From the NCBI RefSeq assembly GCF_023509015.1, contig NZ_CP094975.1, positions 2,923,501 to 2,987,500 on the forward strand: a stretch of 64,000 bases of DNA, in the 5' to 3' direction. The translations under genes and the position numbers were made by a program. This document shows positions 1-64,000 of the stretch, piece by piece. Origin of the DNA: Pseudomonas abieticivorans (GTDB lineage Bacteria > Pseudomonadota > Gammaproteobacteria > Pseudomonadales > Pseudomonadaceae). Below the pieces are notes generated by a model. It ran no database searches, was not told the origin of the DNA, and worked only from the letters and a program-made list of their open reading frames with translations. The first letter of the stretch is position 1, and each line of letters starts with the position of its first letter.

Positions 1-633
1 GACTATAAGTGATGGTGGTCTTGCGATGAAAAAAACTTTGGTATTGAAAATCATACTCATACCTTTTCTGGTATGAGGAGAGCGGGTAGCCGGCACTCCC
101 CGCTCACCTATTTATCTTGAGTTACTTGGTTTTAGCCAAGCAGTGAAGGTTGGCGATTTTTTTTGATTCAAGACTGATGTTTTTCATAGGTTTATCTTTT
201 TTGTTTTTTTGAGTGCCGAATTATGTCGGCATGTGCAGATTACGCTTGTAGGAACAGAGGTCAATCCCTGCGGAGTGCCGAAAATTCCCAAAATTTTGTA
301 GGAAGTTTTACCCTCATGAGGGGGCCCGTTTTAGAGCGCTTTCATCATGAGGTTGCTGGCACCTAAGAGATTTTATATCAGTCAGAGGGCGAATTTATTT
401 GCACGTAGAGAGCTCAGCGATGAGGGCGAGCCTTTTCGGGGGGTGATATGCGGCGAATCGGCAACTGATCGGCCTGAGTCTGCCGTTCTTGCTCAACTGG
501 TTGAATATGGACCCAGCCACCGCCAGCGGGCCACTGATTTAAGCTGACGGCCGCGCTGGCCACCCCGCCAATCACAAACACCATGGTGTGGGAAATGGGG
601 CTGGCGTCTGAGGGGCGGTGCTGAATAACGGTA
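1..633. other. Accessory intergenic stretch, no recognised gene
   Basis: This stretch is visibly richer in A and T than the rest of the window and holds no gene I recognise. Visible items are a 16-codon open frame at 26-76 (+) coding a basic-hydrophobic peptide, a 7-bp inverted repeat with arms 80-86 and 99-105, a TGCCGA/TCGGCA hairpin at 214-231, and the perfect palindrome CCCTCATGAGGG near 311. Open frames at 347-547 (+) and 414-689 (-) overlap on opposite strands. Neither has a convincing ribosome binding site or a family resemblance. The minus-strand one may be a remnant, but I cannot name it. Confidence 0.5.
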
Positions 634-892
634 TTAGGTATTTTTAGGAAAATAAAATGAAATGACGAGGGTGATAAGTGGCAACGCACCTATTTTTAGC
701 AACTCGAACATTTGCTCCTTTGCTTTCCGGGTTTAGGCCATAGGCGGTGAAAATTCCCGCGCACAGTAGAAAGAGAGAAACGAGAATTTGTCTAGCAAAC
801 CTCAACCGATCGTTCTCTTTTAAATTAACCGCGCTACCGTTTTCAAAAAAATTGGAAAGATTTATATCAGAGTTGGGTATGGGGGAGTTCAA
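634..892 (-). pseudogene. Small membrane protein gene with frameshift
   Basis: The start at 892 overlaps the stop of the upstream ribbon-helix-helix gene (ATGA), so the two are translationally coupled. The first ~60 residues have a polar N-terminus and one membrane segment (LVSLFLLCAGIFTAYGL). The original frame then leaves the family pattern and stops near 645. In the next frame, from 711 to 634, lies a 25-residue hydrophobic tail starting MFELLKIGALPLITLV, which completes a second membrane segment. Removing one A from the AAA run at 711-713 joins the two into one ~85-residue two-helix protein. I recall intact versions paired with the same regulator-like gene in other Pseudomonas. The shift is either a real mutation or a homopolymer sequencing error. 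Function is unknown. Confidence 0.6.
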
Positions 893-1107
893 AGGCCTGT
901 CACCCGCCCAATGATCTCGAGGGTATGATCGTCTCGCTCCCTGATGATCCCTAATGAACAGCCGGCCCTTTGTTTTTGGTTATCGGCTATCGCGAGCAGA
1001 GCAAACGCGCGTTTTATTGCCTCTGCTTTGGTGATGCTGTTGCGAATAGCGATTTGCGATAGGCAGTTATCGATGTCGTCGCTGAGCTCAAGGGTGAGAT
1101 TTGCCAT
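889..1107 (-). CDS. Ribbon-helix-helix (CopG/Arc-like) small protein
   Basis: This 72-residue protein opens with a beta-strand (MANLTLELSDD), followed by two predicted helices containing ITKAEAIKRAFALL. That is the pattern of ribbon-helix-helix DNA-binding proteins, which dimerise through the strand and bind operators with it. The C-terminus ends with a short strand-rich tail (HTLEIIGRVTGL). The stop overlaps the start of a small membrane-protein gene by 4 nt, so the two form a mini-operon. The pairing suggests either an autoregulated two-gene module or an antitoxin-like protein with a membrane partner. That is inference, because no toxin family is recognisable. The neighbourhood is AT-rich accessory DNA. 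Confidence 0.65.
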   Translation of the reverse strand: MANLTLELSDDIDNCLSQIAIRNSITKAEAIKRAFALLAIADNQKQRAGCSLGIIRERDDHTLEIIGRVTGL

Positions 1108-1203
1108 GATGCTTCCTGCTTGAATGGATCAGCAGTAATTATAGGCGGCGAGAGTGGTGGGGGATATTCGGGCACGTCTGGCGCATGTGTCAGACATCTC
1201 CGA

Positions 1204-1237
1204 AACACCCGCACCCCAGGCTGGGTGCGGGCTTTTA
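1204..1237 (-). terminator. Intrinsic terminator downstream of rlmI
   Basis: A perfect 9-bp stem, CCCGCACCC (1208-1216) with GGGTGCGGG (1223-1231), has a 6-nt loop and is flanked by A/T-rich ends on both sides (CTTTT and GTTT). It lies 6 nt beyond the rlmI stop, so it most likely ends that minus-strand transcript. It could act in both directions. Confidence 0.75.
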
Positions 1238-1242
1238 GCGCC

Positions 1243-2439
1243 TTAGCTGTTAGGCAACAACCGGCAAGTAATGCTCTTGATGTAACGCGTTTCGACGATG
1301 GCTGGGTGCACCGGGTGGTCCGGGCCTTGGCCGCCGCGTTCCAGCAGTTGGATGTTGCGGTCCAGGTGGCGGGCGCTGGTGAGCAGGATGTTTTGCAGGT
1401 CGTCTTCGGGCAGGTGCATGGAGCACGAGGCGCTGACCAGAATGCCGTCTTTGCTGAGCAGGCGCATGGCCTGTTCGTTCAGGCGGCGGTAGGCGCCTTC
1501 GCCGTTTTTCAGGTCTTTCTTGCGCTTGATGAAGGCGGGCGGGTCGGCGACGATCACGTCGAAGCGCTCTTCGCTGGCTTTCAGCTCTTTCAGGGCTTCG
1601 AACACGTCGCCTTCGATGCAGGTGACTTTCTCGGCAAAACCGTTCAGCGCGGCGTTGCGTTCGACACCGTCCAGGGCAAAGCTTGAGGCGTCGACGCAGA
1701 ATACTTCGCTGGCGCCGAAGGCACCGGCCTGCACGCCCCAGCCGCCGATGTAGCTGAACAGGTCGAGTACGCGTTTGCCCTTGACGTACGGGGCCAGGCG
1801 CGCGCGGTTCATGCGGTGGTCGTAGAACCAGCCGGTTTTCTGGCCTTCCATGACCGGCGCTTCGAATTTCACACCGTTCTCTTCCAGCGCCACCCACTCC
1901 GGTACCAGGCCGAAAGCGGTTTCGACGTAGCGCTCCAGGCCTTCGGCATCACGGGCCGCCGAGTCGTTCTTGAACAGGATGCCGCTGGGCTTGATCACCT
2001 GGATCAAGGCCGCCATCACGTCTTCCTTGTGCTGTTCCATGGTGGCCGAGGCCAGTTGCACGACAAGGATGTCGCCGAAACGGTCGACCACCAGGCCTGG
2101 CAACAGGTCCGAATCGCCAAATACCAAGCGGTAGTACGGCTTGTCGAACAGGCGCTCGCGCAGGGACAGCGCCACGTTGATGCGGTGCACCAGCAGGGAC
2201 TTGTCCAGCGGCACCTTAACGTCGCGCGACAGCAGGCGGGCGCAGATCAGGTTGTTGGGGCTCATGGCGACGATGCCCAGCGGCTTGCCACCGGCGGCTT
2301 CAAGCACGGCCTGGTCGCCGGCCTTGAAACCATGCAGAGGCGTGGCGGCTACGTCGATCTCGTTGCTGTAGACCCACAGGTGACCGGCGCGCAAGCGGCG
2401 GTCGGCATTGGCTTTGAGGCGAAGGCTGGGCAGTGACAT
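1243..2439 (-). CDS. rlmI: 23S rRNA (cytosine-C5) methyltransferase RlmI
   Basis: This 398-residue SAM-dependent methyltransferase belongs to the RlmI/YccW family, which makes m5C1962 in 23S rRNA. An N-terminal PUA RNA-binding domain covers roughly residues 3-75. A central RlmI-like domain follows, then a Rossmann methyltransferase domain with the SAM motif VLDLFSYIGGWG (~226), the acidic strand VFCVDAS, the DPPAFIK motif (~300) and the cysteine in SASCSMHL (~340), where the family's catalytic Cys lies. Length is normal for the family (~396). The gene stands alone, with its own terminator downstream and about 215 bp of intergenic DNA upstream. Confidence 0.93.
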   Translation of the reverse strand: MSLPSLRLKANADRRLRAGHLWVYSNEIDVAATPLHGFKAGDQAVLEAAGGKPLGIVAMSPNNLICARLLSRDVKVPLDKSLLVHRINVALSLRERLFDKPYYRLVFGDSDLLPGLVVDRFGDILVVQLASATMEQHKEDVMAALIQVIKPSGILFKNDSAARDAEGLERYVETAFGLVPEWVALEENGVKFEAPVMEGQKTGWFYDHRMNRARLAPYVKGKRVLDLFSYIGGWGVQAGAFGASEVFCVDASSFALDGVERNAALNGFAEKVTCIEGDVFEALKELKASEERFDVIVADPPAFIKRKKDLKNGEGAYRRLNEQAMRLLSKDGILVSASCSMHLPEDDLQNILLTSARHLDRNIQLLERGGQGPDHPVHPAIVETRYIKSITCRLLPNS

Positions 2440-2528
2440 GAAGTCGCTCCGGAAAAAAGAGCGAGATTATAGCGCGAACCGTGCGCTCGCTGGTTTGCTG
2501 AGTAAGCGGGGGACGATGGGCGGGGATC

Positions 2529-2556
2529 TTTTCACGGATAAATCCGCTCTTACAAA
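2529..2556. repeat. Single degenerate REP element
   Basis: TTTTCACGGATAAATCCGCT matches, with one or two changes, the TTTTCGCGGATAAATCCGCT half of the inverted pairs found elsewhere in this window (26034, 29200, 63000). Only one copy is seen here, so this is a solitary or decayed REP between rlmI and the HDOD gene. Confidence 0.7.
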
Positions 2557-2655
2557 GAAGATGTTACAGAATTTCATGTGAGATCATTCCCCGGCAGTTG
2601 TGAGAATTGCTGTCCGAAGGGTTAAAATCGCCGCCTGATCCCAGAGTGTGCACGA

Positions 2656-3522
2656 ATGTCCCAAGAGCTTTCAGAAGAACAGATCCAGCAGGCCCTGCAA
2701 GGCATCAGCGTACCGCCTCAACCGCAAATCATGGTGGATTTGCAGATGGAGCAGTACATGCCCGACCCGGACCTGGGTGCGATCGCCCGGCTGATAGCGC
2801 AAGACCCCGGCTTGTCGGGCGCGTTGCTCAAAATTGTCAATTCGCCGTATTACGGGCTGACCAACAAGATTGCCTCGATCCAGCGCGCGGTCAATCTGCT
2901 GGGCAGCCGTTCGATCATCAACCTGATCAATGCGCAGTCGATCAAGGGTGAGATGAGCGATGAAACCATCGTTACCCTCAACCGTTTCTGGGACACCGCC
3001 CAGGACGTGGCGATGACCTGCCTGACCCTGGCCAAGCGCATCGGCTCCCAGGCGGTGGACGAGGCCTATGCCCTGGGCCTGTTCCACGATTGTGGGATAC
3101 CGCTGATGCTCAAGCGGTTCCCCAACTACATGTCGGTACTGGAGGAGGCCTATGCCAATGCCGGGCCCGACCGACGCGTGGTCGACACCGAAAATCGTGC
3201 GTTCAACACCAACCACGCGGTGGTGGGGTATTACACCGCCAAGTCCTGGCGCCTGCCGGAGCACTTGAGCAATGCCATTGCCAACCACCACAATGCCCTG
3301 GCGATCTTCAGCGATGATTCCACGCGAAACGCGCAGTTGAAGAACCTGCTGGCAATCCTCAAGATGGCCGAACATATTTGCTCGTCTTACCGAGTGCTGG
3401 GCAACCAGGCCGAAGACCACGAGTGGAACAGCATCAGCCACCTGGTGCTCGATTACGTGGGGCTGTCGGACTACGATTTCGAGAACTTGAAAGAGTCCAT
3501 TCGTGAATTGCGCGCACACTAA
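2656..3522 (+). CDS. HDOD domain protein
   Basis: This 288-residue protein is almost entirely an HDOD domain. The region from about residue 25 to 215 has the typical LSGALLKIVNSPYYGL and IASIQRAVNLLG motifs, and helices containing LGLFHDCGIPLM and ANHHNAL. HDOD proteins resemble HD-domain hydrolases but usually lack the full metal-binding set; they act in signalling, often with c-di-GMP or chemotaxis proteins. No receiver, GGDEF or kinase domain is attached, so this is a stand-alone HDOD protein. It lies 29 nt upstream of mutM on the same strand and may be co-transcribed with it. The specific role is unknown. Confidence 0.85.
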   Translation: MSQELSEEQIQQALQGISVPPQPQIMVDLQMEQYMPDPDLGAIARLIAQDPGLSGALLKIVNSPYYGLTNKIASIQRAVNLLGSRSIINLINAQSIKGEMSDETIVTLNRFWDTAQDVAMTCLTLAKRIGSQAVDEAYALGLFHDCGIPLMLKRFPNYMSVLEEAYANAGPDRRVVDTENRAFNTNHAVVGYYTAKSWRLPEHLSNAIANHHNALAIFSDDSTRNAQLKNLLAILKMAEHICSSYRVLGNQAEDHEWNSISHLVLDYVGLSDYDFENLKESIRELRAH

Positions 3523-3551
3523 GCCAGTCGTTTCCCTGATCAGAGTCGTCC

Positions 3552-4364
3552 ATGCCTGAGTTGCCAGAAGTCGAAACCACGCGTCGCGGTATTGCCCCTC
3601 ACCTGGAGGGCCAGCGCGTCAGCCGGGTGATCGTGCGCGACCGGCGATTGCGCTGGCCGATCCCGGAAGACCTGGACGTGCGCCTGTCCGGCCAGCGGAT
3701 CGTGGGCGTGGAGCGACGGGCCAAGTATCTGCTGATCAATGCCGAGGTGGGCACGTTGATCAGCCACTTGGGCATGTCGGGCAATTTGCGCCTGGTCGAG
3801 GTGGGCATGCCCGCGCTCAAGCATGAGCACGTGGATATCGAGCTAGAATCCGGCCTGGCCCTGCGCTACACCGACCCCCGGCGCTTTGGCGCGATGCTGT
3901 GGAGCCTGGACCCGCTCAACCACGAACTGTTGATCCGCCTGGGGCCGGAACCGTTGACCGAGCTGTTTGATGGCGAGCGTCTGTTTCAGTTGTCGCGTGG
4001 GCGCAGCATGGCGGTCAAGCCGTTCATCATGGATAACGCCGTGGTGGTGGGCGTGGGCAACATCTATGCGACCGAAGCGCTGTTCGCTGCCGGCATCGAC
4101 CCACGCCGCGAGGCCGGGGGTATTTCCCGGGCGCGCTACCTGAAGCTGGCGGTGGAGATCAAACGCATCCTCACCTATGCGATCGAGCGTGGCGGCACCA
4201 CCCTGCGCGACTTCATTGGTGGCGATGGCCAGCCTGGCTATTTTCAGCAGGAGTTGTTCGTGTACGGGCGTGGCGGCGAGCTGTGCAAGCTGTGTGGCAG
4301 CACCTTGCGCGAAGTACGCCTGGACCAGCGCGCCAGCGTGTATTGCCCGCGATGCCAGAAGTAA
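3552..4364 (+). CDS. mutM: Formamidopyrimidine-DNA glycosylase MutM
   Basis: This 270-residue bifunctional DNA glycosylase/AP lyase removes 8-oxoguanine and FapyG in base-excision repair. The hallmark N-terminus [14 protein letters not shown] provides the catalytic Pro2 and Glu3, exposed after Met removal. A conserved lysine lies in the beta-sandwich (RRAKYLL, ~57). The helix-two-turn-helix region includes the [19 protein letters not shown] segment. The C-terminal zinc finger has cysteines in CKLCGS and YCPRCQK at the very end. Length and architecture are standard. It is probably co-transcribed with the preceding HDOD gene. Confidence 0.97.
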
Positions 4365-4442
4365 CATGTGCCGCGCTGACAACCCCCGGCACGCTGTTAT
4401 AGTGATGGGATAACGCAAGCGTTCTGCTAAAGGGACTGTGCC

Positions 4443-4784
4443 ATGAACTGTTTTCGCATTCTGTCGATCCTCGTCACCCTGAGCCTTGGCCTGCAGGCCC
4501 TGCCGGCAGCGGCGCAGGCGACCACCAGCAACTCCAGCGGCGACCCGACCTACGATATCCAGTCGCCGCCTGCTTTCGCGATGATCGGCGACCTGCTGGT
4601 TGCCCGCCCCCTGTTGATCGCCGCAACGGCCATCGGCGCGGTGGTGTTCGTGGTTACGCTGCCTTTCTCGGCGGCTGGCGGCGGCATTGGCGCGGCGGGC
4701 AAGGCACTGGTGGTTGACCCGGGCAAATCGGCGTTCGTTCGCTGTCTGGGGTGTACGGGTGATGGGTATAACAAGCGCGAGTGA
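4443..4784 (+). CDS. Small exported or membrane protein, conserved hypothetical
   Basis: This 113-residue protein has an N-terminal signal peptide ([20 protein letters not shown], probable cleavage after AAAQA, ~25). After a polar Thr/Ser-rich stretch comes one strong hydrophobic segment around residues 50-82, with a Gly/Ala-rich end. The C-terminal tail contains two cysteines ([10 protein letters not shown]). It resembles small Pseudomonas envelope proteins sometimes labelled multidrug transporter, but nothing here supports transport. A stretch with AAGGGAC sits just before the start. The stop codon abuts the stop of the convergent ggt gene with no spacer. Confidence 0.7.
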
Positions 4785-6467
4785 TTACTGTGCCGTCCTG
4801 AACACCTCAGAAACCCCCAACCCCCGGGGGTCGCTCGCCGCTTCCACTTTCGCCGTGTCCTTGTGCCAGAACAGTACCTGCTGATTCCCATACGGGCGGC
4901 TGGTCTGTTTCAGCGGGTAGCCGCGCAGGCGCAGGTCGTCGATCTGTTTCTGGGTAAAGGCGCCGGGTTCGTACTCCACGACATCCGGCAGGTACTGGTG
5001 GTGGTAGCGCGGTACTGCGGGCCAGGTGCTGACCGGTTTGCCATCCAGGTATTGGAGCATCGACAGCAATACCATGCTGGGGATACGGCTGCCGCCGGGG
5101 GTACCAAAGGCGGCAAACTGGGTGGGGCTTTCGATGAAGCTGGGGCTCATGCTCGACAGCGGGCGTTTGCCGCCCGCCACGGCGTTGGCGGGGCTGGCGG
5201 CCAAGCCGTAGCTGTTGCTGCCGTTGGGATCGGCGGCGAAGTCGTCCATTTCGTTGTTCAGTACCACGCCGGTGCCGGGGGCGCTGAAGGCTGATCCGAA
5301 CGGCAGGTTGACCGACAAGGTCGCGGCTACCGCGTTGCCCTGCTCGTCAAGGATGGCAAAGTGAGTGGTGTGGTTGCCTTCGCGCCACGGCGGCGCTGGC
5401 GGTAGGCCGGCGCTTGGCGTCGCCTGGCGCGGGTCGAAGCTGGTCACCAGGCTTTTCAGGTAGTCGGGGGCCAGCAGTTGGGCCACCGGGTTGCTCACGT
5501 AGTCCGGGTCGCCCAGCAGGCCACGATCGCGGTAGGCGCGCCGCAGTGATTCGATCACATAGTGAACGCGCTGCACCGGGTCGGCCTCACGCCAGGGCAG
5601 TTGCTGGAGCATCCCCAGGCTTTGGGCCAGGGCCACGCCGCCGGCAGAGGGCGGCGGCGCGCTGATCAGTTCGCGTTGGTTGACCAGGGCAAACCGCAGG
5701 GGCGCGCGGGTGGCAACCTTGTAATCGGCCAGGTCTTGCAAACTCCAGATCCCGCCGGCTGCCTGGACGCCCTTGACCAGCGCCTTGGCCACCGGGCCGG
5801 TATAAAACCCGGCGCGGCCCTGGTTGCCCAGTTGGGTAAGGGTGGCCGCCAGTTCCGGCTGGCGCAGCACGGCGCCTTCGGCCGGTACTTCGCCATCATG
5901 CAGAAACAGCCGGGCGCTTTCCGGGTCGTCGCGCAAGGCTGCCAGGCGGGCGATGGCGCGTTCGCGATAGACGCGGTCCACGGCGAACCCCTGGTTGGCC
6001 AGGCGAATCGCCGGTGCCAGGGAGTTCTTCAGCGGGAGCTTGCCGTAGTGCTCGGCCAATTCGACCAGGGCGGCGGGCACACCGGGAATGGCAGCGGCCA
6101 GCGGGCCATTGATCGACAGGCCCGGCTGGAGCTTGCCGTCCTTCAGGTACAGGTCGGCGCGCGCTTTTTGGGGGGCACGTTCACGGGCGTCGAGAAACTG
6201 ATAACGCACCGGTTCCCCTGCCTGGCGAAGCAGATAGAAGCCGCCGCCGCCCAAACCCGAACCGTAGGGCTCGACAACCGCCAGGGCGGCGCTGACTGCG
6301 ATGGCAGCGTCAAACGCGTTACCGCCTTGCTGCAGGATTTCCCGACCGGCGGCGGTCGCCTGCGGGTGTGGGCTGGCGATGGCTGCCTCGCCCGGTGCCT
6401 GGGCGTGTGAGACGCCTGCAAACAGGCAGAGCAGGGCGCCCACCAGCAGTTTCGAGTGATTTGCCAT
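4785..6467 (-). CDS. ggt: Periplasmic gamma-glutamyltransferase
   Basis: This 560-residue precursor of gamma-glutamyltranspeptidase cleaves the gamma-glutamyl bond of glutathione and similar compounds. The start at 6467 was chosen because it follows a GGAGG site and opens a clear signal peptide (MANHSKLLVGALLCLFAGVSHA); upstream in-frame codons read through unrelated sequence. The N-terminal GGNAFDAAIA and GLGGGGF motifs are present. The autocleavage site is NHTTHF, so Thr367 should become the N-terminal nucleophile of the small subunit. Downstream the substrate-site segments NEMDDF and PLSSMSPS are seen. The protein should act as a processed heterodimer in the periplasm. A ferredoxin gene lies upstream on the same strand. 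Confidence 0.93.
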   Translation of the reverse strand: MANHSKLLVGALLCLFAGVSHAQAPGEAAIASPHPQATAAGREILQQGGNAFDAAIAVSAALAVVEPYGSGLGGGGFYLLRQAGEPVRYQFLDARERAPQKARADLYLKDGKLQPGLSINGPLAAAIPGVPAALVELAEHYGKLPLKNSLAPAIRLANQGFAVDRVYRERAIARLAALRDDPESARLFLHDGEVPAEGAVLRQPELAATLTQLGNQGRAGFYTGPVAKALVKGVQAAGGIWSLQDLADYKVATRAPLRFALVNQRELISAPPPSAGGVALAQSLGMLQQLPWREADPVQRVHYVIESLRRAYRDRGLLGDPDYVSNPVAQLLAPDYLKSLVTSFDPRQATPSAGLPPAPPWREGNHTTHFAILDEQGNAVAATLSVNLPFGSAFSAPGTGVVLNNEMDDFAADPNGSNSYGLAASPANAVAGGKRPLSSMSPSFIESPTQFAAFGTPGGSRIPSMVLLSMLQYLDGKPVSTWPAVPRYHHQYLPDVVEYEPGAFTQKQIDDLRLRGYPLKQTSRPYGNQQVLFWHKDTAKVEAASDPRGLGVSEVFRTAQ

Positions 6468-6499
6468 GGTGCGCGCCCCTCCGTGAGCCTGGTTGAACC

Positions 6500-9138
<2,639 letters not shown>

Positions 9139-9174
9139 AGGGGCGCTCTTATTGTTTTGGTAAAACAGGGGCGG

Positions 9175-9696
9175 TCAAACCTTCGGCGGCCCGGGGTAGC
9201 CGCACTGGGCCCAGGATTCGGCGCGGCCATACCAGGCCATCATCACCATTTGCAGCAATGAGCTGTGGCCCATGCGCAGTAGGCTCAGCGAGCTATTCTG
9301 CCAACGCTGCAAGAATTGCGTGATCTGTTCACTGCTGGCGTTTTCCCAGTGGCCCCAGACCCCGGTCAGTGGGCCGCGCGTCACGGGCATCGCCAGTACA
9401 TCGAAGAGTTGCCGGGTCAGCTTGAGCATTTGCGCAGACAGGTGATTGAGTGCGTCGTCCAGGCTGGCCAAGGTCGCTTGGACGGCCTGGGCGTTGCCGG
9501 CAGGCGCCAGCATCACCGGAACCAGTGCCTGTAAAAAGGGCAGGTCGCTTGCCCGCAGGGCCTTGAAGCCATCGGCCGGGGCACTACTGGAGCAACCGCT
9601 TAGGCTGGCACCGACGCCAGCGGTGGCCAGGAATGCGCCCGCGCACAGGCCCACTTTCAACACCTCGCGGCGATTTAGAGCAAAACGTGCGGTCAT
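9175..9696 (-). CDS. laoB: Tat-exported lipoprotein-like subunit LaoB
   Basis: This 173-residue protein has a twin-arginine signal (NRREVLKVGL, Arg9-Arg10), a hydrophobic core and a possible lipobox ending at Cys35 (SLSGC). The mature part is helical and resembles the small gamma-type subunits of membrane-bound gluconate dehydrogenase complexes, which escort a GMC-type flavoprotein subunit. The start at 9696 is chosen because it opens the signal peptide directly. The gene sits between laoA and laoC with short spacers (36 and 10 nt). It probably helps fold, export or anchor LaoA; this is inference from family and position. Confidence 0.75.
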   Translation of the reverse strand: MTARFALNRREVLKVGLCAGAFLATAGVGASLSGCSSSAPADGFKALRASDLPFLQALVPVMLAPAGNAQAVQATLASLDDALNHLSAQMLKLTRQLFDVLAMPVTRGPLTGVWGHWENASSEQITQFLQRWQNSSLSLLRMGHSSLLQMVMMAWYGRAESWAQCGYPGPPKV

Positions 9697-9706
9697 GGTC
9701 GGGCCC

Positions 9707-11143
9707 TCAGCGAATGAATAGGCGATGCACCCATTTCTGCAAGGCCGTGCCATAGGGTGGGTAGATCAACCGCGCGGCGTTGAAGCGTTGCTTGGTCAGC
9801 ACGCCCTTGGCCTTGCTGAAGGTCAGAAAACCCTCGTGGCCGTGGTAATGGCCCATGCCGGAGGGGCCCACGCCACCAAACGGCATATCGTCCTGGGCCA
9901 CGTGCAGCAGGGTGTCGTTGATGCAGGCACCGCCCGAGTGGGTGTGCTCCAGCACGCGCTGCTGTTCGGCCTTGTCGTAGCCGAAGTAGTAAAGCGCCAG
10001 GGGCCGCGGGCGCTGGTTGACGTAGGCAAAGGCCTCATCGAGCGTACCGTAGGGCACGACAGGCAGCAGCGGGCCGAAGATTTCGTCTTCCATCACGGTC
10101 ATGTCATCGGACACGTCGAGCAGCAATTGCGGCGCCAGGCAGCGACCCTGGCTTTGCTGCGGGGGATAGACGTCGACTGTTCGCGCGCCCTTGGCCGTGG
10201 CGTCGTCCAGGTAGCGCTTGAGCCGCGCCAGTTGTCGGTCGTTGATGATCCAGGTGTAGTCCGGGTTGTTCAAAACCGTCGGATAGAAGCCCCGCACCGC
10301 CTGTTGATAGGCGGCCACGAAATCATCCAGCCGGTCGTGGGGCACCAGCACATAGTCCGGCGCCACGCAGGTTTGCCCGGCATTCAGGCATTTGCCGAAG
10401 GCGATGCGTTCGGCCGCGTGCTTGAGGGGGACGTCGGCGCTGATGATGGCGGGCGATTTGCCGCCCAGTTCCAGGGTGACCGGCGTCAGGTGTTCGGCCG
10501 CGGCGCGCATGACCTGGCTGCCAATGCTGGTGGCACCGGTGAACAGCAAGTGGTCGAACGGTAGACGCGAGAAAGCGATACCGGTGTCGGCCTCGCCCAA
10601 TACCACGCCCACCAGGTCTTCGGGAAACACCTTGGCCAGCAATTGCTTGAGCAATTGGCCGGTGGCCGGGGTGGATTCGCTGAGTTTCAGCATCACCCTA
10701 TTGCCCGCCGACAGGGCCCCCACCAATGGCCCTATGGCAAGGAACAGCGGGTAGTTCCACGGCACAATCACCCCGACCACGCCCAGCGGTTGGTAGACCA
10801 CCTTGGCCGATGCCGGCTGGAACGCCAAGCCCACCTTGCGCCGCGAGGCTTTCATCCAACCCTTGAGGTGCCGGCTGGCGTAATGGATGCCTTGTACGCT
10901 GGGCAGCAGTTCTGCCACCAGGGTTTCGTCAGCGCTGCGCTGGCCAAAGTCTTGGCACACCGCCTTGATCAGCGCCTGTTGCTCGCTGAGCAGCAGGTCG
11001 CGCAGGCTTTTCAGCCATTGCCGGCGTTGTGCGGCCGGGGGCATGGGGTTGGCGGTAAAAGCCTGGCGCTGGGCGTTGAACAACGTTTCAAGGGCTACGC
11101 TGTGCTCAGCGGTGTGTGACAGATAGGCGGCTTCGGCAGACAT
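9707..11143 (-). CDS. laoC: Aldehyde dehydrogenase LaoC (coniferyl-aldehyde type)
   Basis: This 478-residue NAD(P)-dependent aldehyde dehydrogenase is of the class 3/CalB group. It has PWNYP (~128), FTGATSIGSQV (~201) for the cofactor, the general base Glu225 in LELGGKSP and the catalytic Cys259 in NAGQTCVAPDYV. The C-terminus has a basic-hydrophobic tail (KWVHRLFIR) as in membrane-associated fatty aldehyde dehydrogenases. As first gene of the operon with laoB and laoA downstream, it should oxidise the aldehyde formed by LaoA to an acid. It is often annotated coniferyl aldehyde dehydrogenase; the operon context favours an aliphatic aldehyde. Confidence 0.83.
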   Translation of the reverse strand: MSAEAAYLSHTAEHSVALETLFNAQRQAFTANPMPPAAQRRQWLKSLRDLLLSEQQALIKAVCQDFGQRSADETLVAELLPSVQGIHYASRHLKGWMKASRRKVGLAFQPASAKVVYQPLGVVGVIVPWNYPLFLAIGPLVGALSAGNRVMLKLSESTPATGQLLKQLLAKVFPEDLVGVVLGEADTGIAFSRLPFDHLLFTGATSIGSQVMRAAAEHLTPVTLELGGKSPAIISADVPLKHAAERIAFGKCLNAGQTCVAPDYVLVPHDRLDDFVAAYQQAVRGFYPTVLNNPDYTWIINDRQLARLKRYLDDATAKGARTVDVYPPQQSQGRCLAPQLLLDVSDDMTVMEDEIFGPLLPVVPYGTLDEAFAYVNQRPRPLALYYFGYDKAEQQRVLEHTHSGGACINDTLLHVAQDDMPFGGVGPSGMGHYHGHEGFLTFSKAKGVLTKQRFNAARLIYPPYGTALQKWVHRLFIR

Positions 11144-11298
11144 GAACAGCTCCCAGCGGCGCGATTGTTGTTTTTATAGAGCTTATACTCTAATTGTGCG
11201 CAAAGGTAAGAGGAATTAGTCGTGCCGATAGATTCATCGCCCGGCCAATTAACCGTAAGATGCAGTTATTCATTAAAGCCAATGCTTTGGAACCGGAC
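11144..11298. promoter_or_regulatory. Divergent lao promoter/operator region
   Basis: This 155-bp AT-rich spacer separates laoC (minus) and laoR (plus). TetR-family regulators usually bind such divergent spacers. A spaced 6-bp inverted repeat, CTAATT near 11190 with AATTAG near 11214, is a possible operator. A second AATTAA motif lies near 11248. No clear -35/-10 pair stands out to me. Confidence 0.4.
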
Positions 11299-11964
11299 AT
11301 GGCACCGCGCATAAAAACCCGAGAGCGCATCGTCTTCACCAGCCTGGAACTGTTCAACCAGCAAGGCGAACGCAGTGTCAGCACCAACCACATCGCCGCC
11401 CACCTGGAAATCTCCCCAGGCAACCTCTATTACCACTTCGCCAACAAGCAGGAAATCATCGCCGTGCTCTTTACCGAGTACGAGGCGTTGGTGGACAGTT
11501 TCCTGCGAGCGCCCCAAGGCCGCCTGGCGACCGTGGAAGACAAGCGCTTCTACCTGAAGGCTTTGCTGGCGGCGATGTGGAATTACCGTTTCCTGCACCG
11601 CGACCTGGAGCATCTGCTGGACAGCGACAAGGAACTTGCCGAGCGCTACCGGCGCTTTTCCCAGCGTTGCCTGGTGCAGGGGCAGTTGATTTACCGTGGC
11701 TTCATCGACGCCGGTATTCTGCGGATGAACCCGCAGCAGCTCGAAGCCCTGACGCTCAACGCCTGGATCATCCTGACGTCCTGGGTGCGTTTTTTGTGCA
11801 CCACCCGGGAAAATTCCGCGCATCTGAGTGAAGAAGCCTTCAAGCGTGGTGTCTATCAGGTATTGGTACTGGAGCTGGGGTTCGTTACAGACCAGGCCCG
11901 CGCCGCCGTCGACGCGCTTTGCGAAGAATTCAGCGTGCCATTGCTACAGGCACTCGAACAGTAA
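11299..11964 (+). CDS. laoR: TetR-family regulator LaoR
   Basis: This 221-residue TetR repressor has an N-terminal helix-turn-helix (residues ~8-50, with VSTNHIAAHLEISPGNLYYHF) and a C-terminal ligand-binding domain of the TetR_C type. The start at 11299 gives the usual MAPRIKTRERIV N-terminus; the frame stays open upstream to an alternative start near 11194. It is divergent from laoCBA and likely represses it. In the P. aeruginosa lao system LaoR is the repressor, relieved by long-chain fatty compounds. That effector is carried over from the family and is not visible here. It is followed after 21 nt by the sulfurtransferase gene. Confidence 0.85.
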   Translation: MAPRIKTRERIVFTSLELFNQQGERSVSTNHIAAHLEISPGNLYYHFANKQEIIAVLFTEYEALVDSFLRAPQGRLATVEDKRFYLKALLAAMWNYRFLHRDLEHLLDSDKELAERYRRFSQRCLVQGQLIYRGFIDAGILRMNPQQLEALTLNAWIILTSWVRFLCTTRENSAHLSEEAFKRGVYQVLVLELGFVTDQARAAVDALCEEFSVPLLQALEQ

Positions 11965-11985
11965 ACATGACCTAGGGAGGCTGCC

Positions 11986-12843
11986 ATGCCCATTGCGCAA
12001 CTGATTAGCCCCCAGCAACTGGCTGCTCGCATCGAGAAGCAACCGGAGCTGGTGATACTGGATTGTCGTTTCGCCCTGGAAGACCACGATTATGGCCAGC
12101 GCAGCTATGCCGAAGGGCACATTGCCGGCGCGCGTTTTGCCGACCTTGAGCGCGACCTGAGCGGCAAGATCGTCAAGGGCGTGACGGGGCGCCACCCGCT
12201 GCCGCAACCGGGGCATCTGATTGAGCGATTGCAGGCCTGGGGCATTAACAACGACAGCGAGATCGTGCTGTATGACGATGCCCCGGGTGCCTTTGCCGCA
12301 CGGGCCTGGTGGTTGCTGGCCTGGCTGGGCAAGCGCGATGGCGTCTACCTGCTCGATGGCGGCCTCAAGGCGTGGCATGCCGCGGGCCTGCCACTGAGCC
12401 TGGATGCTCCGCCCACTGCCCTCGGGCACTTCACCGGCAAACCGGACTCCAGCATGGTGGTGACCGCTCACGACTTGCAAGGCCGCCTGGGCCAACCGGA
12501 CCTGACCTTGCTCGATGCCCGCGCCCTGCCGCGTTTTCGCGGTGATGTGGAGCCCTTGGACCCGGTGGCCGGGCATATCCCAGGCGCGCAGTGCGCGACC
12601 TTTACCGAGAACCTTGGCGCGGACGGGCGTTTTCTGCCGGCCGATAAACTGCAGCAGCGTTTTGCCGAGAAATTGGGCAGCCGCCCGCTAGAAAAACTGG
12701 TCGCCTATTGCGGTTCAGGGGTGACGGCGTGTCACAACCTGTTCGCCCTGTGCCTGGCCGGCTACCCATTGGCACCGTTGTACGCAGGCTCCTGGAGTGA
12801 ATGGGTGACTGACGCCCATCACCCGGTCGCCACCGGCGACTGA
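11986..12843 (+). CDS. sseA: 3-mercaptopyruvate sulfurtransferase
   Basis: This 285-residue protein has two rhodanese domains: an inactive N-terminal one (~1-140) and a catalytic C-terminal one (~155-280). The active-site loop is CGSGVTA with Cys242, the signature of mercaptopyruvate rather than thiosulfate sulfurtransferases (which have CRKGVT). An AGGGAGG ribosome binding site lies 8 nt before the ATG. The enzyme transfers sulfur from 3-mercaptopyruvate to thiol acceptors or cyanide in the cytoplasm. It follows laoR on the same strand, but no functional link is evident. Its 3' end overlaps the convergent hydrolase gene by 25 bp. Confidence 0.9.
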   Translation: MPIAQLISPQQLAARIEKQPELVILDCRFALEDHDYGQRSYAEGHIAGARFADLERDLSGKIVKGVTGRHPLPQPGHLIERLQAWGINNDSEIVLYDDAPGAFAARAWWLLAWLGKRDGVYLLDGGLKAWHAAGLPLSLDAPPTALGHFTGKPDSSMVVTAHDLQGRLGQPDLTLLDARALPRFRGDVEPLDPVAGHIPGAQCATFTENLGADGRFLPADKLQQRFAEKLGSRPLEKLVAYCGSGVTACHNLFALCLAGYPLAPLYAGSWSEWVTDAHHPVATGD

Positions 12844-13844
12844 GCCATCAGCCAGGCCGGGATGCGCCGCTCCAGGTAATAGCCGGGGCGGCTCAGCGAG
12901 CCGTCGACGAAGCCGACGTGGCCACCCTTGCCGTGCAGCTCGAACGTCGTGCTGGCCGACAGCTCGTTGGCGGCCGGCAAACTGTGGGCGAACACGAAAG
13001 GGTCGTCGGCGGCCTGGATGATCAGCGTTGGCGTGCGGTTGTCGCCCAGGTAATAGCGGCTCGACGAGCGTCGATAGTAGTCGTGCGCATCGAGGAAACC
13101 GTTCAATGGCGCGGTGACGCGGCCGTCGAAATCCCAAAAGGTGCGCATGTTCTCCAAAGGGCCAAGCCGGTCGAGCGTAGCCAGGCCGGCAGCGTGGCCC
13201 TCATGCCGGAAACGCTGCTGCTTGTCTTTCACGTACACCAGCATCTGACGCATGAAGTGGGCCTGGTAAACCTTCGAGAACCCTTGGCCGATGCGGTCGG
13301 CACACTGGTCCAGGCGGAATGGCACCGATACCGCCACCGCGCCTTGCAATTGGCTACCGGTGCCGCTCTCGCCCAAGTGCTTGAGCAGGATATTGCCGCC
13401 CAGCGAATAACCCACCGCGAACAGTGGCGCCATTGGCCGTGATGCTCGCAAATGGGCGATCACTTCGGCCAGGTCTTCGCTGGCGCCGGAATGGTAACTG
13501 CGCGCCAACAGGTTAGGCTCGCCCGAGCAACCCCGCCAATTCACCGCGACGCTGGCCCAGCCCCGCACGGCGAGGGCCTGTTGCAGGCCGGCGATATAGG
13601 GTGAGTTGGACGAGCCGGTGAGGCCATGCAGCACCGCCACCAACGGGCGCTCGGCGTCACGCGGGCCATGCCAGTCCAGGTCGAGAAAGTCACCATCGGC
13701 CAGCCACAGCCGTTCGCGTTGCCTGTCCAGATGCACGGTTTTACGCCACAACGGCCCCCATAGGGTTTGCAGGTGGGCGTTGCCCAGGCCAAGGGCTGGG
13801 CGAAATGCGAGACTGGCGTCGGTTTGGCCGTAGAGCGTCGTCAC
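12819..13844 (-). CDS. YheT-family alpha/beta hydrolase
   Basis: This hydrolase of about 341 residues has the YheT family motifs HLQTLWGPL near the N-terminus, HGLTGSSNSPY (oxyanion region), WRGCSGEPN, the nucleophile elbow GYSLGGN, then DDPF (acid) and GGHVGFV (base His). The GTG start at 13844 is favoured because GGAAG lies 8 nt upstream. The open frame extends to a TTG at 13886. Its substrate is unknown; relatives are short-chain esterases. The tail-to-tail overlap of 25 bp with sseA leaves no space for a terminator. Confidence 0.85.
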   Translation of the reverse strand: MTTLYGQTDASLAFRPALGLGNAHLQTLWGPLWRKTVHLDRQRERLWLADGDFLDLDWHGPRDAERPLVAVLHGLTGSSNSPYIAGLQQALAVRGWASVAVNWRGCSGEPNLLARSYHSGASEDLAEVIAHLRASRPMAPLFAVGYSLGGNILLKHLGESGTGSQLQGAVAVSVPFRLDQCADRIGQGFSKVYQAHFMRQMLVYVKDKQQRFRHEGHAAGLATLDRLGPLENMRTFWDFDGRVTAPLNGFLDAHDYYRRSSSRYYLGDNRTPTLIIQAADDPFVFAHSLPAANELSASTTFELHGKGGHVGFVDGSLSRPGYYLERRIPAWLMAQSPVATG

Positions 13845-13910
13845 GGATAAAGCTTCCAAAGTGTTTGCCTGCCTACGGTGCCACAACGCCAGCGCGCCGT
13901 GTCGAGCTTT

Positions 13911-15245
13911 TTATCGGTCCGCCAGCTCCGGCAATGGCTGCTGGGGGGCGTCGGGCCCGATGCTGAAGTACAGCAGTTGATCGGCATCGAAGTGGCGTTG
14001 CAGTGCGGCGCGGATGCTTTGCGGGGTCAGGGCCAGCAACTCGACGACAAACTGCTGCGCAGTGTCGAGGGGCAAGTCGTGGCTGCCGATGATTTGCAGT
14101 TGCTCCATGATCTGCTGGTTACTGGCAGTTTGCAGGGGGTAACGGCCCAACAGGCCGGCGCGCACCTGTTCGAGTTCTTCGGTGGTTGGGCCGTCGCGCA
14201 GAAAATCCCGAAGCATGTTTTCCACCAGGTCTTGGGTTGCGTCGTTGTACTGGGCCCGGGTATTCCAACTCAGGGTCCAGTGGCCACTGGCCAATAGTTG
14301 GGTCAAGCGTGAATAGGCGCCATAGGTCAGGCCGCGTTTGACTCGCAGCTCCTGCATCAAGCGCGCCTCCAAGCCGTTTGGATCGCCAAAGATCATATTG
14401 GCCACGGTCAGGGCCACATGGTCCGGGTCGGCGCGTGAGATGGCGGGCAAGGTCAGGATCACCGATACGTCGGCACCGGGCGCGTCGAGGTGGATGACTT
14501 CGGCGCCCGGCCAGGCAACTGCGGGCAGGGGCGTCAGTGCAGGGCTATCGGGTAGTTGCGCAACCAGGTCTGCGATCATGGCCTCGGCCTCGCTGCGACT
14601 CAGGTCGCCCACCAGGCTGATGGTCAGGTTGGCTGCACCATAGCTGCGCTGATGAAACTCACGTATCTGTTCCAGGGTAACGACCGCAAGGCCGGCCTCG
14701 GTGCCAGTGCGTGAGTGTTCGTAGGGGTGGCGCTGGTAGAGCTTGCGCATCAGGGCATCGGACAGACGTTTGGCGGCTGATCGCTGTTGGCTTTTTACCA
14801 GGTTCAGTGCCTGGCCACGGATCTGCTCCAGGGCGCTCGCGGGTAGCGTCGGGTTGCCGACCACCTGTGCCAGCAGGGCGACGGCAGCGTCTCGCTTGGC
14901 CGGCGCACTGAGGCTGCGCAGGCCAACGGTGGAAAAGTCGCGGCTGACGCTATTGGTATACTCCGCCCCCTGATCTTCGAAGGCAGTGGCCAACTGCTCG
15001 GCATCGACGCCGGCAATGCCCTCGTTGAGCATGCCGTTGGTGAGCAGCGCCAGCCCCGGCGTAGTGCCGTCGCGGCTGCTGCCGGCGACGAAATCCAGCT
15101 TGATTTCAAACATCGGGATTTCGTGGGTTTGCACGAACAGTACTCGCGCACCCCGGGCCTCCCAACGCTGGATGTCCATGACCCGGTGCGCGGCAGTGGT
15201 GCCGTGAAAATCTACCAGCGAGGTGAGTGAGTGCAGGTTATTCAT
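13911..15245 (-). CDS. M16 peptidase family, non-catalytic subunit, no signal peptide
   Basis: This 444-residue M16 protein lacks the HXXEH zinc motif: the equivalent position reads LTNGMLNEG (~68-76). It keeps the substrate-binding R/Y pair in KRGLTYGAY (Arg304, Tyr308). This is the pattern of the inactive partner in heterodimeric M16B peptidases. It has no signal peptide, unlike its paralogue at 18742-20202, so it should be cytoplasmic. Its start overlaps the stop of the catalytic partner (15238-16497) by 8 nt, as in the exported pair, so the two should assemble as a heterodimer. Substrate is unknown. It belongs to an M16 island between rsmD and yheT. Confidence 0.85.
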   Translation of the reverse strand: MNNLHSLTSLVDFHGTTAAHRVMDIQRWEARGARVLFVQTHEIPMFEIKLDFVAGSSRDGTTPGLALLTNGMLNEGIAGVDAEQLATAFEDQGAEYTNSVSRDFSTVGLRSLSAPAKRDAAVALLAQVVGNPTLPASALEQIRGQALNLVKSQQRSAAKRLSDALMRKLYQRHPYEHSRTGTEAGLAVVTLEQIREFHQRSYGAANLTISLVGDLSRSEAEAMIADLVAQLPDSPALTPLPAVAWPGAEVIHLDAPGADVSVILTLPAISRADPDHVALTVANMIFGDPNGLEARLMQELRVKRGLTYGAYSRLTQLLASGHWTLSWNTRAQYNDATQDLVENMLRDFLRDGPTTEELEQVRAGLLGRYPLQTASNQQIMEQLQIIGSHDLPLDTAQQFVVELLALTPQSIRAALQRHFDADQLLYFSIGPDAPQQPLPELADR

Positions 15246-16497
15246 GGCTGTTCTCCTTGGGTGTCAGGTATCCGGTTGTCAGGCGCTCACGCACGAAAAA
15301 GCGCTGCGCTACTGCTTGAATGTCTGCGGGGCGAACCTGGGCGAGGTCGTTTTGCTGGCTGTCGAGCAACGACAGCGGCAGACCGCACGCAGCCAGTTGA
15401 CCCAGTTGCGCGCTTTGGTATTCAAGATTGTCGCTGGCGTAGACCTGTGTGGCGGTCAGTTTGGTCTGCGCCCTCGCAAGCTCCTGTTCGCTGGGTGGGT
15501 CGGCCTTGAGGGCCTCCAGTTCACCCCACAAGGCGCTTTCGGTGGCCGAAATGTCGTCGCTGGGATGCACGGTGATGCGAAACAGCTGATCGCCGCGGGC
15601 ATAGGCCGTGTAATCGGCACTGGCGCTGGTGATGACTTCCTTGCCTCGCAGCAGCCGGCTGAAAAGCCTTGAACCGATACCCTCGGCCAGCAGGAAGCGG
15701 GTCAGGCGCAGAGCGTTGAGGCTGCGCACCTCGGTCGAGGTGCCGTGGCTCGGGACGTTGAAGGCCAGCGACAAAGTAGGGCTGGCTTGCGGCAGTTTCA
15801 GCGTGAGGCTGCGCTGGCCGAAACCGTCGGGCTCTTGCGGACGTTTCCTGACCGGCAGTTGGCTGCGGGCCAAGGTGCCAAAATGCCGTTCGACCAGAAT
15901 TTTCACGGCGCTTGCCTGAACATCGCCGCACACCACCAGGGTGGCGTTGTTGGGGGCATACCAGTTGCGGTACCAGTGCTGCAGGTCCGTGACGGTCATG
16001 CTGGCCAGGTCAACGGCCGTACCGATGGTGGGGGTGCGATAGCTGCTGTGGGCAAAGCCTTGCGCCGTCACCGCCTCATGCAACCGTGCGGCAGGCATGT
16101 GATCAACGAGAAGGCTGCGTTCGGCCTTGACGACTTCGATTTCCCGGGTGAACACCTGCGCTGCCAGCGTGGCGGTGTGCATCGTATCGCTGGCTATTTC
16201 CAGCACCGGCTCCAGCCTGGCTGCGGGCAGCAACTGATGGAAGACCGTGGCGTCTTCGCTGGTAAAGGCGTTTGCGCTCGCGCCCATGCGTTGCAGTAGT
16301 CGTGAGTATTGGCCCTCTGGCAGTTTGCTGCTGCCGGAAAACAACAAGTGCTCCAGGGCATGGGATAGCCCGGACTGGCCCGGGTACTCGTAGCTGGCGC
16401 CCACGTGGTACCACAACTGGGTACTGACCACGGGGGCGCGGTGGTCTTCCTTGACGATGACGCTCAGGCCATTGTCGAGTGCAAAGGTATGGCGCAT
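15238..16497 (-). CDS. M16 zinc peptidase, catalytic subunit, no signal peptide
   Basis: This 419-residue M16B peptidase has an intact zinc site: HALEH at residues 46-50 (ligands His46, His50; general base Glu49) and a third ligand Glu126 in KAERS, exactly 76 residues after His50 as in the family. It starts directly with the peptidase fold (MRHTFALDNGLSVIVKEDHR) and has no signal peptide, so it is predicted cytoplasmic, in contrast to the exported paralogue at 20195-21550. It overlaps its non-catalytic partner by 8 nt. The ribosome binding site AAAGGACA lies inside a hairpin with a T-run between hairpin and ATG. It may process a peptide; no precursor gene is visible nearby. Confidence 0.87.
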   Translation of the reverse strand: MRHTFALDNGLSVIVKEDHRAPVVSTQLWYHVGASYEYPGQSGLSHALEHLLFSGSSKLPEGQYSRLLQRMGASANAFTSEDATVFHQLLPAARLEPVLEIASDTMHTATLAAQVFTREIEVVKAERSLLVDHMPAARLHEAVTAQGFAHSSYRTPTIGTAVDLASMTVTDLQHWYRNWYAPNNATLVVCGDVQASAVKILVERHFGTLARSQLPVRKRPQEPDGFGQRSLTLKLPQASPTLSLAFNVPSHGTSTEVRSLNALRLTRFLLAEGIGSRLFSRLLRGKEVITSASADYTAYARGDQLFRITVHPSDDISATESALWGELEALKADPPSEQELARAQTKLTATQVYASDNLEYQSAQLGQLAACGLPLSLLDSQQNDLAQVRPADIQAVAQRFFVRERLTTGYLTPKENSHE

Positions 16498-16503
16498 AAA
16501 AAA

Positions 16504-16534
16504 TGTCCTTTGTGAGTGAGGTTCACAAGGACAC
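16504..16534 (-). promoter_or_regulatory. Leader hairpin enclosing the ribosome binding site
   Basis: On the minus strand TGTCCTTGTGA pairs with TCACAAAGGACA (one bulged A) around a 7-nt loop. The Shine-Dalgarno AAAGGA is inside the 3' arm and six T residues follow before the ATG at 16497. The structure could block ribosome access, or act as an attenuator because of the T-run. A homologous hairpin precedes the gene at 16712-18040. Confidence 0.6.
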
Positions 16535-16570
16535 TGTCGGCTTATCGCGTGTTGGCGGTGCGGTAGTTAA

Positions 16571-16696
16571 TTAGCCGCGTTGCCATAAGGCGTAATGCAC
16601 TTGGCCGGCTTTTTTCTCGCGATGCAGGCGCCAAGTGGCCGGCAACTCGAGGCTGGAGGGCGGGGTTTCGCTTTTGGTGTAGATCCATGCCCACCA
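16571..16696 (-). pseudogene. Relic of a second rsmD 3' end
   Basis: Read on the minus strand, this segment encodes about 41 in-frame residues ending in a stop. They match the C-terminus of RsmD (intact copy at 18149-18742), for example WIYT.SETPPS.LELPATWR and LHREKKAGQV.YALWQR. By eye, 17 of the first 40 codons differ, 13 of them synonymously, with no indel or internal stop. That is unlike neutral decay of an in-place copy and suggests that both ends evolved in working rsmD genes of different lineages. Upstream of the match the similarity stops abruptly. Confidence 0.85.
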
Positions 16697-16711
16697 GCTG
16701 TATCGATTTTT

Positions 16712-18040
16712 TTACTCGTGAGCTAAAGGCGGCAACGGTTGCTGGTCAACGGTTGGGCCCATACTTGTGTACAGCAGTTGGTCCATGACGTAGTGGCGAT
16801 TCATTGCCGCCACGATGTCGTGTGGCGTTAATGCCATTAGTTCGCGGGCAAACCGCTCAGGGGTGTCCAATGGCAGGTCGTGAATGGCGATGGGTTGGAG
16901 CAAGGTGTTGATATGCCAATGGGAAACGGTGTGCAGTGGGTAACTACCCAGCAAGGCGCTACATGCTTGCGCCAGTTCCTCGGCGGTTGGCCCATCACGT
17001 AAAAAATCCTCAAGCATGCGGGTAAGCAACTGGCGGCTGGCTTCTCTATATTGCTCGCGAGTACGCCAGTTGATCGACCATTCTCCTACAGTGCCGAGCT
17101 GGTGCAGTGTGCTTGAAGGGCGCTTGTACAGGTTGCGTTTGATGTGCACTTCACGCATGAGGCGGGAGTTCTTGTCCCCACTGTTGCCGAAAATGTGATT
17201 CGCAACGGTCAGCGCCACATGGTCAGGGTGGGCGCGATTGACGGAGGGAAATGTAATCATCCCAGTCATGCCCACTGTTGGCTCTTCGTAATGTTGTGCA
17301 TCAGGCCCGGGCCATACTGGAGCGGGCAGGGCCGCTAGCTTGGGGCTGGCGGGAAGCTGCGCAATGATCGTATTGATCATGGCTTGGGCATCATCCCGGC
17401 TCAGGTCGCCCACCAGGGTAACGGTGAGGTTGCTAGCCCCGAAGTTCTCATGATGAGCGGTTCGAACCTGTTCGAGCGTGCGTGCTGCCACCTCGGTGGA
17501 GCTACCGCCAGGGATATTGAAATAAGGATGGCCGTTGTAGATATGTTTCGTTTGGAGCGCATGGAACCGCGTGCCTGGCAGGCTTTCCTCTTTTTGCCAA
17601 AGGCCCACCACTGCCGTCTGCATCTTGTTGAAGCTGTCTGCTCGCAGGCTTGGGCGCCCGACCACCTGAGCGAGCAGCGATACTGCGGCGTCGCGCTGTA
17701 GGGGGGCACTTGAAAATTGCAGGCCAATACACGACAGGTCCGCAGTGTTGTTGCTCCTGTACTCAGCGTTCAGTTCCTTGAAAGCGCTGGCCAGTTGCTC
17801 GGCGTTCATCTCGCTTATGCCCTCGTCGAGCATGCTATTTGTAAGTTTTGACAGCCCTGGGTGTTCACCATCGCGGCAACTGCCTGCAGCAAAGTCCAGC
17901 CTGATGGTAACCAAGGGTTCATCGTGGGTTTCGGCGAACAGCACGCGGGTGCCCTCAGCTGTTTTCCAGCGCTGAAGGTCCAGGTGACGATTCGCTGTAT
18001 CTACGTCAAGGATGTTTTTGAAAGCGGGTGTGATGTGCAT
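16712..18040 (-). CDS. Orphan M16-like non-catalytic subunit, degenerate
   Basis: This 442-residue protein is a paralogue of the non-catalytic M16 subunit at 13911-15245 (shared LTN.ML.EG, AVSLLAQVVG and LTVTLVGDLSR-type motifs). It has no HXXEH and has also changed the substrate-binding motif: where the paralogues read KRGLTYGAY it reads KRNLYKRPS (Arg302 kept, Tyr replaced by Lys306). The start at 18040 follows AAGGA; a GTG 12 codons upstream is the alternative. No catalytic partner lies beside it, and its leader resembles that of the catalytic gene at 16497, which suggests that a partner was deleted. It is flanked by intact rsmD and the rsmD relic. It may be decaying or may have taken on another role. 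Confidence 0.75.
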   Translation of the reverse strand: MHITPAFKNILDVDTANRHLDLQRWKTAEGTRVLFAETHDEPLVTIRLDFAAGSCRDGEHPGLSKLTNSMLDEGISEMNAEQLASAFKELNAEYRSNNTADLSCIGLQFSSAPLQRDAAVSLLAQVVGRPSLRADSFNKMQTAVVGLWQKEESLPGTRFHALQTKHIYNGHPYFNIPGGSSTEVAARTLEQVRTAHHENFGASNLTVTLVGDLSRDDAQAMINTIIAQLPASPKLAALPAPVWPGPDAQHYEEPTVGMTGMITFPSVNRAHPDHVALTVANHIFGNSGDKNSRLMREVHIKRNLYKRPSSTLHQLGTVGEWSINWRTREQYREASRQLLTRMLEDFLRDGPTAEELAQACSALLGSYPLHTVSHWHINTLLQPIAIHDLPLDTPERFARELMALTPHDIVAAMNRHYVMDQLLYTSMGPTVDQQPLPPLAHE

Positions 18041-18045
18041 ATCGA

Positions 18046-18076
18046 GTGTCCTTGTGAGTGGGGTTCGCAAGGACAC
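18046..18076 (-). promoter_or_regulatory. Leader hairpin enclosing the ribosome binding site
   Basis: On the minus strand GTGTCCTTGCGA pairs with TCACAAGGACAC (11 of 12 bp) around a 7-nt loop. The Shine-Dalgarno AAGGA lies in the 3' arm, 8 nt before the ATG at 18040. Both arms and the loop resemble the leader at 16504-16534, but no T-run follows here. Translational control by an RNA fold is a plausible inference. Confidence 0.6.
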
Positions 18077-18148
18077 TTTGGATCTGTGGCTCGATGACGG
18101 TGCGGTACATATTTATAGGCGGTAAATATTAACGCCCAGCACGGGGGG

Positions 18149-18742
18149 TTAGCTGCGCTGCCACAGCGCGTAGTACACCTGGCCGGCCTTTTTTTCGCGG
18201 TGCAGGCGCCAGGTGGCGGGCAGCTCTAGCGCCGAGGGCGGGGTTTCGCTCTCGGTGTAGATCCAGGCGCGTTCGGCCAGCCATTGCTTGGCTTCAAGCA
18301 GGGCGCAGGCGGCCGGCAACAAGTTCTGGTGGAACGGCGGGTCGAGGAATACCAGGTCAAAGGCCGTGGGCGTCTGGGTTTCCAGGTAACGTAGGGCATC
18401 GGTCTGCATCAGTTGCCCCACAGAGCACTTGAGCAGATCCAGGTTGTGCCGCAGGCTGGCGATGGCCTGGCCGTTGCTGTCCAGCGCCAGGCCCAGGCTG
18501 GCGCCACGCGAAAGCGCCTCAAGGTACAGCGCGCCGCTACCGGCGAACGGGTCCAGCACCTTGGCGCCGGCGACGTAGGGGCTGAGCCAGTTGAACAACG
18601 TTTCACGCACCCGGTCCGGGGTCGGGCGTAGGCCCGGGCCGTCGGGAAAGCTCAGCTTGCGGCTGCGCCATTCGCCGCCAATGATGCGCAGTTGGCCCTG
18701 ACCGTTATGGGCTTTGACAGGTTTTGCAGAGGGGCTGGCCAT
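18149..18742 (-). CDS. rsmD: 16S rRNA (guanine966-N2)-methyltransferase RsmD
   Basis: This 197-residue SAM-dependent methyltransferase modifies G966 of 16S rRNA. It shows RIIGGEWRSRKL near the N-terminus, RPTPDRVRETLFNWL, the SAM motif VLDPFAGSGALYLEAL (~62) and the catalytic motif LVFLDPPFH (~128). Its start codon shares bases with the stop of the M16 gene upstream, so the exported M16 pair and rsmD form one operon, as in other Pseudomonas. A diverged second copy of its 3' end lies 1.5 kb downstream (16571-16696), which marks this gene's tail as the boundary of the inserted M16 genes. Confidence 0.95.
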   Translation of the reverse strand: MASPSAKPVKAHNGQGQLRIIGGEWRSRKLSFPDGPGLRPTPDRVRETLFNWLSPYVAGAKVLDPFAGSGALYLEALSRGASLGLALDSNGQAIASLRHNLDLLKCSVGQLMQTDALRYLETQTPTAFDLVFLDPPFHQNLLPAACALLEAKQWLAERAWIYTESETPPSALELPATWRLHREKKAGQVYYALWQRS

Positions 18743-20202
18743 TAGTGCTCCGGAACACCCAGGGGTTGGTCCTGGGGTTTGTCAGATGGGGGTGGCAGCG
18801 GTTTCTGGTCGACCGTCGGCCCTGCGGTGACGATGACCAGCTTGTCGGCATTGAGGTGGCGGTTCATGGCCTCCTTGACTTGCTCGACGGTCAGCGCCTG
18901 GGATTGCTGCATGAAGTCTTCCAGGAAGCTCAATGGCAAATTATAGAAGCCAATGGCGCCCAGTTGGCCGACGATGCTCGAATTGCTGGCCGTGGACAGC
19001 GGGAAGCTGCCGGCCAGCTCGCGCTTGGCGTTGTCCAGCTCCTCTTGGGTGGGCCCGGTTTTCAGGTAGTCACGCAGGATGTCCTGGACCAGCTTGAGGG
19101 TGCCCTCGCTCAACTCCGCGCGGGTTTGCAGGCTGATCATGAACGGGCCTTTGGCTTGCATCGGGGTGAAACCCGAGTAGATGCCGTAGGTCAGGCCGCG
19201 TTTTTCACGCACTTCGCTCATCAGGCGGGTACCGAAGGTGCCACCGCCGAGGATCTGGTTGCCCAGCGACAGGGCGGCGTAGTCCGGGTCGGTGCGGTCG
19301 ATGCCCAATTCGGCGAGCAGCATGGTGGTCTGCTTGGACGGGAACTCGATGTGGGTCAGGCCTGGTTTGGGCTCGGCCGGCTGGCTGATCTTGGCCAGGG
19401 TCGGGCCCTTGGGCAGCGCCGCCGACACGTGTTCAGCGATTTTTTCCGCGTCGGCTCGGCTCAGGTCGCCGACCAGGGCGATGACGGTATTGCCAGCAGC
19501 GTAGGCGCGGTTGTGGAACGCGCGCATCTGCGCGACGGTGATGCCGGGCACGGTCTTGGCGGTACCTTCGCTGGGGTGTGCGTACGGGTGGGTTCCGTAC
19601 AGGCGATCGAACAGCTCAAGCCCGGCCAGCTTGCCCGGGTTCTGCTTCTGGTATTCGAAGCCAGCCATGATCTGGTTTTTGATGCGCGCCAGTGAATCGG
19701 CCGGGAAGGTGGGTTTGCCGACTACCTCGGCGAACAGCTTGAGTGCCGGCTCGCGTTTGTCGGTGGCGCTCAGGCTGCGCAGCGAGGCCACGGCCATGTC
19801 ACGGTAGGCGCCGTTGCCAAAGTCTGCACCCAGGCCTTCGAAGCCCTTGGCGATGGCCTCGACGTTCTTGCCGGCCACGCCTTCATTGAGCATGGCGTTG
19901 GTCAGCACGGCCACGCCCGGCACCTTGTCGTCCTGGCTGCTGCCGGCGGCGAAGGTCAGGCGCATGTCGAACATCGGCAACTCGTGAGCCTCGACAAACA
20001 TCACATTGGCGCCCTGGCTGGTTTTCCAGGTCTGGATGTTCAGGTCGCGGTGGCTGGGGGCCTTGCCGTCCAGCTCTTTCAGGGTTTGCAGGTTGTCCAG
20101 GTGCTGGGGCGCGGCGTCATCGGCTCGGGCCGGGCCGGCTACCATGACCGCCAGCAGCGCCAGGCCCAGTAGGGCGTGGCGGGGTGTGTTTCGCTCAGTC
20201 AT
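18742..20202 (-). CDS. Exported M16 family non-catalytic subunit
   Basis: This 486-residue protein has a signal peptide (HALLGLALLAVMVAGPARA, cleavage ~27). It has the inactive M16 pattern: no HXXEH (LTNAMLNEG in its place), but the substrate-binding pair in KRGLTYGIY (Arg335, Tyr339) is intact. The start at 20202 overlaps the stop of the catalytic subunit by 8 nt; the frame extends 10 codons further up without a better start. The C-terminal tail is Pro-rich. It is the partner of 20195-21550 in a periplasmic heterodimeric peptidase, equivalent to the P. aeruginosa pair next to ftsY (PA0371/PA0372 by recollection). Confidence 0.9.
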   Translation of the reverse strand: MTERNTPRHALLGLALLAVMVAGPARADDAAPQHLDNLQTLKELDGKAPSHRDLNIQTWKTSQGANVMFVEAHELPMFDMRLTFAAGSSQDDKVPGVAVLTNAMLNEGVAGKNVEAIAKGFEGLGADFGNGAYRDMAVASLRSLSATDKREPALKLFAEVVGKPTFPADSLARIKNQIMAGFEYQKQNPGKLAGLELFDRLYGTHPYAHPSEGTAKTVPGITVAQMRAFHNRAYAAGNTVIALVGDLSRADAEKIAEHVSAALPKGPTLAKISQPAEPKPGLTHIEFPSKQTTMLLAELGIDRTDPDYAALSLGNQILGGGTFGTRLMSEVREKRGLTYGIYSGFTPMQAKGPFMISLQTRAELSEGTLKLVQDILRDYLKTGPTQEELDNAKRELAGSFPLSTASNSSIVGQLGAIGFYNLPLSFLEDFMQQSQALTVEQVKEAMNRHLNADKLVIVTAGPTVDQKPLPPPSDKPQDQPLGVPEH

Positions 20203-21550
20203 GAGCCGATTCCTCTGGCAGTACATGGGCAACGCTCAGGCGTGACCGGGTGAAATAAGTGCGCGCGGCATTCTGGATGTCCTGGGGCGTGACGCTCTTG
20301 ATGTCATCCAGCTCGGTGTCCATCAGCTTCCACGACAGGCCCACGGTTTCCAGTTGGCCAATGGTGGTGGCCTGGCTGCTGATCGAGTCGCGCTCGAACA
20401 CCAGGCCGGCGATCACCTGTGCCCGCACGCGCTCCAGCTCTTCGTTGGACGGCGGGGTGGTCTTGAGCTGGTCGAGCAAGCGCCAGAAGCCTTTCTCCAC
20501 GTCCGCCAGGGTCTTTTTCTTCTGGGTGTTGGGCGTGGCCGACAGCAGGAACAGGCTGTCCCCGCGGGCAAACGGGTTGTAGCTGGCCGAGGCGCCGGTG
20601 ACCAGTTCTTCGCCACGTTCCAGCTGGGTAGACATGCGCGCGCTGTAGCCGCCGTCGAGCAGGGCCGAGATCAGGCGCAGGGCTTGGGCGTCGCGGGGGT
20701 TCTTGGCGGTAGCCAGGCCCGGTACGTTGAAGCCGTACATCACGCTTGGCAGTTGGGTTTTCACGTGCAGAGTGGTCAGGCGCTCACCCGGCTCGGCCAG
20801 CTCCAAGGGCAGCTTGCTGGGGGGCGTGGCGCGCTTGGCGATAGGGCCGAAGAAGCGTTCGGCCAGGCCTTTGACCTGGTCGACGGTGACGTCGCCCACC
20901 ACCACCAGCGTGGCGTTGTTGGGTACGTACCAGGCCTGGTACCAGGCGCGCAGCTCCTCGATCTTCATGCGGTCCAGGTCCGCCATCCAGCCGATGGTCG
21001 GCGTGTGGTAGCCGCTGGCCGGGTAGGCCATGGCCTTGAACATCTCGAAAGCCTTGGCACCTGGCTTGTCGTCGGTGCGCATGCGCCGCTCTTCCTTGAT
21101 TACCTCGATCTCGCGGCTGAACTCATCGGCCGGCAAGCGCAGGGTGGCCATGCGGTCGGCTTCCAGTTCCATGGCGACGGGCAGGCGGTCAGCGGCTAGC
21201 ACTTGATAGAAGGCGGTGTAGTCGTCGCTGGTGAAGGCGTTTTCTTCGGCGCCCAGGTCGCGCAGCACGCGGGAGGCTTCACCGGGGCCCAACTTTTCGC
21301 TGCCTTTGAACATCATGTGTTCCAAGGCATGGGACAGGCCAGTCTGGCCGGGTGTTTCGTAGCTGGAGCCGACCTTGTACCAGATTTGCGAAACCACCAC
21401 GGGAGCGCGGTGATCTTCACGCACCACGACCTTCAGGCCGTTGTCCAGGGTGAACTCGTGCGTGGGCTGCGGATCGGCCGCCAGGGCGGCAAATGGCAGG
21501 CAAACAGTGCTGATCAGCAGGCCAGCGGCGCGGCGGGCTAGAGCATTCAT
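20195..21550 (-). CDS. Exported M16 zinc peptidase, catalytic subunit
   Basis: This 451-residue peptidase has a signal peptide (cleavage near residue 25, after PFAALA) followed by the M16 fold. The zinc motif HALEH is at residues 74-78 and the third ligand is Glu154 in KEERR, 76 residues on. It forms a two-gene unit with the non-catalytic subunit, translationally coupled by an 8-nt overlap, and rsmD follows. It should degrade or process peptides in the periplasm; the substrate is not known. A GC-rich inverted repeat (GCCCGC with GCGGGC, around 21573-21599) lies in its leader. The gene is divergent from ftsY, with 231 bp between them. Confidence 0.92.
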   Translation of the reverse strand: MNALARRAAGLLISTVCLPFAALAADPQPTHEFTLDNGLKVVVREDHRAPVVVSQIWYKVGSSYETPGQTGLSHALEHMMFKGSEKLGPGEASRVLRDLGAEENAFTSDDYTAFYQVLAADRLPVAMELEADRMATLRLPADEFSREIEVIKEERRMRTDDKPGAKAFEMFKAMAYPASGYHTPTIGWMADLDRMKIEELRAWYQAWYVPNNATLVVVGDVTVDQVKGLAERFFGPIAKRATPPSKLPLELAEPGERLTTLHVKTQLPSVMYGFNVPGLATAKNPRDAQALRLISALLDGGYSARMSTQLERGEELVTGASASYNPFARGDSLFLLSATPNTQKKKTLADVEKGFWRLLDQLKTTPPSNEELERVRAQVIAGLVFERDSISSQATTIGQLETVGLSWKLMDTELDDIKSVTPQDIQNAARTYFTRSRLSVAHVLPEESAHD

Positions 21551-21781
21551 TCGTTTTTAAACCTGTAGGACTGCCCGCTTGGTCTTAGCGTAGGCGGGCG
21601 AGGAGGTGCTAGGATACTGATCCGGTTACCTGGCGACCATGCCTGGTTGAAGAGAAGACCTGAAGTCTCTCAACAAAATGTTGCGCATGAACGAGCCGGG
21701 GAAAAAATAGTCTGTTCTGCGTTATTAGAATTTTCCGACGCGCTGCACTGGCCCGTCGCTACCTTGAGATAGCCGTCTTCC

Positions 21782-23934
<2,153 letters not shown>

Positions 23935-23938
<4 letters not shown>

Positions 23939-24957
23939 GTGCCACACGCAGCCCAAAAGTAACCGATCGGGTGGCGCCGAAAGCCGCCGAGCCGCCGCCG
24001 AAGAAGAAAAAACACGACGACGATGACGGTCCCGACTTCGCCACCTTGTTCCGCGCCTGGCTGGAAAGCCATCGGGCGAGCATGGTCGACAGCTTGCGCC
24101 GGTTGGGCAAGCAGCCTATCGGCAGCTTTTTCACCTGCCTGGTAATGGCCGTTGCCCTGAGCCTGCCCATGGGCTTGTCGTTGTTGCTCAAGAACGTCGA
24201 GCGCCTGGGCGGTTCCTGGCAGCGCGCGGCACAGATATCGCTGTACCTGGAAATGGACGCAGGCGGCCGTGACGGTGAAGCGCTGGTGACCCAGATCAAA
24301 GGGTTGCCGGGTGTTGCCGACGCAGAATTCGTCAGCCGTGACCAAGCGCTCAAGGAGTTCCAGCAACAGTCGGGGCTGGGCGAGGCGCTCAAGGAGTTGC
24401 CCGACAACCCCTTGCCGGGCGTTGTCGTGGTGACCCCGCAGGAAGTCGACAAACCGACCTTGGAAGCCCTGCGCCAGCGCCTGTCCGAGTTGCCCAAGGT
24501 GCAACAGGCGCAACTGGACCTGGTGTGGGTCGAGCGCCTGGCGGCCATCCTCAAGCTGGGCGACCGCTTTGTCTTTGGCCTGACCGTATTGTTGGTATCG
24601 GCCCTGTTGCTGGTGATTGGTAATACCATTCGTCTGCACATCGAGAACCGTCGGACGGAAATCGAGGTCATTAAACTGGTGGGTGGTACCGACGCCTATG
24701 TTCGTAGGCCGTTTCTTTACATGGGCGCGCTTTATGGCGTAGGCGCGGGTATTTTTTCATGGGGTATCCTCGCTTTCGGCCTGAATTGGCTGAACGACGC
24801 GGTTGTCGGGCTGTCTGGTCTTTACGGCAGTGACTTTGCCCTGGCCGGCGTACCTGCCGCCGATGGTCTGTCGCTCTTGCTAGGAGCGGTATTGTTAGGG
24901 TATATCGGTGCTTGGATTGCGGTGGCTCGCCACTTGCGAGAGCTCGCGCCGCGATAG
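23935..24957 (+). CDS. ftsX: Cell division protein FtsX
   Basis: This 340-residue membrane partner of FtsE has a long charged cytoplasmic N-terminus (lysine- and aspartate-rich, ~1-57). A first membrane helix (~62-85) is followed by a periplasmic domain (~86-210, the loop that contacts amidase activators). Three more helices follow, at about 213-232, 260-285 and 312-332. Four helices and a large first periplasmic loop are the FtsX pattern. It is translationally coupled to ftsE. A promoter for rpoH lies just after its stop. Confidence 0.95.
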
Positions 24958-24995
24958 TGTCTTTTTGCTTGTATTGACCTTTTCAGCTTTTTAGG

Positions 24996-25022
24996 GAACT
25001 TTTTGCTCGGTTTCCGGTCAAT
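24996..25022 (+). promoter_or_regulatory. Candidate sigma-E (AlgU)-type promoter of rpoH
   Basis: GAACTT at 24996-25001 is followed after 16 bp by TCAAT at 25018-25022, close to the AlgU/sigma-E consensus (GAACTT-N16/17-TCNNA). It would start transcription about 40 nt before the rpoH ATG. An AlgU-dependent rpoH promoter is known in P. aeruginosa, which supports the call. Confidence 0.6.
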
Positions 25023-25070
25023 TTCGCAGTGCTGAACTGCACGAGTTATGTGAGTCGGAGGTTTTTTCGT

Positions 25071-25925
25071 ATGACCACTTCTTTGCAACCTGCTTACGCG
25101 TTGGTCCCGGGTGCGAACCTGGAAGCCTACGTGCACACCGTCAACAGCATCCCTTTGCTGACGCCGGAGCAGGAGCGTGAACTGGCCGAGAGTCTCTACT
25201 ATGAGCAGGATTTGGGGGCGGCTCGGCAGATGGTGCTCGCCCACCTGCGTTTTGTCGTGCATATCGCACGCAGCTATTCCGGCTATGGCCTGGCTCAGGC
25301 TGACCTGATCCAGGAAGGTAACGTCGGCCTGATGAAGGCCGTGAAGCGCTTCAACCCAGAAATGGGCGTGCGCCTGGTATCGTTCGCCGTTCACTGGATC
25401 AAGGCCGAAATTCACGAGTTCATCCTGCGCAACTGGCGCATCGTGAAGGTCGCGACCACCAAGGCCCAGCGCAAGTTGTTCTTCAACCTGCGCAGCCAGA
25501 AGAAGCGCTTGGCGTGGCTGAACAACGAAGAAGTTCATCGCGTGGCCGAAAGCCTGGGCGTTGAGCCTCGTGAAGTGCGCGAGATGGAAAGCCGCCTGAC
25601 CGGTCACGACATGGCGTTCGACCCGGCAGCAGAAGCCGACGACGATAGCGCGTTCCAGTCGCCGGCCAACTACCTGGAAGACCACCGCTACGACCCGGCG
25701 CGTCAGCTGGAGGATGCCGACTGGAGTGATAACTCCAACAGCAACCTGCACGAAGCCCTGGAAGTGCTGGACCCACGCAGCCGTGACATCCTTTACCAGC
25801 GCTGGTTGGCCGAGGAAAAAGCCACGCTGCATGACCTGGCGCAGAAGTACAACGTGTCGGCGGAACGCATCCGCCAGCTCGAGAAGAGCGCGATGAACAA
25901 GCTCAAGACTTCCATCGCCGCTTGA
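25071..25925 (+). CDS. rpoH: Heat-shock sigma factor RpoH (sigma-32)
   Basis: This 284-residue sigma-70-family factor directs transcription of heat-shock genes. Region 2.2 reads [22 protein letters not shown] (split here as [19 protein letters not shown]), and region 2.4 follows. The RpoH-specific box QRKLFFNLR (~130) separates it from RpoD and RpoS. Region 4.2 carries the helix-turn-helix ending in [16 protein letters not shown]. The start at 25071 has GGAGG 9 nt upstream; an in-frame codon at 25029 has no such site. It lies downstream of ftsX with its own candidate AlgU promoter, and a strong terminator closes the gene. Confidence 0.97.
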
Positions 25926-25932
25926 ACAAAAA

Positions 25933-25961
25933 AGCCCTGGTCAGTGACCAGGGCTTTTTTT
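25933..25961 (+). terminator. Rho-independent terminator of rpoH
   Basis: AGCCCTGGTCA pairs with TGACCAGGGCT, directly preceded by A-run and followed by seven T residues, 8 nt after the rpoH stop. This is a textbook intrinsic terminator, usable in both directions. Confidence 0.95.
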
Positions 25962-25966
25962 ATTGC

Positions 25967-26058
25967 CCGTAGAAGCGGATTTATCCGCGAAAAGACTGCC
26001 GCGGTACATCAGGTAGCGCGCAAGGCGCTTGCTTCGCGGATAAATCCGCTCCTACAGG
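25967..26058. repeat. Inverted REP pair (REPIN)
   Basis: GTAGAAGCGGATTTATCCGC at the left and its inverted counterpart GCGGATAAATCCGCTCCTAC at the right flank about 45 bp. Head-to-head REP pairs of this type are spread by REP-associated tyrosine transposases encoded elsewhere in Pseudomonas genomes. It lies between rpoH and mtgA, which converge here. Confidence 0.9.
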
Positions 26059-26066
26059 GCAAATGA

Positions 26067-26792
26067 TCATTGCGTCCACGGCGCACTACTGCGCGAATGA
26101 TTTAGCCCCACCAGGTAATCATCCCCACCCAGCTGGCTCATCTGCTGGCGAATCCACCCCGCACGGCGTGCCACGTAGGTGCTTGGGTGGCTGGCGCTCC
26201 ATTCCCGCGGGTTAGGCAATACGGCAGCCAACAGGCTGGCCTGCTGGCGTGAAAGTGCGCTGGCACTCACGCCGAAGTGATGGCGGGCCGCTGCTTCGGC
26301 GCCGAACACGCCGTCGTCCCATTCCACGCTGTTCACGTACACCTCGAGGATCCGTTGCTTGGGCCACATCACTTCGATCAGTGCGGTGAACCAGGCCTCC
26401 AGGGCCTTGCGGAAGTAGCTGCGGCCCGACCACAGGAACAGGTTCTTGGCCACTTGCTGGGTAAGGGTGCTGGCACCACGGATAGAACCGCCGCGCTCGT
26501 TGTGGGCAAAGGCAGCCTGCATGGCGCTGAAGTCAAAGCCCCAGTGTTGCGAGAATTTCTGGTCTTCGCCGGCGATCACGGCCACCTTGAGGTCGTCGGA
26601 GATTTGGTCCCATGGGCGCCAGCTGCGCTGCAGGTCGATCGGCTGGCCGTCGGCCCAGGATTCGATCTTGCGCTCGACCATCAACATGGTGCCGGGCGGC
26701 GGTACCCAGCGAAAAACTAGCACCAACAAGGCGCTGCCAATGGCGAACCAGAGCAGGAACGTGCAGAAGCGTCGAAACAGATAATGCAGCAT
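26067..26792 (-). CDS. mtgA: Monofunctional peptidoglycan glycosyltransferase MtgA
   Basis: This ~241-residue glycosyltransferase of family GT51 polymerises lipid II into glycan strands. One N-terminal membrane helix (~10-32) is followed by the GT51 domain with the catalytic motif AGEDQKFSQHWGFD (Glu in ~EDQ), GGSIRGASTLTQQVAKNLFL and RILEVYVNSVEWDDGVFGAEAA. No transpeptidase domain is present. The start is uncertain: ATG 26792 gives the usual N-terminus MLHYLFRRF, while ATG 26825 (11 codons upstream) has a better placed CAGGG. The gene is divergent from the DUF423 gene. Confidence 0.93.
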   Translation of the reverse strand: MLHYLFRRFCTFLLWFAIGSALLVLVFRWVPPPGTMLMVERKIESWADGQPIDLQRSWRPWDQISDDLKVAVIAGEDQKFSQHWGFDFSAMQAAFAHNERGGSIRGASTLTQQVAKNLFLWSGRSYFRKALEAWFTALIEVMWPKQRILEVYVNSVEWDDGVFGAEAAARHHFGVSASALSRQQASLLAAVLPNPREWSASHPSTYVARRAGWIRQQMSQLGGDDYLVGLNHSRSSAPWTQ

Positions 26793-26870
26793 AGATGGCT
26801 TGGCCGAACCGTTTGAGCGGGCCATTATACAGACCCTGTGATTGTGCAGGCCTTAGATGGGAGTATCTGG

Positions 26871-27242
26871 ATGCTGCGAAGTTTTCTGCTGCTGGCGGCC
26901 TTTTTCGGTTTCACCGGCGTCGGCTTGGGTGCCTTTGCCGCCCATGGGTTGAAGGATCGCCTCAGCGCGGACTATCTGGCGGTGTTCCATACCGGGGTGA
27001 ATTACCAGTTGATCCATACCCTGGCGCTGCTGGCGGTTGCGATTCTGGCGACGCAGATCCCCGGCCGATTGATTACCTGGGCGGGCATCCTGTTTTGCGT
27101 GGGTATCCTGCTGTTTTCTGGCAGCCTGTACCTGCTGACCCTGACTGGCGTAAGCAAGCTGGGCATCGTCACGCCGTTCGGCGGCCTGGCGTTCCTGGCC
27201 GGTTGGGTGTGCCTGGGCCTGGCGGCGTGGCGTTTGACCTGA
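26871..27242 (+). CDS. DUF423 family membrane protein
   Basis: This 123-residue protein has four predicted membrane helices and the family signature near the N-terminus (GFTGVGLGAFAAHGLK, followed by FHTGVNYQLIHTLALL). The ATG at 26871 has GGGAG 7 nt upstream; a GTG 11 codons earlier is less likely. The function of this widespread family (YgdD-like) is not known. It is divergent from mtgA and precedes thiS on the same strand. Confidence 0.9.
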   Translation: MLRSFLLLAAFFGFTGVGLGAFAAHGLKDRLSADYLAVFHTGVNYQLIHTLALLAVAILATQIPGRLITWAGILFCVGILLFSGSLYLLTLTGVSKLGIVTPFGGLAFLAGWVCLGLAAWRLT

Positions 27243-27334
27243 CCCATGGGTCCAGGTTGAGACGAATGGCTTTGGTCATCGCATCTGATCGGGCTAGAAT
27301 GCGGGCCCCTTTAAAAATGATGGCTGCTGCCCGC

Positions 27335-27535
27335 ATGCACATTCAGTTGAACGGTGAACCCTTTGAATTGCCCGACGGCGAAACCGTCGCGGCCTTGTTG
27401 GCCCGCATGGACCTGACCGGGCGTCGAGTGGCGGTCGAGCTCAACCTGGATATCGTGCCGCGCAGCCAGCACGCCGACACCGCACTGCGCGAAGGCGACC
27501 AGGTCGAGGTGGTGCAGGCCATCGGCGGCGGTTAG
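27335..27535 (+). CDS. thiS: Thiamine biosynthesis sulfur carrier ThiS
   Basis: This 66-residue ubiquitin-like protein ends in the required Gly-Gly (QAIGGG), where the thiocarboxylate forms. The N-terminus [20 protein letters not shown] matches ThiS. It delivers sulfur to ThiG for the thiazole ring of thiamine. Alternative ATG codons lie 15 and 18 nt upstream (27317-27320). It is followed by thiG after 62 nt. Confidence 0.95.
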
Positions 27536-27597
27536 TCAGCCGCTGCCAGGCCCTGCATAATCAACCTGCCACACCCTCAACTTCGAGAGGAATGACG

Positions 27598-28392
27598 ATG
27601 AGCAATGTTCGTAGCGACAAGCCCTTCACGCTGGCCGGTCGTACTTTCCAGTCGCGCCTGCTGGTCGGCACCGGCAAGTACCGTGACCTGGAAGAGACCC
27701 GCCTGGCCATCGAAGCCTCGGGCGCCGAGATCGTCACCGTGGCGGTGCGCCGCACCAACATCGGCCAGAACCCGGGTGAGCCGAACCTGCTGGACGTGCT
27801 GCCGCCTGACCGCTACACCATCTTGCCGAACACCGCGGGCTGCTACGACGCGGTCGAAGCCGTGCGTACCTGTCGCCTGGCCCGTGAACTGCTGGACGGT
27901 CATAACCTGGTGAAGCTGGAAGTGCTGGCCGACCAGAAAACCCTGTTCCCCAACGTGATCGAAACCATCAAGGCCGCCGAAGTACTGGTCAAGGACGGTT
28001 TCGACGTGATGGTGTACACCAGCGATGACCCGATCATTGCCCGCCAGTTGGCCGAAATCGGCTGCATTGCGGTCATGCCGCTGGCTGGCCTGATCGGCAC
28101 GGGCCTGGGCATTTGCAACCCGTACAATCTGCAAATCATCCTGGAAGAGGCCAAGGTGCCTGTCCTGGTGGATGCCGGCGTAGGTACGGCATCCGACGCG
28201 ACCATCGCGATGGAGCTGGGTTGTGAAGCGGTGTTGATGAACTCGGCCATTGCCCATGCACAGCACCCGGTGATGATGGCCGAAGCCATGAAGCACGCCA
28301 TCGTTGCCGGTCGCCTGGCTTACCTCGCCGGCCGCATGCCGAAAAAACTCTATGCCAGCGCATCCTCGCCGCTGGATGGTCTGATCAAGTAA
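27598..28392 (+). CDS. thiG: Thiazole synthase ThiG
   Basis: This 264-residue TIM-barrel enzyme makes the thiazole phosphate of thiamine from deoxyxylulose phosphate, dehydroglycine and ThiS thiocarboxylate. The motifs are [12 protein letters not shown] (~20), VAVRRTN, the lysine-bearing strand VKLEVLAD (~105), the phosphate-binding region [12 protein letters not shown] and [11 protein letters not shown] (~187). The ATG at 27598 is preferred over 27592 because GAGAGG then has a normal 7-nt spacing. It forms an operon with thiS and probably trmB (8 nt downstream). Confidence 0.97.
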
Positions 28393-28400
28393 GAGCCACC

Positions 28401-29129
28401 ATGACTGAACCGCAAGATACGCCGATGCCTGAACCCACCGAACAGGCCGACGAGCGCCAGCACCGCGCCATCAAGAGCTTCGTGATGCGCGCTGGGCGGA
28501 TGACCGAAGGCCAGCAACGTGGCCTGGACCAGGGCAAGCCGTTGTTCGTGCTGCCGCTGGCCGACAGCCCAGTCGATTTCGACCAGGTGTTCGGCCGCTC
28601 GGCGCCGCGCACCCTGGAAATCGGCTTTGGCATGGGCCATTCGCTGCTGGAAATGGCCGCTGCGGCACCCGAGCAGGACTTCATCGGCGTTGAAGTGCAC
28701 CGGCCAGGCGTCGGCGCGCTGCTCAATGGCGTGTTGACCCAGGGCCTGAAAAACCTGCGCGTGTACGACTGCGACGCCATCGAAGTGCTAAAGCGCTGCG
28801 TGGCTGACAACAGCCTGGACCGCTTGATGCTGTTTTTCCCCGACCCATGGCACAAGAGCCGGCACCACAAGCGCCGTATCGTGCAGCCGGAATTCGCGGC
28901 ACTGGTGCTGAGCAAGTTGAAGGTGGGCGGCGTGTTGCACATGGCGACCGATTGGGAACCTTACGCCGAGTACATGCTGGAAGTGATGAACGTGGCCCCA
29001 GGCTACCGCAACCAAGCTGAAGACGGCCGTTGCGTGCCACGCCCGGCCGAGCGGCCGATCACCAAGTTCGAGCGCCGTGGCGAGCGCCTGGGCCATGGTG
29101 TGTGGGACTTGAAGTTCGAAAAAATCTGA
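28401..29129 (+). CDS. trmB: tRNA (guanine46-N7)-methyltransferase TrmB
   Basis: This 242-residue methyltransferase makes m7G46 in tRNA variable loops. It has the SAM motif [15 protein letters not shown] (~72), VEVHRPGVG, the family-defining [15 protein letters not shown] (~148) and a C-terminal [17 protein letters not shown]. An extended, acidic N-terminus precedes the conserved [12 protein letters not shown]. It is co-directional with thiG and followed by a REP pair that probably marks the operon end. Confidence 0.96.
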
Positions 29130-29139
29130 GCCCCTACGC

Positions 29140-29227
29140 TGTAGGAGCGGATTTATCCGCGAAAAGTGCATCGCGAAATACCTGATACACCGCAGCGTGC
29201 TTTTCGCGGATAAATCCGCTCCTACAG
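29140..29227. repeat. Inverted REP pair (REPIN)
   Basis: TGTAGGAGCGGATTTATCCG at 29140 and the inverted CGGATAAATCCGCTCCTACA ending at 29227 are perfect reverse complements around ~40 bp. It lies between the convergent genes trmB and the DUF3392 gene and could form a very long RNA hairpin. Confidence 0.95.
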
Positions 29228-29236
29228 GAGGTATGT

Positions 29237-29560
29237 TTACTTGCGATCGGCGACCACGCCGATCAGCACCAGCACTACCAACAACACCGGCGCCAGGCTG
29301 TAGTTGTTGAACTGGCTCAAGCCGCGCACCACCCAAGGTGTCGCGTAGATCAAGGCGGCGCCGCTGCCGATGGTGCACAACAAGGCCAGCACCGGAATGC
29401 GCAAGGCACCGCTCAGGCTACCCATGCGCGATTCGATGGCGCCCTTGAGGTCGGCACCAAACAACACCAGCAGGCAGCCGATCAGGGCCAGGGCGATTTC
29501 CGAGAGGTTGCTGCGGCTCCAGCGCGAGATCTCCGCCAGAAAATTAAGTACCACGTCCAT
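29237..29560 (-). CDS. DUF3392 family inner-membrane protein
   Basis: This 107-residue protein has three predicted membrane helices (~20-36, ~53-72, ~88-103) and the DUF3392 pattern (FGADLKGAIESRMGSL between the first two). Function is unknown. It lies directly downstream of hemW on the minus strand (9 nt gap) and is probably the last gene of the metX-metW-DUF4426-rdgB-hemW operon. Confidence 0.85.
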   Translation of the reverse strand: MDVVLNFLAEISRWSRSNLSEIALALIGCLLVLFGADLKGAIESRMGSLSGALRIPVLALLCTIGSGAALIYATPWVVRGLSQFNNYSLAPVLLVVLVLIGVVADRK

Positions 29561-29569
29561 TCACAATCC

Positions 29570-30772
29570 TTAGATCAGAAAATACTGCAGCAGGTCATTG
29601 AGAAACAGCTGGCCCTGGGGCGTGGCCACCAGGCGTGTCGGTTCGACCTGCAAAAGGCCTTTTTGTTCGGCTTGCCGGCGCGCCTGCGCCAGGCTTTCCA
29701 GAGGCAGGCCGGTGCGCTGGTTGTACAGCGCGGCATCCACACCGTCGGTCAGGCGCAGGGCGTTCATCAGGAACTCGAAGGGTAGCTCGTCCAGCGGCAA
29801 GAGTTTCTCGCCGGCCTGGTAGGCTTTTGCCGGGTTCAGGTAATCCTTGGGCAGGCGCGTCTTCCACGTGCGCACGATGCGCCCGTCCGGGTGGCTGAGC
29901 TTGCCGTGCGCGCCGGCGCCGATGCCGATGAAGTCGCCAAAGCTCCAGTAGTTCAGGTTGTGCCGCGCCGCGCGCCCCGGTTGGGCGTAGGCCGACACTT
30001 CGTATTGCGCGTAGCCGTGCTCGGCGAGCAGCGCCTGGCCGGCTTCCTGGATATCCCACAGGGTGTCGTCTTCCGGCAGCGCGGGCGGCTGGTTCCAGAA
30101 CACCGTGTTCGGCTCCAGGGTCAGTTGGTACCAGGACAGGTGCGTGGGCTTGAGCGCGATGGCCTGGCGCAGGTCGCCCAGGGCATCGTCCAGCGACTGG
30201 TCTGGCAGGCCGTGCATCAGGTCCATGTTGAAGTTGTCGAAGCCGGCCTGGCGCGCCATGTCGGCGGCGCGGATCGCTTCGTCACCGTTATGGATGCGGC
30301 CCAGGGCCTGGAGCTTGGCCTGCTGGAAACTCTGGATGCCGATCGACAGGCGATTGATGCCCAGCTTGCGGTAGGCGACGAACTTTTCCTGCTCGAATGT
30401 CCCGGGGTTGGCTTCCAGGGTGATTTCGATGTCGGCGGCAAACGGGATGCGTTGCTCAACGCCTTCCAGCAGCCGCCCCAAGGCTTTGGCGCTGAACAGG
30501 CTGGGCGTGCCCCCACCGAAGAAAATCGAGCTCAGCGGGCGCCCGTGGGCCGCTGGCAGGTCGTTGTCCAGATCCTCTAGCAGCGCGTCGACGTACTCCT
30601 CTTCCGGGAGCGTGGGCGTTGCCTCATGGGAGTTGAAGTCGCAGTACGGGCATTTGCGCACGCACCAGGGAATGTGAATGTACAGCGACAACGGCGGCAG
30701 CTCGGGCAGCGGTGCGCGGGGTTCGACCGTCGACAGCCCGGCCTCGCCTACAAACAGGCGGGTAGCGGTCAT
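29570..30772 (-). CDS. hemW: Radical SAM heme chaperone HemW
   Basis: This 400-residue radical SAM protein has the cluster motif [10 protein letters not shown] (Cys37, Cys41, Cys44). The residue after CD is Phe rather than the fourth Cys of true HemN, which places it in the HemW group that binds heme and passes it to target proteins, not in coproporphyrinogen dehydrogenases. Also seen are FGGGTPSLF and EANPGT. The start at 30772 overlaps the rdgB stop by 4 nt; the open frame upstream has no homology. Older annotation as coproporphyrinogen III oxidase is likely wrong. Confidence 0.92.
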
Positions 30773-31362
30773 GCCAGGCCCAGGCGTTGACGCAGCAACA
30801 CCATGGCGCGGGCGCGGTGGCTCAGTTGGTTCTTTTCCAGCGGGCTCAGCTCGGCGCTGGAGCAGTCGCGCTCGGGCACCCAGAACAGCGGGTCGTAGCC
30901 GAAGCCGTGCTCGCCGCTGGCGGCAGTGAGAATGCGCCCGTGCCACAAACCTTCGCAAAGGATCGGCAACGGGTCGTCGGCGTGGCGCACCAAGGCCAGC
31001 ACGCAAACGAACTGGGCACCGCGTTCTTCGGCGGGCACGTCTTTGAGCGCGTCGAGCAGCTTGGCGTTGTTCGCCGCGTCGCCCTGGCCATCGGCATAGC
31101 GCGCCGAATAGATGCCCGGCGCGCCGCCCAGGTAATCCACCGCCAGGCCCGAGTCGTCGGCCAACGCTGGCAGGCCGGATAGGCGCGCGGCGTTACGGGC
31201 CTTGAGGATGGCGTTCTCGACGAACGAAAGGCCGGTTTCTTCCGGCTCCACGGTGCTGAACTCACCCACCGAGCGCAGTTGTACCGAACCGCCAAGCATG
31301 GCCTGCAGTTCCTTGAGTTTGCCGGCGTTGTGGCTGGCCAGCACGAGTTGCTTGAAATTCAT
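30769..31362 (-). CDS. rdgB: RdgB/HAM1 XTP/dITP pyrophosphatase
   Basis: This 197-residue enzyme removes non-canonical purine nucleotides (dITP, XTP) from the nucleotide pool. The motifs are [10 protein letters not shown] (~10, nucleotide binding), [31 protein letters not shown] (~66, catalytic Asp) and [10 protein letters not shown] (~150). It is translationally coupled to hemW (4-nt overlap) and its start abuts the stop of the DUF4426 gene. This is the standard Pseudomonas order. Confidence 0.96.
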
Positions 31363-31799
31363 TATTCGCCCGGGAAAAGTGCTTGGTTGAAGTTGAGCGT
31401 GTTGATTTTATCGCCTATCGCGACGTTCACGTCGAAGGTGTAGGTGCCTGGCCGATCAATGGTGAACTGGGCCAGGTAAGTAACGGCCCCCTGCTCGGTC
31501 TTCTGCTGGATCGTCAGGTTGTCCTTGCGCCCGTCCTCGTTGGTGACCGTGCCGCTGACGTTGGCCATGGCCAGCTTGCCATCCTTGAACACGGCGATGT
31601 TCAGCACACCCAGGTTCTTGCTGCGGGTCAGCCCTGCCGCCGTGGTCATTTCCGGGCTCAGGAAGCTTGAGGTGATCGCGTTGTAGTACACGGTCACGCC
31701 ATCGCTGAAGGTTTCCTGGCGTTCGGGCTTGGCAGCCTCCGCAGCCAGGGCCGGCACGGCCAACAGCAGGGCACACACAAGGGCAGTCAGGCGGCGCAT
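31362..31799 (-). CDS. DUF4426 exported protein
   Basis: This 145-residue protein has a signal peptide ([16 protein letters not shown], cleavage ~20) and a predicted beta-sandwich domain. Motifs are [20 protein letters not shown] and the closing [16 protein letters not shown], which match DUF4426. It is periplasmic and of unknown function. It sits between metW and rdgB on one transcript in Pseudomonas. Confidence 0.88.
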
Positions 31800-31820
31800 G
31801 TTCGTTCTCCTTGGCAGGGA

Positions 31821-32441
31821 TTAAACGGCGATCCTGTGCTCCTGCAAGCCTGGGCTGCTGACGCGGTAGATGCCGATCTCACCCAACAGGTTAGGCCATA
31901 GCTTGCTGGCCAGCCCGTGCCGGTGCTGGTGGTCCACCGCCAGGCGGTTCAGCACCTGGGCGCGGCGCTCGCGGCACAAGGCCTCGAAGTCTTCGAAAGT
32001 GCAGAAGTGGATATTCGGCGTGTTGTACCAGGTGTACGGCAAAAAGTCCGACACCGGCATGCGGCCCTTGGTGGCCAGGTACCAGCGGCAACGCCAGTGG
32101 CCGAAATTGGGGAAGGTGATGATGCACTGGCGGCCCACCCGCAGCATTTCGTCGAGGATGCGGTCCGGGTATTCCACGGCCTGCAGGGCCTGCGTCATCA
32201 CCACGATGTCGAAACTGTTGCTGGCAAAGTTGCCCAGGCCTTTGTCCAGGTCCTGTTCGATGACGTTGACGCCCTTGCGCACGCACTCGGTGATGTTGTC
32301 GGCGTCGATCTCCAGGCCATAGCCGCTGACTTGCTTGTTGTCGCGCAGCCAAGCCAACAGTTCGCCATCGCCGCAGCCGAGGTCGAGCACGCGGCTGCCG
32401 GCGGGAATCCAGTCCTGGATGATTTCAAGATCGGCTCTCAT
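31821..32441 (-). CDS. metW: Methionine biosynthesis protein MetW
   Basis: This 206-residue class I methyltransferase fold protein has the SAM-type motif SRVLDLGCGDGELLAWL (~19) and the MetW-typical segment FPNFGHWRCRWYLATKGRMP (~104). MetW is the partner of MetX in homoserine acylation and is needed for full activity in several proteobacteria; its own catalytic activity is unclear. It starts 7 nt after the metX stop. Confidence 0.94.
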   Translation of the reverse strand: MRADLEIIQDWIPAGSRVLDLGCGDGELLAWLRDNKQVSGYGLEIDADNITECVRKGVNVIEQDLDKGLGNFASNSFDIVVMTQALQAVEYPDRILDEMLRVGRQCIITFPNFGHWRCRWYLATKGRMPVSDFLPYTWYNTPNIHFCTFEDFEALCRERRAQVLNRLAVDHQHRHGLASKLWPNLLGEIGIYRVSSPGLQEHRIAV

Positions 32442-32448
32442 GGCGTCC

Positions 32449-33588
32449 TCAGGTCGAAATTCGGTTCATGTAGCTGCTGAAGGCCTGCAAGTAGCGCGGG
32501 ATCGGGATCAAGAAGGCGTCGTGGCCTTGCGGAGCATCGATCTCCAGGTAGCAGACGTTCTTCTTGGCAGCCATCAACGCATCCACCAGCTCGCGGGAGC
32601 GGGCGGGCGAGAAGCGCCAGTCGGTGGTGAAGGACATCACGCAGAAATCGGCCTTGGCGCTGGACAGGGTCAGCGCCAAGTCGTCGTTGTGAGCGCCGGC
32701 CGGGTCGAAGTAATCCAAGGCTTTGGTCATCAACAGGTAGGTATTGGCGTCGAAACGCCCGGAAAACTCTTCGCCCTGGTAACGCAGGTAGCTTTCGACC
32801 TGGAACTCGACGCTGTGGAAGTCGTAGTTCAGTTTTTCACTTTTGAGGCCCCGGCCGAATTTCTCGCCCATGGAGTCATCGGACAGGTAGGTAATGTGCC
32901 CCACCATGCGCGCGAGCATCAGCCCGCGCTTGGGGATTACCCCGGCCTCCTGGAACGAGCCGCCGTGGAACTCGGGGTCGGTCAGGATGGCCTGGCGTGC
33001 CACTTCGTTGAAGGCGATGTTTTGCGCCGACAGCTTGGGCGCCGAGGCGATGGCCAGGCAATGCCGCACGCGCTCGGGGTAGGTGATGGTCCACTGCAAG
33101 GCCTGCATGCCGCCCAGGCTGCCGCCGACGACAGCGGCCCATTGGCTGATGCCCAGCAGGTCGGCCAGGCGCGCCTGGCTGTGCACCCAGTCTTCCACGG
33201 TGAGTACCGGGAATTCGGCGCCAAACGGTTTGCCGGTGTCGGGGTTGATGCTGCTGGGGCCGGTGGAGCCGTTGCAGCCACCCAGGTTGTTCAGGCTGAC
33301 CACGAAGAAACGATCGGTGTCGATCGGTTTGCCCGGGCCGATGCAACTGTCCCACCAGCCGGGCTTGCGATCATCAGCGCTGTGGTAGCCCGCCGCATGA
33401 TGGTGCCCCGACAGCGCGTGACAGATCAGCACGGCATTGCTCGCGCTGGCGTTCAGCGTGCCATAGGTTTCGTAGATCAGGTCGTAGGCACCCAGCGAAC
33501 GCCCGCAGGCCAAGGCCAGGGGTTCGTTGAAGTGGGCGGTTTGCGGTGTGACTAAACCAACGGAATCGTTTGGGAAGACAGTGGGCAT
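32449..33588 (-). CDS. metX: Homoserine O-acyltransferase MetX (probably succinyl)
   Basis: This 379-residue alpha/beta-hydrolase fold enzyme activates homoserine for methionine synthesis. The nucleophile is Ser157 in [12 protein letters not shown]. Other motifs are [14 protein letters not shown] (~54) and [15 protein letters not shown] (~99), with the late Asp and His of the triad near residues 315-355. Family studies show that Pseudomonas MetX proteins generally use succinyl-CoA, so homoserine O-succinyltransferase is more likely than O-acetyltransferase. It is the first gene of a long minus-strand operon. The 94-bp leader holds a large inverted repeat. Confidence 0.93.
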
Positions 33589-33596
33589 CGACCCTG

Positions 33597-33678
33597 CTCT
33601 CGCATAAATGAGGCGTAAGTCTAAAGACCGCTGCCCCCAGCGGCAAGCGACTCCGCTTGCGCCGGGGTTTATGCGAGA
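33597..33678 (-). promoter_or_regulatory. Long inverted repeat in the metXW leader
   Basis: TCTCGCATAAA (33598-33608) and TTTATGCGAGA (33668-33678) are perfect reverse complements 59 bp apart. Inside them a second stem pairs GCAAGCG (33643-33649) with CGCTTGC (33654-33660), with flanking CCCC/GGGG. On the minus strand the outer 3' arm ends just before AGCAGGG and the metX ATG. The inner stem may be the terminator of the upstream yggT operon. The outer pairing suggests a structured leader or a protein-binding pair of sites. Confidence 0.5.
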
Positions 33679-33682
33679 AAGA

Positions 33683-34273
33683 TCAGATCAGGCGCCACAG
33701 TTCCTGAGGCATGCCGGCATAGGCGGCCAGCGGTGGCATTACATAGGACTGGATCACCTGGATGGCCAGGAAGGCAAAGATCGGCGAGATGTCCATGCCG
33801 CCAAGGTTAGGCACGATCTTGCGGAACGGCGCCAGCACCGGCTCGCTGATCTGGTAGGCCAGTTCGGCCGCTGGGTTGTGGCTGCCCGGGGCAACCCAGG
33901 ACACGATCACCATCACGATCATCGCCAGCCAGAAGATTTTCAGGAACAGTGACGTTACGCCGATGATTGCCCAAATCATCAGGTGCGGCAGGTCGCCGAT
34001 GGTGCCGTAGGTCATCATCAGCACGAACGCCATCAGCAGCGCCTGGATGACGATGGCCAGCAGTAGCGAGGAGGTGTCCAGGCCGGCGATGCTGGGAATG
34101 ATCCGGCGGACCGGCTTGAGCAGTGGCTGGGTGGCGCGCACCGCGAATTGGCTGAGCGGGTTGTAAAAGTTGGCCTTGACCAGTTGCAGCACGAAGCGCA
34201 GCAGCATGATGGCAAGGTAGAAGCTGACCAGGGTTTGCACCACGAATACCGTGGCGCCAGAAAGTGCATTCAT
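33683..34273 (-). CDS. YggT family membrane protein
   Basis: This 196-residue protein has two tandem YggT repeats, each with two membrane helices and the motif NPxxxxAxxxxxPxLxPxRxIxPxxGxxDxSP. In repeat one this appears as [18 protein letters not shown], then [13 protein letters not shown]. In repeat two it appears as [20 protein letters not shown], then [13 protein letters not shown]. The start at 34273 follows GGAGCTC and is 10 nt from the proC stop. The family has been linked to osmotic tolerance and envelope functions; its exact role is unknown. The operon order yggS-proC-yggT is conserved. Confidence 0.92.
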
Positions 34274-34283
34274 GCAGAGCTCC

Positions 34284-35102
34284 TTATTTGCCCAGTTGTT
34301 CGGCCATTTCGGCCGAGCGATGTGCTGCGGCGCCCAGCGCTTTTTCCACCAGGGCTTCGAAACCGTTGGCCTGGAACGACTTGATCGCAGCTTCCGTGGT
34401 CCCGGCCGGCGAGGTGACGCGGCGGCGCAGTTCGGCCGCATCGACGTCACTGGAGACGGCCATGTGCGCTGCGCCCAAGGCGGTTTGCAGGGTCAGTTTG
34501 GCGGCGGTTTCACGCGGCAGGCCGAGTTTTTCGCCGGCAGCGGTCATGGCTTCGATCAGCAGGAAGAAGTACGCCGGGCCGCTGCCGGAGACCGCAGTGA
34601 CGGCGTCCAGTTGCTGCTCTTGCTCAAGCCAGGCCACGATGCCCACGGCCGATAGCAGTTGTTCGGCCTGTTGGCGTTGTTCAGCAGACACCTGCGCGGT
34701 GGCGTACAGGCCACTGACGCCTTGGCGCAGCAGTGCCGGGGTGTTGGGCATGCAACGCACGATCGGCAGCGGGCCCAGCCAGGTGTTCATGCTGGCGCAA
34801 GTGATGCCGGCGGCGATGGACACCACCAGTTGCTCGGCCTTCAAGTGCGGGCGCAGGGCTTCGCACACGGCTTTCATGGCCTGTGGCTTGACGGCCAGCA
34901 CCACCACGTCGGCACCGGCCACGGCGTCGGCGTTGTCGGCAAACAGTTCGATGCCGTGCTCGGCAGCCACCTTGGCGCGCTGCTCGGCACCTGGGTCACT
35001 GGCGCACAGCTGGCTGGCGGCCAGGCCTTGTGCACGCAAGCCGCCGATCAGGCTGGCGGCCATGTTTCCTGCGCCGATAAAGGCAATACGCGTGTTGCTC
35101 AT
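34284..35102 (-). CDS. proC: Pyrroline-5-carboxylate reductase ProC
   Basis: This 272-residue enzyme makes proline from pyrroline-5-carboxylate with NAD(P)H, the last step of the pathway. It has the N-terminal Rossmann motif IAFIGAGNMAASLIGGL (~5), VVLAVKPQAM (~65), RCMPNTPALLRQGVSGLYA (~118) and the C-terminal signature SGSGPAYFFLLIEAM (~162), with SPAGTTEAAI near the end. The start at 35102 follows AAAAGGACC. It lies between yggS and yggT, as in most Pseudomonas. Confidence 0.97.
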   Translation of the reverse strand: MSNTRIAFIGAGNMAASLIGGLRAQGLAASQLCASDPGAEQRAKVAAEHGIELFADNADAVAGADVVVLAVKPQAMKAVCEALRPHLKAEQLVVSIAAGITCASMNTWLGPLPIVRCMPNTPALLRQGVSGLYATAQVSAEQRQQAEQLLSAVGIVAWLEQEQQLDAVTAVSGSGPAYFFLLIEAMTAAGEKLGLPRETAAKLTLQTALGAAHMAVSSDVDAAELRRRVTSPAGTTEAAIKSFQANGFEALVEKALGAAAHRSAEMAEQLGK

Positions 35103-35127
35103 GACGGGTCCTTTTGAAAAGTGATAA

Positions 35128-35814
35128 TCAGGCTTGGCCGTAGTCGCGGGCACCGAACAGCGCGGTGCCGATCCGCACCCAGGTCGCGCCTTGGGCAATG
35201 GCAGACTCCAGGTCGTGGCTCATGCCCATGGAAAGCGTGTCCAGCGGCAGGTTCAGGCTGTCTTGCAAGGTTTTTACGCTAGCAAAGGCCGCGTCTTGTG
35301 CCGCGCGGTCCTCGGTCGGTTCGGGTATGGCCATCAAGCCACGCAGCTTCAGGTGGGGCAGGGCGGCAATGGCTTGGGCCAGGGCCGGCAGGTCGGCGGG
35401 CGTGCAGCCGGACTTGCTGGCTTCGCCGCTGACATTGACTTGAATGCAGATGTTCAGCGGCGCCAGGTTGGCCGGGCGTTGCTCGGACAGGCGTTGTGCA
35501 ATTTTAAGACGGTCCACCGAATGCACCCAATCGAAGTTCTCGGCGATGGCGCGAGTCTTGTTCGATTGAATGGGGCCGATGAAATGCCAACTCAAGGGCA
35601 AGTCCTGCAATTGCGCCTGTTTTTCCAGGGCTTCTTGCAGGTAATTCTCGCCAAACTCACGAATGCCGGCGGCATGGGCCTCGCGCACGGCCTCGGCGGG
35701 CTTGGTCTTGCTCACGGCCAGCAGGCCGATCGAGGCGGCATCACGCTGCGCGGCCTGGGCTGCATCGTGAATTCGGGCGCTTACCCGGAAAACGTTGTCT
35801 GCTATCGTGGACAT
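35128..35814 (-). CDS. PLP homeostasis protein YggS
   Basis: This 228-residue pyridoxal-phosphate-binding protein of the YggS/PROSC family has the lysine-bearing strand LLAVSKTKP (~28-36, PLP Schiff base at the first Lys), GENYLQEAL, WHFIGPIQSNK (~80) and LSMGMSHDLESAI (~195), with the phosphate-binding loop. It is a single TIM-barrel domain without the second domain of alanine racemase. It buffers PLP and affects amino-acid metabolism. It is divergent from pilT with 65 bp between them, and is the first gene of the proC operon. Confidence 0.95.
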   Translation of the reverse strand: MSTIADNVFRVSARIHDAAQAAQRDAASIGLLAVSKTKPAEAVREAHAAGIREFGENYLQEALEKQAQLQDLPLSWHFIGPIQSNKTRAIAENFDWVHSVDRLKIAQRLSEQRPANLAPLNICIQVNVSGEASKSGCTPADLPALAQAIAALPHLKLRGLMAIPEPTEDRAAQDAAFASVKTLQDSLNLPLDTLSMGMSHDLESAIAQGATWVRIGTALFGARDYGQA

Positions 35815-35879
35815 TAATTTGCGCCAGCGGGTCTTGGGTCTGCGGCATTCTACCTGCTTGTCTGTATTTGGGGAGTCTC

Positions 35880-36914
35880 ATGGACATTACCGAGCTGTTG
35901 GCTTTCAGTGCGAAGCAGGGGGCTTCGGACTTGCACCTGTCGGCCGGCCTGCCGCCGATGATTCGGGTGGACGGCGATGTGCGGCGGATCAACCTGCCGC
36001 CACTGGACCACAAACAGGTCCACGAGCTGATCTACGACATCATGAACGACAAGCAGCGCAAGGATTTCGAGGAGTTCCTGGAAACCGACTTCTCCTTCGA
36101 AGTGCCGGGTGTCGCGCGGTTTCGGGTCAACGCGTTCAACCAGAACCGTGGCGCTGGTGCAGTATTCCGTACCATCCCCTCCAAGGTGCTGACCATGGAA
36201 GACTTGGGGATGGGAGAAGTGTTTCGCAAGATTACCGACGTGCCTCGCGGCCTGGTGCTGGTCACCGGCCCCACCGGCTCCGGCAAGTCGACCACCCTGG
36301 CGGCGATGATCGATTACCTGAACAACAACAAACACCATCACATCCTCACCATCGAAGACCCGATCGAGTTCGTGCACGAGTCCAAAAAGTGCCTGGTCAA
36401 CCAGCGCGAGGTGCATCGCGACACCCTGGGTTTTTCCGAGGCGCTGCGCTCGGCCTTGCGTGAAGACCCGGACATCATCCTGGTGGGCGAGATGCGCGAC
36501 CTGGAAACCATCCGCCTGGCGCTCACCGCCGCCGAAACCGGCCACTTGGTATTTGGCACGCTGCACACCACGTCGGCCGCCAAGACCATCGACCGGGTGG
36601 TGGACGTGTTCCCCGCCGAAGAGAAGTCCATGGTCCGCTCGATGCTTTCCGAGTCGCTGCATGCCGTGATCTCGCAAACCCTGATGAAAAAAATTGGTGG
36701 TGGCCGCGTGGCGGCCCACGAAATCATGATCGGCACCCCGGCCATCCGTAACCTGATCCGCGAAGACAAGGTGGCGCAGATGTATTCGGCCATCCAGACC
36801 GGCGGTGCATTGGGCATGCAGACCCTGGACATGTGCCTCAAGGACTTGGTGAACAAGGGCGTGATCGGCCGTGACGCGGCTCGCGAAAAGGCCAAGACGC
36901 CCGACAACTTCTGA
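35880..36914 (+). CDS. pilT: Type IV pilus retraction ATPase PilT
   Basis: This 344-residue hexameric ATPase powers pilus retraction and twitching. Walker A is GPTGSGKST (130-138). The Asp box, Walker B (DPDIILVGEMRD, ~195) and His box (TGHLVFGTLHT) are all present. The PilT-specific motif AIRNLIRE (~291) is intact. The start at 35880 gives the normal N-terminus MDITELLAFSAKQGASD and has GGGGAG just upstream. pilU follows 61 nt later. It acts at the inner-membrane face of the pilus machine that the Pil-Chp genes of this window regulate. Confidence 0.97.
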   Translation: MDITELLAFSAKQGASDLHLSAGLPPMIRVDGDVRRINLPPLDHKQVHELIYDIMNDKQRKDFEEFLETDFSFEVPGVARFRVNAFNQNRGAGAVFRTIPSKVLTMEDLGMGEVFRKITDVPRGLVLVTGPTGSGKSTTLAAMIDYLNNNKHHHILTIEDPIEFVHESKKCLVNQREVHRDTLGFSEALRSALREDPDIILVGEMRDLETIRLALTAAETGHLVFGTLHTTSAAKTIDRVVDVFPAEEKSMVRSMLSESLHAVISQTLMKKIGGGRVAAHEIMIGTPAIRNLIREDKVAQMYSAIQTGGALGMQTLDMCLKDLVNKGVIGRDAAREKAKTPDNF

Positions 36915-36975
36915 CGCAACCCCGCGTGGGCATCTACGCTGAAGCAAACGTATCAGCGCAGATGTGTAGGTGCCC

Positions 36976-38097
36976 ATGGAGTTTCACAAACTGCTACGTC
37001 TGATGGTCGACAAAGGCGGCTCCGACCTGTTTATCACCCCAGGTCTGCCGCCCTCGCTCAAAGTGCATGGCAAGATCCTGCCGGTGACCAAGCAGTCGCT
37101 CAGTGCCGAACAGGCCCGCGATGCGGTGTTGGGCCTGATGACCGAGGTGCAGCGGCTGGAGTTCGCCCAGCAGCACGAGAGCAACTTCGCCATCCATGCC
37201 CGTGACATCGGCCGGTTTCGGGTCAGCGCGTTCTACCAGCGCAACCAGCCGGCCATGGTGCTACGACGCATCGAGAGCCATATCCCCAGCTTTGAAGAGC
37301 TTAAATTGCCCGAGGGGCTCAAGGCCCTGGCGATGATCAAGCGCGGGCTGGTGCTGTTCGTGGGGGCCACGGGCACTGGCAAGTCCTCGTCGCTGGCGGC
37401 GATGATCGATTACCGCAGCAAGAACAGCACCGGGCACATCATCACCATCGAAGACCCCATCGAGTACCTTCACGAGCATCAGGGCTGCATCGTCACCCAG
37501 CGCGAGGTGGGCATCGACACCGAGAGTTTCGAGGTGGCGTTACGCAACACCCTGCGCCAGGCACCGGATGTGATCATGATCGGCGAGGTGCGCAGCCGCG
37601 AGACCATGGGCCAGGCGCTGACCTTCGCCGAGACTGGCCACCTGTGCCTGGCCACCTTGCACGCCTCCAACGCCGACCAGGCATTGGAGCGGGTGATCCA
37701 TTTCTTCCCGGTGGACCGCCACCCGCAGGTGTGGATGGAACTGTCGCTGAACCTGCGTGCCATCGTCGCCCAGCAGTTGATTCCCACCAGTGATGGCAGC
37801 GGCCGGCGTGCGGTGGTGGAAGTGCTGATCAATACCCCGCTGGTGGCCGACATTATCCGCAAGGGCCAGATCCCCGGGGTAAAGCCGGTGATGAAGCGCT
37901 CCAGCGGGCAGGGCATGCGTACCCTGGACCAGGCGTTGTATGAGTTGTATCAGGAGCAAGCCATAAGCTATGAAGACGCCTTGTCCTATGCCGATTCGGC
38001 AAATGACTTGCGGTTGATGATCAAGCTGGGCAAGGGGGCGGTGCAGGGCGAGGAGCTGAACATGACGCCGGAGGACCCGGCGCCACCTTCGCGCTGA
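36976..38097 (+). CDS. pilU: Type IV pilus retraction ATPase accessory PilU
   Basis: This 373-residue PilT paralogue has Walker A GATGTGKSSS (~132), TIEDPIEYLHEHQGCIVTQR and Walker B APDVIMIGEVRS. PilU assists PilT-driven retraction under load. The ATG at 36976 has the typical MEFHKLLRLMVDKGGSDLF start; a GTG two codons earlier is possible. The Pro-rich C-terminal end (EDPAPPSR) abuts the stop of the convergent NlpC/P60 gene with no spacer: the two stops form the palindrome TGATCA. Confidence 0.96.
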   Translation: MEFHKLLRLMVDKGGSDLFITPGLPPSLKVHGKILPVTKQSLSAEQARDAVLGLMTEVQRLEFAQQHESNFAIHARDIGRFRVSAFYQRNQPAMVLRRIESHIPSFEELKLPEGLKALAMIKRGLVLFVGATGTGKSSSLAAMIDYRSKNSTGHIITIEDPIEYLHEHQGCIVTQREVGIDTESFEVALRNTLRQAPDVIMIGEVRSRETMGQALTFAETGHLCLATLHASNADQALERVIHFFPVDRHPQVWMELSLNLRAIVAQQLIPTSDGSGRRAVVEVLINTPLVADIIRKGQIPGVKPVMKRSSGQGMRTLDQALYELYQEQAISYEDALSYADSANDLRLMIKLGKGAVQGEELNMTPEDPAPPSR

Positions 38098-38763
38098 TCA
38101 GCGTTGGCTGAGGCGCAGGGTCTGGTCCTTTGGAAGGACCCGCTTGGCGACCACGTAGTGGCTCTGCCAGTACGGTTTGTTCAGGGTGTCGATGGTGACC
38201 GACTTGCCCCGACGCGGTGCGTGGATGAAGCGATCGTTGCCCAGGTAAATGGCCACGTGGTTGACGCGGCGGCTCTTGATGTTGAAGAACAGCAGGTCGC
38301 CCGGCTTCAGGTCTTTCTGCTCGACCTTCTGGCCGTGGCCAGCGGCCATGGCGTTGGAAGTACGCGGCAGGTCGGCGGCTTTTACGTCGCTGAACGCATA
38401 TTTCACCAAACCGCTGCAGTCAAAGCCTTTACTTGGGCTGCTGCCGCCCCAACGATAAGGGGTACCGAGCACGTTGACGGCACGGCTGAGCACATCACTG
38501 CTCTGTTTGGCCGACATCTGCGCGACGGTGGCGGTGGTCAGGACTTCTTTGTGGCCACGGGTGGAGTGTTTGTTCGAGGCTACGCGGGTGCTTAGGTGAC
38601 TGTGTTTTTGACTAGTGACGACTGGCGTTGCGTGCTCGGTTTCACCGGTTTTTGCTGTGTGGCCGGTGAAGCCAGCGGGAAGTCTTTGCTCACGATTGGT
38701 GGCGTGGGCGGCCAGTGGCAATAAAAGGCAAATGGTCAGCCATGTCTTGAAAAATGGTCGCAT
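38098..38763 (-). CDS. NlpC/P60 (C40) family peptidoglycan endopeptidase
   Basis: This 221-residue exported hydrolase has a signal peptide (FFKTWLTICLLLPLAAHA, ~20) and a basic, low-complexity linker (~25-85). The C-terminal NlpC/P60 domain has catalytic Cys in GFDCSGLVKYAF, His in RVNHVAIYLGN and the polar third residue His in FIHAPRRGK. It should cleave the gamma-D-Glu-diaminopimelate bond in murein stem peptides. It faces the TM2-domain gene across a 248-bp AT-rich promoter region (38764-39011) in which I see no other gene. Confidence 0.92.
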   Translation of the reverse strand: MRPFFKTWLTICLLLPLAAHATNREQRLPAGFTGHTAKTGETEHATPVVTSQKHSHLSTRVASNKHSTRGHKEVLTTATVAQMSAKQSSDVLSRAVNVLGTPYRWGGSSPSKGFDCSGLVKYAFSDVKAADLPRTSNAMAAGHGQKVEQKDLKPGDLLFFNIKSRRVNHVAIYLGNDRFIHAPRRGKSVTIDTLNKPYWQSHYVVAKRVLPKDQTLRLSQR

Positions 38764-39011
38764 TAGGCAAGGCTCTTGTGGGTAAGCGCGCAACTTTATA
38801 ACAGCTTTTTGATCAAAATTCGTCCCGTTGGTCGTCACGAAGGTGAGCGAAAATTGATCAAGTTCCCTGAAATTTGCCGCCTTTCGTCGTAAAAGTCAGA
38901 CGCCATAAGGGTTTGCCGGGAGCAGAGGTGCTACGACCATACGTCGGGACGACACATGAAAGTCACATTTATGCTTAGAAAATTTATCTATGAGAGGGCG
39001 AGACAACGTCA

Positions 39012-39431
39012 ATGAACAGTTATCAGCAAGACGCCAATTTCCAGGATACCCATAGCAAGGTGCTGGGGTATTTGTTGTGGATTTTCGGTTTTACCGGTGC
39101 GCACCGTTTCTATTACGGCAAGCCGGTCACGGGCACGATCTGGTTTTTCACCTTTGGCCTGTTGGGCATCGGCTGGCTGATCGACCTGTTCCTGATTCCG
39201 GCCATGGACCGCGAGGCAGACATGCGTTTTCACGCCGGGCCCACGGACTACAACGTGGCTTGGGTGCTGTTGACCTTCCTCGGGGTATTCGGGGTGCACC
39301 GCATGTACCAGGGTAAATGGATCAGCGGGATCATTTATTTGTTAACGGGGGGGCTGTGCTTTATCGGGGTGTTATATGACTTCTGGACGATAAATGACCA
39401 GATCTCGTTGAAAAACTCGATGCGGCGCTGA
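39012..39431 (+). CDS. Membrane protein with two TM2 domains
   Basis: This 139-residue protein has two tandem TM2 units (PF05154-like). The first is LGYLLWIFGFTGAHRFYYGK...GTIWFFTFG...GWLIDLF. The second is LLTFLGVFGVHRMYQGK...GIIYLLTGG...GVLYDFW. Each has two membrane helices with a short loop carrying the Gly-x-His-Arg-x-Tyr pattern. The biochemical role of TM2 proteins in bacteria is unknown. A GAGAGGGCGAGA stretch lies upstream of the ATG. REP sequences follow the gene. Confidence 0.88.
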   Translation: MNSYQQDANFQDTHSKVLGYLLWIFGFTGAHRFYYGKPVTGTIWFFTFGLLGIGWLIDLFLIPAMDREADMRFHAGPTDYNVAWVLLTFLGVFGVHRMYQGKWISGIIYLLTGGLCFIGVLYDFWTINDQISLKNSMRR

Positions 39432-39456
39432 AGCATTGGGTGGAGCCTCGCCCATC

Positions 39457-39545
39457 CTGTAGGAGCGGATTGATCCGCGAAAAGGTCACCGCGGTGTGTC
39501 AGGCAAATTGCGTCGGCTGCTCGCGGTTGAAGCCGCGCCTACGGG
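39457..39545. repeat. REP cluster, partly degenerate
   Basis: TGTAGGAGCGGATTGATCCG at 39458 is a standard REP half; an inverted, diverged half (CTCGCGGTTGAAGCCGCGCC) ends near 39545. A further GTAGGCGCG piece lies near 39558. This mixed cluster fills the gap between the TM2 gene and the pyrC' stop at 39583. Confidence 0.75.
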
Positions 39546-39582
39546 CATGCGATACCTGTAGGCGCGAAGGCTGCGCTGCTAT

Positions 39583-40857
39583 TTAAGCGTTGCTGTAGCT
39601 GATATGCCCATCCACCAAGGTATACCGCACCACCCCTGGCAATACATGCCCAAGGAACGGGCAGTTCTCGCCCTTGGACAGCCAATGCTCGCCAGCCACT
39701 GTGGACACGCTTGGGTCAAACAGCACCACGTCTGCCGCAGCGCCTACTTTTAATGCCCCGGCGGGCAAGCGCAAGGCTGCCGCAGGGCCGGTGCTCAGGC
39801 GTGCCAGCAAGGTTGGCAGGTCCAGCAGGCCGTCCTCCACCAAGGTCATCGCCAATGGCAGCAATAGCTCGACGCTGCTGATGCCAGGCTCCGTCGCGCC
39901 AAACGGCGCCAACTTGGCGTCGCGCTCGTGGGGCTGGTGATGGCTGGAGATGGCTTGCACCACACCCGACTTCACCGCTTCACGCAGCGCGTCGCGGTCG
40001 GCGCGGGTGCGTAGCGGCGGTTGCACGTGGTAAAGGCTGGAGAAGTCGATCAGCGCCTCGTCGGTCAGGATCAACTGGTACAGGGCCACGTCGGCCGTGA
40101 CCGGCAGGCCGCGGGCCTGGGCTTCGGCGATTAGTTTGACGCCGCGGGCGCTGGTCAGTTGGCTGAAGTGCGCACGCACGCCGCTTTGTTCCACCAGCAG
40201 CAGGTCACGGGCCAGCGCCACGGTTTCAGCGGTTTCCGGAATGCCCGGCAGGCCGAGGAAGCTGGCGGTCGGGCCTTCGTGGGCCAGGCCGCCCAGGGCC
40301 AGGTCACGGTCCTGGGAGTGGAAGATCACCGTCAGGTCGAACGTGGCGGCATATTCCAGCGCACGGCACAGGGTGCGGTTGTTCGGGAAGCTCTTCAGGC
40401 CGTTGCCAAAGGCAATGCAGCCGGCGTCGCGCAGCGCCACCAATTCAGCCAGTTGCTCGCCTTCCAGGCCCTTGCTCAGGGCACCGATCGGGTAGACCTT
40501 GCTGTGCCCGGCTTCACGGGCGCGGTCCAGGATCAGTTCGGCCACGGCCGAAGTGTCGAGGATCGGCTTGGTTTGCGGTGGGCAGCACAGGCTGGTAACG
40601 CCACCGGCGGCGGCGGCACGGGTTTCGCTGGCGATGGTGCCCTTGCGGCTGTAGCCCGGCTCGCGCAGGGCCACGCTAAGGTCGACCAGGCCGGGAGCTG
40701 CGACCAGGCCGTCGGCTTGCACGGTCTGGGTGGCGTTGAAGCCGGTTGGCGCAGCGCCGATGGCGATGATCTTGCCTTCGCTGATGTGCAGGTCGCCAAT
40801 GGCGTCCAGGCCGCTGGCCGGGTCGATCACGCGGGCGCCTAGGATACTTAGGCTCAC
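39583..40857 (-). CDS. pyrC': Inactive dihydroorotase-like subunit PyrC' (PyrX)
   Basis: This 424-residue amidohydrolase-fold protein belongs to the aspartate transcarbamoylase complex. Active dihydroorotases have Asp-x-His-x-His before LREPG; here the segment is [15 protein letters not shown], so both metal-binding histidines are missing. This is the known Pseudomonas arrangement: a catalytically dead homologue needed for assembly of the PyrB dodecamer. The working dihydroorotase must be encoded elsewhere. Its start overlaps the pyrB stop by 4 nt. Annotation as active dihydroorotase would be wrong. Confidence 0.93.
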
Positions 40858-41858
40858 TGGGCGTTCTCCTGCTCGAATTGACGTTGGGCGTTCTGCCCGC
40901 TCATGGCCATGGACAGCACCGCCATACGCACGGCGATACCGTAGGTGACCTGGTTGAGAATGACCGAATGGGGACCGTCGGCCACCGCCGACTCGATTTC
41001 CACGCCACGGTTGATAGGGCCTGGGTGCATGACGATGGCATCCGGCTTGGCCCCGGCAAGGCGCGCGGTGGTCAGGCCGAACAGGCGGTAGAACTCGCCT
41101 TCGCTGGGCAGCAGGCCACCGGCCATGCGCTCACGCTGCAGGCGCAGCATGATCACCACGTCGACGTCTTTCAGGCCTTGGGCCAGGTCGGTGTAGACCT
41201 TCACGCCGTACTGCTCGATGCCGACTGGCAGCAAGGTTTTCGGGCCGATCACGCGGATGTCCGGGCAACCCAGAGCCTTGAGCGCGATCATGTTCGAGCG
41301 AGCCACCCGTGAATGCAGGATATCGCCGACGATCGCCACCGAAAGGTTCTCGAAGCCGCCCTTGTGCCGGCGGATGGTCAGCATGTCGAGCATGCCTTGG
41401 GTGGGGTGCGCATGGCGCCCGTCGCCACCATTGATGATCGCCACTTGTGGGCAAACGTGCTCGGCGATGAAGTGGGCAGCCCCCGAGTCGCCGTGGCGCA
41501 CCACGAACATGTCGGCGGCCATGGCTTCCAGGTTGCGCAGGGTGTCGAACAGGGTTTCGCCCTTGCTGGTCGAGGAGGTCGACACGTTCAAGGTGATCAC
41601 GTCTGCCGACAGCCGTTGGGCGGCCAGTTCGAAGGTGGTGCGGGTGCGCGTGGAGTTTTCGAAGAACACGTTGCACACGGTCTTGCCGCGCAGCAACGGG
41701 ACTTTTTTCACCGCCCGGGCACCGACTTCCAGAAACGAATCGGCGGTGTCGAGGATTTCGGTGAGCAGCTCGCGGGGCAAACCGTCGAGCGAGAGAAAGT
41801 GGCGCAGCTGGCCCTGGTCATTGAGCTGCAGCGGGCGCTTGGCGTCGATTGGCGTCAT
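40854..41858 (-). CDS. pyrB: Aspartate carbamoyltransferase catalytic subunit PyrB
   Basis: This 334-residue enzyme carries out the committed step of pyrimidine synthesis, from carbamoyl phosphate and aspartate to carbamoyl aspartate. It has [19 protein letters not shown] (~65, carbamoyl-phosphate site), [12 protein letters not shown] (~148) and the aspartate-loop segment RLQRERM (~245). An N-terminal extension is present, as in Pseudomonas class A enzymes that bind regulatory nucleotides without PyrI. It is coupled to pyrC' by a 4-nt overlap and follows pyrR by 12 nt. Confidence 0.96.
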
Positions 41859-41870
41859 CGCGGGGGACTC

Positions 41871-42389
41871 TTAAAGGGCGGAAGCGGAGGGCAGATCCTG
41901 GCGCTCGAGAGCGAGCGGCGTGGGGCCGGTCAATTTTACCCGTTCATGGGCTGCCAGTGACAGGGTGGCACCGACCACGTTCGGCCGGATCGGCAATTCG
42001 CCGGCGTCCAGGTCCAGCAGGTTGACCAGGGTCACGCTGGCAGGGCGGCCGTAATCGAACAGCTCGTTGAGGGCAGCGCGAATGGTGCGGCCGCTCATCA
42101 GTACGTCATCGATCAGCACCAGGTGCTGGCCTTCGATTTCGAATGGCAGCTCCGAGGGGCGCACTTGCGGGTGCAGGCCGTTCTGGCTGAAGTCGTCACG
42201 GTAGAACGACACGTCCAGTGTGCCCAGCGGGGCGTCGCTGCCCAGTGCCTCCAGCAGCGCCTGAGCGACCCATACGCCACCGGTGCGAATGCCGATGTAA
42301 CGCGGTTCGGTGATTGCGCGCCGGGCCAGGTGCGCCTTGAGATCGACGGCCATCTGCCGGATCAGGTCGGCGGGGTTTGGAAGGCTCAT
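41871..42389 (-). CDS. pyrR: PyrR pyrimidine regulator / uracil phosphoribosyltransferase
   Basis: This 172-residue phosphoribosyltransferase-fold protein has the PRPP loop [17 protein letters not shown] (~95) and the PyrR segments [12 protein letters not shown] and [19 protein letters not shown]. PyrR binds pyr leader RNA in Gram-positives and acts as a regulator of the pyr operon in Pseudomonas. AAAGGAGC precedes the start at 42389; the upstream open frame is unrelated. It lies between ruvX and pyrB, so it regulates the operon in which it sits. I see no obvious attenuator in the 52-nt gap upstream. Confidence 0.95.
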
Positions 42390-42441
42390 GCTTGCTCCTT
42401 TGAGGGCCGCCGGCGAATTGCGCCGGGGCTTGATACGGGTA

Positions 42442-42882
42442 TCAGGAATCGAACTGCCCGGCGTTTTCTTCCAGCCAGCTTTGCAGCAGCAGCGCTGCGG
42501 CGATCGCGTCCACGGGATTGTCGCGGTAGCTGCCCTTCTGGCCGCCACGGGCCATGCGCTGGCCTTTGGCTTCGAAGGTGGTCAGGCGTTCGTCGTGGGT
42601 GTGTACCGGCAGGTTGAAGCGGCCGTTGATGCGCCGGGCGAATTTCTCCGCGCGCTCGCACATCTCGCTGGGGGTGCCGTCCATATTCAGGGGCAGGCCA
42701 ACGACGATGGCATCGGGCTTCCACTCCTTGATCAGGGCCTCGACCTGGTTCCAGTCCGGCACGCCGTTCTGCGCCTTCAGGGTGCACAGCTCGCGGGCCT
42801 GACCGGTGATTACCTGGCCAACGGCCACGCCGATCTGTTTGGTGCCGTAGTCGAAACCCAGCAGTAACCGAATCGCGGCCAT
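42442..42882 (-). CDS. ruvX: YqgF/RuvX RNase H-fold nuclease
   Basis: This 146-residue member of the YqgF family (Holliday junction resolvase-like; also linked to 16S pre-rRNA 5' maturation) has [16 protein letters not shown] (~7, catalytic Asp), [19 protein letters not shown] (~62), [13 protein letters not shown] (~98) and the final acidic [13 protein letters not shown] (~125). Its start at 42882 overlaps the algH stop by one base. It is part of the algH-ruvX-pyrR-pyrB-pyrC' transcript. Confidence 0.94.
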
Positions 42883-43451
42883 CAGGCGTGCCCTGCCTGG
42901 CTGGTCAGCAGGCTGAGGTTGATCCCCAGGCGTGCCGCCGCAGCGCTCAAGCGTTGCTCGCTGCCCATGGCAAACAGGATATCGGCATCGAATGGGCAGG
43001 TCAGCCAGGCGTTGTCGGCCAGCTCCGCTTCCAGTTGGCCGGCTTCCCACCCTGCATAGCCGAGGGTGATCAGGTTCTGTTTGGGGCCTACGCCGTCGGC
43101 GATGGCAAACAGCACGTCCTGGGAGGTGGACAGCGAGATGCCGCCCAAGTCGACCGTGGCCTGGAACGTCGGGCCACTGGGATGCAGCACGAAGCCGCGG
43201 TCGGTTTGCACCGGGCCACCCCCGTAGATCGGCACGCCCTGGCAACTGGCCGGTGGCTCGATGTCGGGGCGCAACTGTTCGAGGATGTCGGCCAGGGTCA
43301 GGTCCTGCGGCCGGTTGACCACCAGGCCCATGGCACCATTGGCCGTATGCTCGACGATGTAGGTCAAGGTCTGGGCAAAGTTCGGGTCCGCCATGTGCGG
43401 CATGGCGATCAGGAATTGATGCTTGAGGTAGCTCGGGCTGACGTTCTTCAT
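42882..43451 (-). CDS. algH: YqgE/AlgH family protein
   Basis: This 189-residue protein has the UPF0301/AlgH pattern: YLKHQFLIAMPHMADPNFAQ at the N-terminus, VVNRPQDLTLADIL, PIYGGGPVQTDRGFVLH (~83) and ITLGYAGWEAGQLEAEL (~140). AlgH was named for an effect on alginate gene expression in P. aeruginosa; the molecular function is not settled. The start at 43451 is the first conserved Met, and the open frame extends upstream without similarity. It is the first gene of the ruvX-pyr unit. Confidence 0.94.
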   Translation of the reverse strand: MKNVSPSYLKHQFLIAMPHMADPNFAQTLTYIVEHTANGAMGLVVNRPQDLTLADILEQLRPDIEPPASCQGVPIYGGGPVQTDRGFVLHPSGPTFQATVDLGGISLSTSQDVLFAIADGVGPKQNLITLGYAGWEAGQLEAELADNAWLTCPFDADILFAMGSEQRLSAAAARLGINLSLLTSQAGHA

Positions 43452-43515
43452 AAGTACTAGTGTGGCGTCGAGTCGAGGGCCTGACAAGTTAACGATGCGC
43501 CTGTTTTGTAGCGCT

Positions 43516-44421
43516 TCAATTACTGGAAAGACGATCACCCTTGTCGAAGCGCCAGGTACGAATGATTTCCAGGCGGTCGACGTCGGAAAGGTCCCCGGTA
43601 AAGGGGGCGAACGGCGCTGCCAGGCGGACGATGCGCTGGGCGGCCTGGTCCAGTACCGGTTGCCCGGAGGACTGCAATACCAGCACCTCATACAACGAAC
43701 CATCGCTGTTGATCGACACCATCAGGCGCAGGCTGCCGTGTATCTGTTGGCTGCGGGCCTCTTCGGGGTAATTGAGGTTGCCGATGCGCTCGACTTTCTT
43801 GCGCCAGTCGTCCTTGTACCAGGCGCCCTTGTCGCGCATGGTCGAGGCCGCGCTCAGGCGATGGATACGCGGGCGCTTGGCATACAGCTGCTGTTCTTTG
43901 GCAAGCTCGGCTTCCAGGCTTGAGATCTCGCTGGACAACTGCGAGCTGTCGAAATCCGGCGTGGCGGTCTTGGGCTTGTCCTGTTGCTTGACCGGTTCAC
44001 GGCGCGCCTCGGTTTTCTGTGCCTTGGGCGCGGTGGTGGCCACGGCTTTCTTGACCGGCACCGGCTCGGGCTGCACCTGGGGTTTTACCGCAGGCGGCGG
44101 GGTGACCTTGTTGATCTTGTTGTCCTGGAAGGGCGCCACTTCAGTGGTTTTGGGCACGGCCTTCTTGTCCAGGGTGCCGCTGCCCAATTGGTTGTCTTGG
44201 GCCAGGTAATCGGCCTGCTTAGGCGCCGTGTCGCTTTTGAAGGTCGACAGGGTGATTTCCAGGGTGCGGCGGATTTCCTCGGGCTTGTGCGTGCTGAAGC
44301 CCACGCCGATCAGCAGCGCCAGGTGCAGCAAGGCAGCCACGAACAGGGTAAACCCCAGGCGGTCGGCGGGGCGAACGCGGGAGAGGGAAAACTCTGCGGG
44401 GAGGTCGGCAGGGGCAGTCAT
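43516..44421 (-). CDS. tonB3: TonB family protein TonB3
   Basis: This ~301-residue energy transducer-like protein has an N-terminal cytoplasmic tail and a single membrane helix (~24-42, LGFTLFVAALLHLALLIGVG). A Pro/Lys-rich periplasmic spacer follows (~85-150: PPPAVKPQVQPEPVPVKK), then a coiled-coil stretch (~160-185) and a C-terminal TonB domain with YPEEARSQQIHGSLRLMVSI (~220). Its position between algH and gshB matches P. aeruginosa tonB3 (PA0406), reported to be required for twitching motility and pilus assembly rather than iron uptake. An alternative ATG lies at 44439. Confidence 0.88.
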   Translation of the reverse strand: MTAPADLPAEFSLSRVRPADRLGFTLFVAALLHLALLIGVGFSTHKPEEIRRTLEITLSTFKSDTAPKQADYLAQDNQLGSGTLDKKAVPKTTEVAPFQDNKINKVTPPPAVKPQVQPEPVPVKKAVATTAPKAQKTEARREPVKQQDKPKTATPDFDSSQLSSEISSLEAELAKEQQLYAKRPRIHRLSAASTMRDKGAWYKDDWRKKVERIGNLNYPEEARSQQIHGSLRLMVSINSDGSLYEVLVLQSSGQPVLDQAAQRIVRLAAPFAPFTGDLSDVDRLEIIRTWRFDKGDRLSSN

Positions 44422-44530
44422 TTTATATCCAGCAGCCATGCGGCACGGGGGAAAACCGGCAGCACACGCCCAACAACTAAAAAAGGGCGTGCATCATAAC
44501 CCACTGCGCAGGTTTTCCCTCGCTTGTTAC

Positions 44531-45484
44531 TCAGCGTGCCTTGAGCTTGCGATCAATGGCATCCATCAGTTGCACGCCGATCCGGGTGCCGAAGGCATTG
44601 TCGATTTCACGGATGCAGGTGGGGCTGGTCACGTTGATTTCAGTGAGGCTTTCACCGATCACGTCGAGGCCGACGAACAGCAGGCCCTTCTCGCGCAGGG
44701 TTGGGCCCACCTGTTCGGCGATCCAGCGGTCCTTTTCAGTCAGCGGGCGGGCTTCACCGGTGCCGCCTGCGGCCAGGTTGCCGCGGGTCTCACCGGCTGC
44801 CGGAATACGCGCCAGGCAGTAAGGCACCGGTTCGCCGTCGATCATCAGGATGCGCTTGTCACCGTCCTTGATGGCCGGCAGGTAGGCCTGGCCCATGATC
44901 TGCTGGGTGCCGTGGGCGGTCAGGGTTTCCAGGATCACCGACAGGTTGGGGTCGCCCGGGCGGTGACGGAAGATCGACGCACCGCCCATGCCGTCCAGCG
45001 GCTTGAGGATGACATCGCCGTGCTTGGCGGCAAATTCACGCAGGATATCGGCGCGGCGGCTGACCACGGTCGGCGGCGTGCACTGCGGGAACAGCGTGGC
45101 AAACAGTTTTTCGTTGCAGTCGCGCAGGCTTTGCGGGCGGTTGACCACCAGCACGCCGTCGCGTTCGGCCTGTTCGAGCAGGTAGGTCGAGTACACGAAT
45201 TCCATGTCGAACGGCGGATCCTTGCGCATCAGGATCACGTCCAGGTCGGCCAGCGGGGCGTCGAATTCGGACTCGAACTCGAACCATTTCTCCGGGTTGG
45301 CGAACACCTTCAGTGGGCGCATGCGCGCGCGGGCCTGGCCCTCACCCTGGTACAGGTCCTGAATTTCCATGTGGAACAGGGTCCAGCCGCGCTCCTGGGC
45401 AGCCAGCAACATGGCCAGCGAGCTGTCCTTTTTATAGGAGATGCTCGCAATAGGGTCCATGACAATTCCGAGGCGAACGCTCAT
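44531..45484 (-). CDS. gshB: Glutathione synthetase GshB
   Basis: This 317-residue ATP-grasp ligase joins gamma-glutamylcysteine and glycine. The N-terminus is RLGIVMDPIASISYKKDSS. Substrate and ATP loops are MRKDPPFDMEFVYSTYLLE (~85), VILKPLDGMGGASIFR (~155), AGETRGNLAAGG (~228) and ITEINVTSPT-like INVTSPTCIREID (~280). GAGAGGA lies before the start at 45484. It is divergent from the pilG operon; the 196-bp spacer should hold both promoters. Its product is a substrate for the ggt enzyme of this window. Confidence 0.97.
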   Translation of the reverse strand: MSVRLGIVMDPIASISYKKDSSLAMLLAAQERGWTLFHMEIQDLYQGEGQARARMRPLKVFANPEKWFEFESEFDAPLADLDVILMRKDPPFDMEFVYSTYLLEQAERDGVLVVNRPQSLRDCNEKLFATLFPQCTPPTVVSRRADILREFAAKHGDVILKPLDGMGGASIFRHRPGDPNLSVILETLTAHGTQQIMGQAYLPAIKDGDKRILMIDGEPVPYCLARIPAAGETRGNLAAGGTGEARPLTEKDRWIAEQVGPTLREKGLLFVGLDVIGESLTEINVTSPTCIREIDNAFGTRIGVQLMDAIDRKLKAR

Positions 45485-45680
45485 GGGTAAATCCTCTCGT
45501 CGGCAAATGCCTGAATGGCGCATTAAAAGTGGCGTCAGGGTGGCGCTGCGCAGGCTTTCGGTCAAGGGAAACCGCTCGGCGGCGGGCTTTATGGAATGCA
45601 CCTCGCGAGTGTGCTAAAAAGGTCGGATAGCGCTTTGTATCGTGATATTGCGCCCAGCCAGCCACCGCCGACGAGCCCCC

Positions 45681-46091
45681 ATGGAACAGCGTCCCGCCGC
45701 CCTTAAAGTCATGGTCATCGACGACTCCAAGACGATTCGCCGTACCGCGCAGATGCTGCTGGAGAACGTCGGCTGCGAAGTCATCACCGCGATCGACGGT
45801 TTCGATGCACTGGCCAAGATCGTCGACAACCATCCGCGTATCATCTTCGTCGACATCATGATGCCGCGCCTGGATGGCTATCAGACCTGCGCGTTGATCA
45901 AGAACAACCAAGCTTTCAAGGCCACGCCGGTGATTATGCTGTCGTCCAAGGACGGCCTGTTCGACAAGGCCAAGGGGCGTATCGTCGGCTCTGATCAGTT
46001 TTTGACCAAGCCTTTCAGCAAGGAAGAGCTGCTCAATGCGATCAAGGCCTACGTGCCTGGCTTCGCAGCGGTGGAACAAATAGCACCCTGA
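45681..46091 (+). CDS. pilG: Twitching response regulator PilG
   Basis: This 136-residue single receiver domain has an acidic pocket in VMVIDDSK (~11), phospho-acceptor Asp58 in FVDIMMPRLDGY and Lys in FLTKPF (~110). PilG is one of two CheY-like outputs of the Pil-Chp system and promotes pilus extension and cAMP signalling in P. aeruginosa. The start at 45681 gives the usual length; the in-frame codon at 45642 lacks support. It is the first gene of pilG-pilH-pilI-pilJ-chpA-chpC. Confidence 0.95.
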   Translation: MEQRPAALKVMVIDDSKTIRRTAQMLLENVGCEVITAIDGFDALAKIVDNHPRIIFVDIMMPRLDGYQTCALIKNNQAFKATPVIMLSSKDGLFDKAKGRIVGSDQFLTKPFSKEELLNAIKAYVPGFAAVEQIAP

Positions 46092-46122
46092 CGCCTGGCG
46101 TCTTTATTTTGTGGGGAACAGC

Positions 46123-46488
46123 ATGGCCCGAATTCTGATCGTCGACGACTCGCCGACCGAAATGTACAAACTGACCGGGATGCTCGAAAAGCACGGTCAC
46201 GAGGTGCTCAAGGCCGAAAACGGCGCCGACGGCGTGGCCCTGGCCCGCCAGGAAAAGCCCGACGCGGTGCTGATGGATATCGTAATGCCTGGCCTCAACG
46301 GCTTCCAGGCCACGCGCCAGTTGAACAAGGACCCTGACACCAACCATATCAAGGTGATCATCATCACCACCAAGGATCAGGAAACCGACAAGGTTTGGGG
46401 TACGCGTCAAGGCGCCAAGGACTATCTGACCAAGCCTGTGGACGAAGAAACCCTGATCAAGACCCTGAACGCCGTGCTGGCCGGCTGA
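46123..46488 (+). CDS. pilH: Twitching response regulator PilH
   Basis: This 121-residue CheY-like protein opens with ARILIVDDSPTEMYKL; the phospho-acceptor is Asp52 (VLMDIVMPGLNGF) and the conserved Lys lies in YLTKPVDEE. PilH acts opposite to PilG, favouring retraction or acting as phosphate sink. The ATG at 46123 is preceded by GGGGAACA. It is 31 nt from pilG and 11 nt from pilI. Confidence 0.95.
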   Translation: MARILIVDDSPTEMYKLTGMLEKHGHEVLKAENGADGVALARQEKPDAVLMDIVMPGLNGFQATRQLNKDPDTNHIKVIIITTKDQETDKVWGTRQGAKDYLTKPVDEETLIKTLNAVLAG

Positions 46489-46499
46489 GCACGGCGATC

Positions 46500-47039
46500 A
46501 TGGGCCAGGCATTCACCGCCTTCGAGATGCTGCTGGACATCGACCAGCGCTGCCGGCAGCTGGCCAATGAACTGCCGTCCCAGGAAGCCCGGCTGCAAAC
46601 CTGGAGCGGCATCGGCTTTGGCCTGGCCGGCCAATGGTACGTAGCGCCCATGGGCGAAGTGGCCGAGGTATTGCACGAGCCGCACCTGACCCGCATGCCG
46701 GGCGTCAAGGCGTGGGTGCTGGGCGTGGCCAACCTGCGTGGGCGGCTGTTGCCGGTGATGGACCTGTGCGGGTTGTTTGGCCAGGAACCCAGCTCGCTGC
46801 GCAAGCAGCGCCGGGTGCTGGTGGTCGACCATGGCGACCTGTTCGTCGGCCTGCTGGTGGATGAAGTGCTCGGTTTGCAGCACTTTGCGCTGCACAGCCT
46901 CGACCTGTCGCCGCCGGCCTACTTGCAAGAAGGCACGGCGCCGTATATCCAGGGGCATTTTCATCGCGAACAGGATTGGCGCGTGTTCAGTCCATTGGCC
47001 TTGGTGCAGGCACCGGGGTTTATCAATGTGGCGCTGTAG
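46500..47039 (+). CDS. pilI: CheW-like adaptor PilI
   Basis: This 179-residue CheW-domain protein has the core WYVAPMGEVAEVL...RMPGVKAWVLGVANLRGRLLPVMDL, which is the CheW signature region, and then VLVVDHGDLFVGLLVDEVLG. It should couple the receptor PilJ to the kinase ChpA. The start at 46500 lies 11 nt after the pilH stop with a weak ribosome site, so translation is probably coupled. Its 84-nt gap to pilJ includes a T7 run but no clear terminator. Confidence 0.93.
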   Translation: MGQAFTAFEMLLDIDQRCRQLANELPSQEARLQTWSGIGFGLAGQWYVAPMGEVAEVLHEPHLTRMPGVKAWVLGVANLRGRLLPVMDLCGLFGQEPSSLRKQRRVLVVDHGDLFVGLLVDEVLGLQHFALHSLDLSPPAYLQEGTAPYIQGHFHREQDWRVFSPLALVQAPGFINVAL

Positions 47040-47123
47040 GCCACGTTTTTTTCCGGCAGCACGCTTGCAACGGCAATTGTCTGCAACCGGCGCAGCAGTA
47101 GCGGTACAGGCGGGGGCCTGACA

Positions 47124-49172
47124 ATGACAAACGCGGTGATCGTAAAGTCCATTCAAGGCTCTCGCAGCAGCGCGCAGATCGCGGGGCTATTCGTCGCCCT
47201 GATCGTGCTGATCATGTTGTTGTTCGCCAACTTCGCCTACCTGAACACTCAATCCAACTACGACAAGCAGTACATCGGCCACGCTGGCGAGTTGCGCGTG
47301 CTGTCGCAGCGCATCGCCAAGAACGCCACCGAGGCGGCTGCCGGCAAGCCCGAGGCGTTCAAGCTGCTGGCCGATGCACGCAATGATTTCGACCGCCGCT
47401 GGGGCTACCTCAAGTCTGGCGACGCGAGCACCGGTTTGCCGCCTGCGCCTGCTGCCGTGCACCAGGAAATGCGCTTGGTGCAGGGCGATTGGGAAAACCT
47501 GCGCAAGAACACCGACGCCATCCTGGCCAGTGAACAGACCGTGTTGTCCCTGCATCAGGTGGCGGCCACCCTGGCCGAAACCGTGCCGCAATTGCAGGTC
47601 GAGTACGAGAAGGTCGTCGAGATACTGTTGCAGCGTGGCGCGCCAGCCAGCCAAGTGGTGGTTGCGCAGCGCCAGTCGCTGTTGGCCGAGCGTATCTTGG
47701 GTTCGGTCAATACCGTGCTTTCCGGCGATGAGTCGGCGGCCCAGGCGGCCGAGGCTTTCGGCCGTGACGCCAATCTGTTCGGGCAGGTGCTAAACGGCAT
47801 GCTGGTGGGCAACCCGAAAATCCAGATCACCCAGGTGCAAGACCAGGACGCCCAGGCGCGCCTCAAGGAAATCGCCGAACTGTTCGAGTTCGTCTCCGGC
47901 TCCGTGGACGAGATCCTCGAAACCTCGCCCGAGCTGTTCCATGTGCGCGAGTCGGCGGGCAACATCTTCAACCTCTCGCAAACCTTGCTCGACGAAGCCT
48001 CGCACCTGGCCAGTGGCTTTGAACACTTGGCCGGTGGCCGCTCGCTGGACACCATCGGTGGTTATGTCCTGGGCTTGCTGGCCTTGGCCTCGATCATCCT
48101 GATCGCCCTGGTGATGGTGCGTGAAACCAACCGCCAACTACGCGAGACGGCGCTGAAGAATGAGCGCAACCAGGCGGCGATCATGCGCCTGCTGGATGAA
48201 ATCGAGGATCTGGCCGACGGCGACCTGACGGTCACCGCCTCGGTGACCGAAGACTTCACCGGCACCATCGCCGATTCGATCAATTACTCCATCGACCAAT
48301 TGCGCGACCTGGTGGCCACCATCAACCTGACTGCCGAGGAAGTGAACTCGGCGGTGCAGGAAACCCAGGCCACGGCCAAGCAACTGGCCCGCGCATCGGA
48401 GCTGCAGGCCCAGCAGATCAAGGAGGCGTCCATGGCCATCAGCGACATGGCGCAGTCCATCGACCAGGTGTCGACCAATGCCTGGGAGTCGGCGAAAGTG
48501 GCCGAGCGCTCGGTGACCATTGCCAATAAAGGTAACGAGGTGGTGCACAACACCATTCGCGGCATGGATAACATCCGCGAGCAAATCCAGGACACCTCCA
48601 AGCGGATCAAGCGGCTGGGCGAGTCTTCCCAAGAGATTGGCGATATCATCAGCCTGATCGACGACATTGCCGACCAAACCAATATTCTGGCCCTGAACGC
48701 GGCCATCCAGGCCTCGCTGGCTGGCGAGGCGGGCCGCGGCTTTGCCGTGGTGGCCGACGAAGTGCAGCGCCTGGCGGAACGTTCGTCCTCGGCCACTCGG
48801 CAGATCGAAATGCTGGTGCGGGCGATCCAGAACGATACCAACGAGGCGGTCATCTCTATGGAACAGACCACCTTTGAAGTGGTACGCGGTGCACGCCTGG
48901 CCCATGACGCCGGGGTCGCACTGGAAGAGATCGAAGGGGTGTCGGAGAACCTGGCCGCGCTGATCCAGACCATCTCCAACGCCGCGCAACAGCAAACCAG
49001 CTCGGCCGGGCAGATTTCCCACACCATGTCGGTGATCCAGCAGATCACCGAGCAAACCTCCTCGGGCTCCATGGCCACTGCCGAAAGCATCGGCAACCTG
49101 GCGCAACAGGCCAGCGAAATGCGCCGCTCGGTGTCGGGCTTTACCTTGCCTGCGCCACCCCAGGCGGGTTGA
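47124..49172 (+). CDS. pilJ: Twitching motility methyl-accepting receptor PilJ
   Basis: This 682-residue chemoreceptor has TM1 at ~17-39 ([20 protein letters not shown]), a large periplasmic region (~40-308, with two PilJ-type four-helix units) and TM2 at ~310-332 ([19 protein letters not shown]). A HAMP-like segment ([15 protein letters not shown]) and a long signalling coiled coil follow. The tip contains [21 protein letters not shown] and [19 protein letters not shown]. It senses surface contact or pilus tension and signals via PilI and ChpC to ChpA. The stop is 4 nt before chpA; in P. aeruginosa pilK lies at this point, but no pilK is present here. Confidence 0.95.
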
Positions 49173-49176
49173 CGCG

Positions 49177-52100
49177 ATGACCGACCGGCACGATTACGTC
49201 GCCTTAGCCTGGGTCAAGGGTGAAATAGGCGAGTCACTCAAGCAGGCGCGCGCGGCGCTGGATGCCTTTGTCGCCGACCCAGGTGGCGAAACCGCCATGG
49301 TGCAGTGCCTGGCGTGCCTGCACCAGGTGCACGGCAGCCTGCAGATGATCGAGTTCTATGGCGCGGCATTGCTGGCCGAAGAAATGGAACAACTGGCACT
49401 GGCATTGGCCCGCGGCAAGGCCAACCAGCAAGCGGAGGCAGTGAAGTGGTTGGTGCTGGCCTTCGCCCAATTGCCGGTATACCTGGAACGCGTGCACTTG
49501 GCGCGGCGCGACCTGCCGCTGGTGGTATTGCCGTTGATCAACGACCTGCGCAGTGCCCGTGGGCAGAGCCTGCTGGCCGAAACCAGCCTGTTCAGCCCGC
49601 CGCTGCTGACCCCGCAAGCGCTGGACGTTAACCAACTGGCGCAGCTGGACATCGCCGAGCTGCCCGACACCTTGCGTGCTCTGCACCATAGCTTGCACAG
49701 CTCGTTGCTGGGCTTGTTGCGCGAGCAGGAGCTGGCAGCCAACCTGGCGCAGTTGGGCAGCGTGTTCAGGCGCCTGGAAGAGTTGTGCGCCGACGCGCCG
49801 TTGAGCCCGCTGTGGGAAATCGACTCGGCGCTGGTGGAGGGCATGATCCATGGCTTCATCAGTAACAGCCCGGCCTTGCGCAGCTTGCTCAAAGACTCGG
49901 ACCGCGAGCTCAAGCGCCTGCTCGACCAAGGCATCGTCGCCGTCAATCAGCCTGCGCCGCCGGAGCTGCTCAAAAGCCTGTTGTTCTACGTCGCCAAGTC
50001 ACATGGGACTTCTGCCCGCATGAAACACCTCAAGGACCGCTACGATCTGGACGAAGCGTTGCCAGACAGTGCCTTGCTCGATGAAGAGCGCGCGCGCCTG
50101 GCAGGCCCCGATCGCAATGCCATGCGCTCGGTGGTCACCGCGTTGCGTGAAGAGCTGGTACGGGTCAAGGAGCGCCTTGATCATTTTGTGCGCAGCGACC
50201 GTGAGCACACCAGCGAGCTGGCCAGCCTGCTACCGCCCCTGCGGCAAATCGCCGACACCTTGGCCGTGCTGGGTTTCGGCCAGCCGCGTAAGGTCATCGT
50301 TGGCCAGTTGGTGGTGATCCAGGGGCTGACCCAGGGCGCGCGCGAGCCCAACGATGCCACCTTGATGGACGTGGCCGGGGCGCTGCTGTACGTCGAGGCG
50401 ACCCTGGCCGGGATGATCGGCCAGGTTGAGCAGGCCACTCGCGAGGACAGCCGCCTGCCCACCACCGATTTGACTCAGATTCACCAGATCGTGGTGCGCG
50501 AGTCGCGCGTTTGCCTACAGCAGGCCCGTGACCTGATCAGTGATTACATCGACGCCCATTGGGACCGCAGCGTGCTGCAACCGGTGCCCGAGTTGTTGAC
50601 CCAGGTGCGCGGCGCCCTGGCGATGATCCCGCTGAACCGGGCCGCCAGCTTGTTGCAACTGTGCAACGGCTACATCGAGGCGCACCTGATTGGCGTCAAC
50701 CAACAGCCCGGCTGGGCCGAACTTGAACACCTGGCCGACGCCCTGAGCGCCATCGATTATTACCTGGAACGCCTTGGCCAGGATCCCCAGGCCCCGGGCG
50801 AAGGGGTGCTGGACCTGGCGCAGGAGAACCTCGCGGCGCTGGGCTATCAACCGGCGGCGCCGCATGCGCCACTGCTGGAAGAAGTGCTCAGCCCCGCCGA
50901 AACGCTGGTGATGGGCGACCTGCAGGCACTGGGCAGCCCCCAGGTGCTGCAGTCGCTGGCCGATGTGCTGGCCAATCCGGTTTCCAGTCTCAACCCGCCA
51001 GCGCGCTTTACCCCGCAGAGCCTGCTGCCCCCGCCCGCCGACGAGGTGCCGGTGGATGACGAACTGCGCGAAGTCTTCTTGGAAGAAGCCGAGGAAGTGC
51101 TGCAAGTGCTTCGCGAGTTCCTACCGCGCTGGGCGGCCAACACCCTCGATGAGCCGGCGCTGATCGAGTTGCGCCGGGCGTTCCACACGCTCAAGGGCAG
51201 TGGGCGGATGGTGCGCGCGCTGGTCTTGGGCGAGCTGGCGTGGGCGGCCGAAAACCTGCTGAACCGGGTGTTGGAGCACAGCATCGCCGCCACGGACGAC
51301 GTGCTGCAATTGCTCGATGAGGTGTTGGCCGTGCTGCCCAGGCTGGTCGATGAATTTGCCGCGCAGCGCCAGGCGCAGTGCGCGGAGGTCGACTTGCTGG
51401 CTGCCCGCGCCCATGCGCTGGCCAAAGGCGAGATCCTGCTGTTGCCCACGGCGGCGGATGCGCTGGACCCGCAATTGCTGGAGATCTTCCGCAACGAGGC
51501 CCAAGGGCACTTGCGCAGCCTGGACCGCTTCCTGGGTGAGGCCGACCCCACCGAACCGGTGTTGATCAGCGATGAAGTCCAGCGTGCCCTGCACACCCTC
51601 AAGGGCAGCGCCTACATGGCCGGGATCCTGTCGATGGCAGAGGTTGCCGCCGCCATGGATTACCTGGCCCGTGAACTGCGCGGCCACCAGTTGCCCCTGG
51701 AACTCGAAGAGCTGCAACTGCTGGAACACGGCGTGCGCCTGTTGCGTAGCGGCATCGGCCAACTGAGCCACGCGCCGCTGCAGCCTATCCCGGGGGCCAG
51801 CCAACTGATCGCCGAAACCCGCGAGCGCGTGTCGCTGCGCCTGGCCGAATACCTCGAAGCGGGCGACGCCAGCCCTCGGCTCAAGCGCGACCCGCAGTTG
51901 ATCAGCAATTTCCTGGCCCAAGGCATGGACATCCTGCTGGACGCCGAATCTTTGCTCAAACGCTGGCGCGAGCACCCTGGCGAGCGTTATGAGCTGGGCG
52001 CCTTGCTCGACGAACTGACCACCCTGGGCGAAGGCGCGCATCTGGCCGACCTGATGCCGGTAGACGACCTGTGCGAAGCCTTGCTCGACTTGTATGGTGC

Positions 52101-55089
52101 GGTAGAAGAAAGCAGCCTGGCGGTCAGCGAGCGCTTTTTCGATGAGGCCGCGTTGGCCCACGAGGGCTTGATCGACATGCTTGATCAGGTGGCGGCCGGC
52201 CAAGCGGTAGAGCCTCGGCCCGAGCGTTTGCTGGCCTTGCGAGCATTGCTGGACGAGGGCCTGGACCCTGGCGCAATGGGCCTGATCAAGACCCAGGGCA
52301 ACCAGGCCTTGAGCGTCACCGACCTGGCCGACGCGACCCAACGCCTGCAAGCCGATGAAGCTGCGCCTGCACTGGACAACGAGATTGTCGATATCTTCCT
52401 CGAAGAGGCCGTGGACATTCTCGACAGCGCCGACCAGGCAATGCGGCGTTGGCTCACCGAGCCTGAGAACAGCGCGCCGCTGTCATCGCTCAAGCGCGAC
52501 CTGCACACCCTCAAAGGCGGCGCACGGATGGCCGAGATCATCGAGGTGGCCGATCTTGGGCACGAGTTGGAGCAGCTCTACCAATGCCTGCAGGACCGCC
52601 GCTGCAACTACGGCCCCGCCCTGGCCCAGGTGTTGCGCGACAGCCATCAGCGCTTGGCGAAAATGCTCACGCAGTTGCAACAACGCCAGCCGCTGGTGCC
52701 GGCCGCCGAGCTGATCGAGACGCTGCGCCAATATCGTCACGGGGTGGTCACCGATAGCACGCTGGTGCTGCCCGAAGACACCAAGCCTGCGGCCAGCGAA
52801 GAGGGCGACAGCGAGCTGTTGCAGATCTTCCTTGAAGAAGGCCAGGACATCGTCGAAAGCTCCGGCGCCGCGCTGTTGCGCTGGCAGGCCGAGCCACGCA
52901 ACACCCTGGAAATCGAAAACCTGCTGCGTGACCTGCACACCCTCAAGGGCGGTGCGCGCATGGTTGAGGTCGCGCCCATCGGCGACCTGGCCCACGATAT
53001 GGAGTTTCTGTACGAAAGCCTCTCGGCGGGCTTGATCAAGCCCGGGCCGCAATTGTTCAGCCTGTTGCAGAACGGTCACGACCGCCTCGCGCACATGCTC
53101 GATGCGGTGCGCCTGCAGCAACCGGTGAAGCCGGACAACGCCCTGATCGATATCATCCGCAGCTTTGTCAGCCCGGTGGTCGAGGCCCAGGCCGAGGCAC
53201 CGTTGGAACGGCCGGCGCCGGAGCCTGCGGCGCAGGTTCAAGAGCGCCTGCCCGGGGACATGGTCAAGGTGGCTGCCGACCTGTTGGAGGACCTCGGCAA
53301 CCTGGCCGGCGAAACCTCGATCTTCCGCGGGCGCATCGAGCAGCAGGTCAACGACGCGCAAACCGCGCTCACCGAAATGGAAACCACCATCGAGCGCATG
53401 CGTGACCAGTTGCGCCGCCTGGACACTGAAACCCAGGGGCGCATCCTCAGCCGTCAACACGCCGACACTGAGCGCCTGGGCTATGAAGATTTCGACCCGC
53501 TGGAAATGGACCGCCATTCGCAGTTGCAGCAGCTTTCCCGTGCGCTGTTCGAATCGGCCTCCGACCTGCTCGACCTGCAGGAAACCCTGAGCGCGCGCAA
53601 CCACGAGGCGCAGACCCTGCTGATGCAGCAGGCACGGGTGAACACCGACCTGCAGGAAGGCCTGATGCGCACGCGCATGGTGCCCTTCGAGCGCATGTTG
53701 CCACGCCTGCAACGGCTGGTGCGGCAGGTGGCCACCGAGCTGGACAAACAGGTCGAGTTCGACGTCAGCCATGCCGAAGGCGAAATCGACCGCAGCGTGC
53801 TGGAGCGCATGCTCGCACCGCTGGAACACATGTTGCGCAACGCTATCGACCACGGCCTGGAACCGGCCGAAATGCGCGTGGCGGCGGGTAAGTCGGAGCA
53901 CGGCCATATTGCCTTGAGCCTGTCCCATGAAGGCGGCGACATCGTCATCGAAATGAGCGACGACGGCGCCGGCGTGCCGCTGGAAGCGGTGCGTAAAAAG
54001 GCCATCAAGCGCGGCCTGCTGGACCCCGCCAGTGACATCAGCGACCACGACGTGATGCAGTTCATTTTGCAGCCGGGGTTTTCCACGGCCGCCAAGGTCA
54101 CGCAAATTTCCGGGCGCGGCCTGGGGATGGACGTGGTGCACGAAGAGGTCAAGCAACTGGGCGGCTCGATGACCATCGACTCGCGGCCAGGGCAGGGTGC
54201 GCGGTTTCGCATCCGCCTGCCGTTCAGCGTATCGGTCAACCGTGCGCTGATGGTGCAATGCGGCGAGGAGCAGTACGCGCTGCCAATCAACACCATTGAA
54301 GGCATCGTGCGGGTACTGCCGGCTGAGCTGGAAGACTATTATCAACTCGACCCGCCGCGTTACCACTACGATGGCCAGCACTATGAACTGCGCTACCTGG
54401 GCGACCTGTTGCATAGCAACGGCCGGCCCAAAATGTCGGCGCAGAACCTGCCGCTGCCGTTGCTGCTGGTGCGCGCCCACGATCACCAGGTGGCGGTGCA
54501 GGTAGACGCGCTGACCGGCTCGCGCGAGATCGTGGTCAAGAGCCTGGGGCCCCAGTTTGCTGGGGTTCAAGGGCTGTCGGGCGCGACCATTCTGGGCGAT
54601 GGCCGGGTGGTGCTGATCCTCGACCTGCTGGCCCAAGTGCGCGCCAGCCATGCGCGGCAACTGCCGAGCTTGCCGAGCCGGGTCATGCCGGCGCCGCAGG
54701 AAATCGAGCAGGCGCGGCCGTTACTGGTGATGGTAGTGGACGACTCGGTCACGGTGCGCAAGGTCACCAGCCGCCTGCTTGAGCGCCACGGTATGCACGT
54801 GCTGACCGCCAAGGATGGAGTCGACGCCATGAGCCTGCTGCAGGAACACACCCCGGACGTGCTGTTGCTGGACATCGAAATGCCGCGCATGGACGGCTTT
54901 GAAGTGGCCACCGAAATCCGCCAGCACGAACGCCTAAAGGACTTGCCGATCATCATGATCACCTCCCGTACCGGCCAGAAACACCGCGAGCGCGCCATGG
55001 CCATCGGTGTCAACGACTACCTGGGCAAACCGTTCCAGGAATCGGTGCTGCTGGAGAGCATCGCGCAATGGAGCCGCAGCCATGCTTGA
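49177..55089 (+). CDS. chpA: Pil-Chp hybrid histidine kinase ChpA (PilL)
   Basis: This 1970-residue CheA-type kinase carries multiple phosphotransfer domains. Hpt-type histidines are at 49 (HQVHGS), 670 (HTLKGSGRM), 806 (HTLKGSAYM), 1110 and 1254 (HTLKGGARM). Two further domains have Thr at the phosphosite: Thr475 (LTQVRGAL) and Thr948 (LTTLGEGAH). Then come a dimerisation region (~1360-1500) and a HATPase domain with MLRNAIDHGLEP (Asn1555) and DDGAGVPLEAVRKKA. A CheW-like domain (~1680-1830) and a C-terminal receiver with Asp1899 (LLLDIEMPRMDGF) follow. It is shorter than the P. aeruginosa protein (~2470). It receives PilJ signals and phosphorylates PilG and PilH. Confidence 0.95.
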   Translation: MTDRHDYVALAWVKGEIGESLKQARAALDAFVADPGGETAMVQCLACLHQVHGSLQMIEFYGAALLAEEMEQLALALARGKANQQAEAVKWLVLAFAQLPVYLERVHLARRDLPLVVLPLINDLRSARGQSLLAETSLFSPPLLTPQALDVNQLAQLDIAELPDTLRALHHSLHSSLLGLLREQELAANLAQLGSVFRRLEELCADAPLSPLWEIDSALVEGMIHGFISNSPALRSLLKDSDRELKRLLDQGIVAVNQPAPPELLKSLLFYVAKSHGTSARMKHLKDRYDLDEALPDSALLDEERARLAGPDRNAMRSVVTALREELVRVKERLDHFVRSDREHTSELASLLPPLRQIADTLAVLGFGQPRKVIVGQLVVIQGLTQGAREPNDATLMDVAGALLYVEATLAGMIGQVEQATREDSRLPTTDLTQIHQIVVRESRVCLQQARDLISDYIDAHWDRSVLQPVPELLTQVRGALAMIPLNRAASLLQLCNGYIEAHLIGVNQQPGWAELEHLADALSAIDYYLERLGQDPQAPGEGVLDLAQENLAALGYQPAAPHAPLLEEVLSPAETLVMGDLQALGSPQVLQSLADVLANPVSSLNPPARFTPQSLLPPPADEVPVDDELREVFLEEAEEVLQVLREFLPRWAANTLDEPALIELRRAFHTLKGSGRMVRALVLGELAWAAENLLNRVLEHSIAATDDVLQLLDEVLAVLPRLVDEFAAQRQAQCAEVDLLAARAHALAKGEILLLPTAADALDPQLLEIFRNEAQGHLRSLDRFLGEADPTEPVLISDEVQRALHTLKGSAYMAGILSMAEVAAAMDYLARELRGHQLPLELEELQLLEHGVRLLRSGIGQLSHAPLQPIPGASQLIAETRERVSLRLAEYLEAGDASPRLKRDPQLISNFLAQGMDILLDAESLLKRWREHPGERYELGALLDELTTLGEGAHLADLMPVDDLCEALLDLYGAVEESSLAVSERFFDEAALAHEGLIDMLDQVAAGQAVEPRPERLLALRALLDEGLDPGAMGLIKTQGNQALSVTDLADATQRLQADEAAPALDNEIVDIFLEEAVDILDSADQAMRRWLTEPENSAPLSSLKRDLHTLKGGARMAEIIEVADLGHELEQLYQCLQDRRCNYGPALAQVLRDSHQRLAKMLTQLQQRQPLVPAAELIETLRQYRHGVVTDSTLVLPEDTKPAASEEGDSELLQIFLEEGQDIVESSGAALLRWQAEPRNTLEIENLLRDLHTLKGGARMVEVAPIGDLAHDMEFLYESLSAGLIKPGPQLFSLLQNGHDRLAHMLDAVRLQQPVKPDNALIDIIRSFVSPVVEAQAEAPLERPAPEPAAQVQERLPGDMVKVAADLLEDLGNLAGETSIFRGRIEQQVNDAQTALTEMETTIERMRDQLRRLDTETQGRILSRQHADTERLGYEDFDPLEMDRHSQLQQLSRALFESASDLLDLQETLSARNHEAQTLLMQQARVNTDLQEGLMRTRMVPFERMLPRLQRLVRQVATELDKQVEFDVSHAEGEIDRSVLERMLAPLEHMLRNAIDHGLEPAEMRVAAGKSEHGHIALSLSHEGGDIVIEMSDDGAGVPLEAVRKKAIKRGLLDPASDISDHDVMQFILQPGFSTAAKVTQISGRGLGMDVVHEEVKQLGGSMTIDSRPGQGARFRIRLPFSVSVNRALMVQCGEEQYALPINTIEGIVRVLPAELEDYYQLDPPRYHYDGQHYELRYLGDLLHSNGRPKMSAQNLPLPLLLVRAHDHQVAVQVDALTGSREIVVKSLGPQFAGVQGLSGATILGDGRVVLILDLLAQVRASHARQLPSLPSRVMPAPQEIEQARPLLVMVVDDSVTVRKVTSRLLERHGMHVLTAKDGVDAMSLLQEHTPDVLLLDIEMPRMDGFEVATEIRQHERLKDLPIIMITSRTGQKHRERAMAIGVNDYLGKPFQESVLLESIAQWSRSHA

Positions 55090-55540
55090 CCATGCCATCG
55101 GCCGGCGCACCAGCCTGACCGGCTTGCTGCTGCCACTGTCCGACCGCTGCCTGCTGTTGCCCAACGTCGCCGTCGCCGAACTGATCGGCTACCAGTTCGG
55201 CCAACCGGCCCCGGATGCCCCTGCCTGGAACCTCGGCCAGATCGCCTGGCGCAACCAGCAACTGCCGCTGATCAACTTCGAAGCCGCCTGCGGCGCCCCG
55301 GCGGTGGTCGGTGAGCGCGCCCGCATCGTGGTGCTCAATGCCCTGGGCGACAGCCCGTTGCGCTACATCGCCCTGCTGATCCAGGGCGTGCCGCGCTCGT
55401 GCAAGCTCGATACCCAGTTGAGCTACGTGGACGTACCGCTGGCGCCGCTTGAGCGCGCGGCGGTGCAGGTGGGCGAGCAGGTGGTCAAGGTGCCGGATCT
55501 TGTGGGGTTGGAGCGGTTGGTGATGGCAGGTGTCAGTTAG
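55082..55540 (+). CDS. chpC: CheW-like adaptor ChpC
   Basis: This 152-residue protein of the CheW family opens LTGLLLPLSDRCLLLPNVAVAELI and contains APAWNLGQIAWRNQQLPLINFE, the CheW core. It overlaps the chpA stop by 8 nt, so it is translationally coupled. In P. aeruginosa chpB, the methylesterase, lies between chpA and chpC; here it is absent. ChpC is a second adaptor that links alternative receptors to ChpA. It is the last gene of the cluster; a weak CTGCG/CGCAG hairpin with T-rich loop follows. Confidence 0.92.
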   Translation: MLDHAIGRRTSLTGLLLPLSDRCLLLPNVAVAELIGYQFGQPAPDAPAWNLGQIAWRNQQLPLINFEAACGAPAVVGERARIVVLNALGDSPLRYIALLIQGVPRSCKLDTQLSYVDVPLAPLERAAVQVGEQVVKVPDLVGLERLVMAGVS

Positions 55541-55577
55541 CCTGCGGCGTTCTTTTCGCAGATCTATAGGCCAATCA

Positions 55578-55592
55578 TTACTCTAACAGTAA
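55578..55592. promoter_or_regulatory. Candidate LysR-type (MdcR) operator of the mdc operon
   Basis: TTACT-N5-AGTAA at 55578-55592, extended as ATTACTCTAACAGTAACAT, gives the T-N11-A dyad typical of LysR-family binding sites. It lies about 80 bp upstream of the mdcA start in an otherwise unremarkable 132-bp spacer. MdcR is the only local candidate regulator. Confidence 0.5.
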
Positions 55593-55672
55593 CATTCCCC
55601 CTCCCACCTTGATTGATCCCCCACCGCAACCCTCCTAAGGTCACTCCACGACAGCGAATCTGTGGAGTCAGC

Positions 55673-57349
55673 ATGACAACGACAACAAACCTCGACCCGC
55701 ACTGGTCACGGCGGCGCAGCGAAAAGCAGCGGCGGATCGAGCAGGTGCGGGCGTTGGCCGATGGGGCGGTGTTGCCCAGCGAGCATATCGTGGCGGCGCT
55801 TGAAGCCCTGTTGATGCCCGGCGACCGTGTGGTACTGGAGGGCAACAACCAGAAGCAGGCGGATTTTCTGTCGCGCTCGCTGGCCCAGGTTGACCCCGGC
55901 AAGCTGCACGACCTGCACATGATCATGCCCAGCGTGGGCCGCCCGGAGCATCTGGACCTGTTTGAAAAGGGCATCGCCCGCAAGCTCGACTTCTCCTTTG
56001 CCGGTACCCAAAGCCTGCGCATCAGCCAGTTGCTGGAGGACGGCCTGCTGGAAATCGGCGCCATCCACACCTATATCGAATTGTATTCACGGCTGGTGGT
56101 CGACCTGATCCCCAACGTGGTGCTCTCGGCCGGGTTCATGGCCGACCGCGAGGGCAACATCTATACCGGCGCCAGCACCGAGGACACCCCGGCGCTGATC
56201 GAACCGGCGGCATTCAGCGACGGCATTGTGATCGTGCAGGTCAACCAATTGGTCGACGATGTCAGCGAGTTGCCCCGTGTGGATATCCCGGCGTCCTGGG
56301 TTGATTTCGTGGTGGTGGCCGATCGGCCGTTCTACATCGAGCCGCTGTTTACCCGCGACCCGCGCCATATCAAGCCGGTGCACGTGCTGATGGCGATGAT
56401 GGCGATCCGCGGCATTTACGAAAAACATAACGTGCAGTCGCTGAACCATGGCATCGGCTTCAACACGGCGGCCATCGAACTGATCCTGCCCACCTATGGT
56501 GAGTCCCTGGGCCTGAAGGGCAAGATCTGCCGCAACTGGACCCTCAACCCGCACCCCACGCTGATCCCGGCCATCGAAAGCGGCTGGGTGCAAAGCGTGC
56601 ACTGCTTCGGCACCGAATTGGGCATGGAGAATTACATCGCCGCGCGGCCCGACGTGTTCTTCACCGGCCGCGATGGCTCCATGCGTTCCAACCGGATGTT
56701 CTGCCAACTGGCAGGGCAATACGCGGTAGACCTGTTTATCGGCGCCACCCTGCAAGTGGATGGCGACGGCCACTCCAGCACCGTGACCCGTGGCCGCCTG
56801 GCCGGTTTTGGCGGTGCGCCGAACATGGGCCACGACCCACGCGGGCGGCGTCACAGTACCCCGGCCTGGTTGGACATGCGCCAAGGCACGGGCGATGAGA
56901 CCGCCACCTTGCTGGAGCGTGGGCAAAAATTGGTTGTGCAGATGGTGGAAACGTTCCAGGAGGGCGGCAAGCCGACCTTCGTCGAAACCCTGGACGCCGT
57001 GGAAGTGGCGAAAAAGACTGGCATGCCTTTGGCGCCGATCATGATCTACGGCGACGACGTGACGCACCTGCTGACGGAAGAAGGCATCGCCTACCTGTAC
57101 AAGGCGCGTTCGCTTGAAGAGCGCCAGGCCATGATCGCCGCCGTGGCCGGGGTCACCGCCATCGGCCTGCGGCACAACCCCAAAGACACCGAGCGCATGC
57201 GCCGCGAAGGCTTGATTGCGCTGCCTGAAGATCTCGGCATCCGCCGCACCGATGCCAGCCGCGAGTGGCTGGCGGCCAAGAGCATCGCCGACCTGGTGCA
57301 GTGGTCCGGTGGCCTCTACAACCCGCCGGCCAAGTTCAGGAGTTGGTAA
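55673..57349 (+). CDS. mdcA: Malonate decarboxylase alpha subunit MdcA
   Basis: This 558-residue subunit acts as acetyl-S-ACP:malonate ACP transferase: it swaps acetyl for malonyl on the carrier protein MdcC. It is a CoA-transferase-fold protein, homologous to citrate lyase alpha. Conserved segments include [18 protein letters not shown] (~60), [18 protein letters not shown] and the glycine-rich [20 protein letters not shown] (~382). GGAG precedes the ATG at 55673. It begins the nine-gene operon mdcABCDEGH-madLM. Its stop shares one base with the mdcB start (TAATG). Confidence 0.96.
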
Positions 57350-58221
57350 TGCACGCATTCAACTTACACCTGGTGCCCCTGGGGCTGGCCGATCGGCTGG
57401 CGGACATGGCGGTGGATGCGCTGATCGACGAAGCCGACCTGTCGCCCAAGCCAGCCTTGGTGGACCGCCGCGGCAGTGGTGCCCATAGTGACCTGCACCT
57501 GGGCCTGATGCATGCCTCGGCCTTGTCGTTGTGGCCCGCGTTCCGGGCGATGGCCGAATCGGCCCATGGCCGGGGCGTGATCGACCTGCCGCTGCGCGAA
57601 GCCCTCGGCCAGCATGGCCGCGATGGCGAGGCCGACATGCTGCGCACCACGGCCGGGGTCAACACCCATCGCGGGGCGATCTGGGCCTTGGGCCTGTTGG
57701 TGGCTGCCGCTGCGCTGGACCCCGATGACCTGGCCGCTGAAAGCGTGACCCGGCGTGCCGCCCGGTTAGCCGCATTGCCCGACTGCTTCGCCACGCACAC
57801 GCGCAGCCACGGTGTCGAAGTGGCCCAGCGTTACGGCGCCCGGGGCGCCCGGGAAGAAGCTCAGTTGGGCTTCCCCGCAGTGATGAACAAAGGCTTGCCG
57901 CAACTGCGCGCCAGCCGCAAGGCCGGTGCCGGGGAGCAGAACGCCCGGCTCGATGCCTTGCTGGCGATCATGTCGACCTTGGTCGATACCTGCGTGCTCT
58001 ACCGTGCCGGGCCTGCGGGCCTGGAAGCCATGCGCCGGGGCGCCGACGCGGTGCTGGCGGCGGGCGGCAGTGCCAGCCTGGCGGGCCGTCGGCGCCTGCA
58101 CGAACTGGATCAACAACTGCTGGCCCTGAACGCCTCGCCCGGTGGCGCGGCAGACCTGCTGGCCGCCTGCCTGTTAATTGATCGCCTGGAACAGGGCGAC
58201 ACTCCAAGGAGCCTCGGCTGA
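57349..58221 (+). CDS. mdcB: Triphosphoribosyl-dephospho-CoA synthase MdcB
   Basis: This 290-residue enzyme makes the prosthetic-group precursor 2'-(5''-triphosphoribosyl)-3'-dephospho-CoA from ATP and dephospho-CoA, as CitG does for citrate lyase. Motifs are [19 protein letters not shown] (~40), [18 protein letters not shown] (~102) and [18 protein letters not shown] (~210). AGGAG precedes the start. It works with MdcG, which attaches the group to MdcC. The next gene starts on the base where this one stops. Confidence 0.95.
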
Positions 58222-58520
58222 TGGAAACCTTAACCTTTGAATTCCCTGCCGGGCAACCGGCGCGCGGGCGGGCGCTGGTGGGCTGCGTGGGCTCTGGCGA
58301 CCTGGAAGTACTAGTGGAACCCAATGCCGCCGGTAGCCTGACGATTCAGGTGGTGACCTCGGTCAACGGCAGCGCGCCGCGCTGGGAGCAACTGTTCAAG
58401 CGCATGTTCGAGGGCCAGCCGCATTCGGCCATGAAGATCGACATTCACGATTTCGGCGCGACCCCAGGCGTGGTGCGCCTGCGCCTGGAACAAGGTTTCG
58501 AGGAGTTGGGCCATGACTGA
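58221..58520 (+). CDS. mdcC: Malonate decarboxylase acyl carrier protein MdcC
   Basis: This 99-residue carrier bears the phosphoribosyl-dephospho-CoA group on Ser25 (VGCVGSGDLEVLVEP). Acetyl and malonyl groups ride on it during the cycle. The fold and length match MdcC/MadE and citrate lyase gamma. It overlaps mdcB by one base and mdcD by 8 nt. Confidence 0.95.
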   Translation: METLTFEFPAGQPARGRALVGCVGSGDLEVLVEPNAAGSLTIQVVTSVNGSAPRWEQLFKRMFEGQPHSAMKIDIHDFGATPGVVRLRLEQGFEELGHD

Positions 58521-59364
58521 TGCCACGCAGCTGTTGCAGCAACACAGCTTCATCGAGCTGGGCGCCCGCCAGCGTGCCCGCGCCTTGCTCGACACCGGCA
58601 CCTTTCGCGAGTTGATCGACCCCTTCGAACGCGTCATGTCGCCCTGGCTGCCGCTTCAAGGCGTGGTGCCGCAAGCCGATGATGGTGTGGTGATCGCCAA
58701 GGGCACCATCGATGGCAAGCCGGTAGTGCTGGCTGCTATCGAAGGCGCTTTCCAGGGCGGCAGCCTGGGCGAAGTGGGCGGGGCGAAAATCGCCGGTGCC
58801 CTGGAACTGGCTGCCGAAGACAACCGCAACGGTACCCCCACGGCGGCAGTGCTGTTGCTGGAGACCGGTGGTGTGCGCTTGCAGGAAGCCAACCTGGGCT
58901 TGGCGGCCATTGCCGACATCCATGCCGGTATCGTCGACTTGCGTCAGTACCAGCCGGTGATCGGCGTGGTGGCGGGCAGCGTCGGTTGCTTTGGCGGCAT
59001 GTCGATCGCCGCCGGGTTGTGCAGCCATCTGCTGGTCACCCGCGAGGCGCGCCTGGGCCTCAATGGCCCGCAAGTGATCGAGCAGGAAGCGGGGCTGGAG
59101 GAATACGACTCGCGTGATCGTCCGTTCATCTGGAGCCTGACCGGAGGCGAACAGCGTTATGCCAGCGGGCTGGTCGACGGTTATGTGGCAGACGATGTGG
59201 CTGCCATCCGCCAGCAGGTTGTCGACTGGTTGCAACAGGGCTTGCCCGAGCAGCCGCGTAGCCGGCGCCAGGCCTTTTATCTGGAACGTCTGGCGCAGCT
59301 GGACGCCCAGCCCCAGATCGATGCGCCGACCGTGCGCGAGCTGTATCGAGGAGCTTCGCAATGA
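58513..59364 (+). CDS. mdcD: Malonate decarboxylase beta subunit MdcD
   Basis: This 283-residue carboxyltransferase-fold subunit pairs with MdcE and decarboxylates malonyl-S-MdcC to acetyl-S-MdcC. Conserved segments are SFIELGARQRARALLD (~14), LEAAFQGGSLGEVGGAK-like EGAFQGGSLGEVGGAKIA (~77), LLLETGGVRLQEANLGL (~113) and VVAGSVGCFGGMSIAAGL (~150), the oxyanion-forming glycine-rich loop. It overlaps mdcC by 8 nt and mdcE by 4 nt. Confidence 0.95.
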   Translation: MTDATQLLQQHSFIELGARQRARALLDTGTFRELIDPFERVMSPWLPLQGVVPQADDGVVIAKGTIDGKPVVLAAIEGAFQGGSLGEVGGAKIAGALELAAEDNRNGTPTAAVLLLETGGVRLQEANLGLAAIADIHAGIVDLRQYQPVIGVVAGSVGCFGGMSIAAGLCSHLLVTREARLGLNGPQVIEQEAGLEEYDSRDRPFIWSLTGGEQRYASGLVDGYVADDVAAIRQQVVDWLQQGLPEQPRSRRQAFYLERLAQLDAQPQIDAPTVRELYRGASQ

Positions 59365-60167
59365 CTGAGCATTCCCAACGCGGCCTGCACTGGTTTCAGG
59401 CACTGACCCATGGCGCCGTCGAAGTCGCGGGTTTGCCCGCTTCGGTAAAGGTCGCCGACGCGCCGCTGGGCGTACATGCCGCGCGCTTTATCGCCGTGGT
59501 CGCCGACCCGGCCAACCCGTTTGTCCGTGCCCGTGGTGGCGAGGTCGGCTTGCTCGAAGGTTGGGGCTTGGCAAAGGCTGTGGACGACGCCATCGAACAG
59601 GATCAGGGCAAGGCCGTGAAGCGCCCGCTGATCGCCGTGGTCGATGTGCCCAGCCAGGCTTATGGGCGCCGTGAAGAAGCGCTGGGCATTCACCAGGCGC
59701 TGGCCGGGGCTGCCGACAGCTACGCCCGCGCTCGCCTGGCCGGGCACCCGGTGGTAGCCCTGTTGGTGGGCAAGGCGATGTCCGGGGCCTTCCTGGCCCA
59801 CGGTTACCAGGCCAATCGCTTGATTGCCCTGCGCGACCCGGGTGTGCAAGTGCACGCCATGGGCAAAGCCTCGGCGGCGCGGGTGACACTGCGTAGTGTC
59901 GAAGCATTGGAAGCCTTGGCAGCCAGCGTGCCGCCGATGGCCTATGACATCGACAGCTATGCCAGTTTGGGCCTGCTGTGGAAAACCCTGCAGGTGACCG
60001 CCATTGAGCAGCCAACCGCCGATGATCTGGGCGTGGTCGAGGATTGCCTGTTGCAGGCGCTGGACGATATCGCAGTAAGCAGTCGGGACCTGTCCAGCCG
60101 GCTGGGCGCGCAAAACCGTGAAGCCTCAGCCCGTGTTCGCCAGTTGCTGCGCGAGCAATGGCAGTGA
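59361..60167 (+). CDS. mdcE: Malonate decarboxylase gamma subunit MdcE
   Basis: This 268-residue carboxyltransferase-fold partner of MdcD forms the second half of the decarboxylase active site. It shows IAVVDVPSQAYGRREEALG (~90), RLAGHPVVALLVGKAMSGAFLAHG (~121) and ALRDPGVQVHAMGKASAARVT (~150). In most biotin-independent systems MdcD and MdcE form a stable heterodimer. It overlaps mdcD by 4 nt and mdcG by 10 nt. Confidence 0.95.
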   Translation: MTEHSQRGLHWFQALTHGAVEVAGLPASVKVADAPLGVHAARFIAVVADPANPFVRARGGEVGLLEGWGLAKAVDDAIEQDQGKAVKRPLIAVVDVPSQAYGRREEALGIHQALAGAADSYARARLAGHPVVALLVGKAMSGAFLAHGYQANRLIALRDPGVQVHAMGKASAARVTLRSVEALEALAASVPPMAYDIDSYASLGLLWKTLQVTAIEQPTADDLGVVEDCLLQALDDIAVSSRDLSSRLGAQNREASARVRQLLREQWQ

Positions 60168-60778
60168 ACCCGCTACCCCACGACCTGCTGTGGGGCTGTC
60201 GCGCCGAGCATTTGCCGGCCGACGCCCCGGACTGGGCAGCCCAGGCCATGCTGCATGGTCAACCAGTGGTGGTGCGGCGGGCGCAACTGGCAGACGGCCT
60301 GGTCGCTATCGGGATACGCGGGGTAGGGCGCGAACAGCGCTACGCCGCGCAGATGCCCTTGGCGGCGGTGACGCGGCGGGTTTCACCGGAGTCATTGATC
60401 GAAAGGGACAGCGTCCACGACTGGCCGGCAATCAGAGCATTACGCCAATTACGGCCAATGTTAAACGCTAGCGGATTGACCTGGGGCGTGAGCGGCAGCG
60501 CCGGTTTCGAGCTGGCCAGTGGCGTGGCGGCCTTGCATGCCGGCAGCGACCTGGACCTGATCGTGCGGGCGCCCGTGGCGTTGGATAAGTATGCCGCGCG
60601 GCAGTTGCTTGGCCTGATTGATCAGGCTGAGTGCCAGGTCGACCTGCAACTGCAAACGCCCTGCGGCGCAGTGGCCTTGCGTGAATGGGCGGGGGCTGCG
60701 GGCAAGGTGTTGCTCAAGTCGTCCAGCGCCGCCGTGCTTGTCCGCGACCCCTGGAATCCACAGGAGCTGGCAGCATGA
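60158..60778 (+). CDS. mdcG: Phosphoribosyl-dephospho-CoA transferase MdcG
   Basis: This 206-residue nucleotidyltransferase attaches the triphosphoribosyl-dephospho-CoA made by MdcB to Ser25 of MdcC, giving holo-carrier. The catalytic Asp pair lies in GSDLDLIVRAP (~128), preceded by WGVSGSAGFELASG, and a later Asp in CQVDLQLQTP. The start overlaps the mdcE end by 10 nt; the stop overlaps the mdcH start (ATGA). Confidence 0.93.
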   Translation: MAVNPLPHDLLWGCRAEHLPADAPDWAAQAMLHGQPVVVRRAQLADGLVAIGIRGVGREQRYAAQMPLAAVTRRVSPESLIERDSVHDWPAIRALRQLRPMLNASGLTWGVSGSAGFELASGVAALHAGSDLDLIVRAPVALDKYAARQLLGLIDQAECQVDLQLQTPCGAVALREWAGAAGKVLLKSSSAAVLVRDPWNPQELAA

Positions 60779-61695
60779 GCAGCCTGCTGGTGTTCCCCGG
60801 CCAAGGTGCGCAACAGGTGGGCATGCTGCATGCACTGCCCGAGCATGCCTTGGTTCGCGAATGCCTGGCGCAGGCGGGCGACGCACTGGGCGAAGACATC
60901 TTGCAACTCGACACCGAGCCGGCATTGGCCAGCACCCGAGCGGTGCAACTGTGTTTGCTGATTGCCGGGGTTGCCGGTGCTCGGCTGTTGCTTGATCAAT
61001 CGGCCTGGCCTGACTACGTCGCCGGGCTGTCCATCGGCGCCTACCCGGCGGCAGTGGTGGCAGGCGCCTTGGATTTTGCCGATGCGCTGCGCCTGGTGGC
61101 CCTGCGCGGTGAACTGATGCAGGCCGCTTATCCACAGGGCCATGGCATGACTGCGATCGTCGGCCTGGACTTGACCTGCGTCGAACGCTTGCTTGCGCAA
61201 GTGCCGGGGCCGGTGTACCTGGCCAACATCAATGCCGACAACCAACTGGTGATTGCCGGCAGCCATGCCGCCATGCAGCAGGTGGCGGCACTGGCGAAGG
61301 CACGAGGGGGGGTGGCCAAGCGGCTGGCAATCAGCGTGCCCTCCCATTGCCCGTTGCTGGCTGAGCCTGCGGGGCAATTGGCCGAGGCGTTTGCCAGCGT
61401 CGAACTCAATACCCCGCGCATCCGTTACCTGAGCAGTACCACGGCGCGGCCGGTGCTGACGCCAGACAAGCTGCGCGACGACCTGGCGTTCAACATGTGC
61501 CGCGTCGTCGACTGGCGCGCCCTGGTCGACAGCGCCTTCGAACGGGGTGTGCGCCTACAGATCGAGATGCCACCAGGTGCCGTGCTCACGGGCCTGGGGC
61601 GCAAGGTTTTCCACGCGGGCAGCGTCGCCTTCCAGGGCGCCCGGCTCGACACGCTGAGCGCGCTGCTGCGCGAGGAGGGGCGCCGCATCAGCTAA
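60775..61695 (+). CDS. mdcH: Malonyl-CoA:acyl carrier protein transacylase MdcH
   Basis: This 306-residue FabD-like transacylase charges MdcC with malonyl from malonyl-CoA to start the cycle. It has LVFPGQGAQQVGML (~5), the nucleophile Ser in AGLSIGAYPAAVVAGAL (~88), NADNQLVIAG (~157) and the His in VPSHCPLLAEPAG (~187). The start at 60775 overlaps the mdcG stop by 4 nt; upstream in-frame codons are inside mdcG. A 65-nt gap with A-rich sequence separates it from madL. Confidence 0.95.
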   Translation: MSSLLVFPGQGAQQVGMLHALPEHALVRECLAQAGDALGEDILQLDTEPALASTRAVQLCLLIAGVAGARLLLDQSAWPDYVAGLSIGAYPAAVVAGALDFADALRLVALRGELMQAAYPQGHGMTAIVGLDLTCVERLLAQVPGPVYLANINADNQLVIAGSHAAMQQVAALAKARGGVAKRLAISVPSHCPLLAEPAGQLAEAFASVELNTPRIRYLSSTTARPVLTPDKLRDDLAFNMCRVVDWRALVDSAFERGVRLQIEMPPGAVLTGLGRKVFHAGSVAFQGARLDTLSALLREEGRRIS

Positions 61696-61760
61696 AGCCG
61701 CCGTAGGGTTTCGAAGCACAAAAACAACAACTTCGACTAAGCGAACCGAGGACAACAACA

Positions 61761-62177
61761 ATGATTATTTACGGTGTGGCTCTATTGGCTATCTGCACGT
61801 TGGCGGGGGTGATCGTCGGCGATCTGCTCGGCGCCCTGTTGGGGGTGAACTCCAATGTCGGCGGGGTGGGCATTGCGATGATCCTGCTGATTTGCGCACG
61901 CTTGGCGATGCATAAGCGCGGCGGCCTGAGCAAGGACTGCGAAATGGGCGTGGGCTTCTGGGGCGCCATGTACATCCCGGTGGTGGTGGCCATGGCGGCG
62001 CAGCAGAACGTGGTGACTGCCTTGCACGGTGGCCCGGTGGCCGTATTGGCGGCGATCGGTTCGGTGCTGATCTGCGGGTCGACCATTGCCCTGATCAGCC
62101 GTACCAACAAGGGCGAGCCGCTACCGGCCGAGCCCGACCCGCTCAAGGCGCAGGTCGCGCCAGTGGGAGGGCACTGA
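61761..62177 (+). CDS. madL: Malonate transporter subunit MadL
   Basis: This 138-residue membrane protein has four predicted helices and the MadL pattern: GVIVGDLLGALLGVNSNVGG (~13), GFWGAMYIPVVVAMAAQQNV (~73) and GSVLICGSTIALISRTN (~97). Together with MadM it forms a sodium-dependent malonate carrier as described in Malonomonas. The C-terminus is a short polar, Pro-rich tail. madM begins 1 nt after its stop. Some authors use mdcL. Confidence 0.93.
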   Translation: MIIYGVALLAICTLAGVIVGDLLGALLGVNSNVGGVGIAMILLICARLAMHKRGGLSKDCEMGVGFWGAMYIPVVVAMAAQQNVVTALHGGPVAVLAAIGSVLICGSTIALISRTNKGEPLPAEPDPLKAQVAPVGGH

Positions 62178-62178
62178 T

Positions 62179-62946
62179 ATGTGGGCCTTCATCAAGCACG
62201 ATCTGGAAGCCAACAGCCTGGTCACCGCGTTCGCCGTGGTGGGCGTGATCATGTGGGTTTCGATGGTACTGTCCAAGCGCCTGACCTACGGGCGTATCCA
62301 CGGTTCGGCCTTTGCCATCGTGATTGGCCTGGTGCTGGCCTGGGTCGGCGGCACCATGACAGGAGGCCAGAAAGGCCTGGCCGACCTCTCGCTGTTCTCT
62401 GGCATCGGCCTGATGGGCGGGGCCATGTTGCGCGACTTCGCCATTGTCGCCACGGCCTTCGAAGTACAGGCCACCGAGGCGCGCAAAGCCGGCCTTATCG
62501 GTGCCGTGGCGTTGCTGCTGGGCACGGTGTTGCCGTTCATTTTTGGCGCATCGGTGGCCTGGGCCTTTGGCTACCGCGATGCGGTGAGCATGACCACCAT
62601 TGGCGCAGGCGCGGTGACCTATATCGTTGGCCCAGTGACGGGGGCTGCCATTGGCGCGAGTTCGGCGGTGATCGCGCTGTCGATCGCCACCGGGCTGATC
62701 AAGGCGATTTTGGTGATGGTGTGCACGCCCATGGCGGCGCGCTGGATGGGCCTGGATAACCCGCGTTCGGCGATGGTGTTCGGTGGCCTGGCTGGCACCG
62801 TGAGTGGCGTGACCGCAGGGTTGGCAGCGACGGATCGCCGATTGGTGCCGTATGGCGCCCTGACTGCGACGTTCCACACCGGGTTGGGTTGTTTGCTGGG
62901 GCCTTCGGTGTTGTATTTCATTGTGCGGGGCATCATGGGGGCTTGA
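62179..62946 (+). CDS. madM: Malonate transporter subunit MadM
   Basis: This 255-residue membrane protein has about seven predicted helices and Gly-rich loops (GGTMTGGQKGLADLSLFSGI ~57; GPVTGAAIGASSAVIALSIA ~152; GGLAGTVSGVTAGLAATDRR ~201). It pairs with MadL for malonate import. Having both transporter subunits at the operon end allows uptake and catabolism to be expressed together. It converges with mdcR across 85 bp containing a REP pair. Also called mdcM. Confidence 0.93.
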   Translation: MWAFIKHDLEANSLVTAFAVVGVIMWVSMVLSKRLTYGRIHGSAFAIVIGLVLAWVGGTMTGGQKGLADLSLFSGIGLMGGAMLRDFAIVATAFEVQATEARKAGLIGAVALLLGTVLPFIFGASVAWAFGYRDAVSMTTIGAGAVTYIVGPVTGAAIGASSAVIALSIATGLIKAILVMVCTPMAARWMGLDNPRSAMVFGGLAGTVSGVTAGLAATDRRLVPYGALTATFHTGLGCLLGPSVLYFIVRGIMGA

Positions 62947-62955
62947 CGGCCCCTT

Positions 62956-63021
62956 TGCGGATCAATCCGCTGCTACAGGGGGTTGCGACCGTCTGCAGGA
63001 GCGGATTTATCCGCGAAAAGC
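62956..63021. repeat. Inverted REP pair (REPIN), short spacer
   Basis: GCGGATCAATCCGCTGCTAC at the left and GCAGGAGCGGATTTATCCGC at the right are inverted relative to each other, with about 16 bp between them. It lies between the convergent madM and mdcR genes, a typical REP position after operon ends. Confidence 0.88.
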
Positions 63022-63031
63022 TCGCCGCGAT

Positions 63032-63946
63032 TCAAGCCAGCCGGTGCGCATACATCCGGCATTCAGCCAACAGCGCCAGCAGGTTCGGGTCGCGCTCCTT
63101 GGCCTTCATGAACACCACGCCAATGTGCTGCTGCAAGCGATAGCGCGCCTGCAGCGGCACCAGCTTGACGTGGTTCTCGTACACCGCCGCGATCCGCCCT
63201 GGCAGCAGCGCGTAACCCACCCCGGAACTGACCATGCTCAGCAGGGTGAAGATGTCGTTCACCTGCATCGCCACCTTCGGCTCGAACCCCGCCTGCTGGA
63301 ATGTCCGGACACCGTCCTGGTGGGTGGCAAACCCCTGGGTCAGGGTAATGAAGGTCATTTCCTTGAGGTCGGCCAGGTCCACTTCCGCGTGCTGGGCAAA
63401 GGGTGAGTCGATGGGCGTTGCCAGGAAGATGTCATCGGAAAACAGCGGTATGTGCGCGCAGTCCGGGTCGTTGATGTTGTCGTCCAGCGACACCAATATC
63501 GCGTCGGTCTCCATGTTCTTGAGCTTGTACAGCAGGTCGATGTTGGAGCCCAGGATCAGGTCGATGTTCAGCTCGCTGCGCCGCAGTTTCAGGCCCATGA
63601 TCAGCTGCGGCACCGTTTTTACCGTCAGCGAGTACAGCGAACCCAAGCGAAAGCGCTCGGCGGAGAAACCGGCGGCCTCGCGGGTGGCCTGCACGGTGCC
63701 GACCACGTCCTGCACCAGCTTTTGCGCGCGCTCTTCCAGCACATAGGCGCTTTCCAGCGGCGTGAGTGTGCGGCCCTCGTGCTTGAACAGCGGGCAGCGC
63801 AGGGCGCTTTCCAATGAGTGGATCGCCCGGTGCACGCTGACCGTGCTGGTCGAGAGTTCGGCGGCGGCGCGGGCCAGGTTGCCGGTGCGCATGAAGGCCA
63901 GGAATATTTCCAGCTTCTTTAAGGTCAACTCTTCGTCGATCAACAT
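63032..63946 (-). CDS. mdcR: LysR-family regulator of malonate genes MdcR
   Basis: This 304-residue LysR-type activator has an N-terminal winged helix (FLAFMRTGNLARAAAELSTS, then VSVHRAIHSLE, ~13-45) and a C-terminal effector-binding domain (~90-295), with SGVGYALLPGRIAA near the end of the fold. The start at 63946 gives the usual MLIDEELTLKKLEIFLAF; the frame extends 12 codons further. It lies at the far end of the mdc operon on the opposite strand, so it is not divergent from its target. It should bind near mdcA and respond to malonate; the effector is inferred from the family. Confidence 0.92.
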   Translation of the reverse strand: MLIDEELTLKKLEIFLAFMRTGNLARAAAELSTSTVSVHRAIHSLESALRCPLFKHEGRTLTPLESAYVLEERAQKLVQDVVGTVQATREAAGFSAERFRLGSLYSLTVKTVPQLIMGLKLRRSELNIDLILGSNIDLLYKLKNMETDAILVSLDDNINDPDCAHIPLFSDDIFLATPIDSPFAQHAEVDLADLKEMTFITLTQGFATHQDGVRTFQQAGFEPKVAMQVNDIFTLLSMVSSGVGYALLPGRIAAVYENHVKLVPLQARYRLQQHIGVVFMKAKERDPNLLALLAECRMYAHRLA

Positions 63947-64000
63947 CGCACGGGCTCTGATAGGGTCTAGTTGATTGTGCACGTGTAGAGTAAGCGATCC
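63947..64000. other. Upstream region of mdcR at the window edge
   Basis: These 54 bases are the mdcR leader and part of its promoter. No further gene can be called before the window ends. Confidence 0.5.

Follow-up and report, generated by a model that had tools for sequence, protein, structure and literature searches.

A displaced second 3′ end of rsmD in Pseudomonas abieticivorans and turnover of the rsmD–yheT interval

The interval between rsmD and yheT is a turnover site in Pseudomonas, and in Pseudomonas abieticivorans it holds a second, displaced 3′ end of rsmD (relic 1) among extra M16 peptidase genes. We analyzed a 64,000-nt stretch of this genome (contig NZ_CP094975.1, positions 2,923,501–2,987,500), here called the window, and compared it with other genomes of the genus, which carry G numbers below. 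The explanation we favor, with moderate confidence, is integration into the 3′ end of rsmD, by a single crossover, of DNA that carried its own rsmD tail. See Table 1 for the features from the canonical M16 genes to yheT. The window probably holds three rsmD tails, namely that of the intact gene, relic 1, and a 13-bp core before yheT (relic 2).

Table 1. Layout of the rsmD–yheT locus and the adjoining canonical M16 genes (window coordinates)
Feature	Position	Strand	Basis
A1, canonical M16 subunit A gene adjoining ftsY	20195..21550	-	ORF; signal-peptide-like start by eye
B1, canonical M16 subunit B gene	18742..20232	-	ORF
Intact rsmD	18149..18742	-	TIGR00095 RsmD above cut-off
Intact rsmD tail, last 120 nt ("new" tail in the preferred reading)	18149..18268	-	
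IG1 leader hairpin, GTGTCCTTG...CAAGGACAC	18046..18076	-	Fold
B2, M16 subunit B gene, 442 aa, no adjacent A gene	16712..18040	-	ORF, Pfam
Relic 1, displaced rsmD 3′ end, 39 codons plus stop	16571..16690	-	Self-BLAST
IG2 leader hairpin, precedes A2, homologous to IG1	16504..16533	-	Fold, alignment
A2, M16 catalytic subunit (HALEH)	15238..16497	-	PF00675 + PF05193
B3, M16 non-catalytic partner, overlaps A2	13911..15245	-	ORF, Pfam
Relic 2, 13-bp core TTGTGGCACCGTA	13874..13886	-	12/13 match to rsmD-end core
yheT-like alpha/beta hydrolase	12819..13886	-	PF00561

An earlier note on this DNA had described a second rsmD 3′ end on the minus strand, in frame up to the stop, and our analysis confirms it. 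Relic 1 aligns with the intact tail over 120 nt at 98/120 identity (81.7%, E 3e-28), and whole-genome searches found it to be the sole other strong tail match in the window's own genome (G000), the remaining matches there being at most 34 nt long. A codon recount reproduced the 13 synonymous and 4 non-synonymous differences counted earlier (E5K, A12S, Y31H, and S38G, tail versus relic 1), with zero indels and zero internal stops; 22 of the 39 coding codons are identical, and the stop is common to both. The dN/dS is 0.062/1.32 (NG86), estimated from 39 codons only. We simulated a neutral relic starting from the intact tail, with a transition bias of 3, in 4,000 runs. On average, 12.0 residues changed in the unconstrained relic, 63% of runs produced a stop codon, and none of the 4,000 ended with four or fewer changed residues. 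With 4 changed residues observed against about 12 under neutrality, most of the divergence therefore arose within working rsmD genes, as the note had proposed for both tails. S12, H31, and G38 of relic 1 are present in working RsmD proteins, and K5 is absent from the 60 other tails listed.

These figures bear on whether relic 1 could be a non-functional partial duplicate formed in place, its similarity maintained by gene conversion between it and the intact copy. The two tails do lie near each other and are similar across 120 nt. However, recent conversion predicts few, neutrally spread differences, and no run of the simulation, which models a neutral relic, combined 22 nucleotide differences with as few as four changed residues; nor have amino-acid changes been as free as synonymous ones, as they would be in a neutral in-place duplicate. 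We consider this origin very improbable.

At the protein level, the motif LELPATW is common to the intact tail and relic 1 and occurs in 0/60 other tails listed, so the two tail lineages may be closely related, or the tails may be paralogous. The tail phylogeny that the note had proposed as a check, built on 117 nt, is without resolution (AU p = 0.269 for intact tail and relic as one clade). The similarity also continues beyond the stop into the leader, and IG1 and IG2 align locally with a z score of about 12. The shared motif would suit a tandem duplication in place of a whole rsmD-A-B unit, in which the second rsmD was long in use and recently trimmed to its last 40 codons. Such a duplication would account for the synonymous bias with no transfer at all, and it agrees with B2 and B3 being sisters and with B1 standing directly before rsmD as B2 stands before relic 1. 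It fails to explain other observations, and we judge it improbable. There is no second full-length rsmD, as the protein has one match per genome in 56/57 genomes and none in the remaining one, and second DNA matches in 43 genomes are all 55 nt or shorter except for the window's relic. Nor does duplication yield new rsmD-end codons together with a displaced native-type tail, as seen in G005 and G172. A tandem duplication of A1-B1-rsmD was also rejected as the source of the extra M16 genes, since the window leaders match the region upstream of A1 by only 7 bases and the leader before the interval's M16 gene in G005 has no match upstream of the G005 A1 at E 1e-3.

The note had inferred that a cassette of M16 genes entered at the 3′ end of rsmD and pushed the older end downstream. 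Only B2 lies between the intact tail and relic 1, and A2-B3 lie beyond the relic. Together with the probable third tail, this layout points to an earlier insertion. Relic 2, which matches the L-W-Q-R codons of the rsmD end, would be the older displaced tail. Core matches of at least 11/13 arose in 5/5,800 shuffled intervals, and the stretch left of relic 2 aligns with G086 better than 1,000/1,000 shuffles. The true start of yheT is probably inside the ORF given in Table 1. The intact rsmD is 83% identical in DNA to that of G086 across the gene, and A1 and B1 cluster with their counterparts from G086, G387, G287, and G051 in the A and B trees. Scanning rsmD and yheT for mosaicism against relatives revealed no clear breakpoint, and these scans were set aside.

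Across the genus, 118/119 stretches read have a yheT match downstream of rsmD (the exception is G018), and the interval holds M16 genes at 25/119 loci, mostly other, diverged pairs. Our initial set had M16 genes at 17/60 loci, plus the window. On the B1 tree of 54 rows, 13 changes are needed to account for M16 presence. The window's own A2/B2/B3 type was above threshold in 0/397 other genomes of the genus, with up to four candidates scored per genome among the matches listed. Displaced rsmD tails were found in 5/118 intervals: the window, G005, G172, G229, and G092. The note's refuting condition, that all Pseudomonas share the M16 genes and the relic, does not apply. As controls, the minus strand gave one weak match (E 0.001) and reversed tails gave none; a plus-strand match in G015 (E 0.001) equals this control level and was left out of the five. 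Four of the five loci are on the B1 tree, where they require four separate changes. The cargo is M16 genes in the window, G005, and G172, a LanM fragment with a GNAT gene in G229, and nothing in G092.

The relic spans about 120 nt in the window, and clear matches cover 34 nt in G172 and 25 nt in G092; with such differing lengths homologous recombination fits as well as a fixed site. The note's statement that no integrase is present was borne out: every long ORF from rsmD to yheT in the window is M16 (A2, B2, and B3 are plain M16 by Pfam), with no recombinase gene in this part of the ORF list, and none was seen by eye among ORFs of at least 90 aa in 10 other, M16-free intervals, two of whose ORFs were searched with Pfam. 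Plain homologous recombination with linear DNA from an M16-bearing relative, homologous on one side and joined illegitimately just after B2, would need neither a circle nor a special site. The varied relic lengths, the lack of a visible recombinase, the diverged M16 pairs in many species, and the 13 changes on the tree all agree with it. By itself, however, it leaves unexplained why in G172 and G092 the L-W-Q-R core is where the retained native stretch starts, and why tails are displaced alongside unrelated cargo in G229. We regard it as possible, though on the unlikely side.

The arrival of a new tail with the old one pushed downstream, which the note had proposed for the window, is clearer in G005. 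There, the displaced tail is of the type of its relatives, and the intact rsmD ends in new codons. Right of the core, 58/60 nt of the G005 relic match the M16-free G264 and G058, and 52 match G088, which clusters with G005 in the B1 tree; over the same 60 nt the intact gene has 35, 34, and 35 matches to G264, G058, and G088. All 14 genomes that best match the displaced stretch have no M16 genes in the interval. Left of the core (28 nt), the intact gene is the better match for G264 and G088 (24 versus 19), both do equally well for G058 (24), and for the M16-free G071 and G351 the better match is the relic (26 versus 21). The whole displaced tail of G005 may simply be one native-type tail.

The 13-bp core suggests a more specific possibility. 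The retained native stretch starts 1 nt before it in G172 and 3 nt before it in G092; the relics of the window, G005, and G229 are longer. The exact 13-mer has 13 occurrences in 12/40 genomes, 12 of the 13 at the rsmD–yheT locus. Before yheT, a core of at least 11/13 is present at 14/25 M16 loci versus 12/94 others (Fisher p 2e-5, with the core picked post hoc and kinship ignored). The other 11 of the 25 M16 loci have no core of at least 11, four of them having 10. Ten of the 14 core-bearing M16 loci carry the same variant, TTGTGGCAAGTTA, and may represent one old event. The core may instead be a conserved yheT promoter, a reading made less likely by its varying distance to yheT and by its absence from several species. 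Exact copies of the rsmD end of 23–24 nt elsewhere in G033 and G023 were dismissed by eye as chance; the G033 copy is within an NRPS-looking ORF and reads DYALWQRS, and the G023 stretch codes the same words. The rsmD 3′ end could be a true site-specific insertion point, with crossover at the core TTGTGGCAACGTA, for small recombinase-less cassettes (M16 pairs, LanM/GNAT pieces) that bring their own tail and a structured leader, are moved by a trans-acting enzyme, and repeatedly rewrite the C-terminal end of RsmD, a 16S rRNA methyltransferase. We hold this stronger version to be unlikely.

In the single-crossover integration that we prefer, the donor would be another Pseudomonas lineage, supplying possibly circular DNA in which the donor's rsmD 3′ end preceded a leader and one or more M16 genes. 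A single crossover within this end of the recipient's rsmD, perhaps close to the L-W-Q-R codons, would give the gene a new tail and strand the previous one, working until recently, at the right-hand border of the insert as relic 1. The window would probably reflect two rounds, A2-B3 entering first and leaving the 13-bp core, and the B2 piece entering second and leaving relic 1, with the partner A gene of B2 deleted later. In favor of this integration are the constraint history of relic 1, the dS values of the M16 genes and tails given below, the five loci with displaced tails, the native-type tail displaced in G005, and the distribution of the core. Against it stand the unresolved tail phylogeny, the differing relic lengths, the M16 loci that have no core of at least 11, the variant common to ten of the core-bearing M16 loci, the absence of the donor type from the 397-genome sample at the thresholds used, the lack of a visible recombinase in the insert, the 12 M16-free loci that also carry a core of at least 11, and the left side of the G005 core, which gives no clear chimera.

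The inserted M16 genes differ in their apparent state. A2-B3 resembles an M16B heterodimer by sequence, with HALEH in A2 and an R/Y pair in the adjoining B3 (LRVKRGLTY). The closest solved relatives of A2 by sequence are 4nnz, 3amj, and 3ami, the latter two being zinc peptidase entries in the PDB and presumably the Sphingomonas M16B enzyme. No signal peptide was seen in A2 or in B2. In B2, the R/Y pair is lost (VREKRGLTY to VHIKRNLYK), and R and Y are retained in all 18 other rows listed from the B alignment (B1, B3, and 16 B genes of the interval). IG1 is followed by B2 with no intervening A gene, and B2 falls outside the M16B heterodimer definition of an R/Y pair with an adjoining catalytic partner. 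B2 retains 84/124 conserved B columns and B3 retains 103, the lowest other interval rows being G076 (88) and G003 (89); the GC3 of B2 is 0.64. In the B tree, B2 groups with B3 as its sister on long branches (100/97). Their dS of 1.85 is of the same order as that between tail and relic 1, both near saturation, which would allow for two cassettes that diverged apart, in different lineages, with relic 1 itself hardly decaying. Upstream of B2, a 57-nt piece of IG1 folds at -18.5 kcal/mol, a value without a shuffle control, and its hairpin likely contains the B2 ribosome-binding site.

Searches for a carrier of A2 found none among plasmids (212 records, all below 60% identity, 32–37% among the 15 matches listed) or phages (19 records, all below 60%, 21–29% among the 10 matches listed). 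An alignment search with B3 and B2 of contigs from named relatives gave 24 loci at no more than 45% identity, in a scan that may omit the window's own records. PADLOC gave no match for A2, B2, or B3, a tRNA search found none in the window, and Rfam gave five matches at E up to 1 in window positions 11500–23500, all far below gathering scores.

Small cassettes with no integrase of their own appear to use a housekeeping gene end on more than one occasion, and the scars of old tails might reveal the order of insertion. A site-specific crossover would make a non-autonomous system, together with its hidden recombinase, a target for searches; plain homologous recombination would mean that a gene end can by itself act as a landing strip and alter the C-terminal end of a conserved enzyme. 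B2, judged by its lost R/Y pair, is a candidate dead or regulatory peptidase partner. We found no report of an rsmD-end insertion site among the matches listed in a non-exhaustive literature search of open-licence PMC papers.

An integrase is normally encoded on islands that restore the end of a gene. As in gene-end islands such as SGI1 and the dusA islands, the working end of the target gene would here be supplied by incoming DNA, and imperfect repeats lie at both edges of the insert (a 120-nt relic in the window, and displaced tails in 5/118 intervals). According to PMC8409611, SGI1 integrates at the trmE 3′ end and one dusA island gives dusA new 5′ coding sequence; PMC12884075 describes many islands as rebuilding the gene they enter. 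Unlike these islands, the putative insertions described here target rsmD, show no integrase, carry 1–3 cargo genes, and leave repeats whose length differs between species. For the cargo, PMC12731061 presents Sphingomonas SPH2681/SPH2682 as an M16B heterodimeric peptidase. Like that pair, A2 with its HXXEH motif adjoins a non-catalytic B3 with an R/Y pair; B2, with neither an adjoining A gene nor the R/Y pair, does not resemble it. Unlike most of the interval pairs listed, A2 and B3 have no signal-peptide-like starts by eye. The canonical A1-B1 pair of this genome, which lies between ftsY and rsmD, belongs to the same family and has the same order, A then B (A1/A2 45% identity, B1/B3 42%), whereas the interval genes form separate long-branched groups, except for those of G005, which sit among A1 and B1.

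Along the minus strand of the window the gene order is A1 - B1 - rsmD - IG1 - B2 - relic - IG2 - A2 - B3 - yheT. A1 and B1 are the canonical M16 pair between ftsY and rsmD; A2, B2 and B3 are M16 genes in the rsmD-yheT interval (the slot), with IG1 and IG2 the leaders before B2 and A2, and the relic is a displaced second rsmD 3' end. Beyond the tail, the likeness of IG1 to IG2 continues as far as the next M16 start codon. The earlier note had argued from the codon changes that both ends evolved inside working rsmD genes, and our recount agrees with its tally (39 codons: 22 identical, 13 synonymous and 4 non-synonymous). We simulated an intact tail limited to synonymous change and a relic free to vary, with 22 nucleotide differences, over 4000 runs. 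The free relic changed 12.0 residues on average and acquired a stop in 63% of runs, and 0/4000 neutral runs had four or fewer changed residues. The earlier note's codon argument is sound. Three of the four differing residues are also present in other working RsmD proteins; relic residue K5 is absent from all 60 other rsmD tails compared. The simulation, together with these residues known from working RsmD, indicates that the relic and the intact tail had already largely diverged when the relic lost function. With a single 6.7-Mb contig for the genome and an 18% difference between the two copies, a mere assembly duplicate is unlikely. B2 and B3 are 48% identical with a dS of 1.85, and tail and relic have a dS of 1.32 (NG86, near saturation; the tails are 39 codons); judging from these sequences, the two pairs could have diverged jointly, in two lineages.

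Features of the rsmD-yheT region and of ftsY in the window
Feature	Positions	Strand	Remark
Displaced core	13874-13886	minus	12/13 match
Hairpin in IG2 leader	16504-16533	minus	at or over likely ribosome-binding site
Relic	16571-16690	minus	81.7% identical to last 120 nt of rsmD
Hairpin in IG1 leader	18046-18076	minus	at or over likely ribosome-binding site
Long Glu-Pro repeat in ftsY	22011-22300		near N-terminus

We read this interval in 118 Pseudomonas genomes and the window, a non-random sample made up mostly of the genomes ranking highest by rsmD similarity, with the first 60 also biased to loci where M16 genes had already been seen downstream. An M16 pair is present in 24 intervals (window included), a single gene in 1 and none in 94. 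G086, G387, G287 and G051, the window's nearest neighbours both in rsmD identity and on the B1 and A1 trees, have no slot M16 genes. The rsmD tree differs: a weak grouping (84/42) puts the window with G023, G043 and G249, whose intervals have none either. Queries of 398 genomes with B2 (E 1e-100) and A2 (E 1e-145), limits too strict for diverged slot genes, each matched the window alone, and its cassette type is rare. Slot M16 presence needs at least 13 changes on a 54-row B1 tree (18 rows with M16). In the B tree, where long branches make placements unsure, slot B genes form separate long-branched groups and B2 joins B3 (100/97), with the exception of the G005 slot B gene, which is placed among B1 genes. 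Slot-B and B1 trees of the 17 genomes with both genes have 6 of 14 splits in common. Loci L127 (G384), L126 (G326), L181 (G229), L128 (G291) and L180 (G280) carry non-M16 cargo: a HigA-like antitoxin candidate, an AAA-like ATPase, a LanM fragment with a GNAT gene, and a UDP-glucose dehydrogenase-like gene, identified by Pfam for the G229 pair alone and otherwise by eye.

Displaced tails were also found in other species. When each of the 119 tails was compared with 118 intervals, plus-strand matches came up in six, those of the window, G005, G229, G172, G092 and G015 (weak, E 0.001; left uncounted); control searches gave one minus-strand match (E 0.001) and none for reversed tails. The displaced-tail ends of G005 (MAEIAG) and G172 (MTEIAG) are of the C-terminal type seen in M16-free G088 and G361, and the intact proteins end in STEISS and ITITLS, respectively. 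From the core, a 13-mer at the rsmD end, rightwards, the G005 relic matches G264 and G058 at 58/60 nt (33/33 in the coding part) and G088 at 52/60, against only 35, 34 and 35 of 60 for the intact gene. None of these three has M16 genes in the interval, and on the B1 tree G088 falls in a group with G005. Left of the core the comparison is mixed and does not place a crossover at the core itself: the intact gene is the better match for G264 and G088 (24 vs 19 of 28), G058 is neutral (24, 24), G071 and G351 favour the relic (26 vs 21), and M16-bearing G178 and G046 are closest to the relic (27 vs 23). The well-kept native stretch starts 1 nt (G172) and 3 nt (G092) before the core. In G229 the tail, about 100-130 nt long, is decayed, and the cargo combines a GNAT acetyltransferase with a piece of a presumably LanM-like protein (DUF4135); as this cargo is without M16, tail displacement need not involve M16 genes. 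Four of the five displaced-tail rows are on the B1 tree (G229 is absent) and need four separate changes.

A single crossover between an incoming and a resident rsmD end would produce rsmD with a new tail, a leader, the M16 gene(s) and the old tail, which is the order observed. With a circular or tandem donor one step would suffice, and a linear donor plus one illegitimate join would give the same product; no recombinase gene was seen in the insert. The leader directly before B2 is of the kind that precedes A genes elsewhere, and because of this position an A partner of B2 would appear to have been deleted. The earlier proposal, that a cassette with its own rsmD tail entered and pushed the older tail downstream, is supported in general, chiefly by the other species; for the window, we infer the donor, direction and number of events.

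The core, TTGTGGCAACGTA, comprises codons L-W-Q-R plus one base and lies within the rsmD end or displaced ahead of yheT; it was chosen by eye, and its tests are post hoc. Exact copies number 13 across 12 of 40 genomes, and all but one of the copies are at the rsmD-yheT locus. Matches of at least 11/13 before yheT are found in 14/25 M16 loci vs 12/94 others (Fisher p 2e-5, kinship ignored and core post hoc) and in 5/5800 mononucleotide-shuffled intervals. Ten of the 14 share the variant TTGTGGCAAGTTA and may trace to one event. Left of the displaced core, the alignment of the window to G086 beats 1000/1000 shuffles. Over the whole junction G086 scores 50, above 300 shuffles (maximum 41), and G387 (40, maximum 49) and G287 (27, maximum 41) are not above theirs. 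By eye, the G086 interval holds a leader-like stretch, a short ORF resembling a signal peptide and then the core, and reads as a putative deleted cassette. The window core and this likeness would be a sign of an older insertion common to both. The core may be kept for recombination or for a cis-acting role at yheT, or it may simply have survived.

Ahead of many slot M16 genes, at other loci too, a hairpin lies at, or covers, the likely ribosome-binding site. In ten related leaders several stem pairs have changed on both sides (GC/UA and GC/AU among them), and some cells fail to pair. RNAalifold found no common structure for five P-type leaders aligned with the window's two; single leaders fold individually (no shuffle control). 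The hairpin is a possible translational control element. By eye, several leaders, IG1 and IG2 included, share a recurring TA-rich stretch ending TACCGC, placed after rsmD and before the hairpin; it is palindromic in G019/G033 (GTGCGGTAAATAGTTACCGCAC) and may be an operator or promoter. The leaders of G005 (L110) and G172 (L139) are clearly related (local score 82, 0/200 shuffles as high) and their A genes very unlike (72% vs 32% identity to A1), as if genes had been swapped behind one leader. In G005 a single open frame, 935 codons long, spans the slot A and B genes and may be an A-B fusion.

B2 has lost what we take to be the R/Y pair (VHIKRNLYK), which is kept in B1, B3 and 16 other slot B proteins aligned. 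Its GC3 of 0.64 is the lowest of seven genes measured (others 0.75-0.84), and it keeps 84 of 124 conserved B columns, against 103 in B3; G003 (89) and G076 (88) are nearly as low. The review PMC12731061 states that the R/Y pair completes the active site and that in M16C mutating either residue abolishes activity. B2 probably yields no active peptidase partner, and is probably either decaying or a decoy for A2. The starts of A2, B3 and B2 are without a signal peptide, which A genes have in 14 of 17 other M16 loci inspected (by eye); the A2-B3 pair therefore probably works in the cytoplasm.

Among the open-licence papers listed we found no report of rsmD as an island landing site. As described in PMC8409611, SGI1 lands in trmE, at the gene end, and supplies a replacement end, and a dusA island provides dusA with a new N-terminus; PMC12884075 notes that islands in many cases reconstitute the gene entered. 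The window insert works as those of trmE and dusA do, but no integrase is seen in it.
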